A stretch of 40,141 nt of DNA from assembly GCA_016192135.1 (NCBI GenBank), contig JACPUR010000027.1, positions 1 through 40,141 of the forward strand. The letters run 5' to 3'. The translations under genes and the position numbers were made by a program. Shown here one piece after another: positions 1 to 40,141 of this stretch (positions within the stretch are counted from its first letter, which is position 1; each line of letters begins with the position of its first letter). This stretch comes from Candidatus Tectomicrobia bacterium. Its GTDB lineage: Bacteria; UBA8248. The notes below the pieces were generated by a model, which had not been told where the DNA came from, did no database searches, and saw only the letters and a program-made list of their open reading frames with translations.

Positions 1-1722
1 AACTTCATCGTCATCTTCGTCGTCATGGGCGCCTTCCTGGAGAAGACGGGCCTGGGCAGCCTCTTCATCGACTTCACCTTCCGCCTGACGGGCCAGCGCA
101 CCGGCGGCCCCGGCCTCACGGCCGTGGTCTCGAGCGGGCTCTTCGGCATGATCTCGGGCAGCGGGGTGGCGAACGTCGTCACCACCGGCACCTTCACCAT
201 CCCCCTGATGAAGCGGGTGGGCTACAGGCCCGAGTTCGCCGCCGCGGTCGAGGCCGCCGCCTCGACGGGCGGGGCCTACATGCCCCCCATCATGGGGGCG
301 GGGGCGTTCCTCCTCGCCCAGTTCACCGATACCAGCTATTTCGACGTGGTGAAGGTCGCGGCGATCCCGGCCATCCTCTACTACTTGTCGGTCGGCTACA
401 TCGTCTACATCCGCGCGTACCGGCGGGGGCTGCACGGCGTGCCCGTCTCGGAGCTCCCCCCTTGGACGGGCATCCTGCGGCGCCTGCACCTGCTCCTGCC
501 CATCCCGGTGATGGTCTACTACCTGGTGATCGGGGACTCGCCCTTCCTCGCCGCCTTCAAGACCATCTGCCTCATCCTGATACTGAAGGCGTCGGACCTC
601 CTGCTGGAGATCCGCACGCCCTGGACCAGCCGCCTCTGGCGGCCCTTCCTGGGCCTCTCGATCGCCTTCGGCGCCGTGGCCTACTTCGCCGGCATCCGGA
701 TCGGGGCGCCCTTCACCTGGTTCGCGGATGAGCTGCGCGGCCTGAATCTCGGGGATGCCGTCTTCTGGGTGCTTGCCTCCCACATCGTTCTCAAGCTGGG
801 GGAGGTCCTCGCCGCGGGCGCCCGGACGCCAGCGGCGGCCGGGGAGCCGTCCGCCGCCGAAAGCGGACCGGGGATATACGTGCGCCTGGGAGGAGCCATC
901 GCCGAGCTGGTGAAGGCGGCGTGGTCCTCCCTTGAAGCGGGAGCGCGGAACACCCTCATCGTCGGCTGCATCGCGGGGGTGCTCGGGGTCCTGCTCTCCT
1001 GCGCCACCCAGAGCGACCTGCCCGGCCGCGTCTCGAATCTCCTGATCGAGTTCAGCTTCGGCCTCTTGCCCCTCACCATCTTCTGGATCATCGTGGCAGG
1101 CTACATCGTCGGGATGGGCCTTCCGGCCACCGCCAGCTACGTCGTCCTGGTCATCTTCGGCGTCCTCTCCCTGACGAACCTGGGCGTCCCCACTCTCACG
1201 GCCCACCTGATCTGCTTTTGGGTCGCCGTGGTGAGCGCCGTCACGCCCCCCGTCGCCCTCGCCGCCTACGCCGCCAGCGCCATCGCCATGTCCGATCCGG
1301 TGAAGACGGGCTTCCAGGCCGTGAAGCTGGCTTCATGGGTCTTCCTCATGCCCTTCCTGTTCGTGTACACGCCCCTGCTCCTGGACGGGACCACGCTGGA
1401 CATCATCATCACGGTGGCGGCCTGCCTCGTCGGGATCGTCGCCTGGGGGGGAGCGGTGGAGGGCTTCTTCATCCGCTACACGACGCCTGCCGAGTGGGGG
1501 ATGCTCGCCGTGGCCTCCGTCTTCCTGCTCCTGCCGGTGGACCATTTGATCACCTGGCTGACTCCCGTGGAATGGGTGTTTCACCACTACCCCTTTTATG
1601 CGGCGGGTACGATCCTGCTGGGGGCCGTCTTCCTGATGCAGCGGGGGCGCGCCCCGGAGATCGTGTTTTCCCCCCTCGCGGCGCCCGCTCCCGCCGTCTC
1701 CCCCGCCCACCGGAAGGCCTAG
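1..1722 (+). CDS. TRAP transporter fused permease, 3' part (5' end outside window)
   Basis: Large membrane subunit of a TRAP (tripartite ATP-independent periplasmic) transporter, which takes up organic acids using an ion gradient and a periplasmic binding protein. The frame is open from base 1, so the start lies upstream; 573 residues are visible. The protein is a series of hydrophobic helices. It contains the DctM-type stretch GYIVGMGLPATASY near nt 1100-1140 and, earlier, a GMISGSGVANVVTTG segment typical of the family. The long hydrophobic C-terminus after the DctM core fits the 4TM/12TM fused form. No DctP binding protein is visible in the window. A terminator follows at 1765-1794. It probably supplies a carboxylate to the catabolic genes downstream (inference). 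The substrate is unknown. Confidence 0.9.
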   Translation, partial: NFIVIFVVMGAFLEKTGLGSLFIDFTFRLTGQRTGGPGLTAVVSSGLFGMISGSGVANVVTTGTFTIPLMKRVGYRPEFAAAVEAAASTGGAYMPPIMGAGAFLLAQFTDTSYFDVVKVAAIPAILYYLSVGYIVYIRAYRRGLHGVPVSELPPWTGILRRLHLLLPIPVMVYYLVIGDSPFLAAFKTICLILILKASDLLLEIRTPWTSRLWRPFLGLSIAFGAVAYFAGIRIGAPFTWFADELRGLNLGDAVFWVLASHIVLKLGEVLAAGARTPAAAGEPSAAESGPGIYVRLGGAIAELVKAAWSSLEAGARNTLIVGCIAGVLGVLLSCATQSDLPGRVSNLLIEFSFGLLPLTIFWIIVAGYIVGMGLPATASYVVLVIFGVLSLTNLGVPTLTAHLICFWVAVVSAVTPPVALAAYAASAIAMSDPVKTGFQAVKLASWVFLMPFLFVYTPLLLDGTTLDIIITVAACLVGIVAWGGAVEGFFIRYTTPAEWGMLAVASVFLLLPVDHLITWLTPVEWVFHHYPFYAAGTILLGAVFLMQRGRAPEIVFSPLAAPAPAVSPAHRKA

Positions 1723-1764
1723 CCCCGCCTTTCAAATGGGGCGTCCCGCCCCGCCGGGACAGGA

Positions 1765-1794
1765 GGAGGGGCGAAAGCCCCCTCTTATTTTTTT
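1765..1794 (+). terminator. Rho-independent terminator after the TRAP permease
   Basis: The stem GGGGC/GCCCC closes a GAAA tetraloop (1768-1781), extends through one bulged C to an outer GA/TC pair, and is followed by TTATTTTTTT at 1785-1794. It lies 43 nt after the TRAP stop codon and separates that gene from the VOC enzyme gene. Confidence 0.75.
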
Positions 1795-1951
1795 GTATGT
1801 CGCAGGCCCGGCCGGGCGCCTCCGCGGCCGGGTGGAAGCCGGCCGCCGCATCCGGTATATTTCCCGCCAACGGAGCCATGCGGCATTCATTCAATGCGGC
1901 GCGCCGGGCGGGCCGCCGCGCGATCTTCTTTCTTCGCGGGAAGGAGCGGCG

Positions 1952-2584
1952 ATGGTTTCCCCTCCCCCCCTCCGGCGCCTCCAGCACGTCGGCGTCCGGG
2001 TGCACGATCTCGACGAGGCCATGGCCTTCTACCGGGACGTGCTGGGCCTGCGGGTCTCGGATCGCTACGACCCGGGCGACAACCCCCACGGCCCCTGGGG
2101 CATCTGCTTCATGCGCTGCGGGGACGAGCACCACGAGGTCTCCCTCGTCGCCTTCCCGAAGGAGGCGCAGACGGATCTCCCCGCCTCGGGGTTCCGGGCG
2201 CCCCTCGCGGCGGGGCTCCATCACCTGGCCTTCGAGGCGGCCTCCCGCGAGGAGTTCGACCGCTGGCTCTCTCACCTGCGCGGGCGCGGCATCGAGTTCG
2301 CCTACGGGCCCGTCGTCCACAGCCCCGCCCATCCCGAGGGGGACGGCACCCTGGGCGAGAACCGCGCCGTCTACTTCCACGACCCCTCGGGGAACATCAT
2401 CGAGATTTTCTGCGACATGGCCCGCATGGACCCGGCCTCGAACCGGGTGGGCGAGGCCTGGTTCCGGGAGCGGCTCGCCCGCGACGGGCATTCTCCCTCG
2501 GCCGCCGATCCGCCCTCCGCCTGGCGGCCGGGGGTTTCGAGCATGGCCGGCGCCCGCGGCGGGCGAAGCAAGAACATCTCCTGA
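1952..2584 (+). CDS. VOC-family metalloenzyme (glyoxalase / extradiol dioxygenase-like)
   Basis: Vicinal oxygen chelate superfamily protein, 210 aa. The frame stays open upstream to about 1736, but the ATG at 1952 is chosen because AAGGAG lies at 1941-1946 and the VOC motif LQHVGVRVHDLDEAMAFYRD begins just after it. Expected metal ligands are present: His12, His91 (in GLHHLAFEA) and Glu151 (in SGNIIEIF). Two beta-alpha-beta-beta-beta modules account for residues 8-155. The last 55 residues are low in complexity and look like a tail. Family members include glyoxalases, extradiol dioxygenases and fosfomycin-resistance enzymes, so the substrate is open. The 22-nt gap to the hydroxyacid dehydrogenase suggests co-transcription and a catabolic role (inference). 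Confidence 0.85.
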   Translation: MVSPPPLRRLQHVGVRVHDLDEAMAFYRDVLGLRVSDRYDPGDNPHGPWGICFMRCGDEHHEVSLVAFPKEAQTDLPASGFRAPLAAGLHHLAFEAASREEFDRWLSHLRGRGIEFAYGPVVHSPAHPEGDGTLGENRAVYFHDPSGNIIEIFCDMARMDPASNRVGEAWFRERLARDGHSPSAADPPSAWRPGVSSMAGARGGRSKNIS

Positions 2585-2606
2585 CATCCACCGGAAAGGA
2601 AGCCGA

Positions 2607-3560
2607 ATGCCCCACAAGATCCTGACCGTCGATCCGCGCTTCAAGAGGCCCGACCGCCAGGCCCAGATCAAGGAGTTCCTCCCGGCCGGCTTCGAGCTGG
2701 CCGTGCCGCCGGACTTCGAGCGGGCCACCCTCCTGCGCGAGGCCCGGGACGCCGTCGCCATCATCTCCGCCATGCAGCCCATCGACGCCGAGCTGATGGC
2801 CGCCTCGCCCGGCCTGCGGGTGGTGGGGAAGGCGGGGACGGGGGTGGACAACATCGACATCGCCGCCGCCACGGCCCGGAAAATCCCGGTGGCGAACTCA
2901 CCCGGCGCTCTGCGTTCGGTGCCCGTGGCCGAGCACGCCATGACTCTCATGCTCATGCTGGCCCGGCGGCCCTGGCTGTGGCGGACCCAGGAGCGCCGCC
3001 TCCACGTCCAGATGGAGGGTTCCACGGCCGGCATCGTGGGGCTGGGGAACATCGGGCGGGGCATCGCCCGGCGCTGCGCCGGGTTCGGGATGCGCATCCT
3101 CGCCCACACGCGCACCCGGGGGAAGTTCCGCCCGGAGGGCTTCGAGGTGACCGAGACGGCGAGCCTGGAGGAGCTCCTCCCCCAGGTGGACTTCCTCGTG
3201 CTCTCGCTTCCCCTCGCGCCGGAGAGCCGGGGGCTCATCTCCCGGGAGGAACTCGCCCGCATGAAGCCCACGGCGTACCTGGTGAACGTCTCGCGCGGCC
3301 CCCACGTCGTGACGGATGACCTCGTGGACGCCCTGCGCGGGGGGCGCATCGCGGGAGCGGGGCTGGACGTGACCGACCCCGAGCCCCTCCCGGAGGGCCA
3401 TCCCCTCTTCGAGATGCCGAACGTGGTGCTCTCCCCCCACATCGCCGCCCACACCGGCAGCGTGCAGCGGGCGAGCTACCGCCTCCTCTTCGACAGCATC
3501 CGGCGGGCGGTGGACGGCGAGCGGGTGGAATCTTTGGCCAACCCGCAGATATATGCGTGA
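2607..3560 (+). CDS. D-isomer-specific 2-hydroxyacid dehydrogenase
   Basis: NAD(P)-dependent oxidoreductase interconverting 2-keto acids and D-2-hydroxy acids; 317 aa, the usual family length. The ATG at 2607 follows GAAAGGA (2594-2600). The Rossmann motif GIVGLGNIGRG starts at about residue 142. The catalytic Arg (NVSRGP), Glu (DPEPLP) and His (SPHIAAH) are all present in the C-terminal half. Residues 70-110 (VVGKAGTGVDNID, NSPGALRSVPVAEHAM) match the D-3-phosphoglycerate dehydrogenase branch. There is no ACT domain, so it is unlikely to be the feedback-regulated SerA. It sits 22 nt after the VOC gene; a 28-bp palindrome separates it from the PrpF-like gene. Exact substrate is not predictable. 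Confidence 0.9.
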   Translation: MPHKILTVDPRFKRPDRQAQIKEFLPAGFELAVPPDFERATLLREARDAVAIISAMQPIDAELMAASPGLRVVGKAGTGVDNIDIAAATARKIPVANSPGALRSVPVAEHAMTLMLMLARRPWLWRTQERRLHVQMEGSTAGIVGLGNIGRGIARRCAGFGMRILAHTRTRGKFRPEGFEVTETASLEELLPQVDFLVLSLPLAPESRGLISREELARMKPTAYLVNVSRGPHVVTDDLVDALRGGRIAGAGLDVTDPEPLPEGHPLFEMPNVVLSPHIAAHTGSVQRASYRLLFDSIRRAVDGERVESLANPQIYA

Positions 3561-3587
3561 CCGGATGAGTTACGGAGCGGGCGTTTC

Positions 3588-3615
3588 GTAGGGGCGGTTC
3601 GCGAACCGCCCCTAC
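3588..3615. repeat. 28-bp palindrome, arm GGTT, centre CGCG
   Basis: Perfect inverted repeat: GTAGGGGC, then GGTT-CGCG-AACC, then GCCCCTAC. It lies between the dehydrogenase and the PrpF-like gene. The same core recurs at 24977, 30880 and 33743. A degenerate copy follows at 3638-3662. Confidence 0.9.
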
Positions 3616-3637
3616 AGGAGAGCCGGCGAAGGACCCC

Positions 3638-3662
3638 GTAGGGGGCGAAGCATTCCCGCCCC
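3638..3662. repeat. Degenerate copy of the GTAGGGGC palindrome
   Basis: Begins GTAGGGGGCGAA and ends TTCCCGCCCC with GCA in the centre. The arms pair imperfectly and the terminal TAC is lost. Confidence 0.5.
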
Positions 3663-3703
3663 GGCCGCGTAACGCTCGGCCGTCAGAGACAACGGAGACC
3701 CCC

Positions 3704-4861
3704 ATGCCCCAGCGCAGAATCCCGGCCGTCTTCGTGCGGGGCGGGACGAGCCGGGCGCTCGTTTTCCACGCCCGGGATCTGCCCGCGGGCCGCGGCGCCT
3801 GGGACCCCATCTTCCTCCGGGCCTTGGGGAGCCCCGACCCGAACGGCCGCCAGCTCGACGGGATGGGCGGAGGAGTCTCCTCCCTGAGCAAGGTGGCGGT
3901 CATCGGCCCCCCGAGCCGGCCGGACGCCGACGTGGACTACACCTTCGGCCAGGTGAGCGTCGAGAAGGCGCTCGTCGACTACCGGGGCAACTGCGGCAAC
4001 ATCTCGAGCGCGGTGGGGCCCTTCGCCGTGGACGAGGGGCTCGTGGCCGCGCCCCGGGACGGGGAGGCCCTCGTCCGCATCCACAACACCAACACGGGGA
4101 AGATCATCCGCTCGCGCTTCTGGATGGAGGGAGGCTCGGCCGCCGTCGAGGGGGACTGCGCCCTTCCCGGGGTCGCCGGGGCCGGGGCGCGCGTCACGCT
4201 CGAGTTCGAGGACCCGGGCGGGGCGGCGACGGGCCGCCTCCTCCCCACGGGGAAGGCCGTGGAGACGCTCTATATCCCGGGGCTGGGCCCGGTCGAAGCG
4301 AGTCTCGTGGACGCGACGAACCCAGTCGTGTTCGTCCGGGCGGGGGACGTGGGCCTGGCTGGGAGCGAGGGCCCCGGCGCCATGGACGCCCGCACGGAGC
4401 TCATGGTCAACCTCGAGCAGATTCGGGCCGAGGCCGCCGTGCGCATGGGCTTGGCGCCCGACCGGCGCACGGCCTCGGAATCCGTCCTGGCGGTGCCCAA
4501 GGTGGCCGTCGTGGCGCCCCCGGCCGAGTACCTCGACCTCAGGGGGGAGCGCGTCCCGGAGGAATCCTTCGACATCCTCAGCCGGGTCGTCTCGATGGGA
4601 AAGACCCACCGCGCCTACGCCCTGACCGCCGCCATGTGCCTGGCCGTGGCGGCGCGGATTCCCGGCACCCTCGCCCACGAGGCCGCCCGGGCGGGAGGCG
4701 GGGACATCCGCCTCGGCCATCCCTCGGGCGTCCAACCGGTGGGGGCTGAGGTGGAAAACGCGAATGGAAGCTCCCGGGCGGCAAAAGTCATCGTCTACCG
4801 CACCGCGCGGCGGCTCATGGAGGGCGCCGTGCTGATCCCCCGAGGCCTGTTCCCGGCCTGA
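3704..4861 (+). CDS. PrpF-family isomerase (methylaconitate / oxalomesaconate type)
   Basis: 385 aa, matching PrpF-like cis-trans isomerases/tautomerases of unsaturated tricarboxylates (2-methylaconitate, 4-oxalomesaconate). The N-terminus has the family hallmark PAVFVRGGTSRALVFHARDLP. Further family segments are GMGGGVSSLSKVAVI, GNCGNISSAVGPFA, HNTNTGK and, near the C-terminus, HPSGVQPVGAEV. The fold is diaminopimelate-epimerase-like with two similar halves. No prpB/C/D methylcitrate genes are near, so a propionate role is not supported. Neighbouring VOC, dehydrogenase and hydrolase genes make an aromatic or dicarboxylate catabolic role more plausible (inference). The gap to the next gene is 25 nt. 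Confidence 0.88.
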   Translation: MPQRRIPAVFVRGGTSRALVFHARDLPAGRGAWDPIFLRALGSPDPNGRQLDGMGGGVSSLSKVAVIGPPSRPDADVDYTFGQVSVEKALVDYRGNCGNISSAVGPFAVDEGLVAAPRDGEALVRIHNTNTGKIIRSRFWMEGGSAAVEGDCALPGVAGAGARVTLEFEDPGGAATGRLLPTGKAVETLYIPGLGPVEASLVDATNPVVFVRAGDVGLAGSEGPGAMDARTELMVNLEQIRAEAAVRMGLAPDRRTASESVLAVPKVAVVAPPAEYLDLRGERVPEESFDILSRVVSMGKTHRAYALTAAMCLAVAARIPGTLAHEAARAGGGDIRLGHPSGVQPVGAEVENANGSSRAAKVIVYRTARRLMEGAVLIPRGLFPA

Positions 4862-4886
4862 GGCCGGGCCACGAGAGAGGGCGCGC

Positions 4887-5798
4887 ATGGCCAGGACCGT
4901 CATCGAGGGAAGCGAGCACTGGGCCCGGCGGGAGGGGGCGGACCTCTACCTCTGGCGCAAGCGGCAGAAGGGCCTCCGGGCGGCGAAGGGGACCGTCCTC
5001 CTCGCCCACGGCTCCTCCATGGCCTCGACGCCCTCCTTCGACCTCCAGGTGAAGGGCCGCTCCGACACCTCGCTCATGGACCACCTCGCCCGGAGCGGCT
5101 TCGACGTCTGGTGCGTGGACTTCGAGGGCTACGGCCGCTCCACCAAGGACCGCCCCGTCCACGCCGGCATCGAGCGCGGGGCGGACGATCTCCTCGCGGC
5201 GGCCAAGGCCATCCGCAGGATTTCCGGCGCCAGGGACTTCATGCTCTACGGGATCTCCTCCGGGGCCCTGCGCGCGGCGCTCTTCGCCCAGCGGAACCCC
5301 AGGCTCGTCCGGCGCCTGGTGCTCGACGCCTTCGTGTGGACCGGCGAGGGAAGCCCCACCCTGGCCGAGCGCCGCAAGCGCTTCGCGGGCGTGGCCCCCG
5401 AGTCCCGCCGCCCGGTGAACCCGGCCTTCGTCGAGAGCATCTTCACCCGCGACCACCCGGGCACGGCGGAGAAGCAGATCGTCCAGGCCTTCGTCCGGGC
5501 GGTGTGCGAGCTGGACGATTCCATCCCCAACGGCACCTATATCGACATGTGCGAGCGGCTGCCCCTCGTGGAGCCGGAGAAGATATGCGTGCCGGTCCTC
5601 ATCACCCGGGGCGAGTTCGACGGCATCGCTTCCTTCGAGGACATCCTGGAGTTCTTCCGCCGCCTCCCGAACCCCGACAAGCAGATCGCCGTCATGCCGG
5701 GCATCGCCCACGCGAGCCTTCAGGAGAAGAACCGCATGATCGTCTTCCACCACATCGAGCGCTTCTTCGGCCAGCCCGGCCCGGTCTACAAGGGCTGA
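4887..5798 (+). CDS. Alpha/beta-fold hydrolase
   Basis: 303 aa serine hydrolase of the alpha/beta superfamily. The oxyanion region is LLAHGSSM (about residues 34-41). The nucleophile elbow is GISSG, with Ser124. The likely acid is Asp in TRGEFDGI and the likely base is His in GIAHAS near the C-terminus, so the triad is complete in order. WCVDFEGYGRS is the usual strand beta-4 segment. It could be an esterase, a lactone hydrolase or a C-C bond (meta-cleavage product) hydrolase; the presence of a VOC enzyme upstream makes the last worth testing. It is 25 nt after the PrpF-like gene and 4 nt before the aminotransferase, so it belongs to the same operon. Confidence 0.85.
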   Translation: MARTVIEGSEHWARREGADLYLWRKRQKGLRAAKGTVLLAHGSSMASTPSFDLQVKGRSDTSLMDHLARSGFDVWCVDFEGYGRSTKDRPVHAGIERGADDLLAAAKAIRRISGARDFMLYGISSGALRAALFAQRNPRLVRRLVLDAFVWTGEGSPTLAERRKRFAGVAPESRRPVNPAFVESIFTRDHPGTAEKQIVQAFVRAVCELDDSIPNGTYIDMCERLPLVEPEKICVPVLITRGEFDGIASFEDILEFFRRLPNPDKQIAVMPGIAHASLQEKNRMIVFHHIERFFGQPGPVYKG

Positions 5799-5802
5799 GC
5801 GG

Positions 5803-7008
5803 ATGAGCGAGAGCCGCGCCCCGCGCTTCTCCACGAGATGGGCCGATGAGCCCCGGCCGAACCGCCTCGCCCTCCTCGTCGAGGCGAAGAAGAAGGCGGG
5901 CGTCGCGCTCCACGACCTGACCAACACCAACCCGACGAAGGCCGGGCTCTCCGCCGCCGGGGGCCTCTCCCTCCCCGCGCCCGCGGCCACCCCCTCGCCC
6001 GCGCCCCCGGCCCCGCCCTACGAGCCCGATCCCCGGGGCCTCCCCGCCGCCCGGGAGGCGGTCGCCCGCTACTACGCGGAAGTCGGGGCGCGCGTCTCGC
6101 CGGAGAACATCTTCCTGACCGCGAGCACGAGCGAGGCCTACGGCTTTCTCTTCAAGCTCCTGACCGACCCGGGCGACAACATCCTCTTCCCCGCCCCGAG
6201 CTACCCCCTCTTCGAGCACCTGGCCCGGATGGAGAGCATCGAGGCGCGCCCCTGCCCCCTGGCCCGCCGCCCGGACGGCGGCTGGGCCTACTCGGCGGAG
6301 GCCATTCTCTCGGCACGGAACGATCGCACCCGCGCCGTCTGCCTCGTGAGCCCGAACAACCCGACGGGGACGACGCCGGACGGCAACGCCTGGAACGCCG
6401 TCCAGGCCGCCTGCGAGAAGGAGGGTCTCCCCCTCATCCTGGACGAGGTCTTCGCCGACTACGCCTGGAACGGGGCGCGCCCCGTCTTTCCCCGGCGGGA
6501 GCCGGCCGTGCCCGTCTTCGTCCTGAACGGGCTCTCGAAGGTCCTCTGCGCCCCCCAGCTCAAGCTGGCCTGGATCCTCCTCCACGCCCCGATGGACATG
6601 AAGCCGCCCGTCCGCGAGCGGCTCGACCTCATCTGCGACACCTACCTCTCGGTCAACGAGCCCGTCCAGCGCGCCCTGCCCGCCCTCCTGCCCCGGCGGA
6701 AGGAGGTGCAGGCCCAGGTGCGCGCCCGGCTGGCCGAGAACCGGATGATCCTCCGCTCCCTCCCCACGGGCGGCCACCTCCGCCCCCTCCCCGGCGACGG
6801 CGGCTGGTCCCAGGTCATCGCCCTCCCCGATGGGACGGACGAGGAAGACTTCGCCCTCCGGCTGCTCGACGGGGCGAACGTCCTCGTCCAGCCCGGCTAC
6901 TTCTACGACATCGAGGAGGGCGCCCACTTCGTCGTCTCCCTCCTGTCCTTTCCCCGGGAGCTCGCTCAGGGCCTCGCCGCCGCGGCGGCCATCCTGAAAA
7001 ACGGGTGA
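5803..7008 (+). CDS. PLP-dependent aminotransferase class I/II
   Basis: 401 aa fold-type I aminotransferase. The family motif SPNNPTG is present at about residue 183, and the PLP-binding lysine is Lys246 in NGLSKVL. The DEVFADYAWNG segment supplies the PLP-contacting Asp/Tyr. The N-terminus has the LTNTNPTKAGL substrate-loop pattern seen in alanine/aspartate-type enzymes. A proline/alanine-rich stretch at about residues 58-70 is unusual and probably a loop. It starts 4 nt after the hydrolase stop, which indicates translational coupling. Amino-group donor and acceptor cannot be read from sequence. A run of palindromes follows the stop codon. Confidence 0.87.
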   Translation: MSESRAPRFSTRWADEPRPNRLALLVEAKKKAGVALHDLTNTNPTKAGLSAAGGLSLPAPAATPSPAPPAPPYEPDPRGLPAAREAVARYYAEVGARVSPENIFLTASTSEAYGFLFKLLTDPGDNILFPAPSYPLFEHLARMESIEARPCPLARRPDGGWAYSAEAILSARNDRTRAVCLVSPNNPTGTTPDGNAWNAVQAACEKEGLPLILDEVFADYAWNGARPVFPRREPAVPVFVLNGLSKVLCAPQLKLAWILLHAPMDMKPPVRERLDLICDTYLSVNEPVQRALPALLPRRKEVQAQVRARLAENRMILRSLPTGGHLRPLPGDGGWSQVIALPDGTDEEDFALRLLDGANVLVQPGYFYDIEEGAHFVVSLLSFPRELAQGLAAAAAILKNG

Positions 7009-7015
7009 GGGGTCC

Positions 7016-7044
7016 GTAGGGGCGAATCTTGTATTCGCCCCCCG
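7016..7044. repeat. GTAGGGGC palindrome, arm GAAT, centre CTTGT
   Basis: GTAGGGGC-GAAT-CTTGT-ATTC-GCCCC, with the last outer bases changed to CCC. The 5-nt centre makes this copy 29 nt. Confidence 0.8.
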
Positions 7045-7057
7045 ACGCGCCGCCGAT

Positions 7058-7086
7058 GCGGGGGCGAACACGAGGTTCGCCCCTAC
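7058..7086. repeat. GTAGGGGC palindrome, arm GAAC, centre ACGAG
   Basis: The left end is GCGGGGGC, then GAAC-ACGAG-GTTC, then GCCCCTAC. Read on the other strand its centre is CTCGT, one base from the CTTGT copy at 7016, so this is a near-inverted neighbour of that element. Confidence 0.8.
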
Positions 7087-7108
7087 GATGACACGCGGCG
7101 GCGTTGGT

Positions 7109-7136
7109 GTAGGGGCGTTCCATGGAACGCCCCTAC
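7109..7136. repeat. 28-bp palindrome, arm GTTC, centre CATG
   Basis: Perfect inverted repeat: GTAGGGGC-GTTC-CATG-GAAC-GCCCCTAC. Confidence 0.9.
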
Positions 7137-7169
7137 GGAAACCGGCTCACCGAGGCGACGCGAAAAGTT

Positions 7170-7246
7170 GTCATTCCGAGCGCAGCGAGGAATCTGCTTT
7201 TCAAGGCAAGAAGCAGATTCCTCGGGCCTTCGGCCCTCGGAATGAC
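7170..7246. repeat. GTCATTCCGAG inverted repeat, 77 bp
   Basis: Starts GTCATTCCGAGCGCAGCGAG and ends CTCGGAATGAC, so the ends pair. Inside are GAATCTGCTT and its partner AAGCAGATTC, giving a long hairpin with a GGGCCTTCGGCCC mini-hairpin on the right arm. The same family occurs at 25689, 30622, 31851 and 36689. Confidence 0.85.
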
Positions 7247-7411
7247 AAGACGCGCCCGCTGCGAATTAGGGCATCCCCCCGCTTGCCCCCCCAAGCCCCG
7301 GCGAATTAGAGTATCCGGGCACGCGACAAGCCCCCCACAATCCCCCGCCCCGCGACGCCGGGAGGCCGCTTCGGGGAGGGGCATCCACCCGGGACACGAG
7401 AGGGCCGAGGA

Positions 7412-8221
7412 ATGGAGACGCAGAACTGGTATTCCGTTCAGGAGTTCGCGCCGGGCAGCTACCAGATCACCGAGGCGGGCCGCTACAAGATGTTCCTCTT
7501 CCTCGGGAGGGACAAGGCGCTGGCGGTGGACGGTGGCCTGGGCGTCGGCGACCTCCGCAAGCTCCACGAGAGCATCACCAGGCTCCCCATCGACTTCATC
7601 CTGACCCACACCCACTGGGACCACCTGGGCGGCGGCCACCAATGGCCCAAGGTGGGGGTGCACCCCATCGGGAAAGACCGCCTGGCGAACGACCACTCCG
7701 CGGCGGCCCAGCGCTTCATCCAGAACTGGAAGGACCCCCTGCCCGCGGGCTTCGACCCCAAGACCTTCACCATCAAGCCCATCACCTTCGGCTGGACGCT
7801 GAAAGAGGGCGACTCCTTCGACCTGGGCGGCCGGCGCTTCCGCGTCTACGACATCCCCGGCCACTCCCCGGACAGCATCGCGCTGCTGGACGAGCGGGAG
7901 GGCGTCCTCGTCACCGGCGACCTGGTGAAGCCCCTCGACTGCCTCTACCTCCAGGTGCCCACCGCGATACTCCGCGACTACGCCCCCTCCCTGCGCAAGC
8001 TCGAGAAGCTGGCGAAGGAGGTGAAGTGGATCTGCTCGGGCCACACCAACCCCTTCGGCGACGCCTCCATCATCGGCGAGATGGCCCGGTTCATGGAGGA
8101 GATCGAGGCCGGCACGCACGAGAAGTCCAAGAAGCGCTTCGCCCCTCCCGGCTGGGGCGAGGTGGACGAGTACGAGGCCAAGCGCTTCAAGGTCTGGATT
8201 GGGGACCACGCGCGGAAGTAG
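7412..8221 (+). CDS. MBL-fold metallo-hydrolase
   Basis: 269 aa metallo-beta-lactamase-fold hydrolase. The metal motif HxHxDH is THTHWDHLGGG at about residues 66-76. Further ligands are His in IPGHSPDSI and Asp in LVTGDLV, with a distal His in CSGHTNP. The lineage is a general thiolesterase/lactonase-like group and the substrate is unknown. The start is supported by a purine-rich GAGGGCCGAGGA just upstream. Directly after its TAG stop, in the same reading frame, comes a decayed acyl-CoA synthetase tail (8222-8389). This suggests the MBL gene once preceded a synthetase gene in an operon, as it may still do with the intact copy at 9398. Confidence 0.87.
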   Translation: METQNWYSVQEFAPGSYQITEAGRYKMFLFLGRDKALAVDGGLGVGDLRKLHESITRLPIDFILTHTHWDHLGGGHQWPKVGVHPIGKDRLANDHSAAAQRFIQNWKDPLPAGFDPKTFTIKPITFGWTLKEGDSFDLGGRRFRVYDIPGHSPDSIALLDEREGVLVTGDLVKPLDCLYLQVPTAILRDYAPSLRKLEKLAKEVKWICSGHTNPFGDASIIGEMARFMEEIEAGTHEKSKKRFAPPGWGEVDEYEAKRFKVWIGDHARK

Positions 8222-8389
8222 CGGCGCCCCGGCGAAGCGAAGTTCGTCCAGGGCCTCCCCAAGGCCCGCGCGGCCAAGATCGTCCGCGGCGCCATCCGCA
8301 GGATTTATCTTGGGGAAGAAATCGGCCACATGGATTTGAGCTCCCTGGATTCGCCCGAGCATTTGCAGTCGATACGGGAGGCGGTGTGA
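8222..8389 (+). pseudogene. Decayed 3' end of an acyl-CoA synthetase gene
   Basis: These 55 codons plus TGA have no start codon or upstream domain. The translation (starting RRPGEAKFVQGLPKAR, ending SPEHLQSIREAV) aligns without gaps to the last 55 residues of the intact synthetase at 9398-11341; I count 34 identical positions. It even keeps the A10-motif lysine of the adenylate-forming family (AAKIVRGAI). It begins immediately after the MBL stop in the same frame. The ~62% identity means an older paralogue rather than a recent duplicate. Everything upstream of the tail has been deleted or replaced. Confidence 0.85.
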
Positions 8390-8442
8390 AATCCAAAGAA
8401 AGATGATTTTCTTGACTGTTTCCGTCTACAATTCGGTTGGGC

Positions 8443-8448
8443 TATAAT
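8443..8448 (+). promoter_or_regulatory. Candidate -10 box for the DUF2188/TIR-like module
   Basis: A perfect TATAAT lies 54 nt before the DUF2188 start, inside the AT-richer stretch that opens the low-GC island. No good -35 box lies at 16-18 nt: TTCCGT at 17 nt is weak, and TTGACT at 8412 is 25 nt away. A candidate only. Confidence 0.35.
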
Positions 8449-8502
8449 CTCAAGCGAGTTGCGTTTTTCTCAGCAAGCAAATCTTGAACAAAGGATACAC
8501 CG

Positions 8503-8736
8503 ATGAGCAGACAAGCAAAGAATCAATCCAGCCTCTCTAGGGCCGCCAGAGTGCATGTAATCGCCCACCAAGAAGGCTGGGCCATCAAGCAAGAGGGGCA
8601 ATCCAGGGCATCTAAAATCTGCAGCACCAAGGAAGCGGCCGTAAGAAATGCCTCTCAAGTTGCCGTGAAAGGCCAAGACGTCGTTGTTCATAAGAAAGAC
8701 GGTTCCATCCAGAGCTGGAAACGAATTGTCAAATGA
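8503..8736 (+). CDS. DUF2188-family small protein
   Basis: 77 aa. The C-terminal 60 residues match the DUF2188 pattern: HVIAHQEGWAIKQEGQSRAS, then STKEAAVRNASQVA, then VVVHKKDGSIQSWKRI. DUF2188 proteins are small basic domains of unknown biochemical function. AAAGGA at 8490-8495 places a ribosome site 7 nt before ATG. The stop overlaps the start of the next gene (ATGA at 8733-8736), so the two are translationally coupled. Base composition is visibly lower in GC than the flanks, which points to horizontal gain. It could be a regulator, an antitoxin-like partner or an accessory of the TIR-like protein; none of these is shown by sequence. Confidence 0.8.
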   Translation: MSRQAKNQSSLSRAARVHVIAHQEGWAIKQEGQSRASKICSTKEAAVRNASQVAVKGQDVVVHKKDGSIQSWKRIVK

Positions 8737-9362
8737 CCCAAAAGGGGCAATTTGGCAAAAACGTCTTCATCAATTGCCCCTTCGATGATGATTACATTCC
8801 CTTGCTGCGGCCGCTACTTTTCACCGTCCTGTATTGCGGGCTTACGCCGCGAATCACCTCGGAGAGTTTTGATTCAGGCGAAACGCGTCTCAACAGCATA
8901 TGCAAGCTGATATCGAACTCAAAGTTCAGCATACATGATCTGTCCCGCCTGAGAGCCCGGAAAGCCAAAGAATTTCACCGGATGAATATGCCGTTTGAAT
9001 TGGGAGTCGATTTGGGGTGCCGCAGATTTGGCAATGGAGCCTTACGCCGGAAGCGCTTTCTGATTTTGGATGAGCATAGGTATAGATATCAAAAAGCGCT
9101 TTCCGATATTTCTGGCTCAGATATCAAGCACCACACCAAAAATCCGCGGAATATCGTCCGGCAGGCCAGGAACTGGTTTGTCGAGAACGGACTGGCGGGA
9201 ACCCCAAGTGGACAAGCCATCTGGCTCGAATTCAATGAATTTATGGCCGATTTCTATGAAAAACGGCGGAGAGATGGATATAGCAGAAAGGAGCTTCAGA
9301 TAATGCCGATACCTGAGCTCATCTCCTTCATGCGAAGGTGGATAGCTTCACACGATTTGTAG
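8733..9362 (+). CDS. TIR / nucleoside deoxyribosyltransferase-like protein, putative defence effector
   Basis: 209 aa, not recognised as a named family. The N-terminal ~130 residues show an alternating alpha/beta order like TIR and nucleoside 2-deoxyribosyltransferase folds: strand NVFINCPFDDDY (10-21), helix PLLRPLLFTVLYCG, strand PRITSE, helix RLNSICKLISNSKF, strand SIHDLSR. A helix with NMPFELGVDLG follows; Glu89 sits where the catalytic Glu of those NAD- or nucleoside-cleaving enzymes is expected. Next come strand KRFLILD and a conserved-looking YRYQKALSDISGSDIKHH. The C-terminus is helical and polar. It is coupled to the DUF2188 gene and lies in a lower-GC island (25 G/C in 8881-8940, against 41 in 10561-10620). 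An NADase-type anti-phage effector is an inference; a housekeeping hydrolase is possible. Confidence 0.7.
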   Translation: MTQKGQFGKNVFINCPFDDDYIPLLRPLLFTVLYCGLTPRITSESFDSGETRLNSICKLISNSKFSIHDLSRLRARKAKEFHRMNMPFELGVDLGCRRFGNGALRRKRFLILDEHRYRYQKALSDISGSDIKHHTKNPRNIVRQARNWFVENGLAGTPSGQAIWLEFNEFMADFYEKRRRDGYSRKELQIMPIPELISFMRRWIASHDL

Positions 9363-9397
9363 ATCGCTTGTCCTGACCAACGAGGATTCGTCCGGCC

Positions 9398-11341
9398 ATG
9401 CCCACCCCCGTCATCTGGCGCCCCACCGAGGACTTCCTTCGGAACTCGAACGTCGCCCGCTTCATGCAAAAGCACGGGCTGAAGAGCTACTCCGAGCTTC
9501 TGGAGTGGTCGGTGGCGGACATCCGCCGCTTCTGGAGGCTCATCCTCGAGGACATGGGGGTGGAGTGGTACCGCCCCTACGACGAGGTGCTCGACCTGAG
9601 CCGGGGTTTCGAGTGGGCGCGCTGGTTCGTCGGTGGAGAATTAAACGTCATCCACAACTGCATCGACCGCCACCTCAGGGACGGGAAGGGAGGCCGGACG
9701 GTCCTCGTCTGGGAGGGGGACGGGGGGGAGGTGCGGCGCTTCACCTACGCGGAACTCGCCGCCGAGGTCGCGCGCCTGGCGGGGGCGATGCGGGCGATGG
9801 GGATGAGGCCCGGGGACGCGGCGGGCATCTTCATGCCCATGCTGCCCGAAACCGTCTTCGCCTTCTTCGCCTGCCTCAAGATCGGGGCCGCCGCCGTCCC
9901 CATCTTCTCGGGCTTCGGGCCCGAGGCGGTGGCCGAGCGGCTGGCCCACGCCGAGGCGCGGCTCGTCTTCACGGCGGACGGGGGCATGCGCCGGGGAAAG
10001 GAGGTCCCCGTCAAGCCTCTGCTGGATCAGGCCCTCAACCTGGGAACGAGGGTGGAGAAGGTTGTCGTCCTCGGGCGCACGGCCGCTGAAGTTCCCATGA
10101 AAGCCGGGCGGGACGTGATGTGGGAGGAGTTCGTGGCGGGGCAGCCCGCCGAGGCCCCGACGGAGCGCCTGCCCGCCGAGGCGCGGGCCATCATCATCTA
10201 CACCTCGGGGACGACCGGGAAGCCCAAGGGCACGGTGCACACCCACGCGGGCCTCCTCGTGACCACGGCCAAGGAGCTGCGCTACTGCATCGACCTGCGC
10301 GAGGGGGACACCGTCTTCTGGGTGACCGACATCGGCTGGATGATGGGCCCCTGGGAGATGGTGGGGGTGCAATTCGGGGGCGGCACCTACCTCATCTATG
10401 AGGGCGCCCCCAACTGGCCCGGCCCGGACCGGCTCTGGAAGCTCGTCGCGGATCATAAAGTCACCCAGCTCGGCATCTCCCCCACCGCCATCCGGCTCCT
10501 CATCAGCGCCGGGGAGGCGTGGGTCCGCAAGCATGACCTCACGAGCCTCCGCCTCCTGGGCTCGACCGGGGAGCCCTGGGACCCCGCCTCCTACATGTGG
10601 TTCTTCGAGAAGGTGGGGGGCGGGAGGTGCCCCATCATGAACATCTCGGGGGGCACCGAGCTGTGCGGCTGCCTCCTCCAGCCCTACCCCGTCCAGGAGC
10701 TCACCCCCTGCTCCCTGGGCGGGCCCGCCCTGGGGGTGGACACCGACGTCTTCGACGAGGAGGGCCGCCCCGTGCGGGACCAGATCGGCCACCTCGTCTG
10801 CAAGCAGCCCGTGCCCTCCATGACCAAGGGCTTCTTGAAGGAGGACGACCGCTACATCGAGACCTACTTCTCCCGCTGGCCGGGGGTCTGGTACCACGGG
10901 GACTGGGCGAAGCGCGACGCGGCGGGCCAGTGGTACCTCTTCGGGCGCTCGGACGACACCATCAACGTGGCCGGGAAGCGCGTGGGCCCGGCCGAGGTCG
11001 AGGCGGAGCTGATCAAGCACCCGGCCGTCGTGGAGGCCGCCGTCATCGGCGCCCCCCACCCCATCAAGGGAGAGTGCCTCGCCTGCTTCGTGGTGCTGCG
11101 GGAGGGAACGGCGCCCACCGACGCCCTGCGGGAGGCGCTCAAGGACCAGACGGTGGCCTACCTGGGGAAGAGCCTTCGGCCCGACGAGGTCAAGTTCGTG
11201 AAAGCGCTGCCCAAGACGCGCTCGGCCAAGATCGTGCGGGGGGCCATCAAGAAAGTGTATCTCGGCGAGGACATCTCCCGGATCGACACCAGCTCTATCG
11301 AGGTGCCCGAGCACCTCGCGGCGATCCGGGAGGCGCTGTAG
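9398..11341 (+). CDS. AMP-forming acyl-CoA synthetase (ANL superfamily)
   Basis: 647 aa, the size of acetyl-/propionyl-CoA synthetase-like enzymes; activates a carboxylic acid with ATP and CoA. An N-terminal ACAS-type region (about 35-95) is followed by the AMP-binding domain with the P-loop YTSGTTGKPKG at residues 268-278. Other motifs are WVTDIGWMMGPWE, the adenine-binding NISGGTELCG and YHGDWAKRD. The hinge and C-terminal domain carry GRSDDTINVAGKRVGPAEVE and the catalytic Lys611 in TRSAKIVRGAIK. The start at 9398 follows AACGAGGA. Its C-terminus is paralogous to the decayed tail at 8222-8389. With the MBL hydrolase, TRAP permease and catabolic run upstream, it may convert a released acid to its CoA ester (inference). 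Confidence 0.92.
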   Translation: MPTPVIWRPTEDFLRNSNVARFMQKHGLKSYSELLEWSVADIRRFWRLILEDMGVEWYRPYDEVLDLSRGFEWARWFVGGELNVIHNCIDRHLRDGKGGRTVLVWEGDGGEVRRFTYAELAAEVARLAGAMRAMGMRPGDAAGIFMPMLPETVFAFFACLKIGAAAVPIFSGFGPEAVAERLAHAEARLVFTADGGMRRGKEVPVKPLLDQALNLGTRVEKVVVLGRTAAEVPMKAGRDVMWEEFVAGQPAEAPTERLPAEARAIIIYTSGTTGKPKGTVHTHAGLLVTTAKELRYCIDLREGDTVFWVTDIGWMMGPWEMVGVQFGGGTYLIYEGAPNWPGPDRLWKLVADHKVTQLGISPTAIRLLISAGEAWVRKHDLTSLRLLGSTGEPWDPASYMWFFEKVGGGRCPIMNISGGTELCGCLLQPYPVQELTPCSLGGPALGVDTDVFDEEGRPVRDQIGHLVCKQPVPSMTKGFLKEDDRYIETYFSRWPGVWYHGDWAKRDAAGQWYLFGRSDDTINVAGKRVGPAEVEAELIKHPAVVEAAVIGAPHPIKGECLACFVVLREGTAPTDALREALKDQTVAYLGKSLRPDEVKFVKALPKTRSAKIVRGAIKKVYLGEDISRIDTSSIEVPEHLAAIREAL

Positions 11342-11381
11342 GGGCGGAATTGCGATAGGTCGTTCGCCTGCGTTTGTAGTA

Positions 11382-11409
11382 GTAGGGGCGAGGCATGCCT
11401 CGCCCCTAT
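11382..11409. repeat. 28-bp palindrome, arm GAGG, centre CATG
   Basis: GTAGGGGC-GAGG-CATG-CCTC-GCCCCTAT; only the last base breaks symmetry. First of five elements between the synthetase and the SET genes. Confidence 0.9.
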
Positions 11410-11435
11410 AGAACGGATCACCGCCGATTGCATCT

Positions 11436-11463
11436 GTAGGGGCGACCGGCCGGTCGCCCCTAC
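11436..11463. repeat. 28-bp palindrome, arm GACC, centre GGCC
   Basis: Perfect: GTAGGGGC-GACC-GGCC-GGTC-GCCCCTAC. Its left flank GATCACCGCCGATTGCATCT (11416-11435) is related to the flank of the copy at 20571. Confidence 0.9.
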
Positions 11464-11487
11464 GGACCCGGATCGCCACAGGCCGGT

Positions 11488-11515
11488 GCAGGGGGATATT
11501 GCAATACGCCCCTGC
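11488..11515. repeat. 28-bp palindrome, arm GTAT, centre TGCA
   Basis: The right half is TGCA-ATAC-GCCCCTGC. The left half, GCAGGGGGATAT, has two mismatches to it. The outer ends GCAGGGG/CCCCTGC still pair. Related to the copy at 36637. Confidence 0.85.
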
Positions 11516-11536
11516 AGAATCCCGCCACGCGATTCC

Positions 11537-11566
11537 GTAGGGGCAGGCCCCCGTGCCTGCCCCCGA
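11537..11566. repeat. GTAGGGGC palindrome, arm AGGC, centre CCCCGT
   Basis: GTAGGGGC-AGGC-CCCCGT-GCCT-GCCCC, then CGA in place of TAC. The 6-nt centre gives a 30-nt unit. Confidence 0.85.
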
Positions 11567-11568
11567 AC

Positions 11569-11598
11569 AAAGGGGCGGCCACAGGGGGCCGCCCCTAC
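11569..11598. repeat. GTAGGGGC palindrome, arm GGCC, centre ACAGGG
   Basis: AAAGGGGC-GGCC-ACAGGG-GGCC-GCCCCTAC. Read on the other strand its centre CCCTGT is one base from the CCCCGT centre of the copies at 11537 and 31948. Confidence 0.85.
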
Positions 11599-11625
11599 AA
11601 GCGCATCTCTTCCGCTTCCTGAAAT

Positions 11626-12207
11626 TTAGAACAATCTCCGCAGCGAAAGCTGGAAGGGCACGCCGTGGTCCGCGCAGGCCCGCTGGAGGTGGCCGTTGCC
11701 CAGCAGGTGCATGAGGGGCTGGTCGACCTCCCCAATGCGCAGGAGGCCCCCCTGGATCTGGGCGGCCCAGTCCTCCTTGAGCTTCTCCGCGTCCCCGGAG
11801 GTGATGCGCCACCGGCACTCCTCGGCCCGGCAGTAGCAGTCGAAGGTCTCCTCGGGCTTCATGTAGAGGGTCGCGTAGTCCACCGTCAGCTCCGCGCCGG
11901 ACTCGATGTCCCGGACCGCCACCTCGAAGCCGTAGTGCGTCGCCATGCAGTTGGGGCTGCAGGAGTGGTTCATGAAGCGCGCCAGGTCCCAGAGCAGGAT
12001 GTGGTTCCCCTCCGGGGTGCGGTAGGTGTAGCGCGCGAGGGGCTCCCCGTAGATCTCGGGCATGCTCTCGACCTGCTCGGGGGTGAGGATCTGGTCCAGC
12101 GGGTCGTACACCCAGGTGATGGTCCCCTGGGGGATCAGGCTCGTGGCGAAGACGCCGTAGCCGATCTCCGGGCTGATGAACTGGAGCACCGTATCCGGAT
12201 GGAGCAC
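11626..12207 (-). CDS. SET-domain protein (second of a tandem pair)
   Basis: 193 aa SET-domain protein, normally a SAM-dependent lysine methyltransferase fold. Start GTG at 12207, preceded by GGGAGGGAG. SET-N motif GYGVFAT at 16-22; the pseudoknot segment RFMNHSCSPNC has Asn80-Cys83; catalytic Tyr111 lies in ELTVDYATL. A post-SET-like zinc knuckle CYCRAEEC (Cys124, Cys126, Cys131) can join Cys83. The remaining 60 residues are unique. It lies 24 nt after the other SET gene and the two align with all key residues at the same numbers, so they are tandem paralogues. The substrate is unknown; bacterial SET proteins can modify ribosomal or nucleoid proteins. The stop is followed by the palindrome cluster. 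Confidence 0.88.
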   Translation of the reverse strand: MLHPDTVLQFISPEIGYGVFATSLIPQGTITWVYDPLDQILTPEQVESMPEIYGEPLARYTYRTPEGNHILLWDLARFMNHSCSPNCMATHYGFEVAVRDIESGAELTVDYATLYMKPEETFDCYCRAEECRWRITSGDAEKLKEDWAAQIQGGLLRIGEVDQPLMHLLGNGHLQRACADHGVPFQLSLRRLF

Positions 12208-12231
12208 CGCGCTCCCTCCCGTCCGGGCCGA

Positions 12232-12885
12232 TCAGGCCGAGGCGGGGTGGTTCCGCGGCGCGGGAGCCGCCGGAGAGGAACCGTTCCCCTCCGCCCACAC
12301 CGCCTTCGAGGGCACGCAAAAGTCCGCCGGGCGGGGCAATGGCGCCCGGCCCGCCAGCATGTCGCTCAGGAGCCGGGCTTCCCGGAGGAACGGCACGAGC
12401 GGCTGGGGGAGCCGGGGCGCCAGGGCGAAGGCCTCGCGGACGCGGGCCTCCCACGCGTCCCCCAGCCGGAGCACGTCGTCCGAGCGGACGACGCCCCGGC
12501 AGCCCGGGGCGCCGCACCGGCACTCCAGTTCGGCGATGATGTTCAGCATCCCGTAGTCGTCGGTGATCTGCTCGCCGGGGAGGATGTCCCGGACGGCGAT
12601 CTCCATCCCCTCGGTCACGCTGAGGGTGGCGGGGTCGCAGGAGTGGTTCACGAAGCGGCCGAAGTCCCAGCAGAGGACGGCGTCCCCCCGGGAGGTCATG
12701 TAGGAGTAGGTCTGGATCATCTCGGTGTAGGCCGGGGGCAGCTCCCGCCTGCGGGCCGGGGTGAGGACGTGGTCGAGGTGGCAGAGGCCCCACGTGATCG
12801 TCCCCTTGGGAATCCGCCGGGTGGCGAAGACCCCGTGGCCGACCTCGGGGCTGACGAAGCGCAGCGCCGTATCGGGGTGGATCAC
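12232..12885 (-). CDS. SET-domain protein (first of a tandem pair)
   Basis: 217 aa SET-domain protein. Start GTG at 12885 with AGGAG 6 nt before it. SET-N motif GHGVFATRRIPKGTITW at 16-32, RFVNHSCDP with Asn80-Cys83, catalytic Tyr111 in QITDDYG, and a post-SET knuckle ECRCGAPGC with Cys122, Cys124 and Cys129. All positions match those in the downstream paralogue. The C-terminal 45 residues are Pro/Ala-rich and differ from the paralogue. The pair forms its own two-gene unit: 96 nt separate it from the Gfo/Idh/MocA gene upstream. A lysine methyltransferase role is family knowledge; targets are unknown. Confidence 0.88.
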   Translation of the reverse strand: MIHPDTALRFVSPEVGHGVFATRRIPKGTITWGLCHLDHVLTPARRRELPPAYTEMIQTYSYMTSRGDAVLCWDFGRFVNHSCDPATLSVTEGMEIAVRDILPGEQITDDYGMLNIIAELECRCGAPGCRGVVRSDDVLRLGDAWEARVREAFALAPRLPQPLVPFLREARLLSDMLAGRAPLPRPADFCVPSKAVWAEGNGSSPAAPAPRNHPASA

Positions 12886-12981
12886 ATACGCTCCTGCTCG
12901 AGCCCGGCCGACGCGGCCGCTCTCCGGGCGCCCGGTCTCCCCTGCACTGGCTCAGCCTCTATCTATTAGCCCTAATTACTC

Positions 12982-14007
12982 CTATCCGGGCCGCGCGTCC
13001 ACATAAAGTTTTTCGATCAGGGCCACCACCGCCAGCGCCTCCTCGGGCCGGACGGCCGGGGGCCGACCCACGCGGAAGGCCCCGAGGAAGTCCCGGTGGT
13101 TGCGGTACATGGAGTGGAGCTTGGGGGGGAGCTCCTCCGGCGGCGGGGGCTCGGCGGGCGGGGCCGGGAGGGGCGCCTTGCCCTTGTGCTCCCAGCGGAC
13201 GACCCCTTTCCCCTCGGCGATGGTGCAGGTGCCCTCCGAGCCGTAGAGGGTGAGGGTCTCGGGGAAGCCGGGGTAGGCCACGGTCGAGGCGGTGAGTGTG
13301 GCCAGCGCGCCGCACTCGAGCTCCAGCAGGGCGGCCGCCACGTCCTCCTCCTGATAGCCCTCCCGGACCGTGCCGATCGCCCCCCGGACCTCCGCCACCG
13401 GCCCCAGGCACCACATGAGCAGGTCGATGTAGTGGATGCCCTGGTTCATCAGCACCCCGCCCCCCGACTCCGCCCGGGAGGCCCGCCAGGGGGCCTGGAG
13501 GAAGTAGTTCTCGTCCCGGTAGTAGTTGATCGACACCTCGGCCAGGAACACCCGCCCCAGCAGCCCGGCGTCCAGCGCCGCCTTGAGCTGCATCGCTCCC
13601 GGGTCGAAGCGCTTCTGCGAGACGACGGAGAGGGCCACCCCGGCCTCCCGGCAGCGGCCGATTACCTCCCGGCCTGAGGCCGTGTCGTTCGCCAGGGGCT
13701 TCTCCAGGAGGACGTGCTTGCCCGCCCGGGCCGCCATCAGGGCCATGGGCGCGTGGAGGAAGGAGGGCGCCGCCACCAGCACGGCCCGGACCCCGGGATC
13801 GGCCACGGCGTCCTCCGCCGAGGCGGCCGGCCGGCAGCCGAACCGCCGGCAGACCTCGTCGCGCCGCGCCGGGTCGGAGTCGTAGGCGCAGCGAAGCTCC
13901 GCCCCCTCCAGGCAGGAGATCACCTCGGCGTGGCGGCCCCCCATCAGGCCGCAGCCGAGGACGGCGTAGCCGGCGGGTTCGGGGGAGGAAACGGGCATGC
14001 GGCTCAT
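12982..14007 (-). CDS. Gfo/Idh/MocA-family oxidoreductase
   Basis: 341 aa NAD(P)-dependent sugar dehydrogenase-type enzyme. N-terminal Rossmann motif VLGCGLMGGRHAE at about residues 16-28, the family EKPLANDT segment (catalytic Lys), and a C-terminal alpha/beta domain with GGGVLMNQGIHYIDLLMWCLG and ASTVAYPGFPETL. The start ATG at 14007 lies 1 nt after the stop of the LAB_N gene, so it is the last gene of the envelope-glycan operon. Paired with the DegT/StrS aminotransferase at the operon start, it could oxidise a nucleotide sugar at C3 for amination, as GnnA does with GnnB or the WlbA-type enzymes (inference). Other sugar or inositol substrates are equally possible. Confidence 0.87.
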   Translation of the reverse strand: MSRMPVSSPEPAGYAVLGCGLMGGRHAEVISCLEGAELRCAYDSDPARRDEVCRRFGCRPAASAEDAVADPGVRAVLVAAPSFLHAPMALMAARAGKHVLLEKPLANDTASGREVIGRCREAGVALSVVSQKRFDPGAMQLKAALDAGLLGRVFLAEVSINYYRDENYFLQAPWRASRAESGGGVLMNQGIHYIDLLMWCLGPVAEVRGAIGTVREGYQEEDVAAALLELECGALATLTASTVAYPGFPETLTLYGSEGTCTIAEGKGVVRWEHKGKAPLPAPPAEPPPPEELPPKLHSMYRNHRDFLGAFRVGRPPAVRPEEALAVVALIEKLYVDARPG

Positions 14008-14008
14008 C

Positions 14009-14311
14009 CTAGGCGTGGGTGGGACCGGAGGGGAGGTTTCCGCGCTTCTCCTTGGCGATGAGCATGAGGTTCCGGATGTAGGGGATGAAATTGGGGAGAT
14101 AGGCCAGCACGCCGATGATGCTCCGGCGCTGGAAGAAGTAGATGAGCAGGATGATCGAGCCCGCCAGGCTCAGATACCAGAAGACGACGGGCACCTCGCT
14201 CCTCCCCACCCGCTCGCTGTGAATCCATTGGATGATGAAGCGGCTGCCGAAGCACAGGTTCCCCATGAGGCCGAACACTTCCCAAGGACCGAAGTCGAAA
14301 CCCAGGAACAT
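14009..14311 (-). CDS. Lipid A biosynthesis N-terminal (LAB_N) domain membrane protein
   Basis: 100 aa, three hydrophobic helices. It matches the LAB_N domain: FGLMGNLCFGSRFIIQWIHSER, then VPVVFWYLSLAGSIILLIYF, then PNFIPYIRNLMLIAKEKR. This domain occurs as an N-terminal extension of some LpxB proteins and as a stand-alone protein next to ArnC/ArnT-like glycosyltransferases. ATG at 14311 follows GGGAGAG. A 50-nt gap separates it from the GT2 gene upstream and 1 nt from the Gfo/Idh/MocA gene downstream. It is probably part of a lipid-linked sugar transfer system in the inner membrane (inference from domain and context). Confidence 0.88.
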   Translation of the reverse strand: MFLGFDFGPWEVFGLMGNLCFGSRFIIQWIHSERVGRSEVPVVFWYLSLAGSIILLIYFFQRRSIIGVLAYLPNFIPYIRNLMLIAKEKRGNLPSGPTHA

Positions 14312-14361
14312 CGCTCTCTCCCAAGGTGCCCCCCCTGGTCCGTGGAGAGAGCGGACGCTCC

Positions 14362-15081
14362 TCACCCCGGGGGGGGCGGAATGTGCCTCCGTTGATACCA
14401 AAGGACGGCCAGCGTGTCGACGAGTCCGACGAACACGCGGTTCCCGAAGCCGTACTTGGACACCCCGGCCTTCCGGGGGCGGTCGGCCACCTCGATCTGG
14501 CGCACCTCCCATCCGTGGGTCTGGAGGAGGGTCGGGAGGAAGCGGTGCAGTCCCCGGAAGGGGATGAGCTGGGCCAGGGCCTTCCGGCGGAAGACCCGGT
14601 AGGTGCACCCCGCGTCCAGGATGCCGTCCTTGAGCATCCAGTTCCGGAAGCCGTTGGCGGCCCAGGTGGAGAACTGCTTGAGGCGGGTGTCGGCCCGCTT
14701 GGGCCGGACGCCGCAAACCGCCCCGGCCTCCCCGAGGGCCTCGATGAGGCGGGGGAGATCCGCCGGGTCGTTCTGGAGATCGGCGTCCATGGTGGCGACG
14801 ATCTCGCCCCGGGCGGCGGCGAAGCCACTGAGCTGGGCGGCGCTCTCCCCCAGGTTGCGGGGGTGCTCGACGACCCGGATGCCCGGGTTGTCCCTCTCCA
14901 ACTGCCGCAGCCTGGCCAGGGTTCCGTCCGTCGAGGCGTCGTTCACGAAGACGACTTCCCACTCCCGGCCGATGCCCTCGAGCACGGGACGCAGCTCGGC
15001 CCAGAGGGCCTCCACGTTCCCTTCCTCGTTGTGGCAGGGAATGACCACGCTGAGCGAGCCGCGCGGTTCGAGTCCCTTCAT
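14362..15081 (-). CDS. Family 2 glycosyltransferase, polyprenyl-phosphate sugar transferase type
   Basis: 239 aa GT2 enzyme similar to dolichyl-phosphate mannose synthase and the catalytic part of ArnC. GT-A fold motifs: SVVIPCHNEEGNVEAL at the N-terminus, VNDASTDGT, and the metal-binding DADLQNDP (DxD-type) near residue 97. An RNWMLKDGILDAGCTYRVFRR segment is also family-typical. The two C-terminal membrane helices of ArnC are absent; the neighbouring LAB_N protein may supply the membrane part. ATG at 15081 overlaps the stop of the GT39 gene by 4 nt (ATGA), so it is translationally coupled. Expected product: sugar on undecaprenyl phosphate for the GT39 enzyme (inference). Confidence 0.88.
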   Translation of the reverse strand: MKGLEPRGSLSVVIPCHNEEGNVEALWAELRPVLEGIGREWEVVFVNDASTDGTLARLRQLERDNPGIRVVEHPRNLGESAAQLSGFAAARGEIVATMDADLQNDPADLPRLIEALGEAGAVCGVRPKRADTRLKQFSTWAANGFRNWMLKDGILDAGCTYRVFRRKALAQLIPFRGLHRFLPTLLQTHGWEVRQIEVADRPRKAGVSKYGFGNRVFVGLVDTLAVLWYQRRHIPPPPG

Positions 15082-16505
15082 GGCTTTTTTGCGCCCCCAC
15101 CGGGAGGAATGGGGGCCGCCGGCTTCTCGGGCGCCTGGGACTGCGCCTCGGCCCTGTCCGCCTGGCGGTCCAGGGACTTCCACTCCTCGAAGGCGCCGAA
15201 GTAGAGGAGCCCCAGGCAGCCCGCGGCCGCCACCGCCCCCAGCCACGCCTCCCGCCGCCGCCTGGCCATCCATCCGCGGCCGGTGAGCACAAGCGCGCCC
15301 ACCCCTCCCAGCACGCTCAGCCCGGCGAGCCACGACGGCGCGATGAACAGCGTGAAGCCCAGCCCCAAGAGCGTCCCCGCGGCCAGGAGGACCAGCAGGA
15401 CGGCCTGGGAGGACGTCAGGAATTTCTCCCCAAGGCTTCCGGGCGGATCATCGATGTGGGCCAGCAGGGCGTCCGCCGCCATCAGCCCCAGCAGGGGCAG
15501 GACCGGGAGCAGGTAGTGGGGCTGCTTGGCCGGGAGGACGGAGAAAAAGACGAGGACTACGACAAAGGTCCAGACGACGAAGGCCCATCCCCCCCTCCCG
15601 CGCCAGCGCCCCGCCCGCCAGACGTGCCTGGCGGTGAGGGGCAGCAGGACGCTCACCGGGATGGCGATGTCCCAAATCCGGTAGAGGTAGTACCAGAACG
15701 CGCGGAAGTGCCGGCCCGTATGGCCCACCACCTCGACGCCCACCGGCTGGAGGCCCTCCAGGAGGGCCCAGTGGATTGCCTCCTTGGGCATCTGGACGAA
15801 GACCAGGAGATACCACGAGCCCCCCGCCAGGGCGGCCGCGGCCAGCCACATCAGCACCTCCCGCCGGAAGACCCTACCCCAGCCCCGGCGGAGCGTCAGG
15901 GCCAGGGCGGCGGGGATCCCCACCACCGGGAGCAGGGTGGTGCCCTTGGCCAGCGCCGCCAGCGCCAGCGAGAGGCCGAACGCCGGGAGAAGGTTCCTGC
16001 GCCGGCCATGCCAGAGCCGCTCGAATAGGTATAAGGCGGCCACGCACGCCGCGGAAAAGGCCATGTCGGGCGAGCCCCTCCGGGCCATGATGAGGAAGAG
16101 CGCCATCATCCCCGTCAGGAGCCCCGCCAGGCCCCCCAGGGCCGGGCCGCCCAGCGCCGTCCCCCAGGCAACGGTGACAGCCAGCATGACCATCGCTCCG
16201 ATGGCCGAGGGCACCCGGGCGCTCCACCAGTCCGCCTCCCCGCGGATGCGGGCCGAAATCGCGCCGATCCAATGGTAGAGGGGGGGCTTCGAGAGGAAGG
16301 GCTTGCCGTCCACCCGGGGGACGAGCCAATCCCCCGTCCGCGCCATCGTTTGGATGATCTCCCGGCTGCGCGCCTCGACGGGAAGCTTCGCGGCCCCGCC
16401 GCCCAGGTTGATCCAGACGAGGAGGACGGGGATGGCGAGAAGCGCCAGCGGAATCCAGGCCGGGACGGGGCGGGCGGGTGCGCCGGGAGCCGGGCCTCCG
16501 GCCAT
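15078..16505 (-). CDS. GT39-family (ArnT/PMT-like) membrane glycosyltransferase
   Basis: 475 aa polytopic membrane protein with about ten or more hydrophobic segments. The first periplasmic loop has VEARSREIIQTMARTGDWLVPRV and GKPFLSKPPLYHW, the ArnT/PMT signature; the usual Asp-Glu of the active site is Val-Glu here. Such enzymes use polyprenyl-phosphate sugars as donors and modify lipid A or proteins on the outer face of the inner membrane. It overlaps the GT2 gene by 4 nt and follows the aminotransferase gene by 1 nt. The C-terminal ~35 residues are charged and Pro-rich, probably cytoplasmic. The donor sugar is unknown. Confidence 0.87.
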   Translation of the reverse strand: MAGGPAPGAPARPVPAWIPLALLAIPVLLVWINLGGGAAKLPVEARSREIIQTMARTGDWLVPRVDGKPFLSKPPLYHWIGAISARIRGEADWWSARVPSAIGAMVMLAVTVAWGTALGGPALGGLAGLLTGMMALFLIMARRGSPDMAFSAACVAALYLFERLWHGRRRNLLPAFGLSLALAALAKGTTLLPVVGIPAALALTLRRGWGRVFRREVLMWLAAAALAGGSWYLLVFVQMPKEAIHWALLEGLQPVGVEVVGHTGRHFRAFWYYLYRIWDIAIPVSVLLPLTARHVWRAGRWRGRGGWAFVVWTFVVVLVFFSVLPAKQPHYLLPVLPLLGLMAADALLAHIDDPPGSLGEKFLTSSQAVLLVLLAAGTLLGLGFTLFIAPSWLAGLSVLGGVGALVLTGRGWMARRRREAWLGAVAAAGCLGLLYFGAFEEWKSLDRQADRAEAQSQAPEKPAAPIPPGGGAKKP

Positions 16506-16506
16506 C

Positions 16507-17661
16507 TCAGTCGGTTCGGCCGCGGCCGGCCGCCGCCGAGGCGGCGCGGGAGCCCGCCCCGAAGAAGGCGGAAACCTGCTCGATCACGTAAGCGGCCTGC
16601 GTCTCGGTCAGGTGCGGGAAGATCGGCAGGGAGAGGATGGCGTCGCAGGCCGCCTCCGCCTCGGGGAAGGCGCCCCGGGCGTATCCCAAAGAAGCGTAGG
16701 CCGGATGGAGGTGCACGGGGACGGGATAGTGCAACCCCGTCTGGACCCCGTTCTCCGCGAGGTGCTTGGCGAGCGCCTCGCGCCGGGCGGTGCGGATCAC
16801 GAACAGATGCCACACCGGCTCCGCGCCCCGGGGAGGCTCGGGAAGGACGACGTCCCCCACCCCCGCCAGCCCTTCGAGATACCACTGGGCCGCGCGTCGG
16901 CGCATGGCGTTCCACTCCTTCAGGCGGGGCAGCTTGGCCGAGAGCACGGCCGCCTGGATGGGATCGATCCGTTCGTTCACCCCCACCGTCTCGTGCGTGA
17001 ACTTCTCCAGGCGCCCGTGGTTCGAGAGCGCCCTCACCCGCGAGGCGAGCTCTTCCCGGTCGGTGGCGGCTGCGCCGCTGTCCCCGAACCCGCCCAGGCA
17101 CTTCGAGGGGTAGAAAGAGAAGCAGGCGGCCTCCCCCCAGGTGCCCACCCTTTTCCCGTCCAGCGAGGCCCCCTGCGCCTGGGCCACGTCCTCGGCGAGG
17201 ATGAGCCCCTTGCGGGCGGCGAGCGCGGAGATTTCCCGCAGGGGGGCGGGGAACCCGTAGAGGTGGACCGGCAGGAGCACTGCCGTCCGGGGCGTCACGG
17301 CGGCCTCCACGGCGGCGGCGGAAATCTGGTAGGTGCGGGGGTCGATGTCGCACAGGACGGGCTTGAACCCCGCCCTGACGATGGCCTCCACCGTGGGCAC
17401 GGCGGTGAGGGTGGTGGTGACGATCTCGGCGCCGGGAGGCAGCCCGAGCCCCTCGAAGACGAGCTGGAGGGCGGCGGTGCCGCTCTTCACCCCGACGGCG
17501 AACCGCTTCCCCTCCTCCTGGGCAAGGGCGGCCTCGAATTCCTTGACGAAATTGCCCCCGACGAACGAGGAGGAGGCGATGATGCGGGCGAGCGACTCAT
17601 CCACCCGCTGCTTCACGTCCAGGTATTGGGGGTGAAGATCGACGAAGGGGATTTTCATCAT
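16507..17661 (-). CDS. DegT/DnrJ/EryC1/StrS-family sugar aminotransferase
   Basis: 384 aa PLP-dependent nucleotide-sugar aminotransferase. N-terminal IPFVDLHPQYLDVK, SFVGGNFVKEFE and GVKSGTAALQL are family hallmarks; the PLP lysine is Lys187 in SFYPSKCLGGFGDSGA; NERIDPIQAAVL and GLHYPVPVHLHPAY follow. Closest by eye to WbpE/GnnB-like 3-aminotransferases rather than ArnB, but this needs a tree. Two adjacent ATGs (17661, 17658) are possible starts; no clear Shine-Dalgarno sequence lies before either. First gene of a five-gene minus-strand operon that probably makes and attaches an amino sugar to an envelope lipid or glycan. Divergent from the TSUP genes across 286 nt. Confidence 0.9.
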   Translation of the reverse strand: MMKIPFVDLHPQYLDVKQRVDESLARIIASSSFVGGNFVKEFEAALAQEEGKRFAVGVKSGTAALQLVFEGLGLPPGAEIVTTTLTAVPTVEAIVRAGFKPVLCDIDPRTYQISAAAVEAAVTPRTAVLLPVHLYGFPAPLREISALAARKGLILAEDVAQAQGASLDGKRVGTWGEAACFSFYPSKCLGGFGDSGAAATDREELASRVRALSNHGRLEKFTHETVGVNERIDPIQAAVLSAKLPRLKEWNAMRRRAAQWYLEGLAGVGDVVLPEPPRGAEPVWHLFVIRTARREALAKHLAENGVQTGLHYPVPVHLHPAYASLGYARGAFPEAEAACDAILSLPIFPHLTETQAAYVIEQVSAFFGAGSRAASAAAGRGRTD

Positions 17662-17947
17662 AGGGAGGCGACGGCCGCCGGCGCAGGACCGGGTCCGAAA
17701 TCCTTCTGCGAAGTCTCGATGTCACCAGCCTCCTGCGGTCCGGCGGGGCGGACGGCAAATCGTACAAGAGGCCCCCCGCCAGTTCAAGCGATTCCGACCC
17801 CCGTGCCGGGATCGGGCGGGAAGGCCGCTATTCGGGCATGAAAAACCCCTCTCCGGCTTGCGCCGCCCGGGCCCGGGGCTTATCTTCCCGGCCTGAGCCC
17901 GGGGTTCCGGCCCTTTCGGCTGTCCCGTCCTCCAGAAAGGGCCCCGC

Positions 17948-18688
17948 GTGCCGCTCGCACCCTTCGATGCGCTCGCCATCGCCGTCGCCGCCTTCTTCGT
18001 GGGGTTCTTCAAGGCCACCCTCGGCCTCGCCATCGGGCTCCTGCTCGTCCCGGTGATGGTGTTCGTCTGGCCGACGCGCTTCGTCTTCGGCATCATCGCC
18101 GTCCAGATGTGGCTCTCGGACTACCTCGCCCTCAAGTATTTCTGGAAGCGGTGGGACGGCCGCCTGGTGAAGCTGGTCCTGCCCGGCTTCTTCTTCGGGA
18201 TCATCCTGGGGGCGTACCTCCTGGTCCAGCTCCCAGATTTCTGGATCCGGAAGGGCCTGGGGGCGCTCTGCCTCGTCTTTGCCGGGCTGCAGGCCGTGCG
18301 GGAGTTCGGGCGGGAGCTCGCCCCGCCCCGCCTCAATTCCTGGATGGGGGTGGGCATCGGCCTCGCCGGGGGCACCATGAGCACGCTCTTCCACTCGGGG
18401 GGCCTCATCCTCAACCTCTACCTCCTGAGCCAGGGGGTGACCAAGGTTCCGCTCGTGGCCACGGTCATCGCCGTCTGGATCCTCATGAACCCCGTGAAGC
18501 TCACCTCCTACTGGGTGGGCGGAATCGTGAACCTCCAGATGTTCCTGGCCTGCCTCCTCGCCGCGCCGCTCACCTTCGCCGGGGTGTGGGCCGGGAAGCG
18601 CGCCCTGGAGTGGGCGCCCCAGAAGGCCTACAACCTCGGCGTGCTCGTCCTCGCCGCCGCGGCCGCCGTGAAGCTCCTGGCGGAGTAG
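17948..18688 (+). CDS. TSUP (TauE/SafE) family membrane transporter, copy 1
   Basis: 246 aa with about eight hydrophobic helices in two similar halves, as in TauE/SafE permeases that move sulfite, sulfoacetate or related anions. Half one starts AIAVAAFFVGFFKATLGLAIG; half two contains GIGLAGGTMSTLFHSGG, the family's second repeat. Start GTG at 17948, with AGAAAGG upstream at about 17935-17940. Its last ~40 residues (AGKRALEWAPQKAYNLGVLVLA) have a decayed copy just downstream at 18690-18836. The substrate is unknown. It probably forms an operon with the second TSUP gene. Confidence 0.88.
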   Translation: MPLAPFDALAIAVAAFFVGFFKATLGLAIGLLLVPVMVFVWPTRFVFGIIAVQMWLSDYLALKYFWKRWDGRLVKLVLPGFFFGIILGAYLLVQLPDFWIRKGLGALCLVFAGLQAVREFGRELAPPRLNSWMGVGIGLAGGTMSTLFHSGGLILNLYLLSQGVTKVPLVATVIAVWILMNPVKLTSYWVGGIVNLQMFLACLLAAPLTFAGVWAGKRALEWAPQKAYNLGVLVLAAAAAVKLLAE

Positions 18689-18689
18689 C

Positions 18690-18836
18690 GAATTGGCGCC
18701 CGGTCCCGCTCTCCGGCTGCCCGTGGCGGTGGCCGGGCTGGGCAAGCGCGTCCTGGAATGGGCGCCCCAGCGCGCCAACAATCTGGCCATCCTCGCGCTC
18801 TCGGCCGCGGCCGCCGCGCGCCTGCCCGTGGAGTGA
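18690..18836 (+). pseudogene. Decayed 3' end of a TSUP transporter gene
   Basis: These 48 codons plus TGA begin 1 nt after the copy-1 stop but in another frame. The translation (…GKRVLEWAPQRANNLAIL…) closely matches the C-terminus of copy 1 (GKRALEWAPQKAYNLGVL). No start or upstream membrane segments exist. GGAG at 18830-18833, within its last codons, serves as the ribosome site for the next TSUP gene, which may be why the tail persists (inference). It marks the loss of a third tandem TSUP gene. Confidence 0.82.
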
Positions 18837-18840
18837 CCGG

Positions 18841-19590
18841 TTGCACGCCTATACGCCGCTCGAATGGGGAATCATCTTCGCCGCCGCCTTCGGGAGCGGC
18901 TTCTTGATCCGCACCTTCGGCTCGGGGGTCGGAATCGCCCTCACTCCCCTCCTCACCCTCGCCTTCTCGGCCCGATTCTCGCTGGGGCTCATCGCCTTCA
19001 CGAGCTTCCTGACCTCGACCGCCATGACGCGGGCCATGTGGAACAAGTGGGACCGGCGCACCACCTGGCTGGTGTTCCCGGGGGCGGTGGCGGGCATCCT
19101 GGGGGGAACCTGGCTGGTGGCCCGGCTGCCGGAGGGCCGGCTCCGGGTAGTCATCGGCGTCCTGTGCCTGATCTTCGCGCTGAACCAGCTCTACGCGGAG
19201 CTCGCGCGCCGCCCGCCCGCGCCGCCCCGCTTCCCCCTGTGGCTGGGGACCGTGATCGGGGGGCTGAGCGGCCTCTCTTCGGCCCTGGCGAACAGCGGCG
19301 CGGTGGTGCTCGCCCTCTTCCTCCACTCCCAGAACCTCTCGAAGACCATGCTCCTCGCCACCCTCTGGGCGCTCTATTTCTTCGTGAACCCGGTCAAGCT
19401 CCTCGCCTACTGGCAGACCAGCGTGATCACGGGGGACACCCTCTGGGCGGGCGCGGCGGGCATCCCTTTCCTCTGGCTGGGGATGCGGACCGGGGCCTGG
19501 ACCCACGACCGGCTCCCGCGGCGGGGCTTCAACCTCGCCATCCTGGCCATCGCCCTGGCGGGCTCTCTCCGCCTGCTGGCGGCCCGCTGA
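18841..19590 (+). CDS. TSUP (TauE/SafE) family membrane transporter, copy 2
   Basis: 249 aa, about eight hydrophobic helices. Repeat one: IIFAAAFGSGFLIRTFGSGVGIALTPLL; repeat two: VIGGLSGLSSALANSGAVVLALFL. The start is taken as TTG at 18841: GGAG sits 7 nt before it and the next in-frame ATG (near 19024) would remove the first helices. It is diverged from copy 1 but collinear (KYFWKRWDGRLVKLVLPG vs NKWDRRTTWLVFPG), so the pair are old paralogues. They may act as separate anion permeases or together; TSUP substrates here are unknown. Convergent with the EamA gene 9 nt downstream. Confidence 0.85.
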   Translation: MHAYTPLEWGIIFAAAFGSGFLIRTFGSGVGIALTPLLTLAFSARFSLGLIAFTSFLTSTAMTRAMWNKWDRRTTWLVFPGAVAGILGGTWLVARLPEGRLRVVIGVLCLIFALNQLYAELARRPPAPPRFPLWLGTVIGGLSGLSSALANSGAVVLALFLHSQNLSKTMLLATLWALYFFVNPVKLLAYWQTSVITGDTLWAGAAGIPFLWLGMRTGAWTHDRLPRRGFNLAILAIALAGSLRLLAAR

Positions 19591-19599
19591 GGGGCCCCC

Positions 19600-20508
19600 T
19601 CAGGCCCTCGGGACGGGATGGGGAATGGCCTCCCGGGCCTCCCCGGCCCTCTTCTTCTTCGAGTTCACCAGGTAGATGCCCGCCGCCACGAGCGCCGCCC
19701 CGGCCAGCATGAGCGCGCTCAGCGTCTCGGCCAGGAGGAGCGCCCCCAGGAACACCCCGAACACCGGACAAAGGAACATGAAGGAGCTCACCCGCCCCGC
19801 CGGGTACTCGGCCAGGAGCCGCACCCAGAGCACCATCGCGAGCCCGGTCCCCACCATCCCGCTGTAGAGGACGCCGGTGAGGACGTCAGGGTCGGTGAAA
19901 TCGGGCCACCACCGGCCCCACCACACCGCCAGCAGCAGGAAGGGCAGCACCGCCATGAGCTGGGTCCAGGCCGTGATGCGGAAAGGGTCCACCCCCTTGA
20001 GGCGGACCTTGAGGAAGAGCGACTGGGAGGACCACACCACCGCCGCCAGGAGAGTGAGGGCGTCTCCCAGCCAGGTCGAGCCCCCGCCGGAGGAGAGCTT
20101 GTCGCTGAACAGGAGGACGAGCCCCGCCGCCGAGGCCGCGAAGCCCAGGACGGCCCGGCGCCCGATGCGCTCCTCGGGCAGGAAATAGGCGGCGAAGGCC
20201 GTGAGCAGGATGGGCTGGATGTAGAGGAAGAGCGAGGCGCGCCCGGCCGTCGTGTACTGCACCGCGTGGTAGAAGATCAGGAAGTTCAGGTTGTGGAGCG
20301 CCGTGTTCCACCAGAAATCGGGGTTTCCCCGCGGCGGGAGGAGGGGCCCGCGCCGCCAGAGTATCCAGGCGAACACGGTCAAGGCGGAGGCGAGGCTCCG
20401 CAGCCAGAGGAAGGTGAAGGGCTCCATCCCCCGCAGCCCGATCTTGGCCACGGGAAAGCTCAGGCCCCAGAGGAAGGTGACCGCTCCGACCAGCAGGAAA
20501 AAGCGCAG
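19600..20508 (-). CDS. EamA / DMT-superfamily transporter, probable CTG start
   Basis: Drug/metabolite exporter with ten predicted helices in two EamA halves, ~302 aa. The first canonical start is GTG at 20451 (283 aa), but this would cut helix 1. In-frame codons upstream encode RFFLLVGAVTFLWGLSFP, exactly the missing first helix. The only plausible initiator there is CTG at 20508, 9 nt after TAGGAG; the frame is closed by TAG at 20521-20523. So either CTG initiation is used or an ATG has been lost. Helix-rich segments such as NFLIFYHAVQYTTAGRASLF and GTGLAMVLWVRLLAEYPAGR fit the family. The substrate is unknown. Minus strand, convergent with the TSUP pair. Confidence 0.85.
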   Translation of the reverse strand: MRFFLLVGAVTFLWGLSFPVAKIGLRGMEPFTFLWLRSLASALTVFAWILWRRGPLLPPRGNPDFWWNTALHNLNFLIFYHAVQYTTAGRASLFLYIQPILLTAFAAYFLPEERIGRRAVLGFAASAAGLVLLFSDKLSSGGGSTWLGDALTLLAAVVWSSQSLFLKVRLKGVDPFRITAWTQLMAVLPFLLLAVWWGRWWPDFTDPDVLTGVLYSGMVGTGLAMVLWVRLLAEYPAGRVSSFMFLCPVFGVFLGALLLAETLSALMLAGAALVAAGIYLVNSKKKRAGEAREAIPHPVPRA

Positions 20509-20570
20509 GGGATTTCGCTCCTATTCCATCTTTCGAGGAGGGCTGACCTGATCTATTGCCGATTGCGTCC

Positions 20571-20598
20571 GCAGGGGCGACCGGCCGGTCGCCCCTAC
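20571..20598. repeat. 28-bp palindrome, arm GACC, centre GGCC
   Basis: GCAGGGGC-GACC-GGCC-GGTC-GCCCCTAC. The left flank (from 20550) resembles that of the copy at 11436: both contain GCCGATTGC followed by a TC-G context. A partial third flank, ACCGTTGTATCTGCGGGAGC, follows at 20612-20631. Confidence 0.9.
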
Positions 20599-20633
20599 GC
20601 ATGGAGTCACCACCGTTGTATCTGCGGGAGCGG

Positions 20634-21278
20634 TCACGGTCTCTTGTCCGGGCGCGCGGGCAAGAAGGCGCCTCCGGAGCTGGCCGGCGCGGGGACGAAC
20701 CTCATCTCCCCCGCCCGGACCTTCTGCTTCAGGTCCTTGTGGCAGGCGTCGCACCGAGGCTGGGCGAACGCCGGGACGATGAAGACCTTCTCCCGCCTCC
20801 CGCCCGTCTTGTGGCCGCTGTGGCACTGGACGCAGGACGCCTTGAGCTCGGCGTGGTCGCTGATCCCGTGGAAGGCCTCGGCCGGGAGCTTGAGGATGCG
20901 CTCATCCGGGTGGCACTTGAGGCAGTCCTTGTCCTGGATGGGGTGGAACACCCGGGCGGGCACCTCGTAGTCGCCGATGACGAACCGCCAGGTGTCGCCG
21001 GCGGCGAGGAGGGTGGTGCGGATCATGCCGGCGACACCATCCTCCCCGTGGCAGGAGATGCAGCGTGCCTTGCCGGAGGAGAGGTGCCAGCCGCCCAGGC
21101 TTCGGATCGCCCGCTTCTCCCGCCGCCCGTCGTCCAGGTAGTCCTGGTGGTCCTGAAGATGACAGGAAGTGCAGAAGGGGTCGTAGGTTTCCGCGGCCCG
21201 GATGCCGTAGAGCCCGGCGAGGCCGGCAGCGGGGAGGAGCAGGACTAGAAGCAGGGCGACACCCATCCACCGGCGCAA
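20634..21278 (-). CDS. Membrane-anchored pentaheme cytochrome c
   Basis: 214 aa electron-transfer protein. One N-terminal membrane anchor (MGVALLLVLLLPAAGLAGLYG) is followed by a periplasmic domain with five CxxCH heme sites: CTSCH, CISCH, CLKCH, CVQCH and CDACH. Extra His residues (HLQDH, FHGISDH, HSGHK) may be distal ligands. It resembles NapC/NirT/NrfH-type quinol-oxidising cytochromes, but no nitrate or nitrite reductase is near. Start TTG at 21278 is preferred because GAGAGGAG lies 6 nt upstream; ATG at 21266 is the alternative. A candidate promoter lies at 21311-21340. The Pro/Ala-rich C-terminus is probably disordered. Confidence 0.85.
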   Translation of the reverse strand: MRRWMGVALLLVLLLPAAGLAGLYGIRAAETYDPFCTSCHLQDHQDYLDDGRREKRAIRSLGGWHLSSGKARCISCHGEDGVAGMIRTTLLAAGDTWRFVIGDYEVPARVFHPIQDKDCLKCHPDERILKLPAEAFHGISDHAELKASCVQCHSGHKTGGRREKVFIVPAFAQPRCDACHKDLKQKVRAGEMRFVPAPASSGGAFLPARPDKRP

Positions 21279-21310
21279 CGCGGACTCCTCTCTCCGTCTT
21301 GTCCGCGCCC

Positions 21311-21340
21311 ATGCTAGCACCCGCCCGGATCGCCCATCAA
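21311..21340 (-). promoter_or_regulatory. Candidate promoter of the cytochrome c gene
   Basis: On the minus strand: TTGATG (21335-21340), an 18-nt spacer, then TAGCAT (21311-21316), with TGC directly before it forming an extended -10. It lies about 33 nt upstream of the TTG start. Confidence 0.4.
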
Positions 21341-21373
21341 CGGAGGCCTCTCCTTCCGCCGCCGGGAGGGTTT

Positions 21374-21382
21374 TGGTAGGAT
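21374..21382 (+). promoter_or_regulatory. Candidate extended -10 for the yajD-aroA operon
   Basis: TGGTAGGAT: an extended -10 (TGn) before TAGGAT, 19 nt before the yajD start. No clear -35 box. GGAGG at 21391-21395 is the ribosome site. Confidence 0.35.
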
Positions 21383-21401
21383 CGCGGGCAGGAGGCCCCG
21401 G

Positions 21402-21749
21402 ATGGCGAGGACGCGCTTCGGACACAAGAGAAAGGCCCAGCCCCCCAAGCCCCCGGCCGCCCCCGCCGGGAGCGCCAAGGAGGCGGCCCTGCGCCTGAAG
21501 GCCCAGGCGGCCATCGGCCGGAACGCGGCGGACTACCGCCGGCGCTCCCTCGAGATCCACGGGTGGATCTGCGCCAAGTGCGCGCGTGAGTTCGACGAGA
21601 CGAACCTGCACCTGCTCACCGTCCATCACCGGGACGGCAACCCGCGCAACAATCCCCTGGATGGCAGCAACTGGGAGAACCTCTGCGCCTACTGTCACGA
21701 CGACGAGCATTCGCGCGACCGGCTGGGCAGGTACTTGAGCGGCGAATGA
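21402..21749 (+). CDS. yajD: YajD-like HNH nuclease-family protein
   Basis: 115 aa. The HNH/zinc core matches E. coli YajD: CAKCAREF (CxxC), NLHLLTVHHRDGNPRNNPLDGSNWENLC and AYCHDDEHS. These include the HH-N-H catalytic arrangement and the second zinc CxxC. The first 45 residues are a basic Lys/Arg/Pro/Ala-rich extension not found in the short YajD form, possibly nucleic-acid binding. ATG at 21402 follows GGAGG by 6 nt. It heads a compact run with aroA 28 nt downstream. Family activity in cells is poorly known; a DNA-directed nuclease is the family inference. Confidence 0.88.
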   Translation: MARTRFGHKRKAQPPKPPAAPAGSAKEAALRLKAQAAIGRNAADYRRRSLEIHGWICAKCAREFDETNLHLLTVHHRDGNPRNNPLDGSNWENLCAYCHDDEHSRDRLGRYLSGE

Positions 21750-21777
21750 GCGGCGCTCAGAAGGGGCATCTTCTCCC

Positions 21778-23058
21778 ATGATCCTCCGCGTCCGGCCCTC
21801 CTCCGCGAAGGGGCGCAGCGGCGTCCCGGGGTCCAAGTCCCACTCCATCCGGGCGGTGGCCTTCGCGTCGCTCGCCTCGGGGAAGAGCCGCATCCGCAAC
21901 CCGCTCGAATCGGAGGACAGCGCCTCGGCCGTCTCCGTCTACCGGGCCCTGGGGGCGGAGATCGCGCTCGGGCCGGGCGATTGGCGCGTGCAGGGCTTCG
22001 GCGGAGCGCCCGAGGCGCCGCGCTGCCTGGTGGACGTGGGGAACTCCGGCACGAGCTGCCGGCTCGGCCTGGGCACGGCGGCCCTCCTCGCCGAGGGCCA
22101 GGCCCGCTTCGACGGGGACGCCCAGACCCGCAAGCGCCCGATGGGCCCCCTCCTCCAGGCCCTCTCGAACCTGGGCGCCCGCGCCCGCTCCGAGAACGGC
22201 GACGGCCGCCTCCCGGCCGTCGTCGGGGGGCGCTGGAAGGGGGGCCGCACCCAGGTGGAGGGCACCACGAGCCAGTTCACCTCGAGCCTCCTCGTGAACG
22301 CGCCCTTCGGGGAGGGCGACACCGAGATCGAGCCGATCAGGCTGAACGAGCGCCCCTACGTGGACATGACCTGCTGGTGGCTGGACAAGCTGGGGCTCCG
22401 CTACGAGCGCGAGGGCTATGAGCGCTTCCGGGTGCCGGGCGGGCAGTCCCTCGGGGGCTTCGACCGGGAGGTGCCCGCCGATTTCAGCTCGGCCGCCTTC
22501 CTGGTGGCCGCCGGGGCGCTCCCGGGCGGGGACGTCGTCCTCGAGGGCCTCGACATGGACGACCCCCAGGGCGATAAGGCCGTGCTGGACATGGCGAGGG
22601 AGATGGGCGCCGAGGTGCGCGCCGAAGGCAGGGCCATCCGGGTGCGCGGCCGGGCCCTGCGCGGCGGGGAGTTCGACCTGAACGCCACCCCCGACCTCCT
22701 CCCGGTCATGGCGGTGCTGGGGGCCTTCGCCGAAGGGGAGACGCGCCTGTTGAACGTGCCCCAGGCCCGCATCAAGGAGACGGACCGCATCGCCGCCATG
22801 CGCGAGGTGGTCGAGAGCCTGGGAGGCGGGGCGGAGGAGCTGCCCGACGGCCTCATCGTCCGGGGCGGGGGCCTGAAGGGAGGCCGCGCGCGCGGCTTCG
22901 GCGACCACCGCGTCGTCATGGCCGCCGCCGTGGCGGGCCTGGCCGCCCCCAATGGGGTGGAGGTGGACACGGCCGAGGCGATGCGGATCACGTTCCCGGA
23001 TTTCTGCGAGCGGATGCGCGCCCTGGGCGCCATCATGGAAACGTCGGAGGAAGGATAG
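21778..23058 (+). CDS. aroA: 3-phosphoshikimate 1-carboxyvinyltransferase (EPSP synthase)
   Basis: 426 aa, full length. Shikimate pathway step joining shikimate-3-phosphate and PEP. N-terminal PGSKSHSIRA is the substrate Lys/Ser motif; VDVGNSGTSCRL carries the Gly-Thr pair equivalent to E. coli Gly96-Thr97; the position of Pro101 is Leu. DGDAQTRKRPMGPLL, the catalytic Asp in TPDLLPVMAVLGAFAEG, KETDRIAAM and GDHRVVMAAAV follow in order. The conserved Lys near the C-terminus of E. coli (Lys411) appears replaced (EAMRITFPDF). The sequence looks closer to archaeal-type and divergent bacterial AroA than to E. coli. No other aro gene is visible nearby. FmdB-like gene follows after 5 nt. Confidence 0.93.
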   Translation: MILRVRPSSAKGRSGVPGSKSHSIRAVAFASLASGKSRIRNPLESEDSASAVSVYRALGAEIALGPGDWRVQGFGGAPEAPRCLVDVGNSGTSCRLGLGTAALLAEGQARFDGDAQTRKRPMGPLLQALSNLGARARSENGDGRLPAVVGGRWKGGRTQVEGTTSQFTSSLLVNAPFGEGDTEIEPIRLNERPYVDMTCWWLDKLGLRYEREGYERFRVPGGQSLGGFDREVPADFSSAAFLVAAGALPGGDVVLEGLDMDDPQGDKAVLDMAREMGAEVRAEGRAIRVRGRALRGGEFDLNATPDLLPVMAVLGAFAEGETRLLNVPQARIKETDRIAAMREVVESLGGGAEELPDGLIVRGGGLKGGRARGFGDHRVVMAAAVAGLAAPNGVEVDTAEAMRITFPDFCERMRALGAIMETSEEG

Positions 23059-23063
23059 GAGCG

Positions 23064-23396
23064 ATGCCGATCTTCGAGTACGAGTGCAAGGCGTGCGGGT
23101 TCATCTCGGGCCACCTGGTGCTGAAGCCCTCGGACCGGGCCAAGCTCGCCTGCCGGAGCTGCGGGGCCAAGAAGCTTCGCAAGGTGATGTCCCGCTTCGC
23201 CACCCACAAGACCGAGGGGCAGCGGCTGGCGGACTTCGACCCCGCCAAGCCCACGGACAGCACCTTCTACAAGGACGACCGCAACATCGGCCTCTGGGCC
23301 CAGAAGCGCGCCCAGCAGCTCGGCCTCGACATGGGCGATTCCTTCAAGGAGACGCTGGAGAAGGGCCGCTCGAAGAAGATCCTCGACAACCTCTGA
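23064..23396 (+). CDS. FmdB-family zinc-ribbon protein
   Basis: 110 aa. N-terminal zinc ribbon of the FmdB/CxxC_CxxC_SSSS type: MPIFEYECKACGF, then LACRSCGAKKLRKVMSRF, with four Cys as two CxxC knuckles. The C-terminal 60 residues are polar and probably flexible. Family members are small proteins proposed to regulate or chaperone; the function is unsettled. Its ribosome site GGAAGGATAGGAG overlaps the aroA stop, so translation is coupled. The tenA gene starts 7 nt after its stop. Confidence 0.87.
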   Translation: MPIFEYECKACGFISGHLVLKPSDRAKLACRSCGAKKLRKVMSRFATHKTEGQRLADFDPAKPTDSTFYKDDRNIGLWAQKRAQQLGLDMGDSFKETLEKGRSKKILDNL

Positions 23397-23403
23397 GATC
23401 GCC

Positions 23404-24078
23404 GTGGCGGAGCCCTTCAGCGAAACCCTGCGCCGGGAGGCGGAGCCCCTCTGGAAGGCCATCCACGCCCATCCCTTCGTCCGGGGCATCGGGGACGGCA
23501 CCCTGCCCATCGAGCGTTTCCGCTTCTACATGTGCCAGGATTATTTCTTCCTCATCGAGTACAGCCGGGTCATCGCCCTGGCCGCGGCCAAGGCCCCAAG
23601 GCTCGACGAGATGGGCCGCTTCGCCGATCTCCTGAACGCCACCTTGAGCACCGAGATGGACCTCCACCGGGGCTTCGCGGCCAAGTTCGGCATCCCGAAC
23701 GAGGAACTGGAGGCCACCCGCCCCGCCCCGGCCTGCCGGGCTTACACGAATTATCTCCTGGAGGCGGCGTACTCGGGCACCTTCGGCGAGGCCGCCGCCG
23801 CCATGCTCCCCTGCCAGTGGGACTACGCCCTGATCGGCCAAGAGCTCGCCGCGCGCGGCGCGCCCAAGGGCGCCCCCCTCTACGCCGAGTGGATCGGGAT
23901 GTACGCCTCGGAGGAGTTCGGCCGGCTCGCGGCGTGGCTGCGCGAAATACTGGATCGGGCCGCCGCCGAGGCCGGCCCCGCCGAGCGGGAGCGGATGCGC
24001 GCCCACTTCCTCGCCGGCACCCGGTACGAATACCTCTTCTGGGACATGAGCTGGAGGATGGAAGAGTGGCCGGTGTGA
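23404..24078 (+). CDS. tenA: TenA/THI-4 family protein (thiaminase II-like)
   Basis: 224 aa all-helical TenA-family protein, usually an aminopyrimidine aminohydrolase in thiamin salvage. The catalytic Cys is Cys137 in LPCQWDYALIG; Asp46 (CQDYFFLIEYSR) and Glu209 (RYEYLFWDMSW) occupy the other active-site positions. Start GTG at 23404, 7 nt after the FmdB-like stop; the ATG-less start is supported by the in-frame family N-terminus (WKAIHAHPFVRGIGDGTL). Its stop overlaps the tag start (GTGA). No other thi genes or TPP riboswitch were seen nearby, so the thiamin role rests on family membership; a PqqC-like role is unlikely. Confidence 0.9.
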   Translation: MAEPFSETLRREAEPLWKAIHAHPFVRGIGDGTLPIERFRFYMCQDYFFLIEYSRVIALAAAKAPRLDEMGRFADLLNATLSTEMDLHRGFAAKFGIPNEELEATRPAPACRAYTNYLLEAAYSGTFGEAAAAMLPCQWDYALIGQELAARGAPKGAPLYAEWIGMYASEEFGRLAAWLREILDRAAAEAGPAERERMRAHFLAGTRYEYLFWDMSWRMEEWPV

Positions 24079-24638
24079 GGGGAGAGGGCGCCCGCCCCCT
24101 CCCCCGCTGCCCCTGGGCGGATGGTGACCCGCTCCTCGCCCGGTATCACGACGAGGAGTGGGGAATCCCCATCGCCTCGGACGCCGCCCATCTCGAGCGG
24201 CTCTCCCTGGAAATCTTCCAGGCGGGGCTCTCCTGGCGGACCATCCTCCACAAGCGGGCCGCCTTCCGGAAAGCCTTCGCGCGTTTCTCCCTGAAGAAAG
24301 TAGCCGCGTTCACGGGGCGGGACGTCCGGCGCCTCCTCGGGGACGCGGGCATCGTGCGCAACCGCCTGAAGATCGAGGCCACCATCGAGAACGCCCAAAG
24401 GTTCATCGCCCTCTCCAGGGGCCACGGCTCCTTCGCCCGCTGGCTGGAGGCCCTGCCCCCGGACCTCGGGGCCCTCCAGGCCATCTTCCGGGAGGAATTC
24501 CGCTTCATGGGGCCCGAGATCGCCAAAAGCTACCTGGAAAGCGTGGGAAAAGTTCCCATCCGGCACCATCCCGCCTGCTGGAGGGCCTCCGGCCGGGGCG
24601 GCAAGAAAGGGCTTGAGCCCCGCCGCGTAACAGGGTAA
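24075..24638 (+). CDS. tag: DNA-3-methyladenine glycosylase I
   Basis: 187 aa base-excision repair enzyme removing 3-methyladenine. The HhH-type glycosylase matches E. coli Tag: RCPWADGDPLLARYHDEEWG, then EIFQAGLSWRTILHKRAAFRKAF, and FRFMGPEIAKSYLESVG near the end. The zinc site is complete: Cys12, His25, His164 and Cys168 (HHPAC). Start GTG at 24075 overlaps the tenA stop by 4 nt; GTG at 24066 is the alternative. The last ~18 residues are basic and extend beyond the usual end. Probably co-transcribed with aroA-tenA. Confidence 0.92.
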   Translation: MRGEGARPLPRCPWADGDPLLARYHDEEWGIPIASDAAHLERLSLEIFQAGLSWRTILHKRAAFRKAFARFSLKKVAAFTGRDVRRLLGDAGIVRNRLKIEATIENAQRFIALSRGHGSFARWLEALPPDLGALQAIFREEFRFMGPEIAKSYLESVGKVPIRHHPACWRASGRGGKKGLEPRRVTG

Positions 24639-24695
24639 CGTTCTCCCGCACGGAAAAAGCGATTGCGGAGCTCACCCCTCAGACGCGGGGGACGC

Positions 24696-24953
24696 GTGTT
24701 CGCCCTGTTCTGGGAACAATTCAAGGTTCTCTTGGAGGCGGCCGTCCCGGCCGCGGCCCAGGCCGCGCTGCTGTATCTGATCGTGCGGTTCGCGCTCGCG
24801 GTGGCGGGGCTGCTGCTCGATCTGGCCGAGGCCTCTTCGCCCAAGCCCCGGCCCGCGAGCGGCCCCGCCGGCGGGCCGGGTATCCTCCCGCCCCAGCAGG
24901 CCCAGATCGCCGGCCAGGCGCGCCCGGGCATTCCCGAGCGGGCATCGTCCTAA
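24696..24953 (+). CDS. Small membrane protein, unknown
   Basis: 85 aa from GTG 24696, or 96 aa from TTG 24663; neither start has an ideal ribosome site. One long hydrophobic region (AAVPAAAQAALLYLIVRFALAVAGLLLDL) could form one or two membrane helices. It is followed by a Pro/Ala-rich polar tail. Third codon positions are almost always G/C, as in its neighbours, which supports real coding. No family is recognised. It lies 57 nt after tag on the same strand and may be the last gene of that operon. Confidence 0.5.
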   Translation: MFALFWEQFKVLLEAAVPAAAQAALLYLIVRFALAVAGLLLDLAEASSPKPRPASGPAGGPGILPPQQAQIAGQARPGIPERASS

Positions 24954-24976
24954 CCAAACCCACGCATGTGCCACCC

Positions 24977-25004
24977 GTGGGGGCGGTTCGCGAACCGCCC
25001 CTAC
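24977..25004. repeat. 28-bp palindrome, arm GGTT, centre CGCG
   Basis: GTGGGGGC-GGTT-CGCG-AACC-GCCCCTAC; one outer base changed. It lies between two convergent genes. Confidence 0.88.
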
Positions 25005-25032
25005 GAAATTTCACCGTCAGGATTTGGGCGAA

Positions 25033-25575
25033 TCACCGCTTGAGGGGCTGCGTCTCGGAGACGGGCGCGGGGCCGGGGGCCTTCAAAAGCTCGCCGGAGG
25101 AGGGGGCCGTGCGCCGCAGGCGCGCCGCCAGGTCCTGGACGTAGGGGAGGATGCGCGTCCCGGCGTCGCGGCCCGGGAGGCGCTCCGGGGCGTAGACCTC
25201 GACGAGGGCCAGCGCGGCGGCCGCGAGGAAGACCGCCTTGACCGCCCCCAGGAGTCCGCCGCCCAGCCGGTCCGCGGGCCCCAGGGAGCCCGAGCGGACG
25301 ATGAAGGAGAGGAAGCGCCCGCCGAGGTTCACCCCAACCCACACCGCGAGGAAGGTCAAGAAGACCGTGACCGGGCCCAGCCACGGGGAGCCGGCCCCGA
25401 GGTAGGGCTTCAGCTCCGTCTCGGCCACGCCGCTGAAGCGCGCGGCGGCGAAGAGGCCCAGGGCCCACGCGAGGAGGTTCGAGAGCTCGCGCAGGGTACC
25501 CCGGAAGAGCCCGCGCAGGAAGAACACCGCGAAGAACGCCAGCAGGACGATGTCGGGGACCGGAAGAGGAGCCAT
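25033..25575 (-). CDS. CvpA-family membrane protein
   Basis: 180 aa. Four hydrophobic helices match the CvpA domain: VPDIVLLAFFAVFFLRGLFRGTLREL, LLAWALGLFAAARF, TVFLTFLAVWVGVNLGGRFL and ADRLGGGLLGAVKAVFLAAAALALVE. The Gly-rich LGPADRLGGGLLGAVKA is the family signature. CvpA proteins are needed for colicin V production in E. coli and affect membrane and envelope stress, but the biochemical role is unclear. The C-terminal 40 residues are polar. Minus strand; rimI lies upstream across a 248-nt gap holding a GTCATTCCGAG repeat. Confidence 0.87.
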   Translation of the reverse strand: MAPLPVPDIVLLAFFAVFFLRGLFRGTLRELSNLLAWALGLFAAARFSGVAETELKPYLGAGSPWLGPVTVFLTFLAVWVGVNLGGRFLSFIVRSGSLGPADRLGGGLLGAVKAVFLAAAALALVEVYAPERLPGRDAGTRILPYVQDLAARLRRTAPSSGELLKAPGPAPVSETQPLKR

Positions 25576-25688
25576 GGGAACACCCGGGCGGGCGGGTCGC
25601 TCAACCGAGAGCCACTATATCACATCGGGGCGGGGGGCGGAGCGCTGGCATTTCGGTAGTGGACAAATTTGAAGAACGGTCAAACGGT

Positions 25689-25800
25689 GTCATTCCGAGG
25701 GAGCCTGCCCAGGCGGCCCGCCGCCTGGGGACCCGGAAAGAGGGCGACCGAGGAATCTACGGTGCAGCTCACGAAGATTCCTCGCTGCGCTCGGAATGAC
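25689..25800. repeat. Composite GTCATTCCGAG repeat, 112 bp, with nested hairpin
   Basis: Ends GTCATTCCGAG / CTCGGAATGAC. Inside the left arm is an insert GGGAGCCTGCCCAGGCGGC-CC-GCCGCCTGGG followed by GACCCGGAAAGAGGGCGA, then GAGGAATCT, which pairs with AGATTCCTC on the right. The same insert occurs at 30622 and, inverted, at 36689. Confidence 0.85.
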
Positions 25801-25823
25801 AAGGATAGACCGAGAAACATCCC

Positions 25824-26345
25824 TCACAAAGGGTCCTTCCACATGACCAGGGCGTCCTCGTCGTTGTCGGGGTAGTAGCGCTGGCGCATGGCGATGGCGC
25901 TGAAACCCCACTTCTCGTAGAGCGAGATGGCGGCCTCGTTGCTCACGCGGACCTCCAGGGTGGCCCGGACCGCCCCGCGGCGGCGGGCGTCCTCCAGGAG
26001 CCCGTTCAGGAGGAAATCCCCCACCCCGCGCCGCCGGGCCGAGGGGGCCACGGCGAAGTCGGTGATGTGGCACTCGTCCGTCACCTCCCACCAGCAGGCA
26101 TAGCCCAGGAGGGGGTCCGCCCCCCCGCCTCCGGGGGCGGGGCCCTCCACGACCAGGAGGTGCGAGAGGGAGACCTTCTCCAGCTCGCGGAGAAAGGTGG
26201 TTTCGGACCAAGGCAGGGTGAAGGAGAGCCGCTCGATGGAGAGGACGGCGGGCACGTCCTCCCGCCGCATGGGCCGCAGGCGGAGGCCCGGAGGCGTCTT
26301 CGGGACGATGCCGCCATCCGCGCCGCGCTCGGGTTCCCCGGTCAT
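25824..26345 (-). CDS. rimI: Ribosomal-protein-alanine N-acetyltransferase (RimI)
   Basis: 173 aa GNAT acetyltransferase. RimI acetylates the N-terminal alanine of ribosomal protein S18. The fold is complete: LRPMRREDVPAVLSIERLSF at the start, ECHITDFAVAPSARRRGVGDFLLNGLL (acetyl-CoA-binding RRxGxG), then LEVRVSNEAAISLYEKWGF and RQRYYPDNDEDALVMWK at the end, all RimI-like. ATG at 26345 follows GGGAGGG by about 6 nt. A Gly-rich insertion (APGGGGADP) extends one loop. Divergent from the UPF0173 gene. GNAT proteins can have other substrates, but the C-terminus favours RimI. Confidence 0.88.
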   Translation of the reverse strand: MTGEPERGADGGIVPKTPPGLRLRPMRREDVPAVLSIERLSFTLPWSETTFLRELEKVSLSHLLVVEGPAPGGGGADPLLGYACWWEVTDECHITDFAVAPSARRRGVGDFLLNGLLEDARRRGAVRATLEVRVSNEAAISLYEKWGFSAIAMRQRYYPDNDEDALVMWKDPL

Positions 26346-26567
26346 GGATTCCCTCCCCGCGCGCTTCCGCCGCCCCCTCCCGCCGACTATAATGTTGCCC
26401 CCGGCCGGCGGGCGCAAACGGCTTCCCGCGGGCGCGGACCGGCCCGGGAAATCTCCATTCCGCACGCCGCGGCCTTCTGATCCGCCATCCATGCCCGCCC
26501 GCCGGGCGCAGCCCGGACGCGGGGCGTCATCCGGCGGAACCTCATCCACCGAGCCGAGGAGAAGAAC

Positions 26568-27275
26568 ATGGGAGCGACGCTCACCTATCTGGGCCACTCC
26601 AGCTTTCTGGTGAAGACCGGCGGGGGAAAGACTCTTTATCTCGATCCATGGCTGGAGGGGAACCCCCGCTGCCCCCAGAACCTCCAGGCGCCCCAGGAGG
26701 CGGACCTCATCTGCGTGACCCACGGCCATTTCGACCACACGTCCGGCGTCATCCCCATCTTCAAGAAAAAGCCCTGCCTTGTGGCCGGCCCCTATGAGCT
26801 CGTGAACCATCTGGCGGCCGACGGCAACTTCGGCGACAAGGCCAACGGGATGAACAAAGGGGGCACCGTGGCCTTCGGGGACATCAAGGTCACCCTGACC
26901 CACGCCATGCACAGCTCGAGCTACGGCAAGCCGGGAACCTACGCGGGGGAGCCGTGCGGCCTCGTCATCACCTTCGAGGACGGGAAGAAGCTCTACGACG
27001 CGGGCGACACCGCCCTCTTCGGCGACATGCGGTACATCGGCGAGCTCTACGCGCCGGACCTCTGCCTTCTTCCGATCGGCGACCGCTTCACCATGGACCC
27101 CCGCCAGGCGGCCATCGCCTGCGAGCTCCTCGGGGCCAGGCGCGCCGTGCCCATCCACCACTCCACCTTCCCTCCCCTCACCGGGACCCCGGCCCAGTTC
27201 CGGGAGGAGGTGAAGAAGCGCGGCTTGAAGACCGAGATCACCGTCCTCGAGCCGGGACAGACGGTGACGGTGTAG
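26568..27275 (+). CDS. UPF0173 metal-dependent hydrolase (MBL fold)
   Basis: 235 aa MBL-fold protein of the UPF0173 group. Start MGATLTYLGHSSFLV is family-typical. The metal motif is THGHFDHTSG at about residues 51-60; other ligands are His in HAMHSSSYG, Asp in YDAGDTALFGDM and His in IPIHHSTFPPL-type VPIHHSTF. The activity in vivo is unknown. The last residues (EPGQTVTV) and the following bases, 27250-27280, are copied as an imperfect direct repeat at 28002-28032, on the other side of higBA. A TATAAT at 26388-26393 is upstream but has no convincing -35 partner. Confidence 0.9.
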   Translation: MGATLTYLGHSSFLVKTGGGKTLYLDPWLEGNPRCPQNLQAPQEADLICVTHGHFDHTSGVIPIFKKKPCLVAGPYELVNHLAADGNFGDKANGMNKGGTVAFGDIKVTLTHAMHSSSYGKPGTYAGEPCGLVITFEDGKKLYDAGDTALFGDMRYIGELYAPDLCLLPIGDRFTMDPRQAAIACELLGARRAVPIHHSTFPPLTGTPAQFREEVKKRGLKTEITVLEPGQTVTV

Positions 27276-27280
27276 GGGGG
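27250..27280 (+). repeat. Left 31-bp direct repeat flanking higBA
   Basis: Spans the last codons and stop of the UPF0173 gene. It starts AGCCGGGACAGACGGTGACG and matches 28002-28032 at 29 of 31 positions. Confidence 0.8.
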
Positions 27281-27341
27281 AGGGGCGGCCACAGGCCCCT
27301 GGCGGGACTCCCCGGCAAGCCGGCCGCTCTGCCACGCCATG

Positions 27342-27354
27342 TGTTATAATATTA
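27342..27354 (+). promoter_or_regulatory. Extended -10 promoter and palindromic operator candidate of higBA
   Basis: TGTTATAAT (27342-27350) is an extended -10 with a perfect TATAAT. It overlaps the perfect palindrome TAATATTA (27347-27354). The expected transcription start, about 7 nt after the -10, coincides with the toxin ATG at 27358, so the toxin message may be leaderless. A HigA binding site here would block initiation (inference). Confidence 0.5.
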
Positions 27355-27357
27355 GGC

Positions 27358-27651
27358 ATGATACGTTCGTTCGCGGACGGCGCCACCGAAGACTTGTTCG
27401 ACGGCGTCGACAGTCCGCGGGCGAACCGGGCGTGTCCGAGAGCGCTTTGGCCGGTGGTCCGCCGCAAGCTGACGCAGATTAACCGCGTCCGTAGTCTTGG
27501 GGAATTGAGCGTTCCGCCCGGGAACCGGCTGGAGCGCCTGCGGGGCAACCGCGCGGGGCAGCACAGCATTCGCATCAACGACCAATACCGGGTTTGCTTC
27601 CGATGGGAGGACGGCTATGCCGGCGACGTCGAAGTCACCGACTATCACTAA
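27358..27651 (+). CDS. higB: HigB-type toxin (RelE superfamily)
   Basis: 97 aa. Matches the HigB/plasmid-maintenance killer family: MIRSFADGATEDLFDG at the start, RRKLTQINRVRSLGEL in the middle, GNRLERLRGNRAGQHSIRINDQYRVCFRW and VEVTDYH at the end. HigB toxins cleave mRNA at the ribosome. The basic residues and the terminal YH are those seen in active toxins. There is no ribosome site before the ATG; the promoter overlaps the start instead. It overlaps the antitoxin gene by 35 nt. Flanked by direct repeats copying the 3' end of the preceding gene. Confidence 0.9.
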   Translation: MIRSFADGATEDLFDGVDSPRANRACPRALWPVVRRKLTQINRVRSLGELSVPPGNRLERLRGNRAGQHSIRINDQYRVCFRWEDGYAGDVEVTDYH

Positions 27652-27988
27652 GAGGCCTTCGGGAAAGGCTCTCGTCCGCCGGCGCCTGCCCACACACCGC
27701 CCCCCTACGCATCCGGGCGAGATGCTCCTCGAGGAGTTCCTCAAGCCCCTGGGAATCACCCAGTCGGCTTTCGCGGCGCGTCTCGGAGTCTCGTTCCCCA
27801 GGCTCAACGAGATCGTCAATGGGAAGCGCGGCGTCACCCCCGATACGGCGCTGCGGCTGGCCCGGGTGACCGGCATGAGCGCGGACTTCTGGCTTGGATT
27901 GCAGCAGGATTGGGATCTCTGGCACGCGCTGCGCTCGGACAAGGCCGCCGAGATCGCGCAACTGGAGCCGTTGACCCGCGCGAGATGA
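27617..27988 (+). CDS. higA: HigA-type antitoxin, XRE-family DNA-binding protein
   Basis: 123 aa. Helix-turn-helix of the HigA class: THPGEMLLEEFLKPLGITQSAF, then AARLGVSFPRLNEIVNGKRGVTPDTALRLARV, with SADFWLGLQQDWDLWHA after it, a HigA hallmark. The ATG at 27617, inside higB, has GGGAGG 6 nt upstream, a strong ribosome site that the toxin lacks. It neutralises HigB and probably represses the shared promoter. The basic first 30 residues are longer than usual in the family. Confidence 0.9.
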   Translation: MPATSKSPTITKRPSGKALVRRRLPTHRPPTHPGEMLLEEFLKPLGITQSAFAARLGVSFPRLNEIVNGKRGVTPDTALRLARVTGMSADFWLGLQQDWDLWHALRSDKAAEIAQLEPLTRAR

Positions 27989-28001
27989 AGGGGCTCCAAC
28001 A

Positions 28002-28053
28002 AGCCGGGGCAGACGGTGACGGTGCAGGGGGGCCAGCGCCAACGGTTGAGATG
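28002..28053 (+). pseudogene. Copied 3' end of the UPF0173 gene (right repeat of higBA)
   Basis: 28002-28032 matches 27250-27280 at 29 of 31 bases. In frame it reads KPGQTVTV, then the TAG stop of the intact gene is CAG here and the frame runs on to TGA at 28051-28053. It could be the displaced end of a target gene after an insertion, or the remnant of a second UPF0173 gene. Confidence 0.7.
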
Positions 28054-28059
28054 ACCTAT

Positions 28060-28087
28060 GTAGGGGCGCACGGCCGTGCGCCCCTAC
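28060..28087. repeat. 28-bp palindrome, arm GCAC, centre GGCC
   Basis: Perfect: GTAGGGGC-GCAC-GGCC-GTGC-GCCCCTAC. It follows the right repeat of higBA by 6 nt. Confidence 0.9.
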
Positions 28088-28180
28088 TGATCCGAGGATA
28101 CCCCTCACGCGGCGGCCCCCGCCCCGGATGGAGCGGAGGCCGCTTTGTGATCATGCGGTATGGCTTGGCCGCCCCTTCCC

Positions 28181-29539
28181 CTAGTCCGCCTTGGGGATGA
28201 ATCCCTCCTTCATCATGCTCTGCGTCATGCCCTGCGCCCGCTGGATGATGGCCTTCGCCTTCTGATAGAGCGCCTTGGGGTCCACCTTGAGCTGGGCGAC
28301 ATCCTGCTCCTGGGCCTTCATGCCCACGGCGACGGCCTCGCGGCAGAACATCTCGATGTCATTCATGTCGGGCGTGATGTTCTCGTCGTGGAGGCCGCTC
28401 TCCTCGGCCCGCTTGGCCATGGCGCCGGCGGCGGCCAGGCACATCTCGTCCGTGATGGTCTTGGCGCGCACGTCGAGCGCCCCGCGGAAGATGGCCGGGA
28501 AGCCGTTCGAGTTGTTCACCTGATTGGGGAAATCCGAACGCCCCGTGGCCACGATGCGCGCGCCCGCCTCGTGGGCCACCCAGGGCCAGATCTCGGGGAG
28601 CGGGTTCGCGAGGGGGAACAGGATGGAGTCCTTGGCCATCTTGCGGACCCACTCGGCCTTGATGGTGCCGGGCTCGGACTTGGACATGGCGATGCACACG
28701 TCGGCGCCGGCGAGGGCCTCGGCGGCGCCGCCCTTGTGGCCCTCGGCGTTCGTGGTCTCGCACAGGTGCCACTTGTGCTTGAACTCCCGCTTCCGGTCCG
28801 AGATGTCCTTGCGGTCCCGGTGGAGGATGCCCTTGCTGTCCACCAGGCAGGTGCGCCGGGGGTCGGCGCCCGCGGCGAAGAGGAGCCGCGCGGTGGCCAC
28901 GCAGGCGGCGCCGCTGCCGATGAAGGCGATCCTGACCTCGCCGATCTTCTTGCCCACGACCTTGAGCGCGTTGGTCAGGGCGGCGAGGATGACCGTGGCC
29001 GTGCCCTGCTGGTCGTCGTGGAAGACGCAGATCTCGGCCTCCGCGCGGAGCCTGTCGAGGATGTCGAAGCACTTGGGATGGGAGATGTCCTCGAGGTTGA
29101 CCCCCCCGAAAGCCGGCTGCATGAGCAGGACCGTCCGGATGATCTCCTCGGGGTCCTTCGTGTCCAGCGTGATGGGGACGGCGTCCACTCCGCCCAGGTA
29201 CTTGAAGAGCAGGCACTTGCCTTCCATGACGGGGAGCGCCCCCTTGGGCCCGATGTCGCCCATCCCCAGCACGCGCGTGCCGTCGCTCACCACCATGATG
29301 CGGTTCCACTTGCTCGTGTACTCGTAGGCTTTCTGGGGGTCCGCGGCGATTTCCAGGCAGGGGGCCGAGACGCCGGGGGTGTACCAGATGGCGAAGTCGC
29401 TCCAGTCCTTCACGCGGCATCTGAGCGACGTTTCGATCTTGCCCCCATAGAAGGCGTGCAGGCGTATCGCATCCTTCATGGGCTGTTGCGCCTTGGCGAG
29501 CAACTCCTCGGCGGTGGCCTTATGCAGAACCTTCGACAT
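28181..29539 (-). CDS. NAD(P)-dependent malic enzyme
   Basis: 452 aa; oxidatively decarboxylates malate to pyruvate. Bacterial short form without the phosphotransacetylase domain. N-terminal domain: IWYTPGVSAPCLEI, VVSDGTRVLGMGDIGPKGALPVMEGK; metal/substrate motif VFHDDQQGTATVILAAL; Rossmann motif FIGSGAACVATARLL; then FPLANPLPEIWP and RSDFPNQVNNSNGFPAIFRGALD. All catalytic segments are intact. The ATG at 29539 has AAGGGGGA upstream. The IETSLRCRVKDWSDFAIWYTPG start differs from E. coli MaeB. NAD versus NADP cannot be decided by eye. Alone on the minus strand, 207 nt after the SDR gene. Confidence 0.92.
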   Translation of the reverse strand: MSKVLHKATAEELLAKAQQPMKDAIRLHAFYGGKIETSLRCRVKDWSDFAIWYTPGVSAPCLEIAADPQKAYEYTSKWNRIMVVSDGTRVLGMGDIGPKGALPVMEGKCLLFKYLGGVDAVPITLDTKDPEEIIRTVLLMQPAFGGVNLEDISHPKCFDILDRLRAEAEICVFHDDQQGTATVILAALTNALKVVGKKIGEVRIAFIGSGAACVATARLLFAAGADPRRTCLVDSKGILHRDRKDISDRKREFKHKWHLCETTNAEGHKGGAAEALAGADVCIAMSKSEPGTIKAEWVRKMAKDSILFPLANPLPEIWPWVAHEAGARIVATGRSDFPNQVNNSNGFPAIFRGALDVRAKTITDEMCLAAAGAMAKRAEESGLHDENITPDMNDIEMFCREAVAVGMKAQEQDVAQLKVDPKALYQKAKAIIQRAQGMTQSMMKEGFIPKAD

Positions 29540-29746
29540 GTGGCATCCCCCTTGCCAGCGATGAATGCGTCAAGGAGGGCCGACCCGCCTTTTCGGAGAT
29601 AGAACCCCTCCTCCGCGCGCAGCCTTGGCCGCGCTGGGAAGGGAAATCCCCAACCAATCTAGCTCCCGGTTCCGGAAGTTTCACTTTTATTTGTCCCGGA
29701 GCGGGAAGAAAATCCCATTCCATTTTCGGACCGCCCGCGGATTCTC

Positions 29747-30496
29747 TCATCCCCCCGCGCTGCGGCCCCCGTCCACCACGATGTGCTGTCCGGTGAGGTA
29801 GTCGGAGGCCGGCGAGCATAAGAAGACCGCCGCCCCGGCCACGTCCTCGGGCTCCCCGGCCCGCCCGGCGGGGGTCCGCGCCAGCACCCCGGCCATCTTC
29901 CGGGGGTCCTTGAAGAGCCCCTCCGTCATCCCGGTGCGGGTGAGCTGGGGCCCGAGCGCGTTCACCTGGATGTTGTGGGGCGCCCATTCCACCGCGAGCG
30001 CCCGCGCCATGGCGGCCACCGCCCCCTTGGCCGCGACATAGGGCGCCTGGTTGGGCACCGCACGCTCGGCCAGGATGGAGGAGATGAAGAGGATCTTCCC
30101 GCCCCCGCGCGGGATCATGGCCCGCGCCGCCGCCTGGGCGCAGAGGAAGCCGCCCCGCACGTGCACGGCCATGAGAGCGTCCACCTCCCCGGGCTCGAAG
30201 TCCAGCGCGGGCTTCACGAAGAAGAGGCCCGCGCCCGCCACCATGGCGTGGAGGCCGCCGTGGCCCTTCACGACCCCCTCCACCAGGGAGGAGACCGAGG
30301 CCGGGTCCGTCACGTCGCAGGCGCGGAACTCCCCGCCCGGGATCGACGATGCGGCCTCCCGCCCCCGCGCCTCGCCGCGGCCCGAGACCACCACCCTCGC
30401 CCCCGCCTCCGCCAGCGCGCGGGCGATGGCCAGGCCGATGCCCGCCGTCCCCCCCGTGACGACGGCCGTCCGGCCGCTCAGATCGAACAGGCGCAT
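29747..30496 (-). CDS. Short-chain dehydrogenase/reductase (SDR)
   Basis: 249 aa classical SDR. Cofactor motif VVTGGTAGIGLAIA (TGxxxGxG), NNAG-equivalent MVAGAGL, catalytic Ser in FISSI and YxxxK in PYVAAKGAVAAMARAL, with the usual LGPQLTRTGMTEGL and C-terminal VFLCSPASDYLTGQHIVVDGG. The frame starts at 30523, but the ATG at 30496 is preferred: GAGGGAG lies 6-7 nt before it and MRLFDLSGRTAVVTGG is the normal N-terminus. Many SDRs act on 3-ketoacyl or sugar substrates; the C-terminus is FabG-like, yet the substrate is unknown. Confidence 0.9.
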   Translation of the reverse strand: MRLFDLSGRTAVVTGGTAGIGLAIARALAEAGARVVVSGRGEARGREAASSIPGGEFRACDVTDPASVSSLVEGVVKGHGGLHAMVAGAGLFFVKPALDFEPGEVDALMAVHVRGGFLCAQAAARAMIPRGGGKILFISSILAERAVPNQAPYVAAKGAVAAMARALAVEWAPHNIQVNALGPQLTRTGMTEGLFKDPRKMAGVLARTPAGRAGEPEDVAGAAVFLCSPASDYLTGQHIVVDGGRSAGG

Positions 30497-30621
30497 GGGC
30501 GCTCCCTCATGGGCCAGGCACATAACACGGCACGCGCATCATTCCCGGGGACTGCTGCCCGACTGCGAGGCTACCTCGGCCGGATGGAGCACCTGCCGCT
30601 GGCGTAGATGACCCCTAGCCC

Positions 30622-30784
30622 GTCATTCCGAGGGAGCCTGCCCAGGCGGCTTGCCGCCTGGCGGTGGCGGGCACCGCCACCCAAAAAGAGGGCGATCGAA
30701 GAATCTGCTTCTTTCATTCGTCGAAGCAAAAAGCGGATTCTTCGCGGAGTTTACCCTGAGTGCAAACGAAGGGCTCGGAATGAC
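30622..30784. repeat. Composite GTCATTCCGAG repeat, 163 bp
   Basis: Ends GTCATTCCGAG / CTCGGAATGAC. It contains the hairpin insert GCCCAGGCGGC-TT-GCCGCCTGG, a further hairpin GGCGGTGGC-GGGCA-CCGCCAC, and AAAGAGGGCGATCGAAGAATCT. It is longer than the copy at 25689 because of the second hairpin and a TTTACCCTGAGTGCAAACGAAG segment in the right arm. Confidence 0.82.
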
Positions 30785-30809
30785 GGCATGCCGGCGCATC
30801 CTCCCTCAC

Positions 30810-30833
30810 CCCGCCCTCTCCCAAAGGGAGAGG
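30810..30833. repeat. CCCTCTCCC / GGGAGAGGG hairpin
   Basis: GCCCTCTCCC-AAA-GGGAGAGGG. Related purine/pyrimidine hairpins occur at 38251 and 38313. Confidence 0.7.
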
Positions 30834-30879
30834 GAGAGAAGCCGTCTTCATCCGCGGGGACGGCGCCACCCGATGCTCC

Positions 30880-30907
30880 GTAGGGGCGGTTCGCGAACCG
30901 CCCCTAC
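30880..30907. repeat. 28-bp palindrome, arm GGTT, centre CGCG
   Basis: Perfect copy, identical to that at 3588. Confidence 0.9.
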
Positions 30908-30937
30908 GAAATCCGGCATTCAACCGCATCTGTCCCC

Positions 30938-31372
30938 CTACCTCCCCGCCTCCTGGAGGATCTCGACGAGGATGCCGTCCGGGTCGCGGAAGTAGGCCAC
31001 CTTGCGCCCGGTGGGGGTGGTCACCGGGTCGCAGGTGAAGGCGAGGCCCTCCGCCTTGAGCCGGCGGAAGACCTCCTCCGTGTCCTTCACCGTGAAGCAG
31101 AAGTGGGTGAGGCCCCGGTCGTTCACCCTGTGGCCCCGGGCCTTGTCCTCCCCGGCCGGGCGCTCGAACTGCATCAGTTCCAGGATGTCCCCCCCGACCT
31201 TCAGGTGGACGATGCGGAAGCGCGCCCCCTGGAGCTCGAGGAGCCGGTCGATCATCGGGCCTTCAAAATACGTGTCCTGCACCTTCTCCATGCCCAGCAC
31301 CCCCTGGTAGAGGGCCAGGGAGCGCTCCATGTCCCGGACGCAGATACAGGCGTGGTGGATGTTCTCGATCAC
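30938..31372 (-). CDS. VOC-family protein (glyoxalase I / epimerase-like)
   Basis: 144 aa single VOC unit. Motifs: IHHACICVRDMERSLALYQGVLGM at the N-terminus and GLTHFCFTVKDTEEVFRRL with KVAYFRDPDGILVEILQ at the end. Likely metal ligands are His7 (IHHACI), His in LTHFCF and Glu in LVEILQ. The layout resembles methylmalonyl-CoA epimerase and glyoxalase I. Start GTG at 31372, with GAGGAGG 6 nt upstream. Upstream lies a 700-nt non-coding region. It is separate from the VOC enzyme at 1952 and only distantly similar to it. Confidence 0.87.
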   Translation of the reverse strand: MIENIHHACICVRDMERSLALYQGVLGMEKVQDTYFEGPMIDRLLELQGARFRIVHLKVGGDILELMQFERPAGEDKARGHRVNDRGLTHFCFTVKDTEEVFRRLKAEGLAFTCDPVTTPTGRKVAYFRDPDGILVEILQEAGR

Positions 31373-31705
31373 GGGCCGCCTCCTCGCGAGGTTTTTTTAG
31401 AGGAACTGCCGGCAACTATGCGGAATTGGCCGCAACTGTGCGAACGGGCGCGGGAATATATGGTCCTCCCGGAAAAGCGGCCCCCGGCGCCGCCGGGCCA
31501 GCCGCCTCGGCATTGGAGGCCGCGATTTCCTGGCATCCCCCGGAACCCGCCTTGCGGCTTCCGCTTCGGCAACATTTTTTGCCTCGAATATCGGTGAATT
31601 TCCTTCGTTCAGGGGCGTTTTTAGAACTTTTCGGCCGCCTTGTTCCGCCCGGCGCGGCGGCCCCGTTCCTTCTCCGGACCGGGCCTCCCCGAATTTTTGG
31701 GCTGG

Positions 31706-31725
31706 AATATCGTGAAATATCGTGA
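31706..31725. repeat. Tandem AATATCGTGA x2
   Basis: Two perfect head-to-tail 10-mers; a related AATATCGGTGA lies at 31587-31597. Confidence 0.8.
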
Positions 31726-31850
31726 ACAGCTCCCCGTGGCGGCTTTCCTCCGAAAAGCCGGGCGCGGCGGCCCCGCCGGGAATATAAGCCCAGGGGCGCC
31801 GGGGCCACTTACCCCAATTTCGCGCACCTTCGTGCACAGATAAAAAAGAT

Positions 31851-31928
31851 GTCATTCCGAGCGCCGCAGGCGCGAGGAATCTTCGTCAGCGGCCACGTTC
31901 CTAGATTCCTCGCTGCGCTCGGAATGAC
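31851..31928. repeat. GTCATTCCGAG inverted repeat, 78 bp
   Basis: GTCATTCCGAGCGCCGCAGG through CTCGGAATGAC, with GAGGAATCT and AGATTCCTC as the inner arms. The simple form without the nested hairpin, like the one at 7170. Confidence 0.85.
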
Positions 31929-31947
31929 AACGGGGCCTTCCGCCTCC

Positions 31948-31977
31948 GTAGGGGCGGCCCCCCGTGGCCGCCCCGCA
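31948..31977. repeat. GTAGGGGC palindrome, arm GGCC, centre CCCCGT
   Basis: GTAGGGGC-GGCC-CCCCGT-GGCC-GCCCC, then GCA replacing TAC. A GC-rich palindrome, CCCCGCGCGGC paired with GCCGCGCGGGG, follows at 32007-32030. Confidence 0.82.
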
Positions 31978-32068
31978 ACGGACGGGGCAGGCATCGAATT
32001 AGGGACCCCCGCGCGGCGTGCCGCGCGGGGCGGGGGGGCCTGCCCCTGCGGAATTTTCACCGTCCGTT

Positions 32069-32806
32069 TCAGCCCCCGAACAGCCGGGCCGCGGTGCCCC
32101 CCAGGATATTCGCCTCGTCCTCCTTCGGGAGCCCCAGCCCCCGCACGTGGGCGGCGACGGCCCCGGGCTCCTGCTCGGGCCACCAGGAGCCCATCACCAT
32201 CCGGTCCGCCCCGGCCTCCTCCACGGCGCGGCGAATCCAGCTCGAGGGCGCCACGCCCACCTCGATGACCAGGTTCGGGCACTCCCTGAGCGCCGCCAGG
32301 TAGTCCGGCCAGAAGGCCCAGGTCCAGCACCGGCTCATGAGGACGGGCCGGTCCGGCAGGGCGTCCGCCACGATGCAGTCGCTGTAGACGGCGCCTCCCA
32401 CGGTGGGTAGGTGGCCCTCGTGCTCGATGGAGAAGAGCATCCCGCGCGCCCGGCACCTCTCCGCGATGGGGACGTAGAAGCGCTCGATGAGGCCCGTCCC
32501 CGGAGTGAAGCCCCAGGAGGTGAAGATGCGGACGCCGCGCAGGCCCAGGTCCGCGATGCGCTCCGTCTCCTCGGGCCCGTCGTAGTGGTTGAGGGTCCCC
32601 CAGCCGCACAGCCGGTCCGGGGCGGCCTTGCAGGCCGAGGCCACGCGCTCGTTCGCCTCCCGCCACCTGAAATGCTGAACCGCCTCGAAGGGCATGAGGG
32701 CCGCGCGGTCCACCCCCGCCTTGTCCATCGCCCTGAGGATTTCCTCCGCCTCCCTGCCCTGCGGGAGGTGCGGGTGGCGCAGGCAGACCGCCGTGTCGAA
32801 GATCAC
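32069..32806 (-). CDS. Amidohydrolase-related protein lacking metal ligands
   Basis: 245 aa TIM-barrel protein of the amidohydrolase_2 type, collinear with its upstream neighbour: AEEILRAMDKAGVDRAALMPF vs AEDVLRSMDEAGVDRSILIDL. Yet the N-terminal His-x-His is absent (IFDTAVCL where the partner has IDHHAHIN), and the late Asp is Trp (MGSWWPEQ where the partner has YGSDNPTS). So it probably cannot bind the usual metals. Start GTG at 32806 overlaps the stop of the active paralogue by 4 nt (GTGA), with GAGGGGAAGG upstream. It could be a structural or regulatory partner subunit, or have a changed chemistry. Confidence 0.82.
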   Translation of the reverse strand: MIFDTAVCLRHPHLPQGREAEEILRAMDKAGVDRAALMPFEAVQHFRWREANERVASACKAAPDRLCGWGTLNHYDGPEETERIADLGLRGVRIFTSWGFTPGTGLIERFYVPIAERCRARGMLFSIEHEGHLPTVGGAVYSDCIVADALPDRPVLMSRCWTWAFWPDYLAALRECPNLVIEVGVAPSSWIRRAVEEAGADRMVMGSWWPEQEPGAVAAHVRGLGLPKEDEANILGGTAARLFGG

Positions 32807-33561
32807 GCCTTCCCCTCCAGGCCGAGCAGGCGGAGGATGTTGCCGCCCAGGATTTGGTCCTTCTCCCCGCGGCCGATCTCCAGGGACTCGACCAGGGCCT
32901 TGCAGGCGATGGGATGGCTCGTCGGGTTGTCCGAGCCGTAGAGGATCCTTCCCGCCCCCACCGCCGCGAGGGCGTTGCGCAGCGGCCCCCCGTGGTTCAT
33001 CGAGGTGTCGATCCAGATGTTCGGGTATTTCTTCGCCACGTAGCAGGCGTCGGCGAACATGGCGTGGCCGATGTGGCCCAGGATGATGTCCACGTCCGGG
33101 AAGTCGCGCGCCAGGTCCGCGAAGAGGATGGGCCCGCTGTGGGGGGCGTGGCCCGCGTGGATGAAGATGGGCACCTGGTGCTCCCGGCACTTCTCCATGA
33201 CCGGGTAGACGTACTCCCGGCTGTTCGCCGGGTGGCAGTCCGAGACGGGGTGGAGCTTGAGCCCGAGGTGGCCCATCCCGGTCAGCGCCTCGTCCACGTG
33301 GCGCAGGCACGCCTCGACCCCGAGCATGGGCGGGTGGAGGTAGGCGAAGCACATGAAGCGGTCGGGGCGCCTCGCCGCGATCTCGGCCGCCTCGGCGTTC
33401 CCCGCGCGGTAGTCCCCGCCGTAGAGGGCGGAGAGGTCGATGAGGATGCTCCGGTCCACCCCGGCCTCGTCCATGCTGCGGAGCACGTCCTCGGCGCCGG
33501 TCTTGTGGCGGTGGCCGTAGTTCAGGTTGATGTGGGCATGGTGGTCGATGACGGGCGGCAT
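32803..33561 (-). CDS. Amidohydrolase_2-family metal hydrolase
   Basis: 252 aa metal-dependent hydrolase or decarboxylase of the PF04909 type. Ligands: IDHHAHINL (HxH) at residues 5-13, His in LKLHPVSD, IFIHAGHAP, His in LGHIGHAM and Asp in YGSDNPTSHP. The family includes ACMS decarboxylase-like and lactone hydrolases acting on aromatic or dicarboxylate intermediates. Its stop overlaps the start of the degenerate paralogue, so both are made from one message. On the minus strand 338 nt divergent from the DUF6282-like hydrolase; a TATAGT (33623-33628, minus) could be its -10. Confidence 0.88.
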   Translation of the reverse strand: MPPVIDHHAHINLNYGHRHKTGAEDVLRSMDEAGVDRSILIDLSALYGGDYRAGNAEAAEIAARRPDRFMCFAYLHPPMLGVEACLRHVDEALTGMGHLGLKLHPVSDCHPANSREYVYPVMEKCREHQVPIFIHAGHAPHSGPILFADLARDFPDVDIILGHIGHAMFADACYVAKKYPNIWIDTSMNHGGPLRNALAAVGAGRILYGSDNPTSHPIACKALVESLEIGRGEKDQILGGNILRLLGLEGKA

Positions 33562-33899
33562 GCGGTCTCCCGGGCGCGCCTCGCGCCGTGGATGAGGACC
33601 AGTCTGACAAGCGGGCGGGAATACTATAGCGGCTGGAGGGGTTGGGGGGGAAGGAAGGCGCGATTATGTTGGCGCCCACCGGAGCAGGCAGGGAGACCTG
33701 CCCCCACGCCCCTCGGGCCGATTGAGGACGCCGGGGAGTATTGTAGGGGCGGTTCGCGAACCGCCCCTACGGGAAAGACCATCCCGGAAGATGGCCATTT
33801 CTCTCTTTGGGCCTCCGCGATATGGATTCGCCCGCCGTTGCCCCGCGCCCTCCCTTGGGCTAGCCTGTGGCGTCCCGTCGCCATCCGTGGAGAGACTTC
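33562..33899. other. 338-nt divergent intergenic region
   Basis: Separates the minus-strand amidohydrolases from the plus-strand DUF6282-like gene. It holds a GTAGGGGC palindrome (33743-33770), an imperfect CAGGCAGG/CCTGCC hairpin near 33689, a minus-strand TATAGT at 33623-33628 and a weak plus-strand TTGCCC-17 nt-TAGCCT at 33838-33866. No gene is seen. Confidence 0.6.
33743..33770. repeat. 28-bp palindrome, arm GGTT, centre CGCG
   Basis: Perfect copy, identical to those at 3588 and 30880. Confidence 0.9.
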
Positions 33900-34928
33900 A
33901 TGCGCGAGGACCTGCGGCTGCTCCAGGGCGCCATCGACACCCACATCCACGCCTCCCCCAGCCTCTTCCCCCGGCTGGTGGATAACATCGAGTGCGCCCA
34001 GGGGGCGGCCGCGGCGGGGATGCGGGCGGTGACCTTCAAGTTCCACCACGGGGACACCTCGGGGCGGGCGCCCCTCGTCCGCCGGGCGGCGGGGGACGCC
34101 ATCGAGGTGTACGGCGGGGTGACGTTGAACCAGGCCGTGGGAGGCCTCAACCCCTTCGCCGTGGACACCGCCATCCGCCTCGGCGCGAAGATGGTGTGGA
34201 TGCCCACCCTGAGCGCGCTGAACCACCTGAAGAAGGTGGGCTCCCCCCACCTCCCCGGCATGAAGCAGACGGGAGGCGCCGCGCTCGGCGAGAAGGGCAT
34301 CACCATCTTCACCGACGAGAAGCGCCGCAAGGTGCGGCCCGAGGTGCGCACCATCTGCAAGCTCGTGGCCCAAGCCGGCATCTGCCTCAGCACCGGCCAC
34401 CTGGACGCGGGCGAGGTGCGGGCCCTGATAGAAACCGCGCGCGGGGAAGGAGTGGAGCGCATCATCGTCCAGCACCCCGAGTACATCACCGACGCCACCA
34501 TCGAGGAGCAGGTCGAGTTCGCGCGGATGGGGGCGCTCATCGAGCACTTGGCCATCTTCTGCTTCACCCATTGGGGGGGCTACCCGACCCGAAAGGGCGC
34601 GCCCCCCATCTCGGCGCGCGAGCAGGCGAAGATGGTCCGCGCCGTGGGGGCCGAGCACACCATCCTCTCGACCGACCTGGGGCAGCTCCACAACCCGCCC
34701 CCCTGGGAGGGGATGCGGGTCTTCATCCAGCTCATGCTCGACCACGGCATCACCGCGGACGAGATCGGCATCATGGTGAAGCGCAACCCCGCCTACGCGC
34801 TGGGGCTTCCCGGCTCCTCCCGGCCGAAGGCCGCCCCCAGGCTGAGGAGCGTCCCCAAGCCGAAGGGCCTCCCCAGGCGCCTCGCCCGGCCGGCGCGGAA
34901 GGCCGCCCAGGCGGACGGGCGCAACTAA
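33900..34928 (+). CDS. DUF6282-like amidohydrolase-superfamily protein
   Basis: 342 aa. Metal-hydrolase-like barrel: AIDTHIHASPS near the N-terminus gives HxH, FKFHHGDTSG and STGHLDAGEV give further His, QHPEYITDATIEEQ another, and ILSTDLGQLHNPP the late Asp. This pattern fits the DUF6282 family of unknown activity. ATG at 33900 is chosen because GGAGAGA precedes it; the frame is open to 33867. The last ~40 residues are Lys/Arg/Pro-rich (RPKAAPRLRSVPKPKG...) and unusual for the family, perhaps a flexible basic tail. The cyclase gene starts 10 nt downstream. Confidence 0.8.
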   Translation: MREDLRLLQGAIDTHIHASPSLFPRLVDNIECAQGAAAAGMRAVTFKFHHGDTSGRAPLVRRAAGDAIEVYGGVTLNQAVGGLNPFAVDTAIRLGAKMVWMPTLSALNHLKKVGSPHLPGMKQTGGAALGEKGITIFTDEKRRKVRPEVRTICKLVAQAGICLSTGHLDAGEVRALIETARGEGVERIIVQHPEYITDATIEEQVEFARMGALIEHLAIFCFTHWGGYPTRKGAPPISAREQAKMVRAVGAEHTILSTDLGQLHNPPPWEGMRVFIQLMLDHGITADEIGIMVKRNPAYALGLPGSSRPKAAPRLRSVPKPKGLPRRLARPARKAAQADGRN

Positions 34929-34938
34929 GAGGGGCTCC

Positions 34939-36609
34939 ATGTCCTGGCTGAGCGCCAGCCTCCAGCGCAAGCTCCTGCTCCTGGTCCTCGTGCTCCTGGG
35001 GCTCGGGTTCGGCGTCTCCGCCCTCATCACCATCGAGACGGAGCGCCGCCTCCTGCTCGCGCAGACGAGCGAGCGCGCCTCCATCATCGCCTCGACCATC
35101 CACAAGAGCATCCGCAGCAGCATGCTGGGGGGCCGGCCCGACATCGCGCGCTCCCTCCTCGACGAGCTCAAGCGCACCGACGGGGTGAAGGCCCTCCAGG
35201 TCTTCCGCAACGACGGCACCGAGGCCTTCACCGACCTCCGCACGCTGGAGAAGGTGAGCGAGAAGCAGGCCCCCCTGGATCCCCGCGCGGTCCGCAGCAT
35301 CCGCCGCCAGGCCGCCCAGATGCAGAAGATGGACTCCATGGGCCAGGACGCCCACTTCAAGGATGCGCTCGCCTCCGCCCGGGAGACTTCCTGGATGGAG
35401 AGCACCCGCGAGCCGGGCGGCGGGACGGCCCGCATCCTCACCTTCCTCAAGCCCCTGGAGAACGAGGAGAACTGCCAGGTCTGCCACGAGGCCGACTCCA
35501 AGGTGCGGGGCATGGTGCTGGTCTCGACCGACGTGAGCGAGATCATCGCCAAGGTGGCCATCCTGCGGAACCGCCAGATCGCCATCGCCCTCGCCACTCT
35601 CCTCGCGGTGGCCTTCGCCCTCCTGTTCTTCCTGCGGCGCACCGTCGTCCGGCCCCTCCAGGACCTCGAGGCCTGCGCCGGCCTGATCGGGCAGGGCCAG
35701 TTCGACGTCTGCGAGCCCCACACCGGTCCGGACGAGATCGGCCGCCTGGGCACGAGCTTCCGGAAGATGGCCGCCTCTCTCAGCCGGGCCTACAGCGACC
35801 TCCAGGGCAAGAACGCCGAACTCGAGCGCACCCTCGGGGAGCTCCAGGAGAGCCGCCAGAAGGTGCAGCTCCTCGAGGCGGTGAAGGACCAGCTCTCCAA
35901 GTTCGTCCCCGAGTCCGTCCAGCGCCTGCTGGAAGAGAACCCCGAGGCCGACTCCCTCGCCCAGCAGGAGAAGGACATCACCATCGTCTTCCTCGACCTC
36001 GAGGGCTACACCCGGATGAGCGAGATGTTCCCGCAGCCGGTGGTGAACGAGATCCTGCAGAAGTATTTTTCCGCCTACCTGGAGATCGTCGGGGAGTACA
36101 AGGGGGAGATCAACGAGACGGCCGGGGACGGCCTCATGCTCATCTTCCAGGACGACGATCCCATCGCGCACGCCGCCAACGCCATCGAGGCGTCCATCAA
36201 GATCCGGGCCAAGACCCTCCAGATCAACGCCGCGAGGCCCAAGGGCCACCCGGAGGTCTACGCCAACATCGGGATCAACTCGGGGGTGTGCTCGGTGGGG
36301 GCCAACAAGTTCGAGGCGGCGGGCGGCCACTCCCGCTGGACCTTCACCGCGCTCGGGCCCGTCACCAACCACTCGGCCCGCATCGGCAAGGTGGCCACCC
36401 GGGGCCGCATCATGATCGGCCCCGAGACGGCCCGCCGCGTCCAGGACCGCTACGCCCTCGTGGACATGGGCCACCATAGCCTCAAGAACGTCCCCGAGCC
36501 CATGCTCATCTGTCAGGTCATCCCGACCGGAGTGATCTATCCCGTCGGGAGCTTCGACCCGGTGGACGCGGTGGACGGCACCAAGGCGCGGGCCGCGGCG
36601 ACGGCGTGA
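34939..36609 (+). CDS. Periplasmic heme-sensor class III nucleotide cyclase
   Basis: 556 aa membrane receptor. TM1 at about 11-31; periplasmic sensor 32-210 with one c-type heme motif CQVCH (179-183) in a NEENCQVCHEADSKVRGM context; TM2 at about 214-234; HAMP to ~290; coiled coil 285-335 (KNAELERTLGELQESRQKVQ); cyclase domain ~345-520. Metal-binding Asp353 (FLDLEGYTR) and Asp397 (ETAGDGLMLIF), and transition-state Asn477 and Arg481 (TNHSARIG), are present. The purine-selecting position before AGD is Glu393, as in guanylate cyclases, rather than the Lys of adenylate cyclases. So GTP use is possible (inference). ATG 34939 follows GAGGGG. Probably senses redox state, NO, CO or O2 through the heme. 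Confidence 0.88.
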   Translation: MSWLSASLQRKLLLLVLVLLGLGFGVSALITIETERRLLLAQTSERASIIASTIHKSIRSSMLGGRPDIARSLLDELKRTDGVKALQVFRNDGTEAFTDLRTLEKVSEKQAPLDPRAVRSIRRQAAQMQKMDSMGQDAHFKDALASARETSWMESTREPGGGTARILTFLKPLENEENCQVCHEADSKVRGMVLVSTDVSEIIAKVAILRNRQIAIALATLLAVAFALLFFLRRTVVRPLQDLEACAGLIGQGQFDVCEPHTGPDEIGRLGTSFRKMAASLSRAYSDLQGKNAELERTLGELQESRQKVQLLEAVKDQLSKFVPESVQRLLEENPEADSLAQQEKDITIVFLDLEGYTRMSEMFPQPVVNEILQKYFSAYLEIVGEYKGEINETAGDGLMLIFQDDDPIAHAANAIEASIKIRAKTLQINAARPKGHPEVYANIGINSGVCSVGANKFEAAGGHSRWTFTALGPVTNHSARIGKVATRGRIMIGPETARRVQDRYALVDMGHHSLKNVPEPMLICQVIPTGVIYPVGSFDPVDAVDGTKARAAATA

Positions 36610-36636
36610 GCACAACGTGATCGTTTCGGAAAAAAT

Positions 36637-36664
36637 GCAGGGGCGTATTGCCATACGCCCCGAC
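36637..36664. repeat. 28-bp palindrome, arm GTAT, centre TGCC
   Basis: GCAGGGGC-GTAT-TGCC-ATAC-GCCCC with GAC at the end. Related to the copy at 11488. Confidence 0.85.
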
Positions 36665-36688
36665 AAAATTCTTGGCCAAACGAAGCCT

Positions 36689-36818
36689 GTCATCCTGAGC
36701 GAAGCGAAGGATATCGGTTTGGCATTGAAATCTAAAAATCTACACCGAGATTCTTCGCTCGCCCTCTTTTCTGGGTCCCCAGGCGGCGAGCCGCCTGGGC
36801 GGGCTCGCTCAGAATGAC
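36689..36818. repeat. Composite repeat, inverted copy, GTCATCCTGAG type
   Basis: Ends GTCATCCTGAG / CTCAGAATGAC. The insert hairpin CCCAGGCGGC-GA-GCCGCCTGGG and CGCTCGCCCTCTTTTCTGGG lie on the right, so relative to 25689 the insert is reversed. The ends differ from the GTCATTCCGAG form by a few bases. Confidence 0.8.
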
Positions 36819-36844
36819 AGGCTTGGAGGCCTCTCGACTTCCCC

Positions 36845-38137
36845 CTACGTCTCCAGCCTTACCTTCGCCTCGTCCTTGAACCTCGCGAGCTGCTTCTCGA
36901 TGGCGGGGCCGTAGCTCTCGAACATCTCGATGGTGGTCTGCTTGCTCCCCTCGACCGCCGGCTGGTCGAAGGGGTTCACCCCGCGCAGCACCCCTCCGTA
37001 CACCGCCGCCCACTGCCACAGCGCCACGGTCCCCGCCACGTCCTCCGGAGTGACCGCGTCCAGGGTCAAGACCATGTGGGGCGTGCCCCGCCGCTCGGCC
37101 TCGGCCACGACGCCCGCGTGCTCGAGGTCGAGGAAGCCGCCCGCCGTGACTTTTTCGCTGACGGGCGGGTCGTCCTCGAACCGCCCCACGCGGACGGTGA
37201 GGCCCGCCATGCTGGGCCGCCCCCCGAAGTAGCGCTGGTTGGTGTGGTGCTGGCTCTCGGGCGCCTCGGCGCAGAGGACGGTCTGGCCCTTCCCCTCCTT
37301 GCAGTAGCTCTCGTGGACGAGCTGGACGATGAGCTCCCCGAGCCCGCCGAGCGCCTTGCCGTAGATGGGCAGGAAGAGCTCCGTGCAGCCCGCCAGCTCG
37401 GCCCGCCACAGCTCGAGGGCGAGGGTCTTGGCGATGTTTTGGGCGGAGGGGACGGTGGGCGCCATCTTTTCGTGTGCGGCGGCGAAGGCGGCGTCGAGGC
37501 GCCGGGCGTTCTCCGCGCTCCCTTCGACCAGGGCGAGAGGCAGGAGGGCGTTGTTCTGCCCGGCGGTGTAGCGCCCCCCCACCTCGTCGGGGTGGGGGAA
37601 GCGGTCGAGTTTCTTCTCCTTCACCAGGGAGGCCAGCTTGCTCGGGCCCGAGCTGATGACGGCGAGGGCGGGGAAGCCGCGCCGGGCCAGGATCTCCGTC
37701 TCCTGCACCACGTTCTCGGTGTTGCCGGACTTGCTGACCGGCACCACGAGGGTGTTCCGGGGCGAGAAGCCCCCCCGGCCCGAGAGGAGCTCCCCGAAGA
37801 GGCCGCTCGGGTCGGTGCCGTCCAGCAGGTGGAGCCTGCGGGGGGCCTTCCCCTCCGCGAGCGCGCGGTAGAGCGCCCACACGTTGCGGATGGAGCCGCC
37901 GTTCCCGACGACGACGACGTGCTCCTTCCCCTCCGCCAGGCCCAGCTTGGAGGCGATGCCCGCGAGGTCGGGCCGCTCCCGCGCGAAGGCCGGCAGCGCC
38001 TTCCCCCCCTGGTGGCGGGCGATGGCCGCCCCGCAGGCTTTCTCGTCGTCCAGGAGGAGCTGGCTGTGCCGCCACGCCTGGCCGGTCATGGCCTGGAGGG
38101 GAGTCTCCCAGCTTCGCGTGTAGAGGTGAAGCGACAT
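36845..38137 (-). CDS. pgi: Glucose-6-phosphate isomerase
   Basis: 430 aa; interconverts glucose-6-phosphate and fructose-6-phosphate. Two SIS domains: VVVVGNGGSIRNVWAL and VVPVSKSGNTENVVQETEIL in the first. Then GGRYTAGQNNALLPLAL (in place of the common GGRFSVLSAVGLLP), NIAKTLALELWRAEL and ESQHHTNQRYFGG in the second, and VNPFDQPAVEGSKQTT at the end, which carries the C-terminal catalytic Lys region. Shorter than E. coli Pgi and like the compact bacterial/archaeal-type form. A near-perfect AAGGAGGT lies 5-6 nt before ATG 38137, suggesting strong translation. The variant GGRY motif means substrate preference should be checked; bifunctional sugar isomerases share this fold. Confidence 0.88.
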   Translation of the reverse strand: MSLHLYTRSWETPLQAMTGQAWRHSQLLLDDEKACGAAIARHQGGKALPAFARERPDLAGIASKLGLAEGKEHVVVVGNGGSIRNVWALYRALAEGKAPRRLHLLDGTDPSGLFGELLSGRGGFSPRNTLVVPVSKSGNTENVVQETEILARRGFPALAVISSGPSKLASLVKEKKLDRFPHPDEVGGRYTAGQNNALLPLALVEGSAENARRLDAAFAAAHEKMAPTVPSAQNIAKTLALELWRAELAGCTELFLPIYGKALGGLGELIVQLVHESYCKEGKGQTVLCAEAPESQHHTNQRYFGGRPSMAGLTVRVGRFEDDPPVSEKVTAGGFLDLEHAGVVAEAERRGTPHMVLTLDAVTPEDVAGTVALWQWAAVYGGVLRGVNPFDQPAVEGSKQTTIEMFESYGPAIEKQLARFKDEAKVRLET

Positions 38138-38250
38138 GACAACCTCCTTCCGGGGGAACCCGTCCCGCTCCCTTTAGCTGAGCGTTCTAAATAGGTTGGT
38201 CACCGGCTGGATGTCCACCGGGAGAAAATGCCTCAGAGCGGCCCCGGCGC

Positions 38251-38335
38251 CCCCTCCCTCCGGGAGGGGGCGGGGGGAGGGAAAGCCACCGGCGAGTTTC
38301 TCCCCCACCCCAGCCCTCCCCCGGAGGGGGAGGGA
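38251..38335. repeat. Two purine/pyrimidine hairpins
   Basis: CCCCTCCCTC-CGGGAGGGGG at 38251-38270 and CCCTCCCCC-GGAGGGGGAGGG at 38313-38335. Similar to the element at 30810. They lie between pgi and the MBL gene, both on the minus strand. Confidence 0.65.
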
Positions 38336-38383
38336 GGATGGCTCCCGCATTCGCGGCGTGAACAACGTGTACAGATTGTACCC

Positions 38384-39247
38384 CTAGCCCAGCGGCTCGA
38401 TGGCCAGATGCGCGGCGAAGGTGCGGGCCACGATGCCGAGCATGGCCCCGGCGGGGAGCCCCAGCGCCTCGAAGACATGGCGCCCCGCCTCCTCGGGCGA
38501 GACGCCCTTCCCCTTCTCCTTTTGCGCCTCCCGCACCAGCCGGTCAATCCGCCGGAGATAGGCCTCCCCCTCGTCCAGGTGGGCGGCGGCCTCCTTTCCG
38601 CGCGACACCCTCCGGCTCATGGCCGAGAGGAGCACCTCCGCGCCCTTCACGGCCCGGAGCCGGGCGAGGCTCGCCAGGGTGGCGGGCACGTCCTCGTAGA
38701 TGGGCAGGCTTCCCGGCTCGGGCAGCACGTCCCCGATGATGAGGGCCCCGTCCGAGGGGACGAAAAGCGAGAGGCTCCCCGGGGAGTGGCCCGGGGTGTG
38801 GAGCGCCTGGACCCGCACCCCGCCCCCCAGGTCGATCTCCCCGCCCTCCTCCAGCGCGTCCTCGACCTTCACCGGGCCGGTGCTGATCTTCCGCATGCCG
38901 GGGACGTGGCGGCCCCGGTCCTGGAGGTCGAGGTCCTCGATCCACGGCCGGTCCAGGGGATGGGCGTGGAAGCGGGGCTTCGCCCAGGCGGCGATGGCCC
39001 CGTTCCCCCCGATGTGGTCGAAATGGCTGTGGGTGTTGATGACGCAGGCAACGTCTCCCGGCCCTCTCCCCAGGGACTCGATGTAGGAGATGATCTTCGG
39101 GGCGGCGGGCCCCACCGAGGTGTCGACGACGGCGAGGCGCTCGCCCTCGATCACGCAGGAGGTGACGAAACGGGGGATGCGCCGGCCGTCCGGCAGGGCG
39201 ATCTCGAAGTCCAGCCAGAGGCAGTGCACGCGCGGAGTGACGCGCAT
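38384..39247 (-). CDS. MBL-fold metallo-hydrolase
   Basis: 287 aa. Metal motif NTHSHFDHIGGN at about 79-90; further ligands His in HTPGHSPGSLSLF and Asp in IIGDVLPEPGSLP. A C-terminal helical extension (REAQKEKGKGVSPEEAGRHVFEALG) resembles the LACTB2/glyoxalase II-like branch. ATG at 39247 has GTGAGGATC before it; GTG at 39259 is the alternative. The substrate could be a thioester or lactone. It lies 48 nt downstream of the TRAP permease on the same strand and may be in its operon. Confidence 0.86.
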   Translation of the reverse strand: MRVTPRVHCLWLDFEIALPDGRRIPRFVTSCVIEGERLAVVDTSVGPAAPKIISYIESLGRGPGDVACVINTHSHFDHIGGNGAIAAWAKPRFHAHPLDRPWIEDLDLQDRGRHVPGMRKISTGPVKVEDALEEGGEIDLGGGVRVQALHTPGHSPGSLSLFVPSDGALIIGDVLPEPGSLPIYEDVPATLASLARLRAVKGAEVLLSAMSRRVSRGKEAAAHLDEGEAYLRRIDRLVREAQKEKGKGVSPEEAGRHVFEALGLPAGAMLGIVARTFAAHLAIEPLG

Positions 39248-39295
39248 GGCGATCCTCACCCGGGAGCCGGCGCGCCCCCGGCGCTTCCGCTCCGG

Positions 39296-40141
39296 CTAGG
39301 CGGGACTCTCTCTCTTCCGCAGCCAGAACTGGCGCAGGAAGGGAATCCCCGCGAACACCAGGCCCGCCGCCGCCCAGAGCGCGGTGAAGTACACCATGAA
39401 CAGGCAGATGGCGGCGAAGCTCAAGAACATCAGGATGCGCTCGTAGAAGCGCAGCGGCGAGAGGAGCCAGCCCTGGGCGCCCGCCGAGAAGGCCGTGAAG
39501 GCGACGACCGCCATGATGCTCGAGAACACCACCCGCAGCGGGTGATCGAACAGCAGGAGCGAGGGCTCGTAGACGAACAGGAAGGGTACCACGAAGCCCG
39601 CGATGGCGAAGCGGATGGACATCATCGCCGTCTTGAAATAGGGCGCGCCCGCCAGCCTCGCGCCCACGAGTGAGGCGATGGCCACCGGCGGCGTGACCGC
39701 CGACAAGATGGCGTAGTAGAAGATGAACATGTGCGCGGCCACCTTGTCCCCCTTGGCGGCCACGAACCCTTTCACCCATTCCGGTCCGTAGATGTGGGTC
39801 AGCTCCGGCCCGATGAGCTTCACCAGCACGGGGCCGCCCAGCACCGCGAGCAGGACGTAGGCCGCCGTGGTGGGCATGCCCATCCCGAGGATGGCGCAGG
39901 CGACCGCGGTGAGGAGCAGCGCCATGAAGAAGCTGTCGATCCCCAGCCAGTAGGAGCACCCGCCGCCCGGGGCGACGCCGAGCAGGCAGAGGTCCCTGGA
40001 GAGGGTCTCGACCATGAAAGCGAACTTGTTCCCCACTCCCGTGATGGAAAGCACCTGCACCACGATCTCGATGGTGGCCAGGGTGACGGCGAACTCGGCG
40101 CCCTGGCGCCCGCCCGCCTCGAGCGCCCGGCGGATGTCGTC
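39296..40141 (-). CDS. TRAP transporter fused permease, 3' part (5' end outside window)
   Basis: About 281 residues are visible and the frame is open to the window edge at 40141. The DctM-like core is seen: SFFMALLLTAVACAILGMGMPTTAAYVLLAVLG, then FYYAILSAVTPPVAIASLVGARLAG, then helices near PLLF-type VVPFLFVYEPSLLLF and an extra C-terminal pair. Same architecture as the fused permease at 1-1722 (both have the SAVTPPVA and FLFVY segments) but clearly diverged from it, so two separate TRAP systems bound this window. Substrate unknown. Confidence 0.9.
   Translation of the reverse strand, partial: DDIRRALEAGGRQGAEFAVTLATIEIVVQVLSITGVGNKFAFMVETLSRDLCLLGVAPGGGCSYWLGIDSFFMALLLTAVACAILGMGMPTTAAYVLLAVLGGPVLVKLIGPELTHIYGPEWVKGFVAAKGDKVAAHMFIFYYAILSAVTPPVAIASLVGARLAGAPYFKTAMMSIRFAIAGFVVPFLFVYEPSLLLFDHPLRVVFSSIMAVVAFTAFSAGAQGWLLSPLRFYERILMFLSFAAICLFMVYFTALWAAAGLVFAGIPFLRQFWLRKRESPA

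Follow-up and report, generated by a model that had tools for sequence, protein, structure and literature searches.

Discussion of bacterial SET proteins mostly concerns lone genes or the weapons that pathogens use. A stretch of Candidatus Tectomicrobia DNA (40,141 nucleotides, contig JACPUR010000027.1 of assembly GCA_016192135.1, hereafter the window) carries two SET genes side by side, which raises the question of whether the two proteins work separately or as one unit. SET enzymes are not known to combine two unlike SET subunits each of which contributes to catalysis. The pair, found here as a two-gene unit in three phyla, is a small and defined test case for the substrates of native bacterial SET enzymes and for the sharing of one job by two SET subunits.

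The gene pair and its neighbourhood

Both genes lie on the minus strand as intact open reading frames. The upstream gene, SET A (12232–12885), encodes a SET/post-SET protein of 217 amino acids and the second, SET B (11626–12207), one of 193. Each begins with a GTG codon preceded by a purine-rich stretch, that of B (GGGAGGGAG) lying in the 24-nt spacer between the genes (12208–12231). The Pfam SET scores of the two proteins (48.5 and 53.7 bits) exceed the cut-off of 22.4, in agreement with the preliminary description, made from the sequence alone, of a tandem SET pair 24 nt apart. No SET genes besides A and B were found in this genome. Comparison between the three genomes of the genus gave dN/dS ratios of 0.39–0.43 for A and 0.30–0.44 for B; both genes are under purifying selection.

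BLASTP aligned residues 1–172 of A with residues 1–174 of B at 42% identity over 174 columns (E 2e-50). The NHSC motif (residues 80–83) and the catalytic Tyr111 occupy identical positions in both proteins, as had been noted beforehand; the CxCxxxxC motif, also described as matching, is offset by a 2-residue gap (residues 122–129 in A and 124–131 in B). The description of the C-termini as unrelated holds for the last ~45 residues of A and ~19 of B, the homology reaching to about residue 172.

A Gfo/Idh/MocA oxidoreductase gene (12982–14007, minus strand), present in 3/3 genomes of the genus, lies 96 nt before A. It is preceded by LAB_N, GT2, PMT_2 and DegT aminotransferase genes (14009–17661, minus strand), which form with it a conserved operon that ends beside the pair. 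The other flank is a convergent acetyl-/acyl-CoA ligase gene (9398–11341, plus strand). Among the 18 genomes of the phylum, A is present in three, all from the window's genus, and the pair is present in each of them, and thus in 2/2 of the other same-genus genomes. All three share one gene order (Gfo/Idh, A, B, convergent CoA ligase), with A–B gaps of 24–26 nt and no gene overlap. The DegT, PMT_2, GT2 and LAB_N genes ahead of Gfo/Idh are kept as well, although DegT is seen in two of the three genomes, the 6.8-kb L020 contig of the third stopping short of it. By name, the closest relatives of the pair belong to Candidatus Tectomicrobia MAGs.

In G005, a genome from another genus of the same family, the series DegT, PMT_2, GT2, LAB_N and Gfo/Idh runs up to the convergent ligase, the matches lying ~26 nt apart; this genome has no SET gene at the flank site and no Pfam SET match anywhere else. 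The pair was thus gained in, or lost outside, the window's genus at a precise site. We do not favour a function of the pair in the glycan/lipid A-type operon (DegT, PMT_2, GT2, LAB_N, Gfo/Idh): G005 has this block but not the pair, and the annotated flanks of the pair in other groups include no gene of the block.

Several minor features accompany the locus. The CoA ligase at the empty site of G005 consists of two tandem copies (L133, 2805–6687), and a second partial copy was also seen in L021. A 209-aa open reading frame of the window (8733–9362) has a G+C content of 0.58–0.61, against about 0.70, and gave no Pfam, NCBIfam, PADLOC or PHROGs match. Perfect palindromes with fixed ends (GTAGGGGCG...CGCCCCTAC) and inner arms that vary yet are always complementary occur in the window at 3588, 7109, 11436, 28060, 30880 and 33743, in L020 at 3919 and 3972 and in L021 at 6690 and 6742; they measure 28 nt (29 nt at L020 3919). 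The palindrome 9-mer has 22 copies in the window, where 0.49 would be expected, and several of them cluster directly downstream of SET B. These palindromes look like REP-type elements.

Distribution and descent of the two types

SET proteins had been called uncommon in bacteria, which is an overstatement. A Pfam SET match was found in 10 of 61 genomes, and in 7 of 43 when the window's family is left out. Peptide patterns drawn from the family alignment, run against 84,980 species genomes, returned 270 relatives of this one subfamily, and a review had by 2014 counted one to four SET genes in each of more than 500 bacterial genomes (PMC3980110). Among bacteria, SET genes are patchy without being rare; what stands out is the conserved pair of two types. 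Priestia megaterium, Hymenobacter, Paenibacillus and cyanobacteria provide examples of the subfamily (MIHPxTxLxFIS...IPKGTITW). Its members resemble A and B in their full length of ~190–220 aa, at about 37–52% identity, and in keeping His81 and Tyr111. They differ in being mostly single genes without zinc ligands (65/95 rows) and in showing no A/B differentiation.

Single genes and pairs were counted over 80 loci kept from the 270, together with genomes searched later. Most relatives in the 80 kept loci are single genes, so that the pair is no requirement of the family; 12 loci hold two or more SET copies, nine of them A–B pairs (two from Tectomicrobia, five alphaproteobacterial, two from Bacteroidota). 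The other three are two Paenibacillus pairs (L071, L096) and a four-copy Hydrococcus array (L091). These are adjacent genes of the same subfamily, but they are copies specific to their lineage, fall outside the clades of A and of B and have no zinc motif. In Hydrococcus rivularis the four copies stand in a row (L091, 4651–7135), one apparently broken by stops; this copy (L091_6605, internal stops) was excluded from trees and counts. Searches at the level of the order found pairs in 6/15 genomes of the alphaproteobacterial order and 3/4 of the Bacteroidota order. Altogether, A stands directly before B on the same strand in the 12 genomes found, three from Tectomicrobia, six alphaproteobacterial and three from Bacteroidota (G000–G002, G061–G065, G068, G066, G067, G078). 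Inside and outside Tectomicrobia, the carriers are known here as MAGs from the species-collection records.

In all nine pairs outside Tectomicrobia, the stop codon of A and the start codon of B overlap by 4 nt (ATGA), as read by letters in five pairs and by coordinates in four. Among the annotated loci the flanking genes differ: an ABC-F-type ATPase and GreA/GreB in L029, ALAD in L023, DUF3788 and UvrA in L024. Since these differ between groups, conservation extends to the pair but to no larger cluster.

The pair recurs in 2/2 same-genus genomes and in a further two phyla, which rules out an assembly artefact, a possibility raised beforehand in case the pair were absent from all relatives. A phage origin has little support: viral contigs gave no relatives when searched with B alone and one weak relative when searched with alignment A2, and there was one weak phage record. 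The pair had no PADLOC or PHROGs match that would indicate a defence system, and no title or abstract on an A–B pair was found in a literature search whose coverage lay mostly outside subscription journals.

Phylogenetic analysis separated the two types. In a tree of 95 rows, the A proteins of the pairs form one clade (support 100/98) and the B proteins another (99/88), with 10 rows each. An enlarged tree of 47 rows chosen from 100, which added G068, G078 and the solo A-type protein of G064 described below, gave an A clade of the 12 pair rows plus the solo protein (100/94) and a B clade of 12 rows (97/87), from a bootstrap that was not fully settled. Across phyla, A groups with A and B with B, which rules out a recent local duplication; the phylogeny proposed earlier to decide between such a duplication and two transfers points to neither, as the two types are separate, supported clades that span phyla. 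The pair therefore formed before its spread to three phyla. The sister status of A and B differs between the trees: both lie within one 30-row group with the zinc motif in the 95-row tree, and B leans weakly (81/72) to the group without it in the enlarged tree. The two types may stem from a single duplication or from two older lineages that came together. Alignments A5 and A6 hold 48 sequences chosen from the 95 rows.

Fold, putative metal site and substrate

AlphaFold2 models of the monomers reached a pLDDT of 90.3 for A and 89.8 for B. Their best structure matches are SET/post-SET histone enzymes, several of them with SAM or analogues bound: SAM-bound ASH1L for A (Z 11.8, rmsd 2.5 over 130 residues) and 5lsy, titled MMSET, for B (Z 10.2, rmsd 2.7 over 130 residues). 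Both models, together with their PDB matches, display a confident SET/post-SET fold, and the SAM-side motifs, with NHxC, and the catalytic tyrosine are intact in both sequences. A and B share with KMT2, ASH1L and SETD2 the SET and post-SET fold, the NHSC motif, the post-SET cysteines and the catalytic tyrosine. They differ from them in having no aromatic residue at positions 109 (the switch) and 113 and no targeting domains.

In other SET enzymes, the NHSC cysteine and the CxCxxxxC motif together can ligate zinc, and both are present in the sequences of A and B. The NHxC cysteine occurs in 30/95 rows, all of which keep two or more of the three cysteines of the post-SET motif and 26 of which have all three; none of the remaining 65 rows, without the NHxC cysteine, has more than one. 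The 30 rows form one side of a branch with support 100/98 in the 95-row tree. This all-or-none pattern supports the post-SET knuckle, recognised in the preliminary description, as a real, if still putative, metal site in A and B. The four exceptions among the 30 are alphaproteobacterial B proteins in which one post-SET cysteine has been lost (CxR). The loss affects 4/6 alphaproteobacterial B proteins and leaves the zinc ligands incomplete in 4/12 B overall; in these bacteria B could be under drift or have another architecture.

The preliminary description offered, beside a heterodimer, methylation of two sites on one target. In this second reading A and B would be two separate lysine methyltransferases, co-expressed and acting, with no complex, on two sites or to two methylation degrees of one target. 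Both proteins keep the catalytic tyrosine and the SAM-side NHSC, both folds match histone lysine methyltransferases, the linkage of the genes is conserved, and a 48-row family profile found MLL1 as its best match (E 3.4e-11), with MLL-type enzymes among the matches to 1e-8. The residues lining the expected lysine channel point the other way. In Set1 (PMC3585878), Y1052 is the switch residue, and the F1056A mutant is null, an aromatic residue being needed there. Position 109, two residues before the catalytic tyrosine, was equated with Y1052; it is aromatic in 0/100 rows, which have Asp, Asn, Cys, Val, Ser, Glu or Gly. Position 113, corresponding to F1056, is aromatic in 0/13 A and 0/12 B proteins, against 38/75 of the others. 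A and B thus do not have the canonical aromatic lysine channel, a feature that is not universal among SET lysine enzymes. Most human SET proteins are also without a conventional switch residue (PMC3874154), so that a non-aromatic position 109 weakens, and does not exclude, a lysine substrate. The alignment around positions 32–38 is ambiguous for the motif II tyrosine of lysine enzymes. Judged from these residues, lysine methylation by A or B cannot be assumed, and we regard two independent lysine methyltransferases as unlikely.

A comparable, equally doubtful reading takes A and B for small-molecule methyltransferases with a role in a metabolic pathway, like BurB (PDB 9l4t, 9l4v), which converts methionine into S-methylmethionine. 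BurB has been shown to act on methionine and belongs to the DMSP/malleicyprol pathway (PMC12542666). It is the best PDB sequence match of each single protein (E 2e-6 and 1.5e-8), and its structure scores (Z 10.7 for A and 9.1 for B) lie within about 1 Z unit of those of the histone enzymes. Like the pair, it is a small bacterial SET/post-SET protein with a non-aromatic switch (LTMDYAS), and its DYA is common to 12/12 B proteins. The position of Asn80, which is Asn in 99/100 family rows, is however Leu in the single BurB sequence (LLHSC), and this Leu is found in neither A nor B. BurB is also missing among the matches to 1e-8 of the 48-row profile, where MLL-type enzymes are present. Finally, the flanks of the pair differ between groups, and no burI/D/E-like DMSP-pathway candidate was found among the annotated flanking genes. 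One relative has a setting that fits small-molecule chemistry: on a plasmid of Streptomyces sp. SAT1 (L019, 3953–4564), a related SET gene stands between genes for a PGM1-type peptide ligase and a lysine 2,3-aminomutase, neighbours that suggest a natural-product role for some members of the family.

Probable coupling of the two proteins

The conserved adjacency and order of A and B, with the 4-nt overlap in 9/9 pairs outside Tectomicrobia, make joint working plausible, and functional coupling of the two is likely. We favour, with about an even chance of being right, the reading that they are a co-translated, functionally coupled pair, probably a heteromer, acting on one substrate through two differently specialised sites. 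A and B would be small bacterial SET/post-SET methyltransferases of two types that differentiated long ago; their genes would be inherited and transferred as a single two-gene unit and presumably yield both proteins from one message. They would then join as an A–B heteromer predicted to bind SAM and to methylate one cellular substrate. BurB, also a small bacterial SET enzyme, is reported as a tetramer (PMC12542666).

The type-specific residues are the main pointer to complementary active sites; they are a hint and no proof of a complex. First, among the 100 rows, every A protein (13/13) has Cys at position 35, where all B proteins (12/12) and 74/75 of the other sequences have Asp. Secondly, position 112, next to the catalytic tyrosine, is Ala in 12/12 B and Gly in 11/13 A and 71/75 others. 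Thirdly, Asn at position 115, kept by 13/13 A and by 73/75 others, occurs in 0/12 B. His81 and Tyr111 are present in 100/100 rows. Each type has thus left the family pattern at positions of its own, in keeping with a division of labour: A would have exchanged Asp35 for Cys, and B would have replaced Gly112...Asn115 after the catalytic tyrosine. That one subunit would be the enzyme and the other a weakly active, regulatory partner is quite improbable: losses of family-conserved residues in both types, at different places, and the incomplete zinc ligands of some B proteins could be read in this way, whereas the retention of His81 and Tyr111 in every A and B row and the purifying selection on both genes argue against it.

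A stronger form of the favoured coupling would be an obligate heteromeric SET enzyme with complementary sites, neither subunit fully working alone, encoded by a module that moves between phyla and directed at a non-lysine or new substrate; we consider this improbable, if conceivable. Several observations weigh against the heteromer: the cysteines lost from most alphaproteobacterial B proteins, the separation of the genes without overlap in Tectomicrobia, the prevalence of single genes among the 80 loci, and a solo A-type gene in G064 (L120, 4998–5651), alongside that genome's own pair. This solo gene indicates that A can probably function with no B gene beside it. The solo gene adjoins an ABC transporter gene with, by eye, a C-terminal cyclic-nucleotide-binding-like region, and an ABC transporter gene of similar appearance, again by eye, lies upstream of the pair in L127.

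Follow-up and report, generated by a model that had tools for sequence, protein, structure and literature searches.

A predicted periplasmic c-heme receptor with a class III cyclase domain bearing a guanylate-type Glu in Candidatus Tectomicrobia

Bacterial periplasmic heme sensors of one Cache family were recently named sCache_heme (PF21563/PF11845) in a 2026 preprint, with GSU0935, GSU0582 and a protein of P. azotoformans among the members (PMC12889525). In reduced GSU0582 and GSU0935, Met60 binds the heme; oxidation releases it, and NO or CO can take its place (PMC8396549). The signalling sCache_heme of P. azotoformans showed the kinetics of an NO sensor and formed no stable oxy-complex (PMC12889525). 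The Fig. 2B legend of the same preprint lists Guanylate_cyc (PF00211) among the commonest output domains of the family, and the sCache_heme–cyclase architecture is therefore not new; our literature search found no biochemically studied sCache_heme cyclase. On the enzyme side, few bacterial guanylyl cyclases have been proven and the upstream signals of bacterial cGMP are poorly known. In one published comparison, Glu at the first base-selecting position marks guanylyl cyclases, whereas several residues occur at the second (C, S, T, H, A or G), with Thr found in both adenylyl and guanylyl cyclases (PMC4215837). Cya2 is a proven guanylyl cyclase that the E488K substitution converts to an adenylyl cyclase (PMC5995499). 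E497K/C566D likewise turns CaRhGC into an adenylyl cyclase (PMC5967339), and K101E/D157T raised the guanylyl cyclase activity of Ma1120 (PMC4215837). Such residue rules are imperfect, since XC_0250 is a guanylyl cyclase with Ala at a substrate-specifying position (PMC3770947).

Here, we analyzed a window of 40,141 nucleotides (contig JACPUR010000027.1, assembly GCA_016192135.1) from an uncultured soil/groundwater bacterium, Candidatus Tectomicrobia. One of its genes encodes a receptor ordered as transmembrane helix, periplasmic c-heme Cache domain, transmembrane helix, HAMP, cyclase-transducer helix and class III cyclase (Table 1). Hydropathy peaked at residues 12-30 and 214-232, and HAMP (231-282) and Guanylate_cyc (341-516) matched above their curated cut-offs, as did PF21563, a chemoreceptor sensor family (103-198, 39.3 bits against a cut-off of 27). 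The motif FLDLEGYT, beginning at residue 351, holds D353, NETAGDG (392-398) holds E393 and D397, and the transducer helix carries FVPxSV. An earlier note, made from the sequence alone, had described this open reading frame as a cyclase receptor with CQVCH between two membrane helices, with both metal Asp, Asn477 and Arg481 in its cyclase domain, and with Glu393 at the base-selecting position. All of this was borne out: its coordinates and residue numbers were exact, the two hydropathy helices flank the motif, PF00211 matched with all four catalytic residues present, and Glu393 aligned with Glu488 of Cya2.

Table 1 Features of the receptor gene, with positions in the window.
Feature	Position	Strand	Basis
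Predicted c-heme sensor/class III nucleotidyl cyclase receptor, 556 aa	34939..36609	+	ORF, translation, Pfam, homologue alignment
GAGGGG-containing spacer from DUF6282 stop to receptor ATG, possible ribosome-binding site	34929..34938	+	read by eye
First transmembrane helix, about residues 11-31	34969..35031	+	hydropathy; helix 2-60 in predicted model
Periplasmic sCache_heme domain, about residues 32-211; PF21563 core 35245-35532	35032..35571	+	profile and fold matches
Met62, invariant, predicted distal heme ligand, aligned with GSU0935 Met60	35122..35124	+	alignment; Met60 ligand role from PMC8396549
CQVCH heme-c attachment motif, residues 179-183; His183 predicted proximal ligand	35473..35487	+	residue check, homologue alignment
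Second transmembrane helix, about residues 212-232	35572..35634	+	hydropathy
HAMP domain, residues 231-282	35629..35784	+	Pfam
Coiled coil end and cyclase-transducing element, about residues 308-335, KFVPESVQRLLEENP	35860..35943	+	aligned with matching part of Cya2 fusion 6fht; conserved among homologues
Class III cyclase homology domain (PF00211), residues 341-516	35959..36486	+	Pfam
Asp353, first metal ligand	35995..35997	+	residue check, alignments
Glu393, base-selecting position (Lys in adenylyl cyclases; Glu488 in Cya2)	36115..36117	+	alignments
Asp397, second metal ligand	36127..36129	+	residue check, homologue alignment
Thr470, second base-selecting position	36346..36348	+	alignments
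Asn477 and Arg481, transition-state residues	36367..36381	+	residue check, homologue alignment

By sequence, the sensor is a member of the GSU0935/GSU0582 family (PF21563; PDB 3b42/3b47), that is, of sCache_heme. Its profile matched 3b47 (GSU0582) at E 1.9e-9 and 3b42 (GSU0935) at E 8.2e-9, and all 11 full-length or near-full-length homologues matched PF21563 at E<=0.01; PF11845 itself matched a single homologue, and that weakly. Predicted structures were of moderate confidence (pLDDT 69-71, under 50 around CxxCH), and Foldseek with the sensor model (pLDDT 69) placed the sCache domain of WalK on top (7dud/4ywz, E about 1e-6, TMt 0.73), with 3b42 at E 1.8e-6 and 3b47 also matched. C179, C182 and H183 were invariant in 11 of 11 homologues, at identities down to about 42%; this invariance and the match to 3b42/3b47 by both sequence and fold exclude a chance CxxCH. 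The receptor resembles the described sCache_heme signalling proteins in having a single periplasmic Cache domain, the CxxCH in the segment preceding the last strand, two transmembrane helices and a HAMP domain, whereas the characterised Geobacter members are MCPs. Its PF21563 domain is the only one in the genome, a Pfam scan of the receptor gave no H-NOX match, and heme-c maturation genes occur elsewhere in the genome (two Ccm-type matches on contig C38, one more on C41). Together, these data lend strong support to the coupling of a periplasmic c-heme sensor with a class III cyclase, heme being predicted to be attached at the CQVCH motif.

The alignment also offers a strong lead to the distal ligand: Met62 is probably the counterpart of GSU0935 Met60. 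It is invariant among the 11 homologues, within the motif ML(G/E)GRPDI. In the profile alignment, Met62 fell on residue 26 of the 3b42 chain and the CxxCH His on residue 110; since residue 110 is His144 of the literature, residue 26 is Met60. This N-terminal segment of the alignment scores only 6.1 bits, and the match is also backed by collinearity and by the invariance of Met62.

What such a heme would sense is best judged from its relatives. The earlier note had proposed periplasmic redox or gas as the input, and by analogy with the characterised relatives of the sensor either appears fitting. The heme might instead be purely a sensor of periplasmic redox state (or electron flux), with no physiological NO response, and we regard this as a serious contender that falls somewhat short of probable. 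Met60 is released in a redox-linked manner in the Geobacter relatives, whose midpoint potentials are -156 and -251 mV (PMC8396549). Moreover, a search of the genome for dissimilatory nitrite reductases turned up neither a convincing NirK nor a convincing NirS (TIGR02376 scored below its cut-off and PF02239 gave only a fragmentary match), which leaves no evident source of NO within the cell itself. Against a redox-only role, however, the Geobacter domains take up NO whether oxidised or reduced, and their reduced form also binds CO (PMC8396549), and the signalling sCache_heme of P. azotoformans acted as an NO sensor (PMC12889525).

We then turned to the catalytic domain, whose metal, transition-state and base-contact positions are all kept and do not vary in any homologue that covers them. 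E393 aligned gap-free with Glu488 of Cya2 (2w01), and 6fht, an E488K construct, shows Lys in that column; at the second selector position, where the receptor has Thr470, Cya2 has Gly and CyaC also has Thr. Comparison with relatives carrying NETAGDG, as the earlier note had suggested, placed these residues in a larger group. The genome holds 12 class III domains, and the selector residue could be read in 10 of them, the receptor's included (three Glu-Thr, three Lys, two Gln, one Arg and one Ser). A maximum-likelihood tree built from 28 domains gathered the 17 ETAGDG domains into one group (100/100) apart from Cya2, CyaC and CyaB, and every member carried the Glu-Thr pair, whatever its sensor. 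The N-termini in this group are mixed and include the heme sensor, an unrelated multi-membrane-pass type (L014, L016 and L017) and another membrane N-terminus (L018 and L020). Cya2 paired with another cyclase elsewhere in the midpoint-rooted tree. Given the small size of the tree and the uncertainty of its root and deep forks, this topology does no more than suggest that the Glu of the ETAGDG clade arose separately from that of Cya2.

Other members of the clade lie close at hand. Two more Glu-Thr class III cyclases are encoded in the receptor's own genome (L038, G000:C1:192400-194600, and L006/L018, G000:C1 at about 356.2 kb), with CxxCH absent from the ORFs examined. In sister Tectomicrobia genomes, L014, L016 and L017 (and L015) are Glu-Thr cyclases with a multi-pass membrane N-terminus and HAMP.

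The earlier note had gone on to propose that the heme sensor makes a cyclic nucleotide, possibly cGMP. The first part stands as above, and for the second cGMP rather than cAMP is our better guess: it is plausible since the guanylate-type Glu is real and clade-wide, but it is an expectation from the active site because Thr at the second selector position fits both adenylyl and guanylyl cyclases and no ETAGDG-clade enzyme with assayed activity turned up in the literature, where a search for the motif itself also found nothing. Alternatively, the same heme receptor could be an adenylyl cyclase or use both ATP and GTP, with Glu393 a lineage marker devoid of guanine selectivity, an option that is credible yet rather doubtful in our judgement. 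Thr occupies the second position in class IIIb adenylyl cyclases such as CyaC and in Lys-type cyclases of the same genome, the ETAGDG clade stands apart from Cya2, so that its Glu may work differently, and the residue rules break down for XC_0250. Yet Glu is unable to make the contacts of Lys to adenine, and K-to-E changes in CyaG and Rv1625c are reported, second-hand in PMC4215837, to have abolished adenylyl cyclase activity; the Glu is also invariant throughout the clade, even where the sensors differ widely.

Two further explanations can be set aside more readily. The CxxCH might carry no heme and serve as structural thiols or a metal site, with the receptor sensing an organic ligand as other Cache domains do. 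The top fold match was indeed to the non-heme sCache of WalK type, and the motif also occurs in non-heme proteins such as an HNH-like ORF at 21318-21746. Nonetheless, family and motif position are shared with crystallised c-heme domains, both Cys, the His and the distal Met are all conserved, and the genome has heme-c maturation genes, which together make this explanation very improbable. A catalytically dead cyclase-like domain acting as a scaffold is more improbable still, given the invariance of the metal, transition-state and base-contact positions.

Next, we surveyed the distribution of the receptor. It occurs in 5 of the 18 genomes of the small host phylum (G000, G001, G002, G010 and G014), and its nearest named relatives are in Candidatus Tectomicrobia MAGs (MGDP01000044.1, 83% protein identity). 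A contig search with the single receptor sequence returned nothing, and an alignment query returned ten loci. Near-full-length orthologues at 42-44% identity are encoded by MAGs that carry the label Rokuibacteriota/Methylomirabilota or Deltaproteobacteria; treekit assigns those of Deltaproteobacteria to Myxococcota. Across Tectomicrobia, Rokubacteria/Methylomirabilota and Deltaproteobacteria/Myxococcota, every full-length orthologue carries CxxCH and Met62. Plasmids gave matches to the catalytic half only, at most 27% identical among the matches listed, and viral contigs gave no relative of the receptor.

Gene neighborhoods were less constant. A DUF6282 gene (33867-34928, +) ends 10 bases upstream of the receptor, and an amidohydrolase gene (32803-33561, -) lies nearby. 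Two congeneric relatives, L023 and L024, retain both of these genes and L025 just the amidohydrolase, but no DUF6282 gene was found upstream of the receptor in L025 or L026, nor in the other phyla; its adjacency is thus probably incidental, and we set aside a functional link to the receptor. Downstream in Tectomicrobia, a sugar isomerase-like gene is common to the window, L024 and L025, and a beta-lactamase-fold gene to the window and L025; among the loci compared, no neighbor was common across phyla. The pentaheme cytochrome that the earlier note had pointed out is present in the window (20634-21899, -), a membrane-anchored protein with CTSCH, CISCH, CLKCH, CVQCH and CDACH and with NapC/NirT-like and cytochrome c7-like matches. 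We rejected the implied link to the receptor, as the two genes lie about 13 kb apart on opposite strands with no sign of linkage. The genome has 11 cNMP_binding matches over the cut-off, none adjoining the receptor. At L028, a locus from a rokubacterial MAG, the heme cyclase is preceded two genes upstream by an ion channel (2338-3603, +) that contains a cNMP-binding domain, and downstream lies a second cyclase (L028:6405-7298, -) whose INEFIGD motif has a Glu selector and which groups with Cya2 (94/94). This may be a local cyclic-nucleotide module, a single case that is not conserved.

The reading that we prefer, and towards which we lean modestly, is a homodimeric inner-membrane receptor whose c-heme and Met62 are switched by oxidation or NO and whose cyclase makes cGMP. 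The Ccm machinery would attach heme to C179 and C182, with His183 as the proximal ligand and Met62 as the distal ligand of the reduced heme. Oxidation of the heme, or binding of NO (possibly CO), would displace Met62; its loss would shift the Cache helices and, through the second transmembrane helix, HAMP and the coiled coil/transducer helix, alter the activity of the cyclase dimer. In this preferred reading the catalytic domain would convert GTP to cGMP, a substrate proposed from the presence of Glu393 in place of the adenine-selecting Lys and of Thr470 instead of Asp. The product may act on at least one of the cNMP-binding proteins of the genome.

As far as our literature search reached, the additions to knowledge are the Glu-Thr clade and the conservation of Met62. 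The family joins a sensor type that is known, with NO/redox chemistry measured in relatives, to a little-studied enzyme branch whose active site predicts GTP use, and knowing the substrate of any one member would help greatly in classifying the ETAGDG clade as a whole. Synechocystis Cya2 (2w01) has the class III fold, the membrane-receptor layout, the transducer helix before the catalytic domain and the Glu (E488) in common with the receptor, whereas its sensor is CHASE2, its second selector is Gly rather than Thr, and it does not group with the ETAGDG clade. The best PDB matches of the catalytic domain, CyaC (Spirulina, 1wc0) and CyaB (Pseudomonas, 3r5g), share Thr at the second position but are adenylyl cyclases with Lys at the base-selecting one. 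The class III domain of XC_0250 from Xanthomonas has been shown to produce cGMP and is paired with a cNMP-binding effector; unlike the receptor, XC_0250 has a TPR rather than a heme sensor, other selector residues and no Asn/Arg transition-state pair. Animal soluble guanylate cyclase has Glu at the same catalytic position. By analogy, it is a heme/NO-controlled producer of cGMP as the receptor would be, whereas its heme b sits in a cytosolic H-NOX domain, it is a heterodimer with Cys as second selector, and its sensor is unrelated. We tentatively suggest, as a possibility on the doubtful side, that the receptor is a bacterial transmembrane counterpart of this animal NO receptor, in which a covalent periplasmic heme c senses NO or redox and cGMP is made by a separate Glu-Thr clade common to several phyla. 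If so, bacteria would have built a heme-controlled cGMP receptor of their own.
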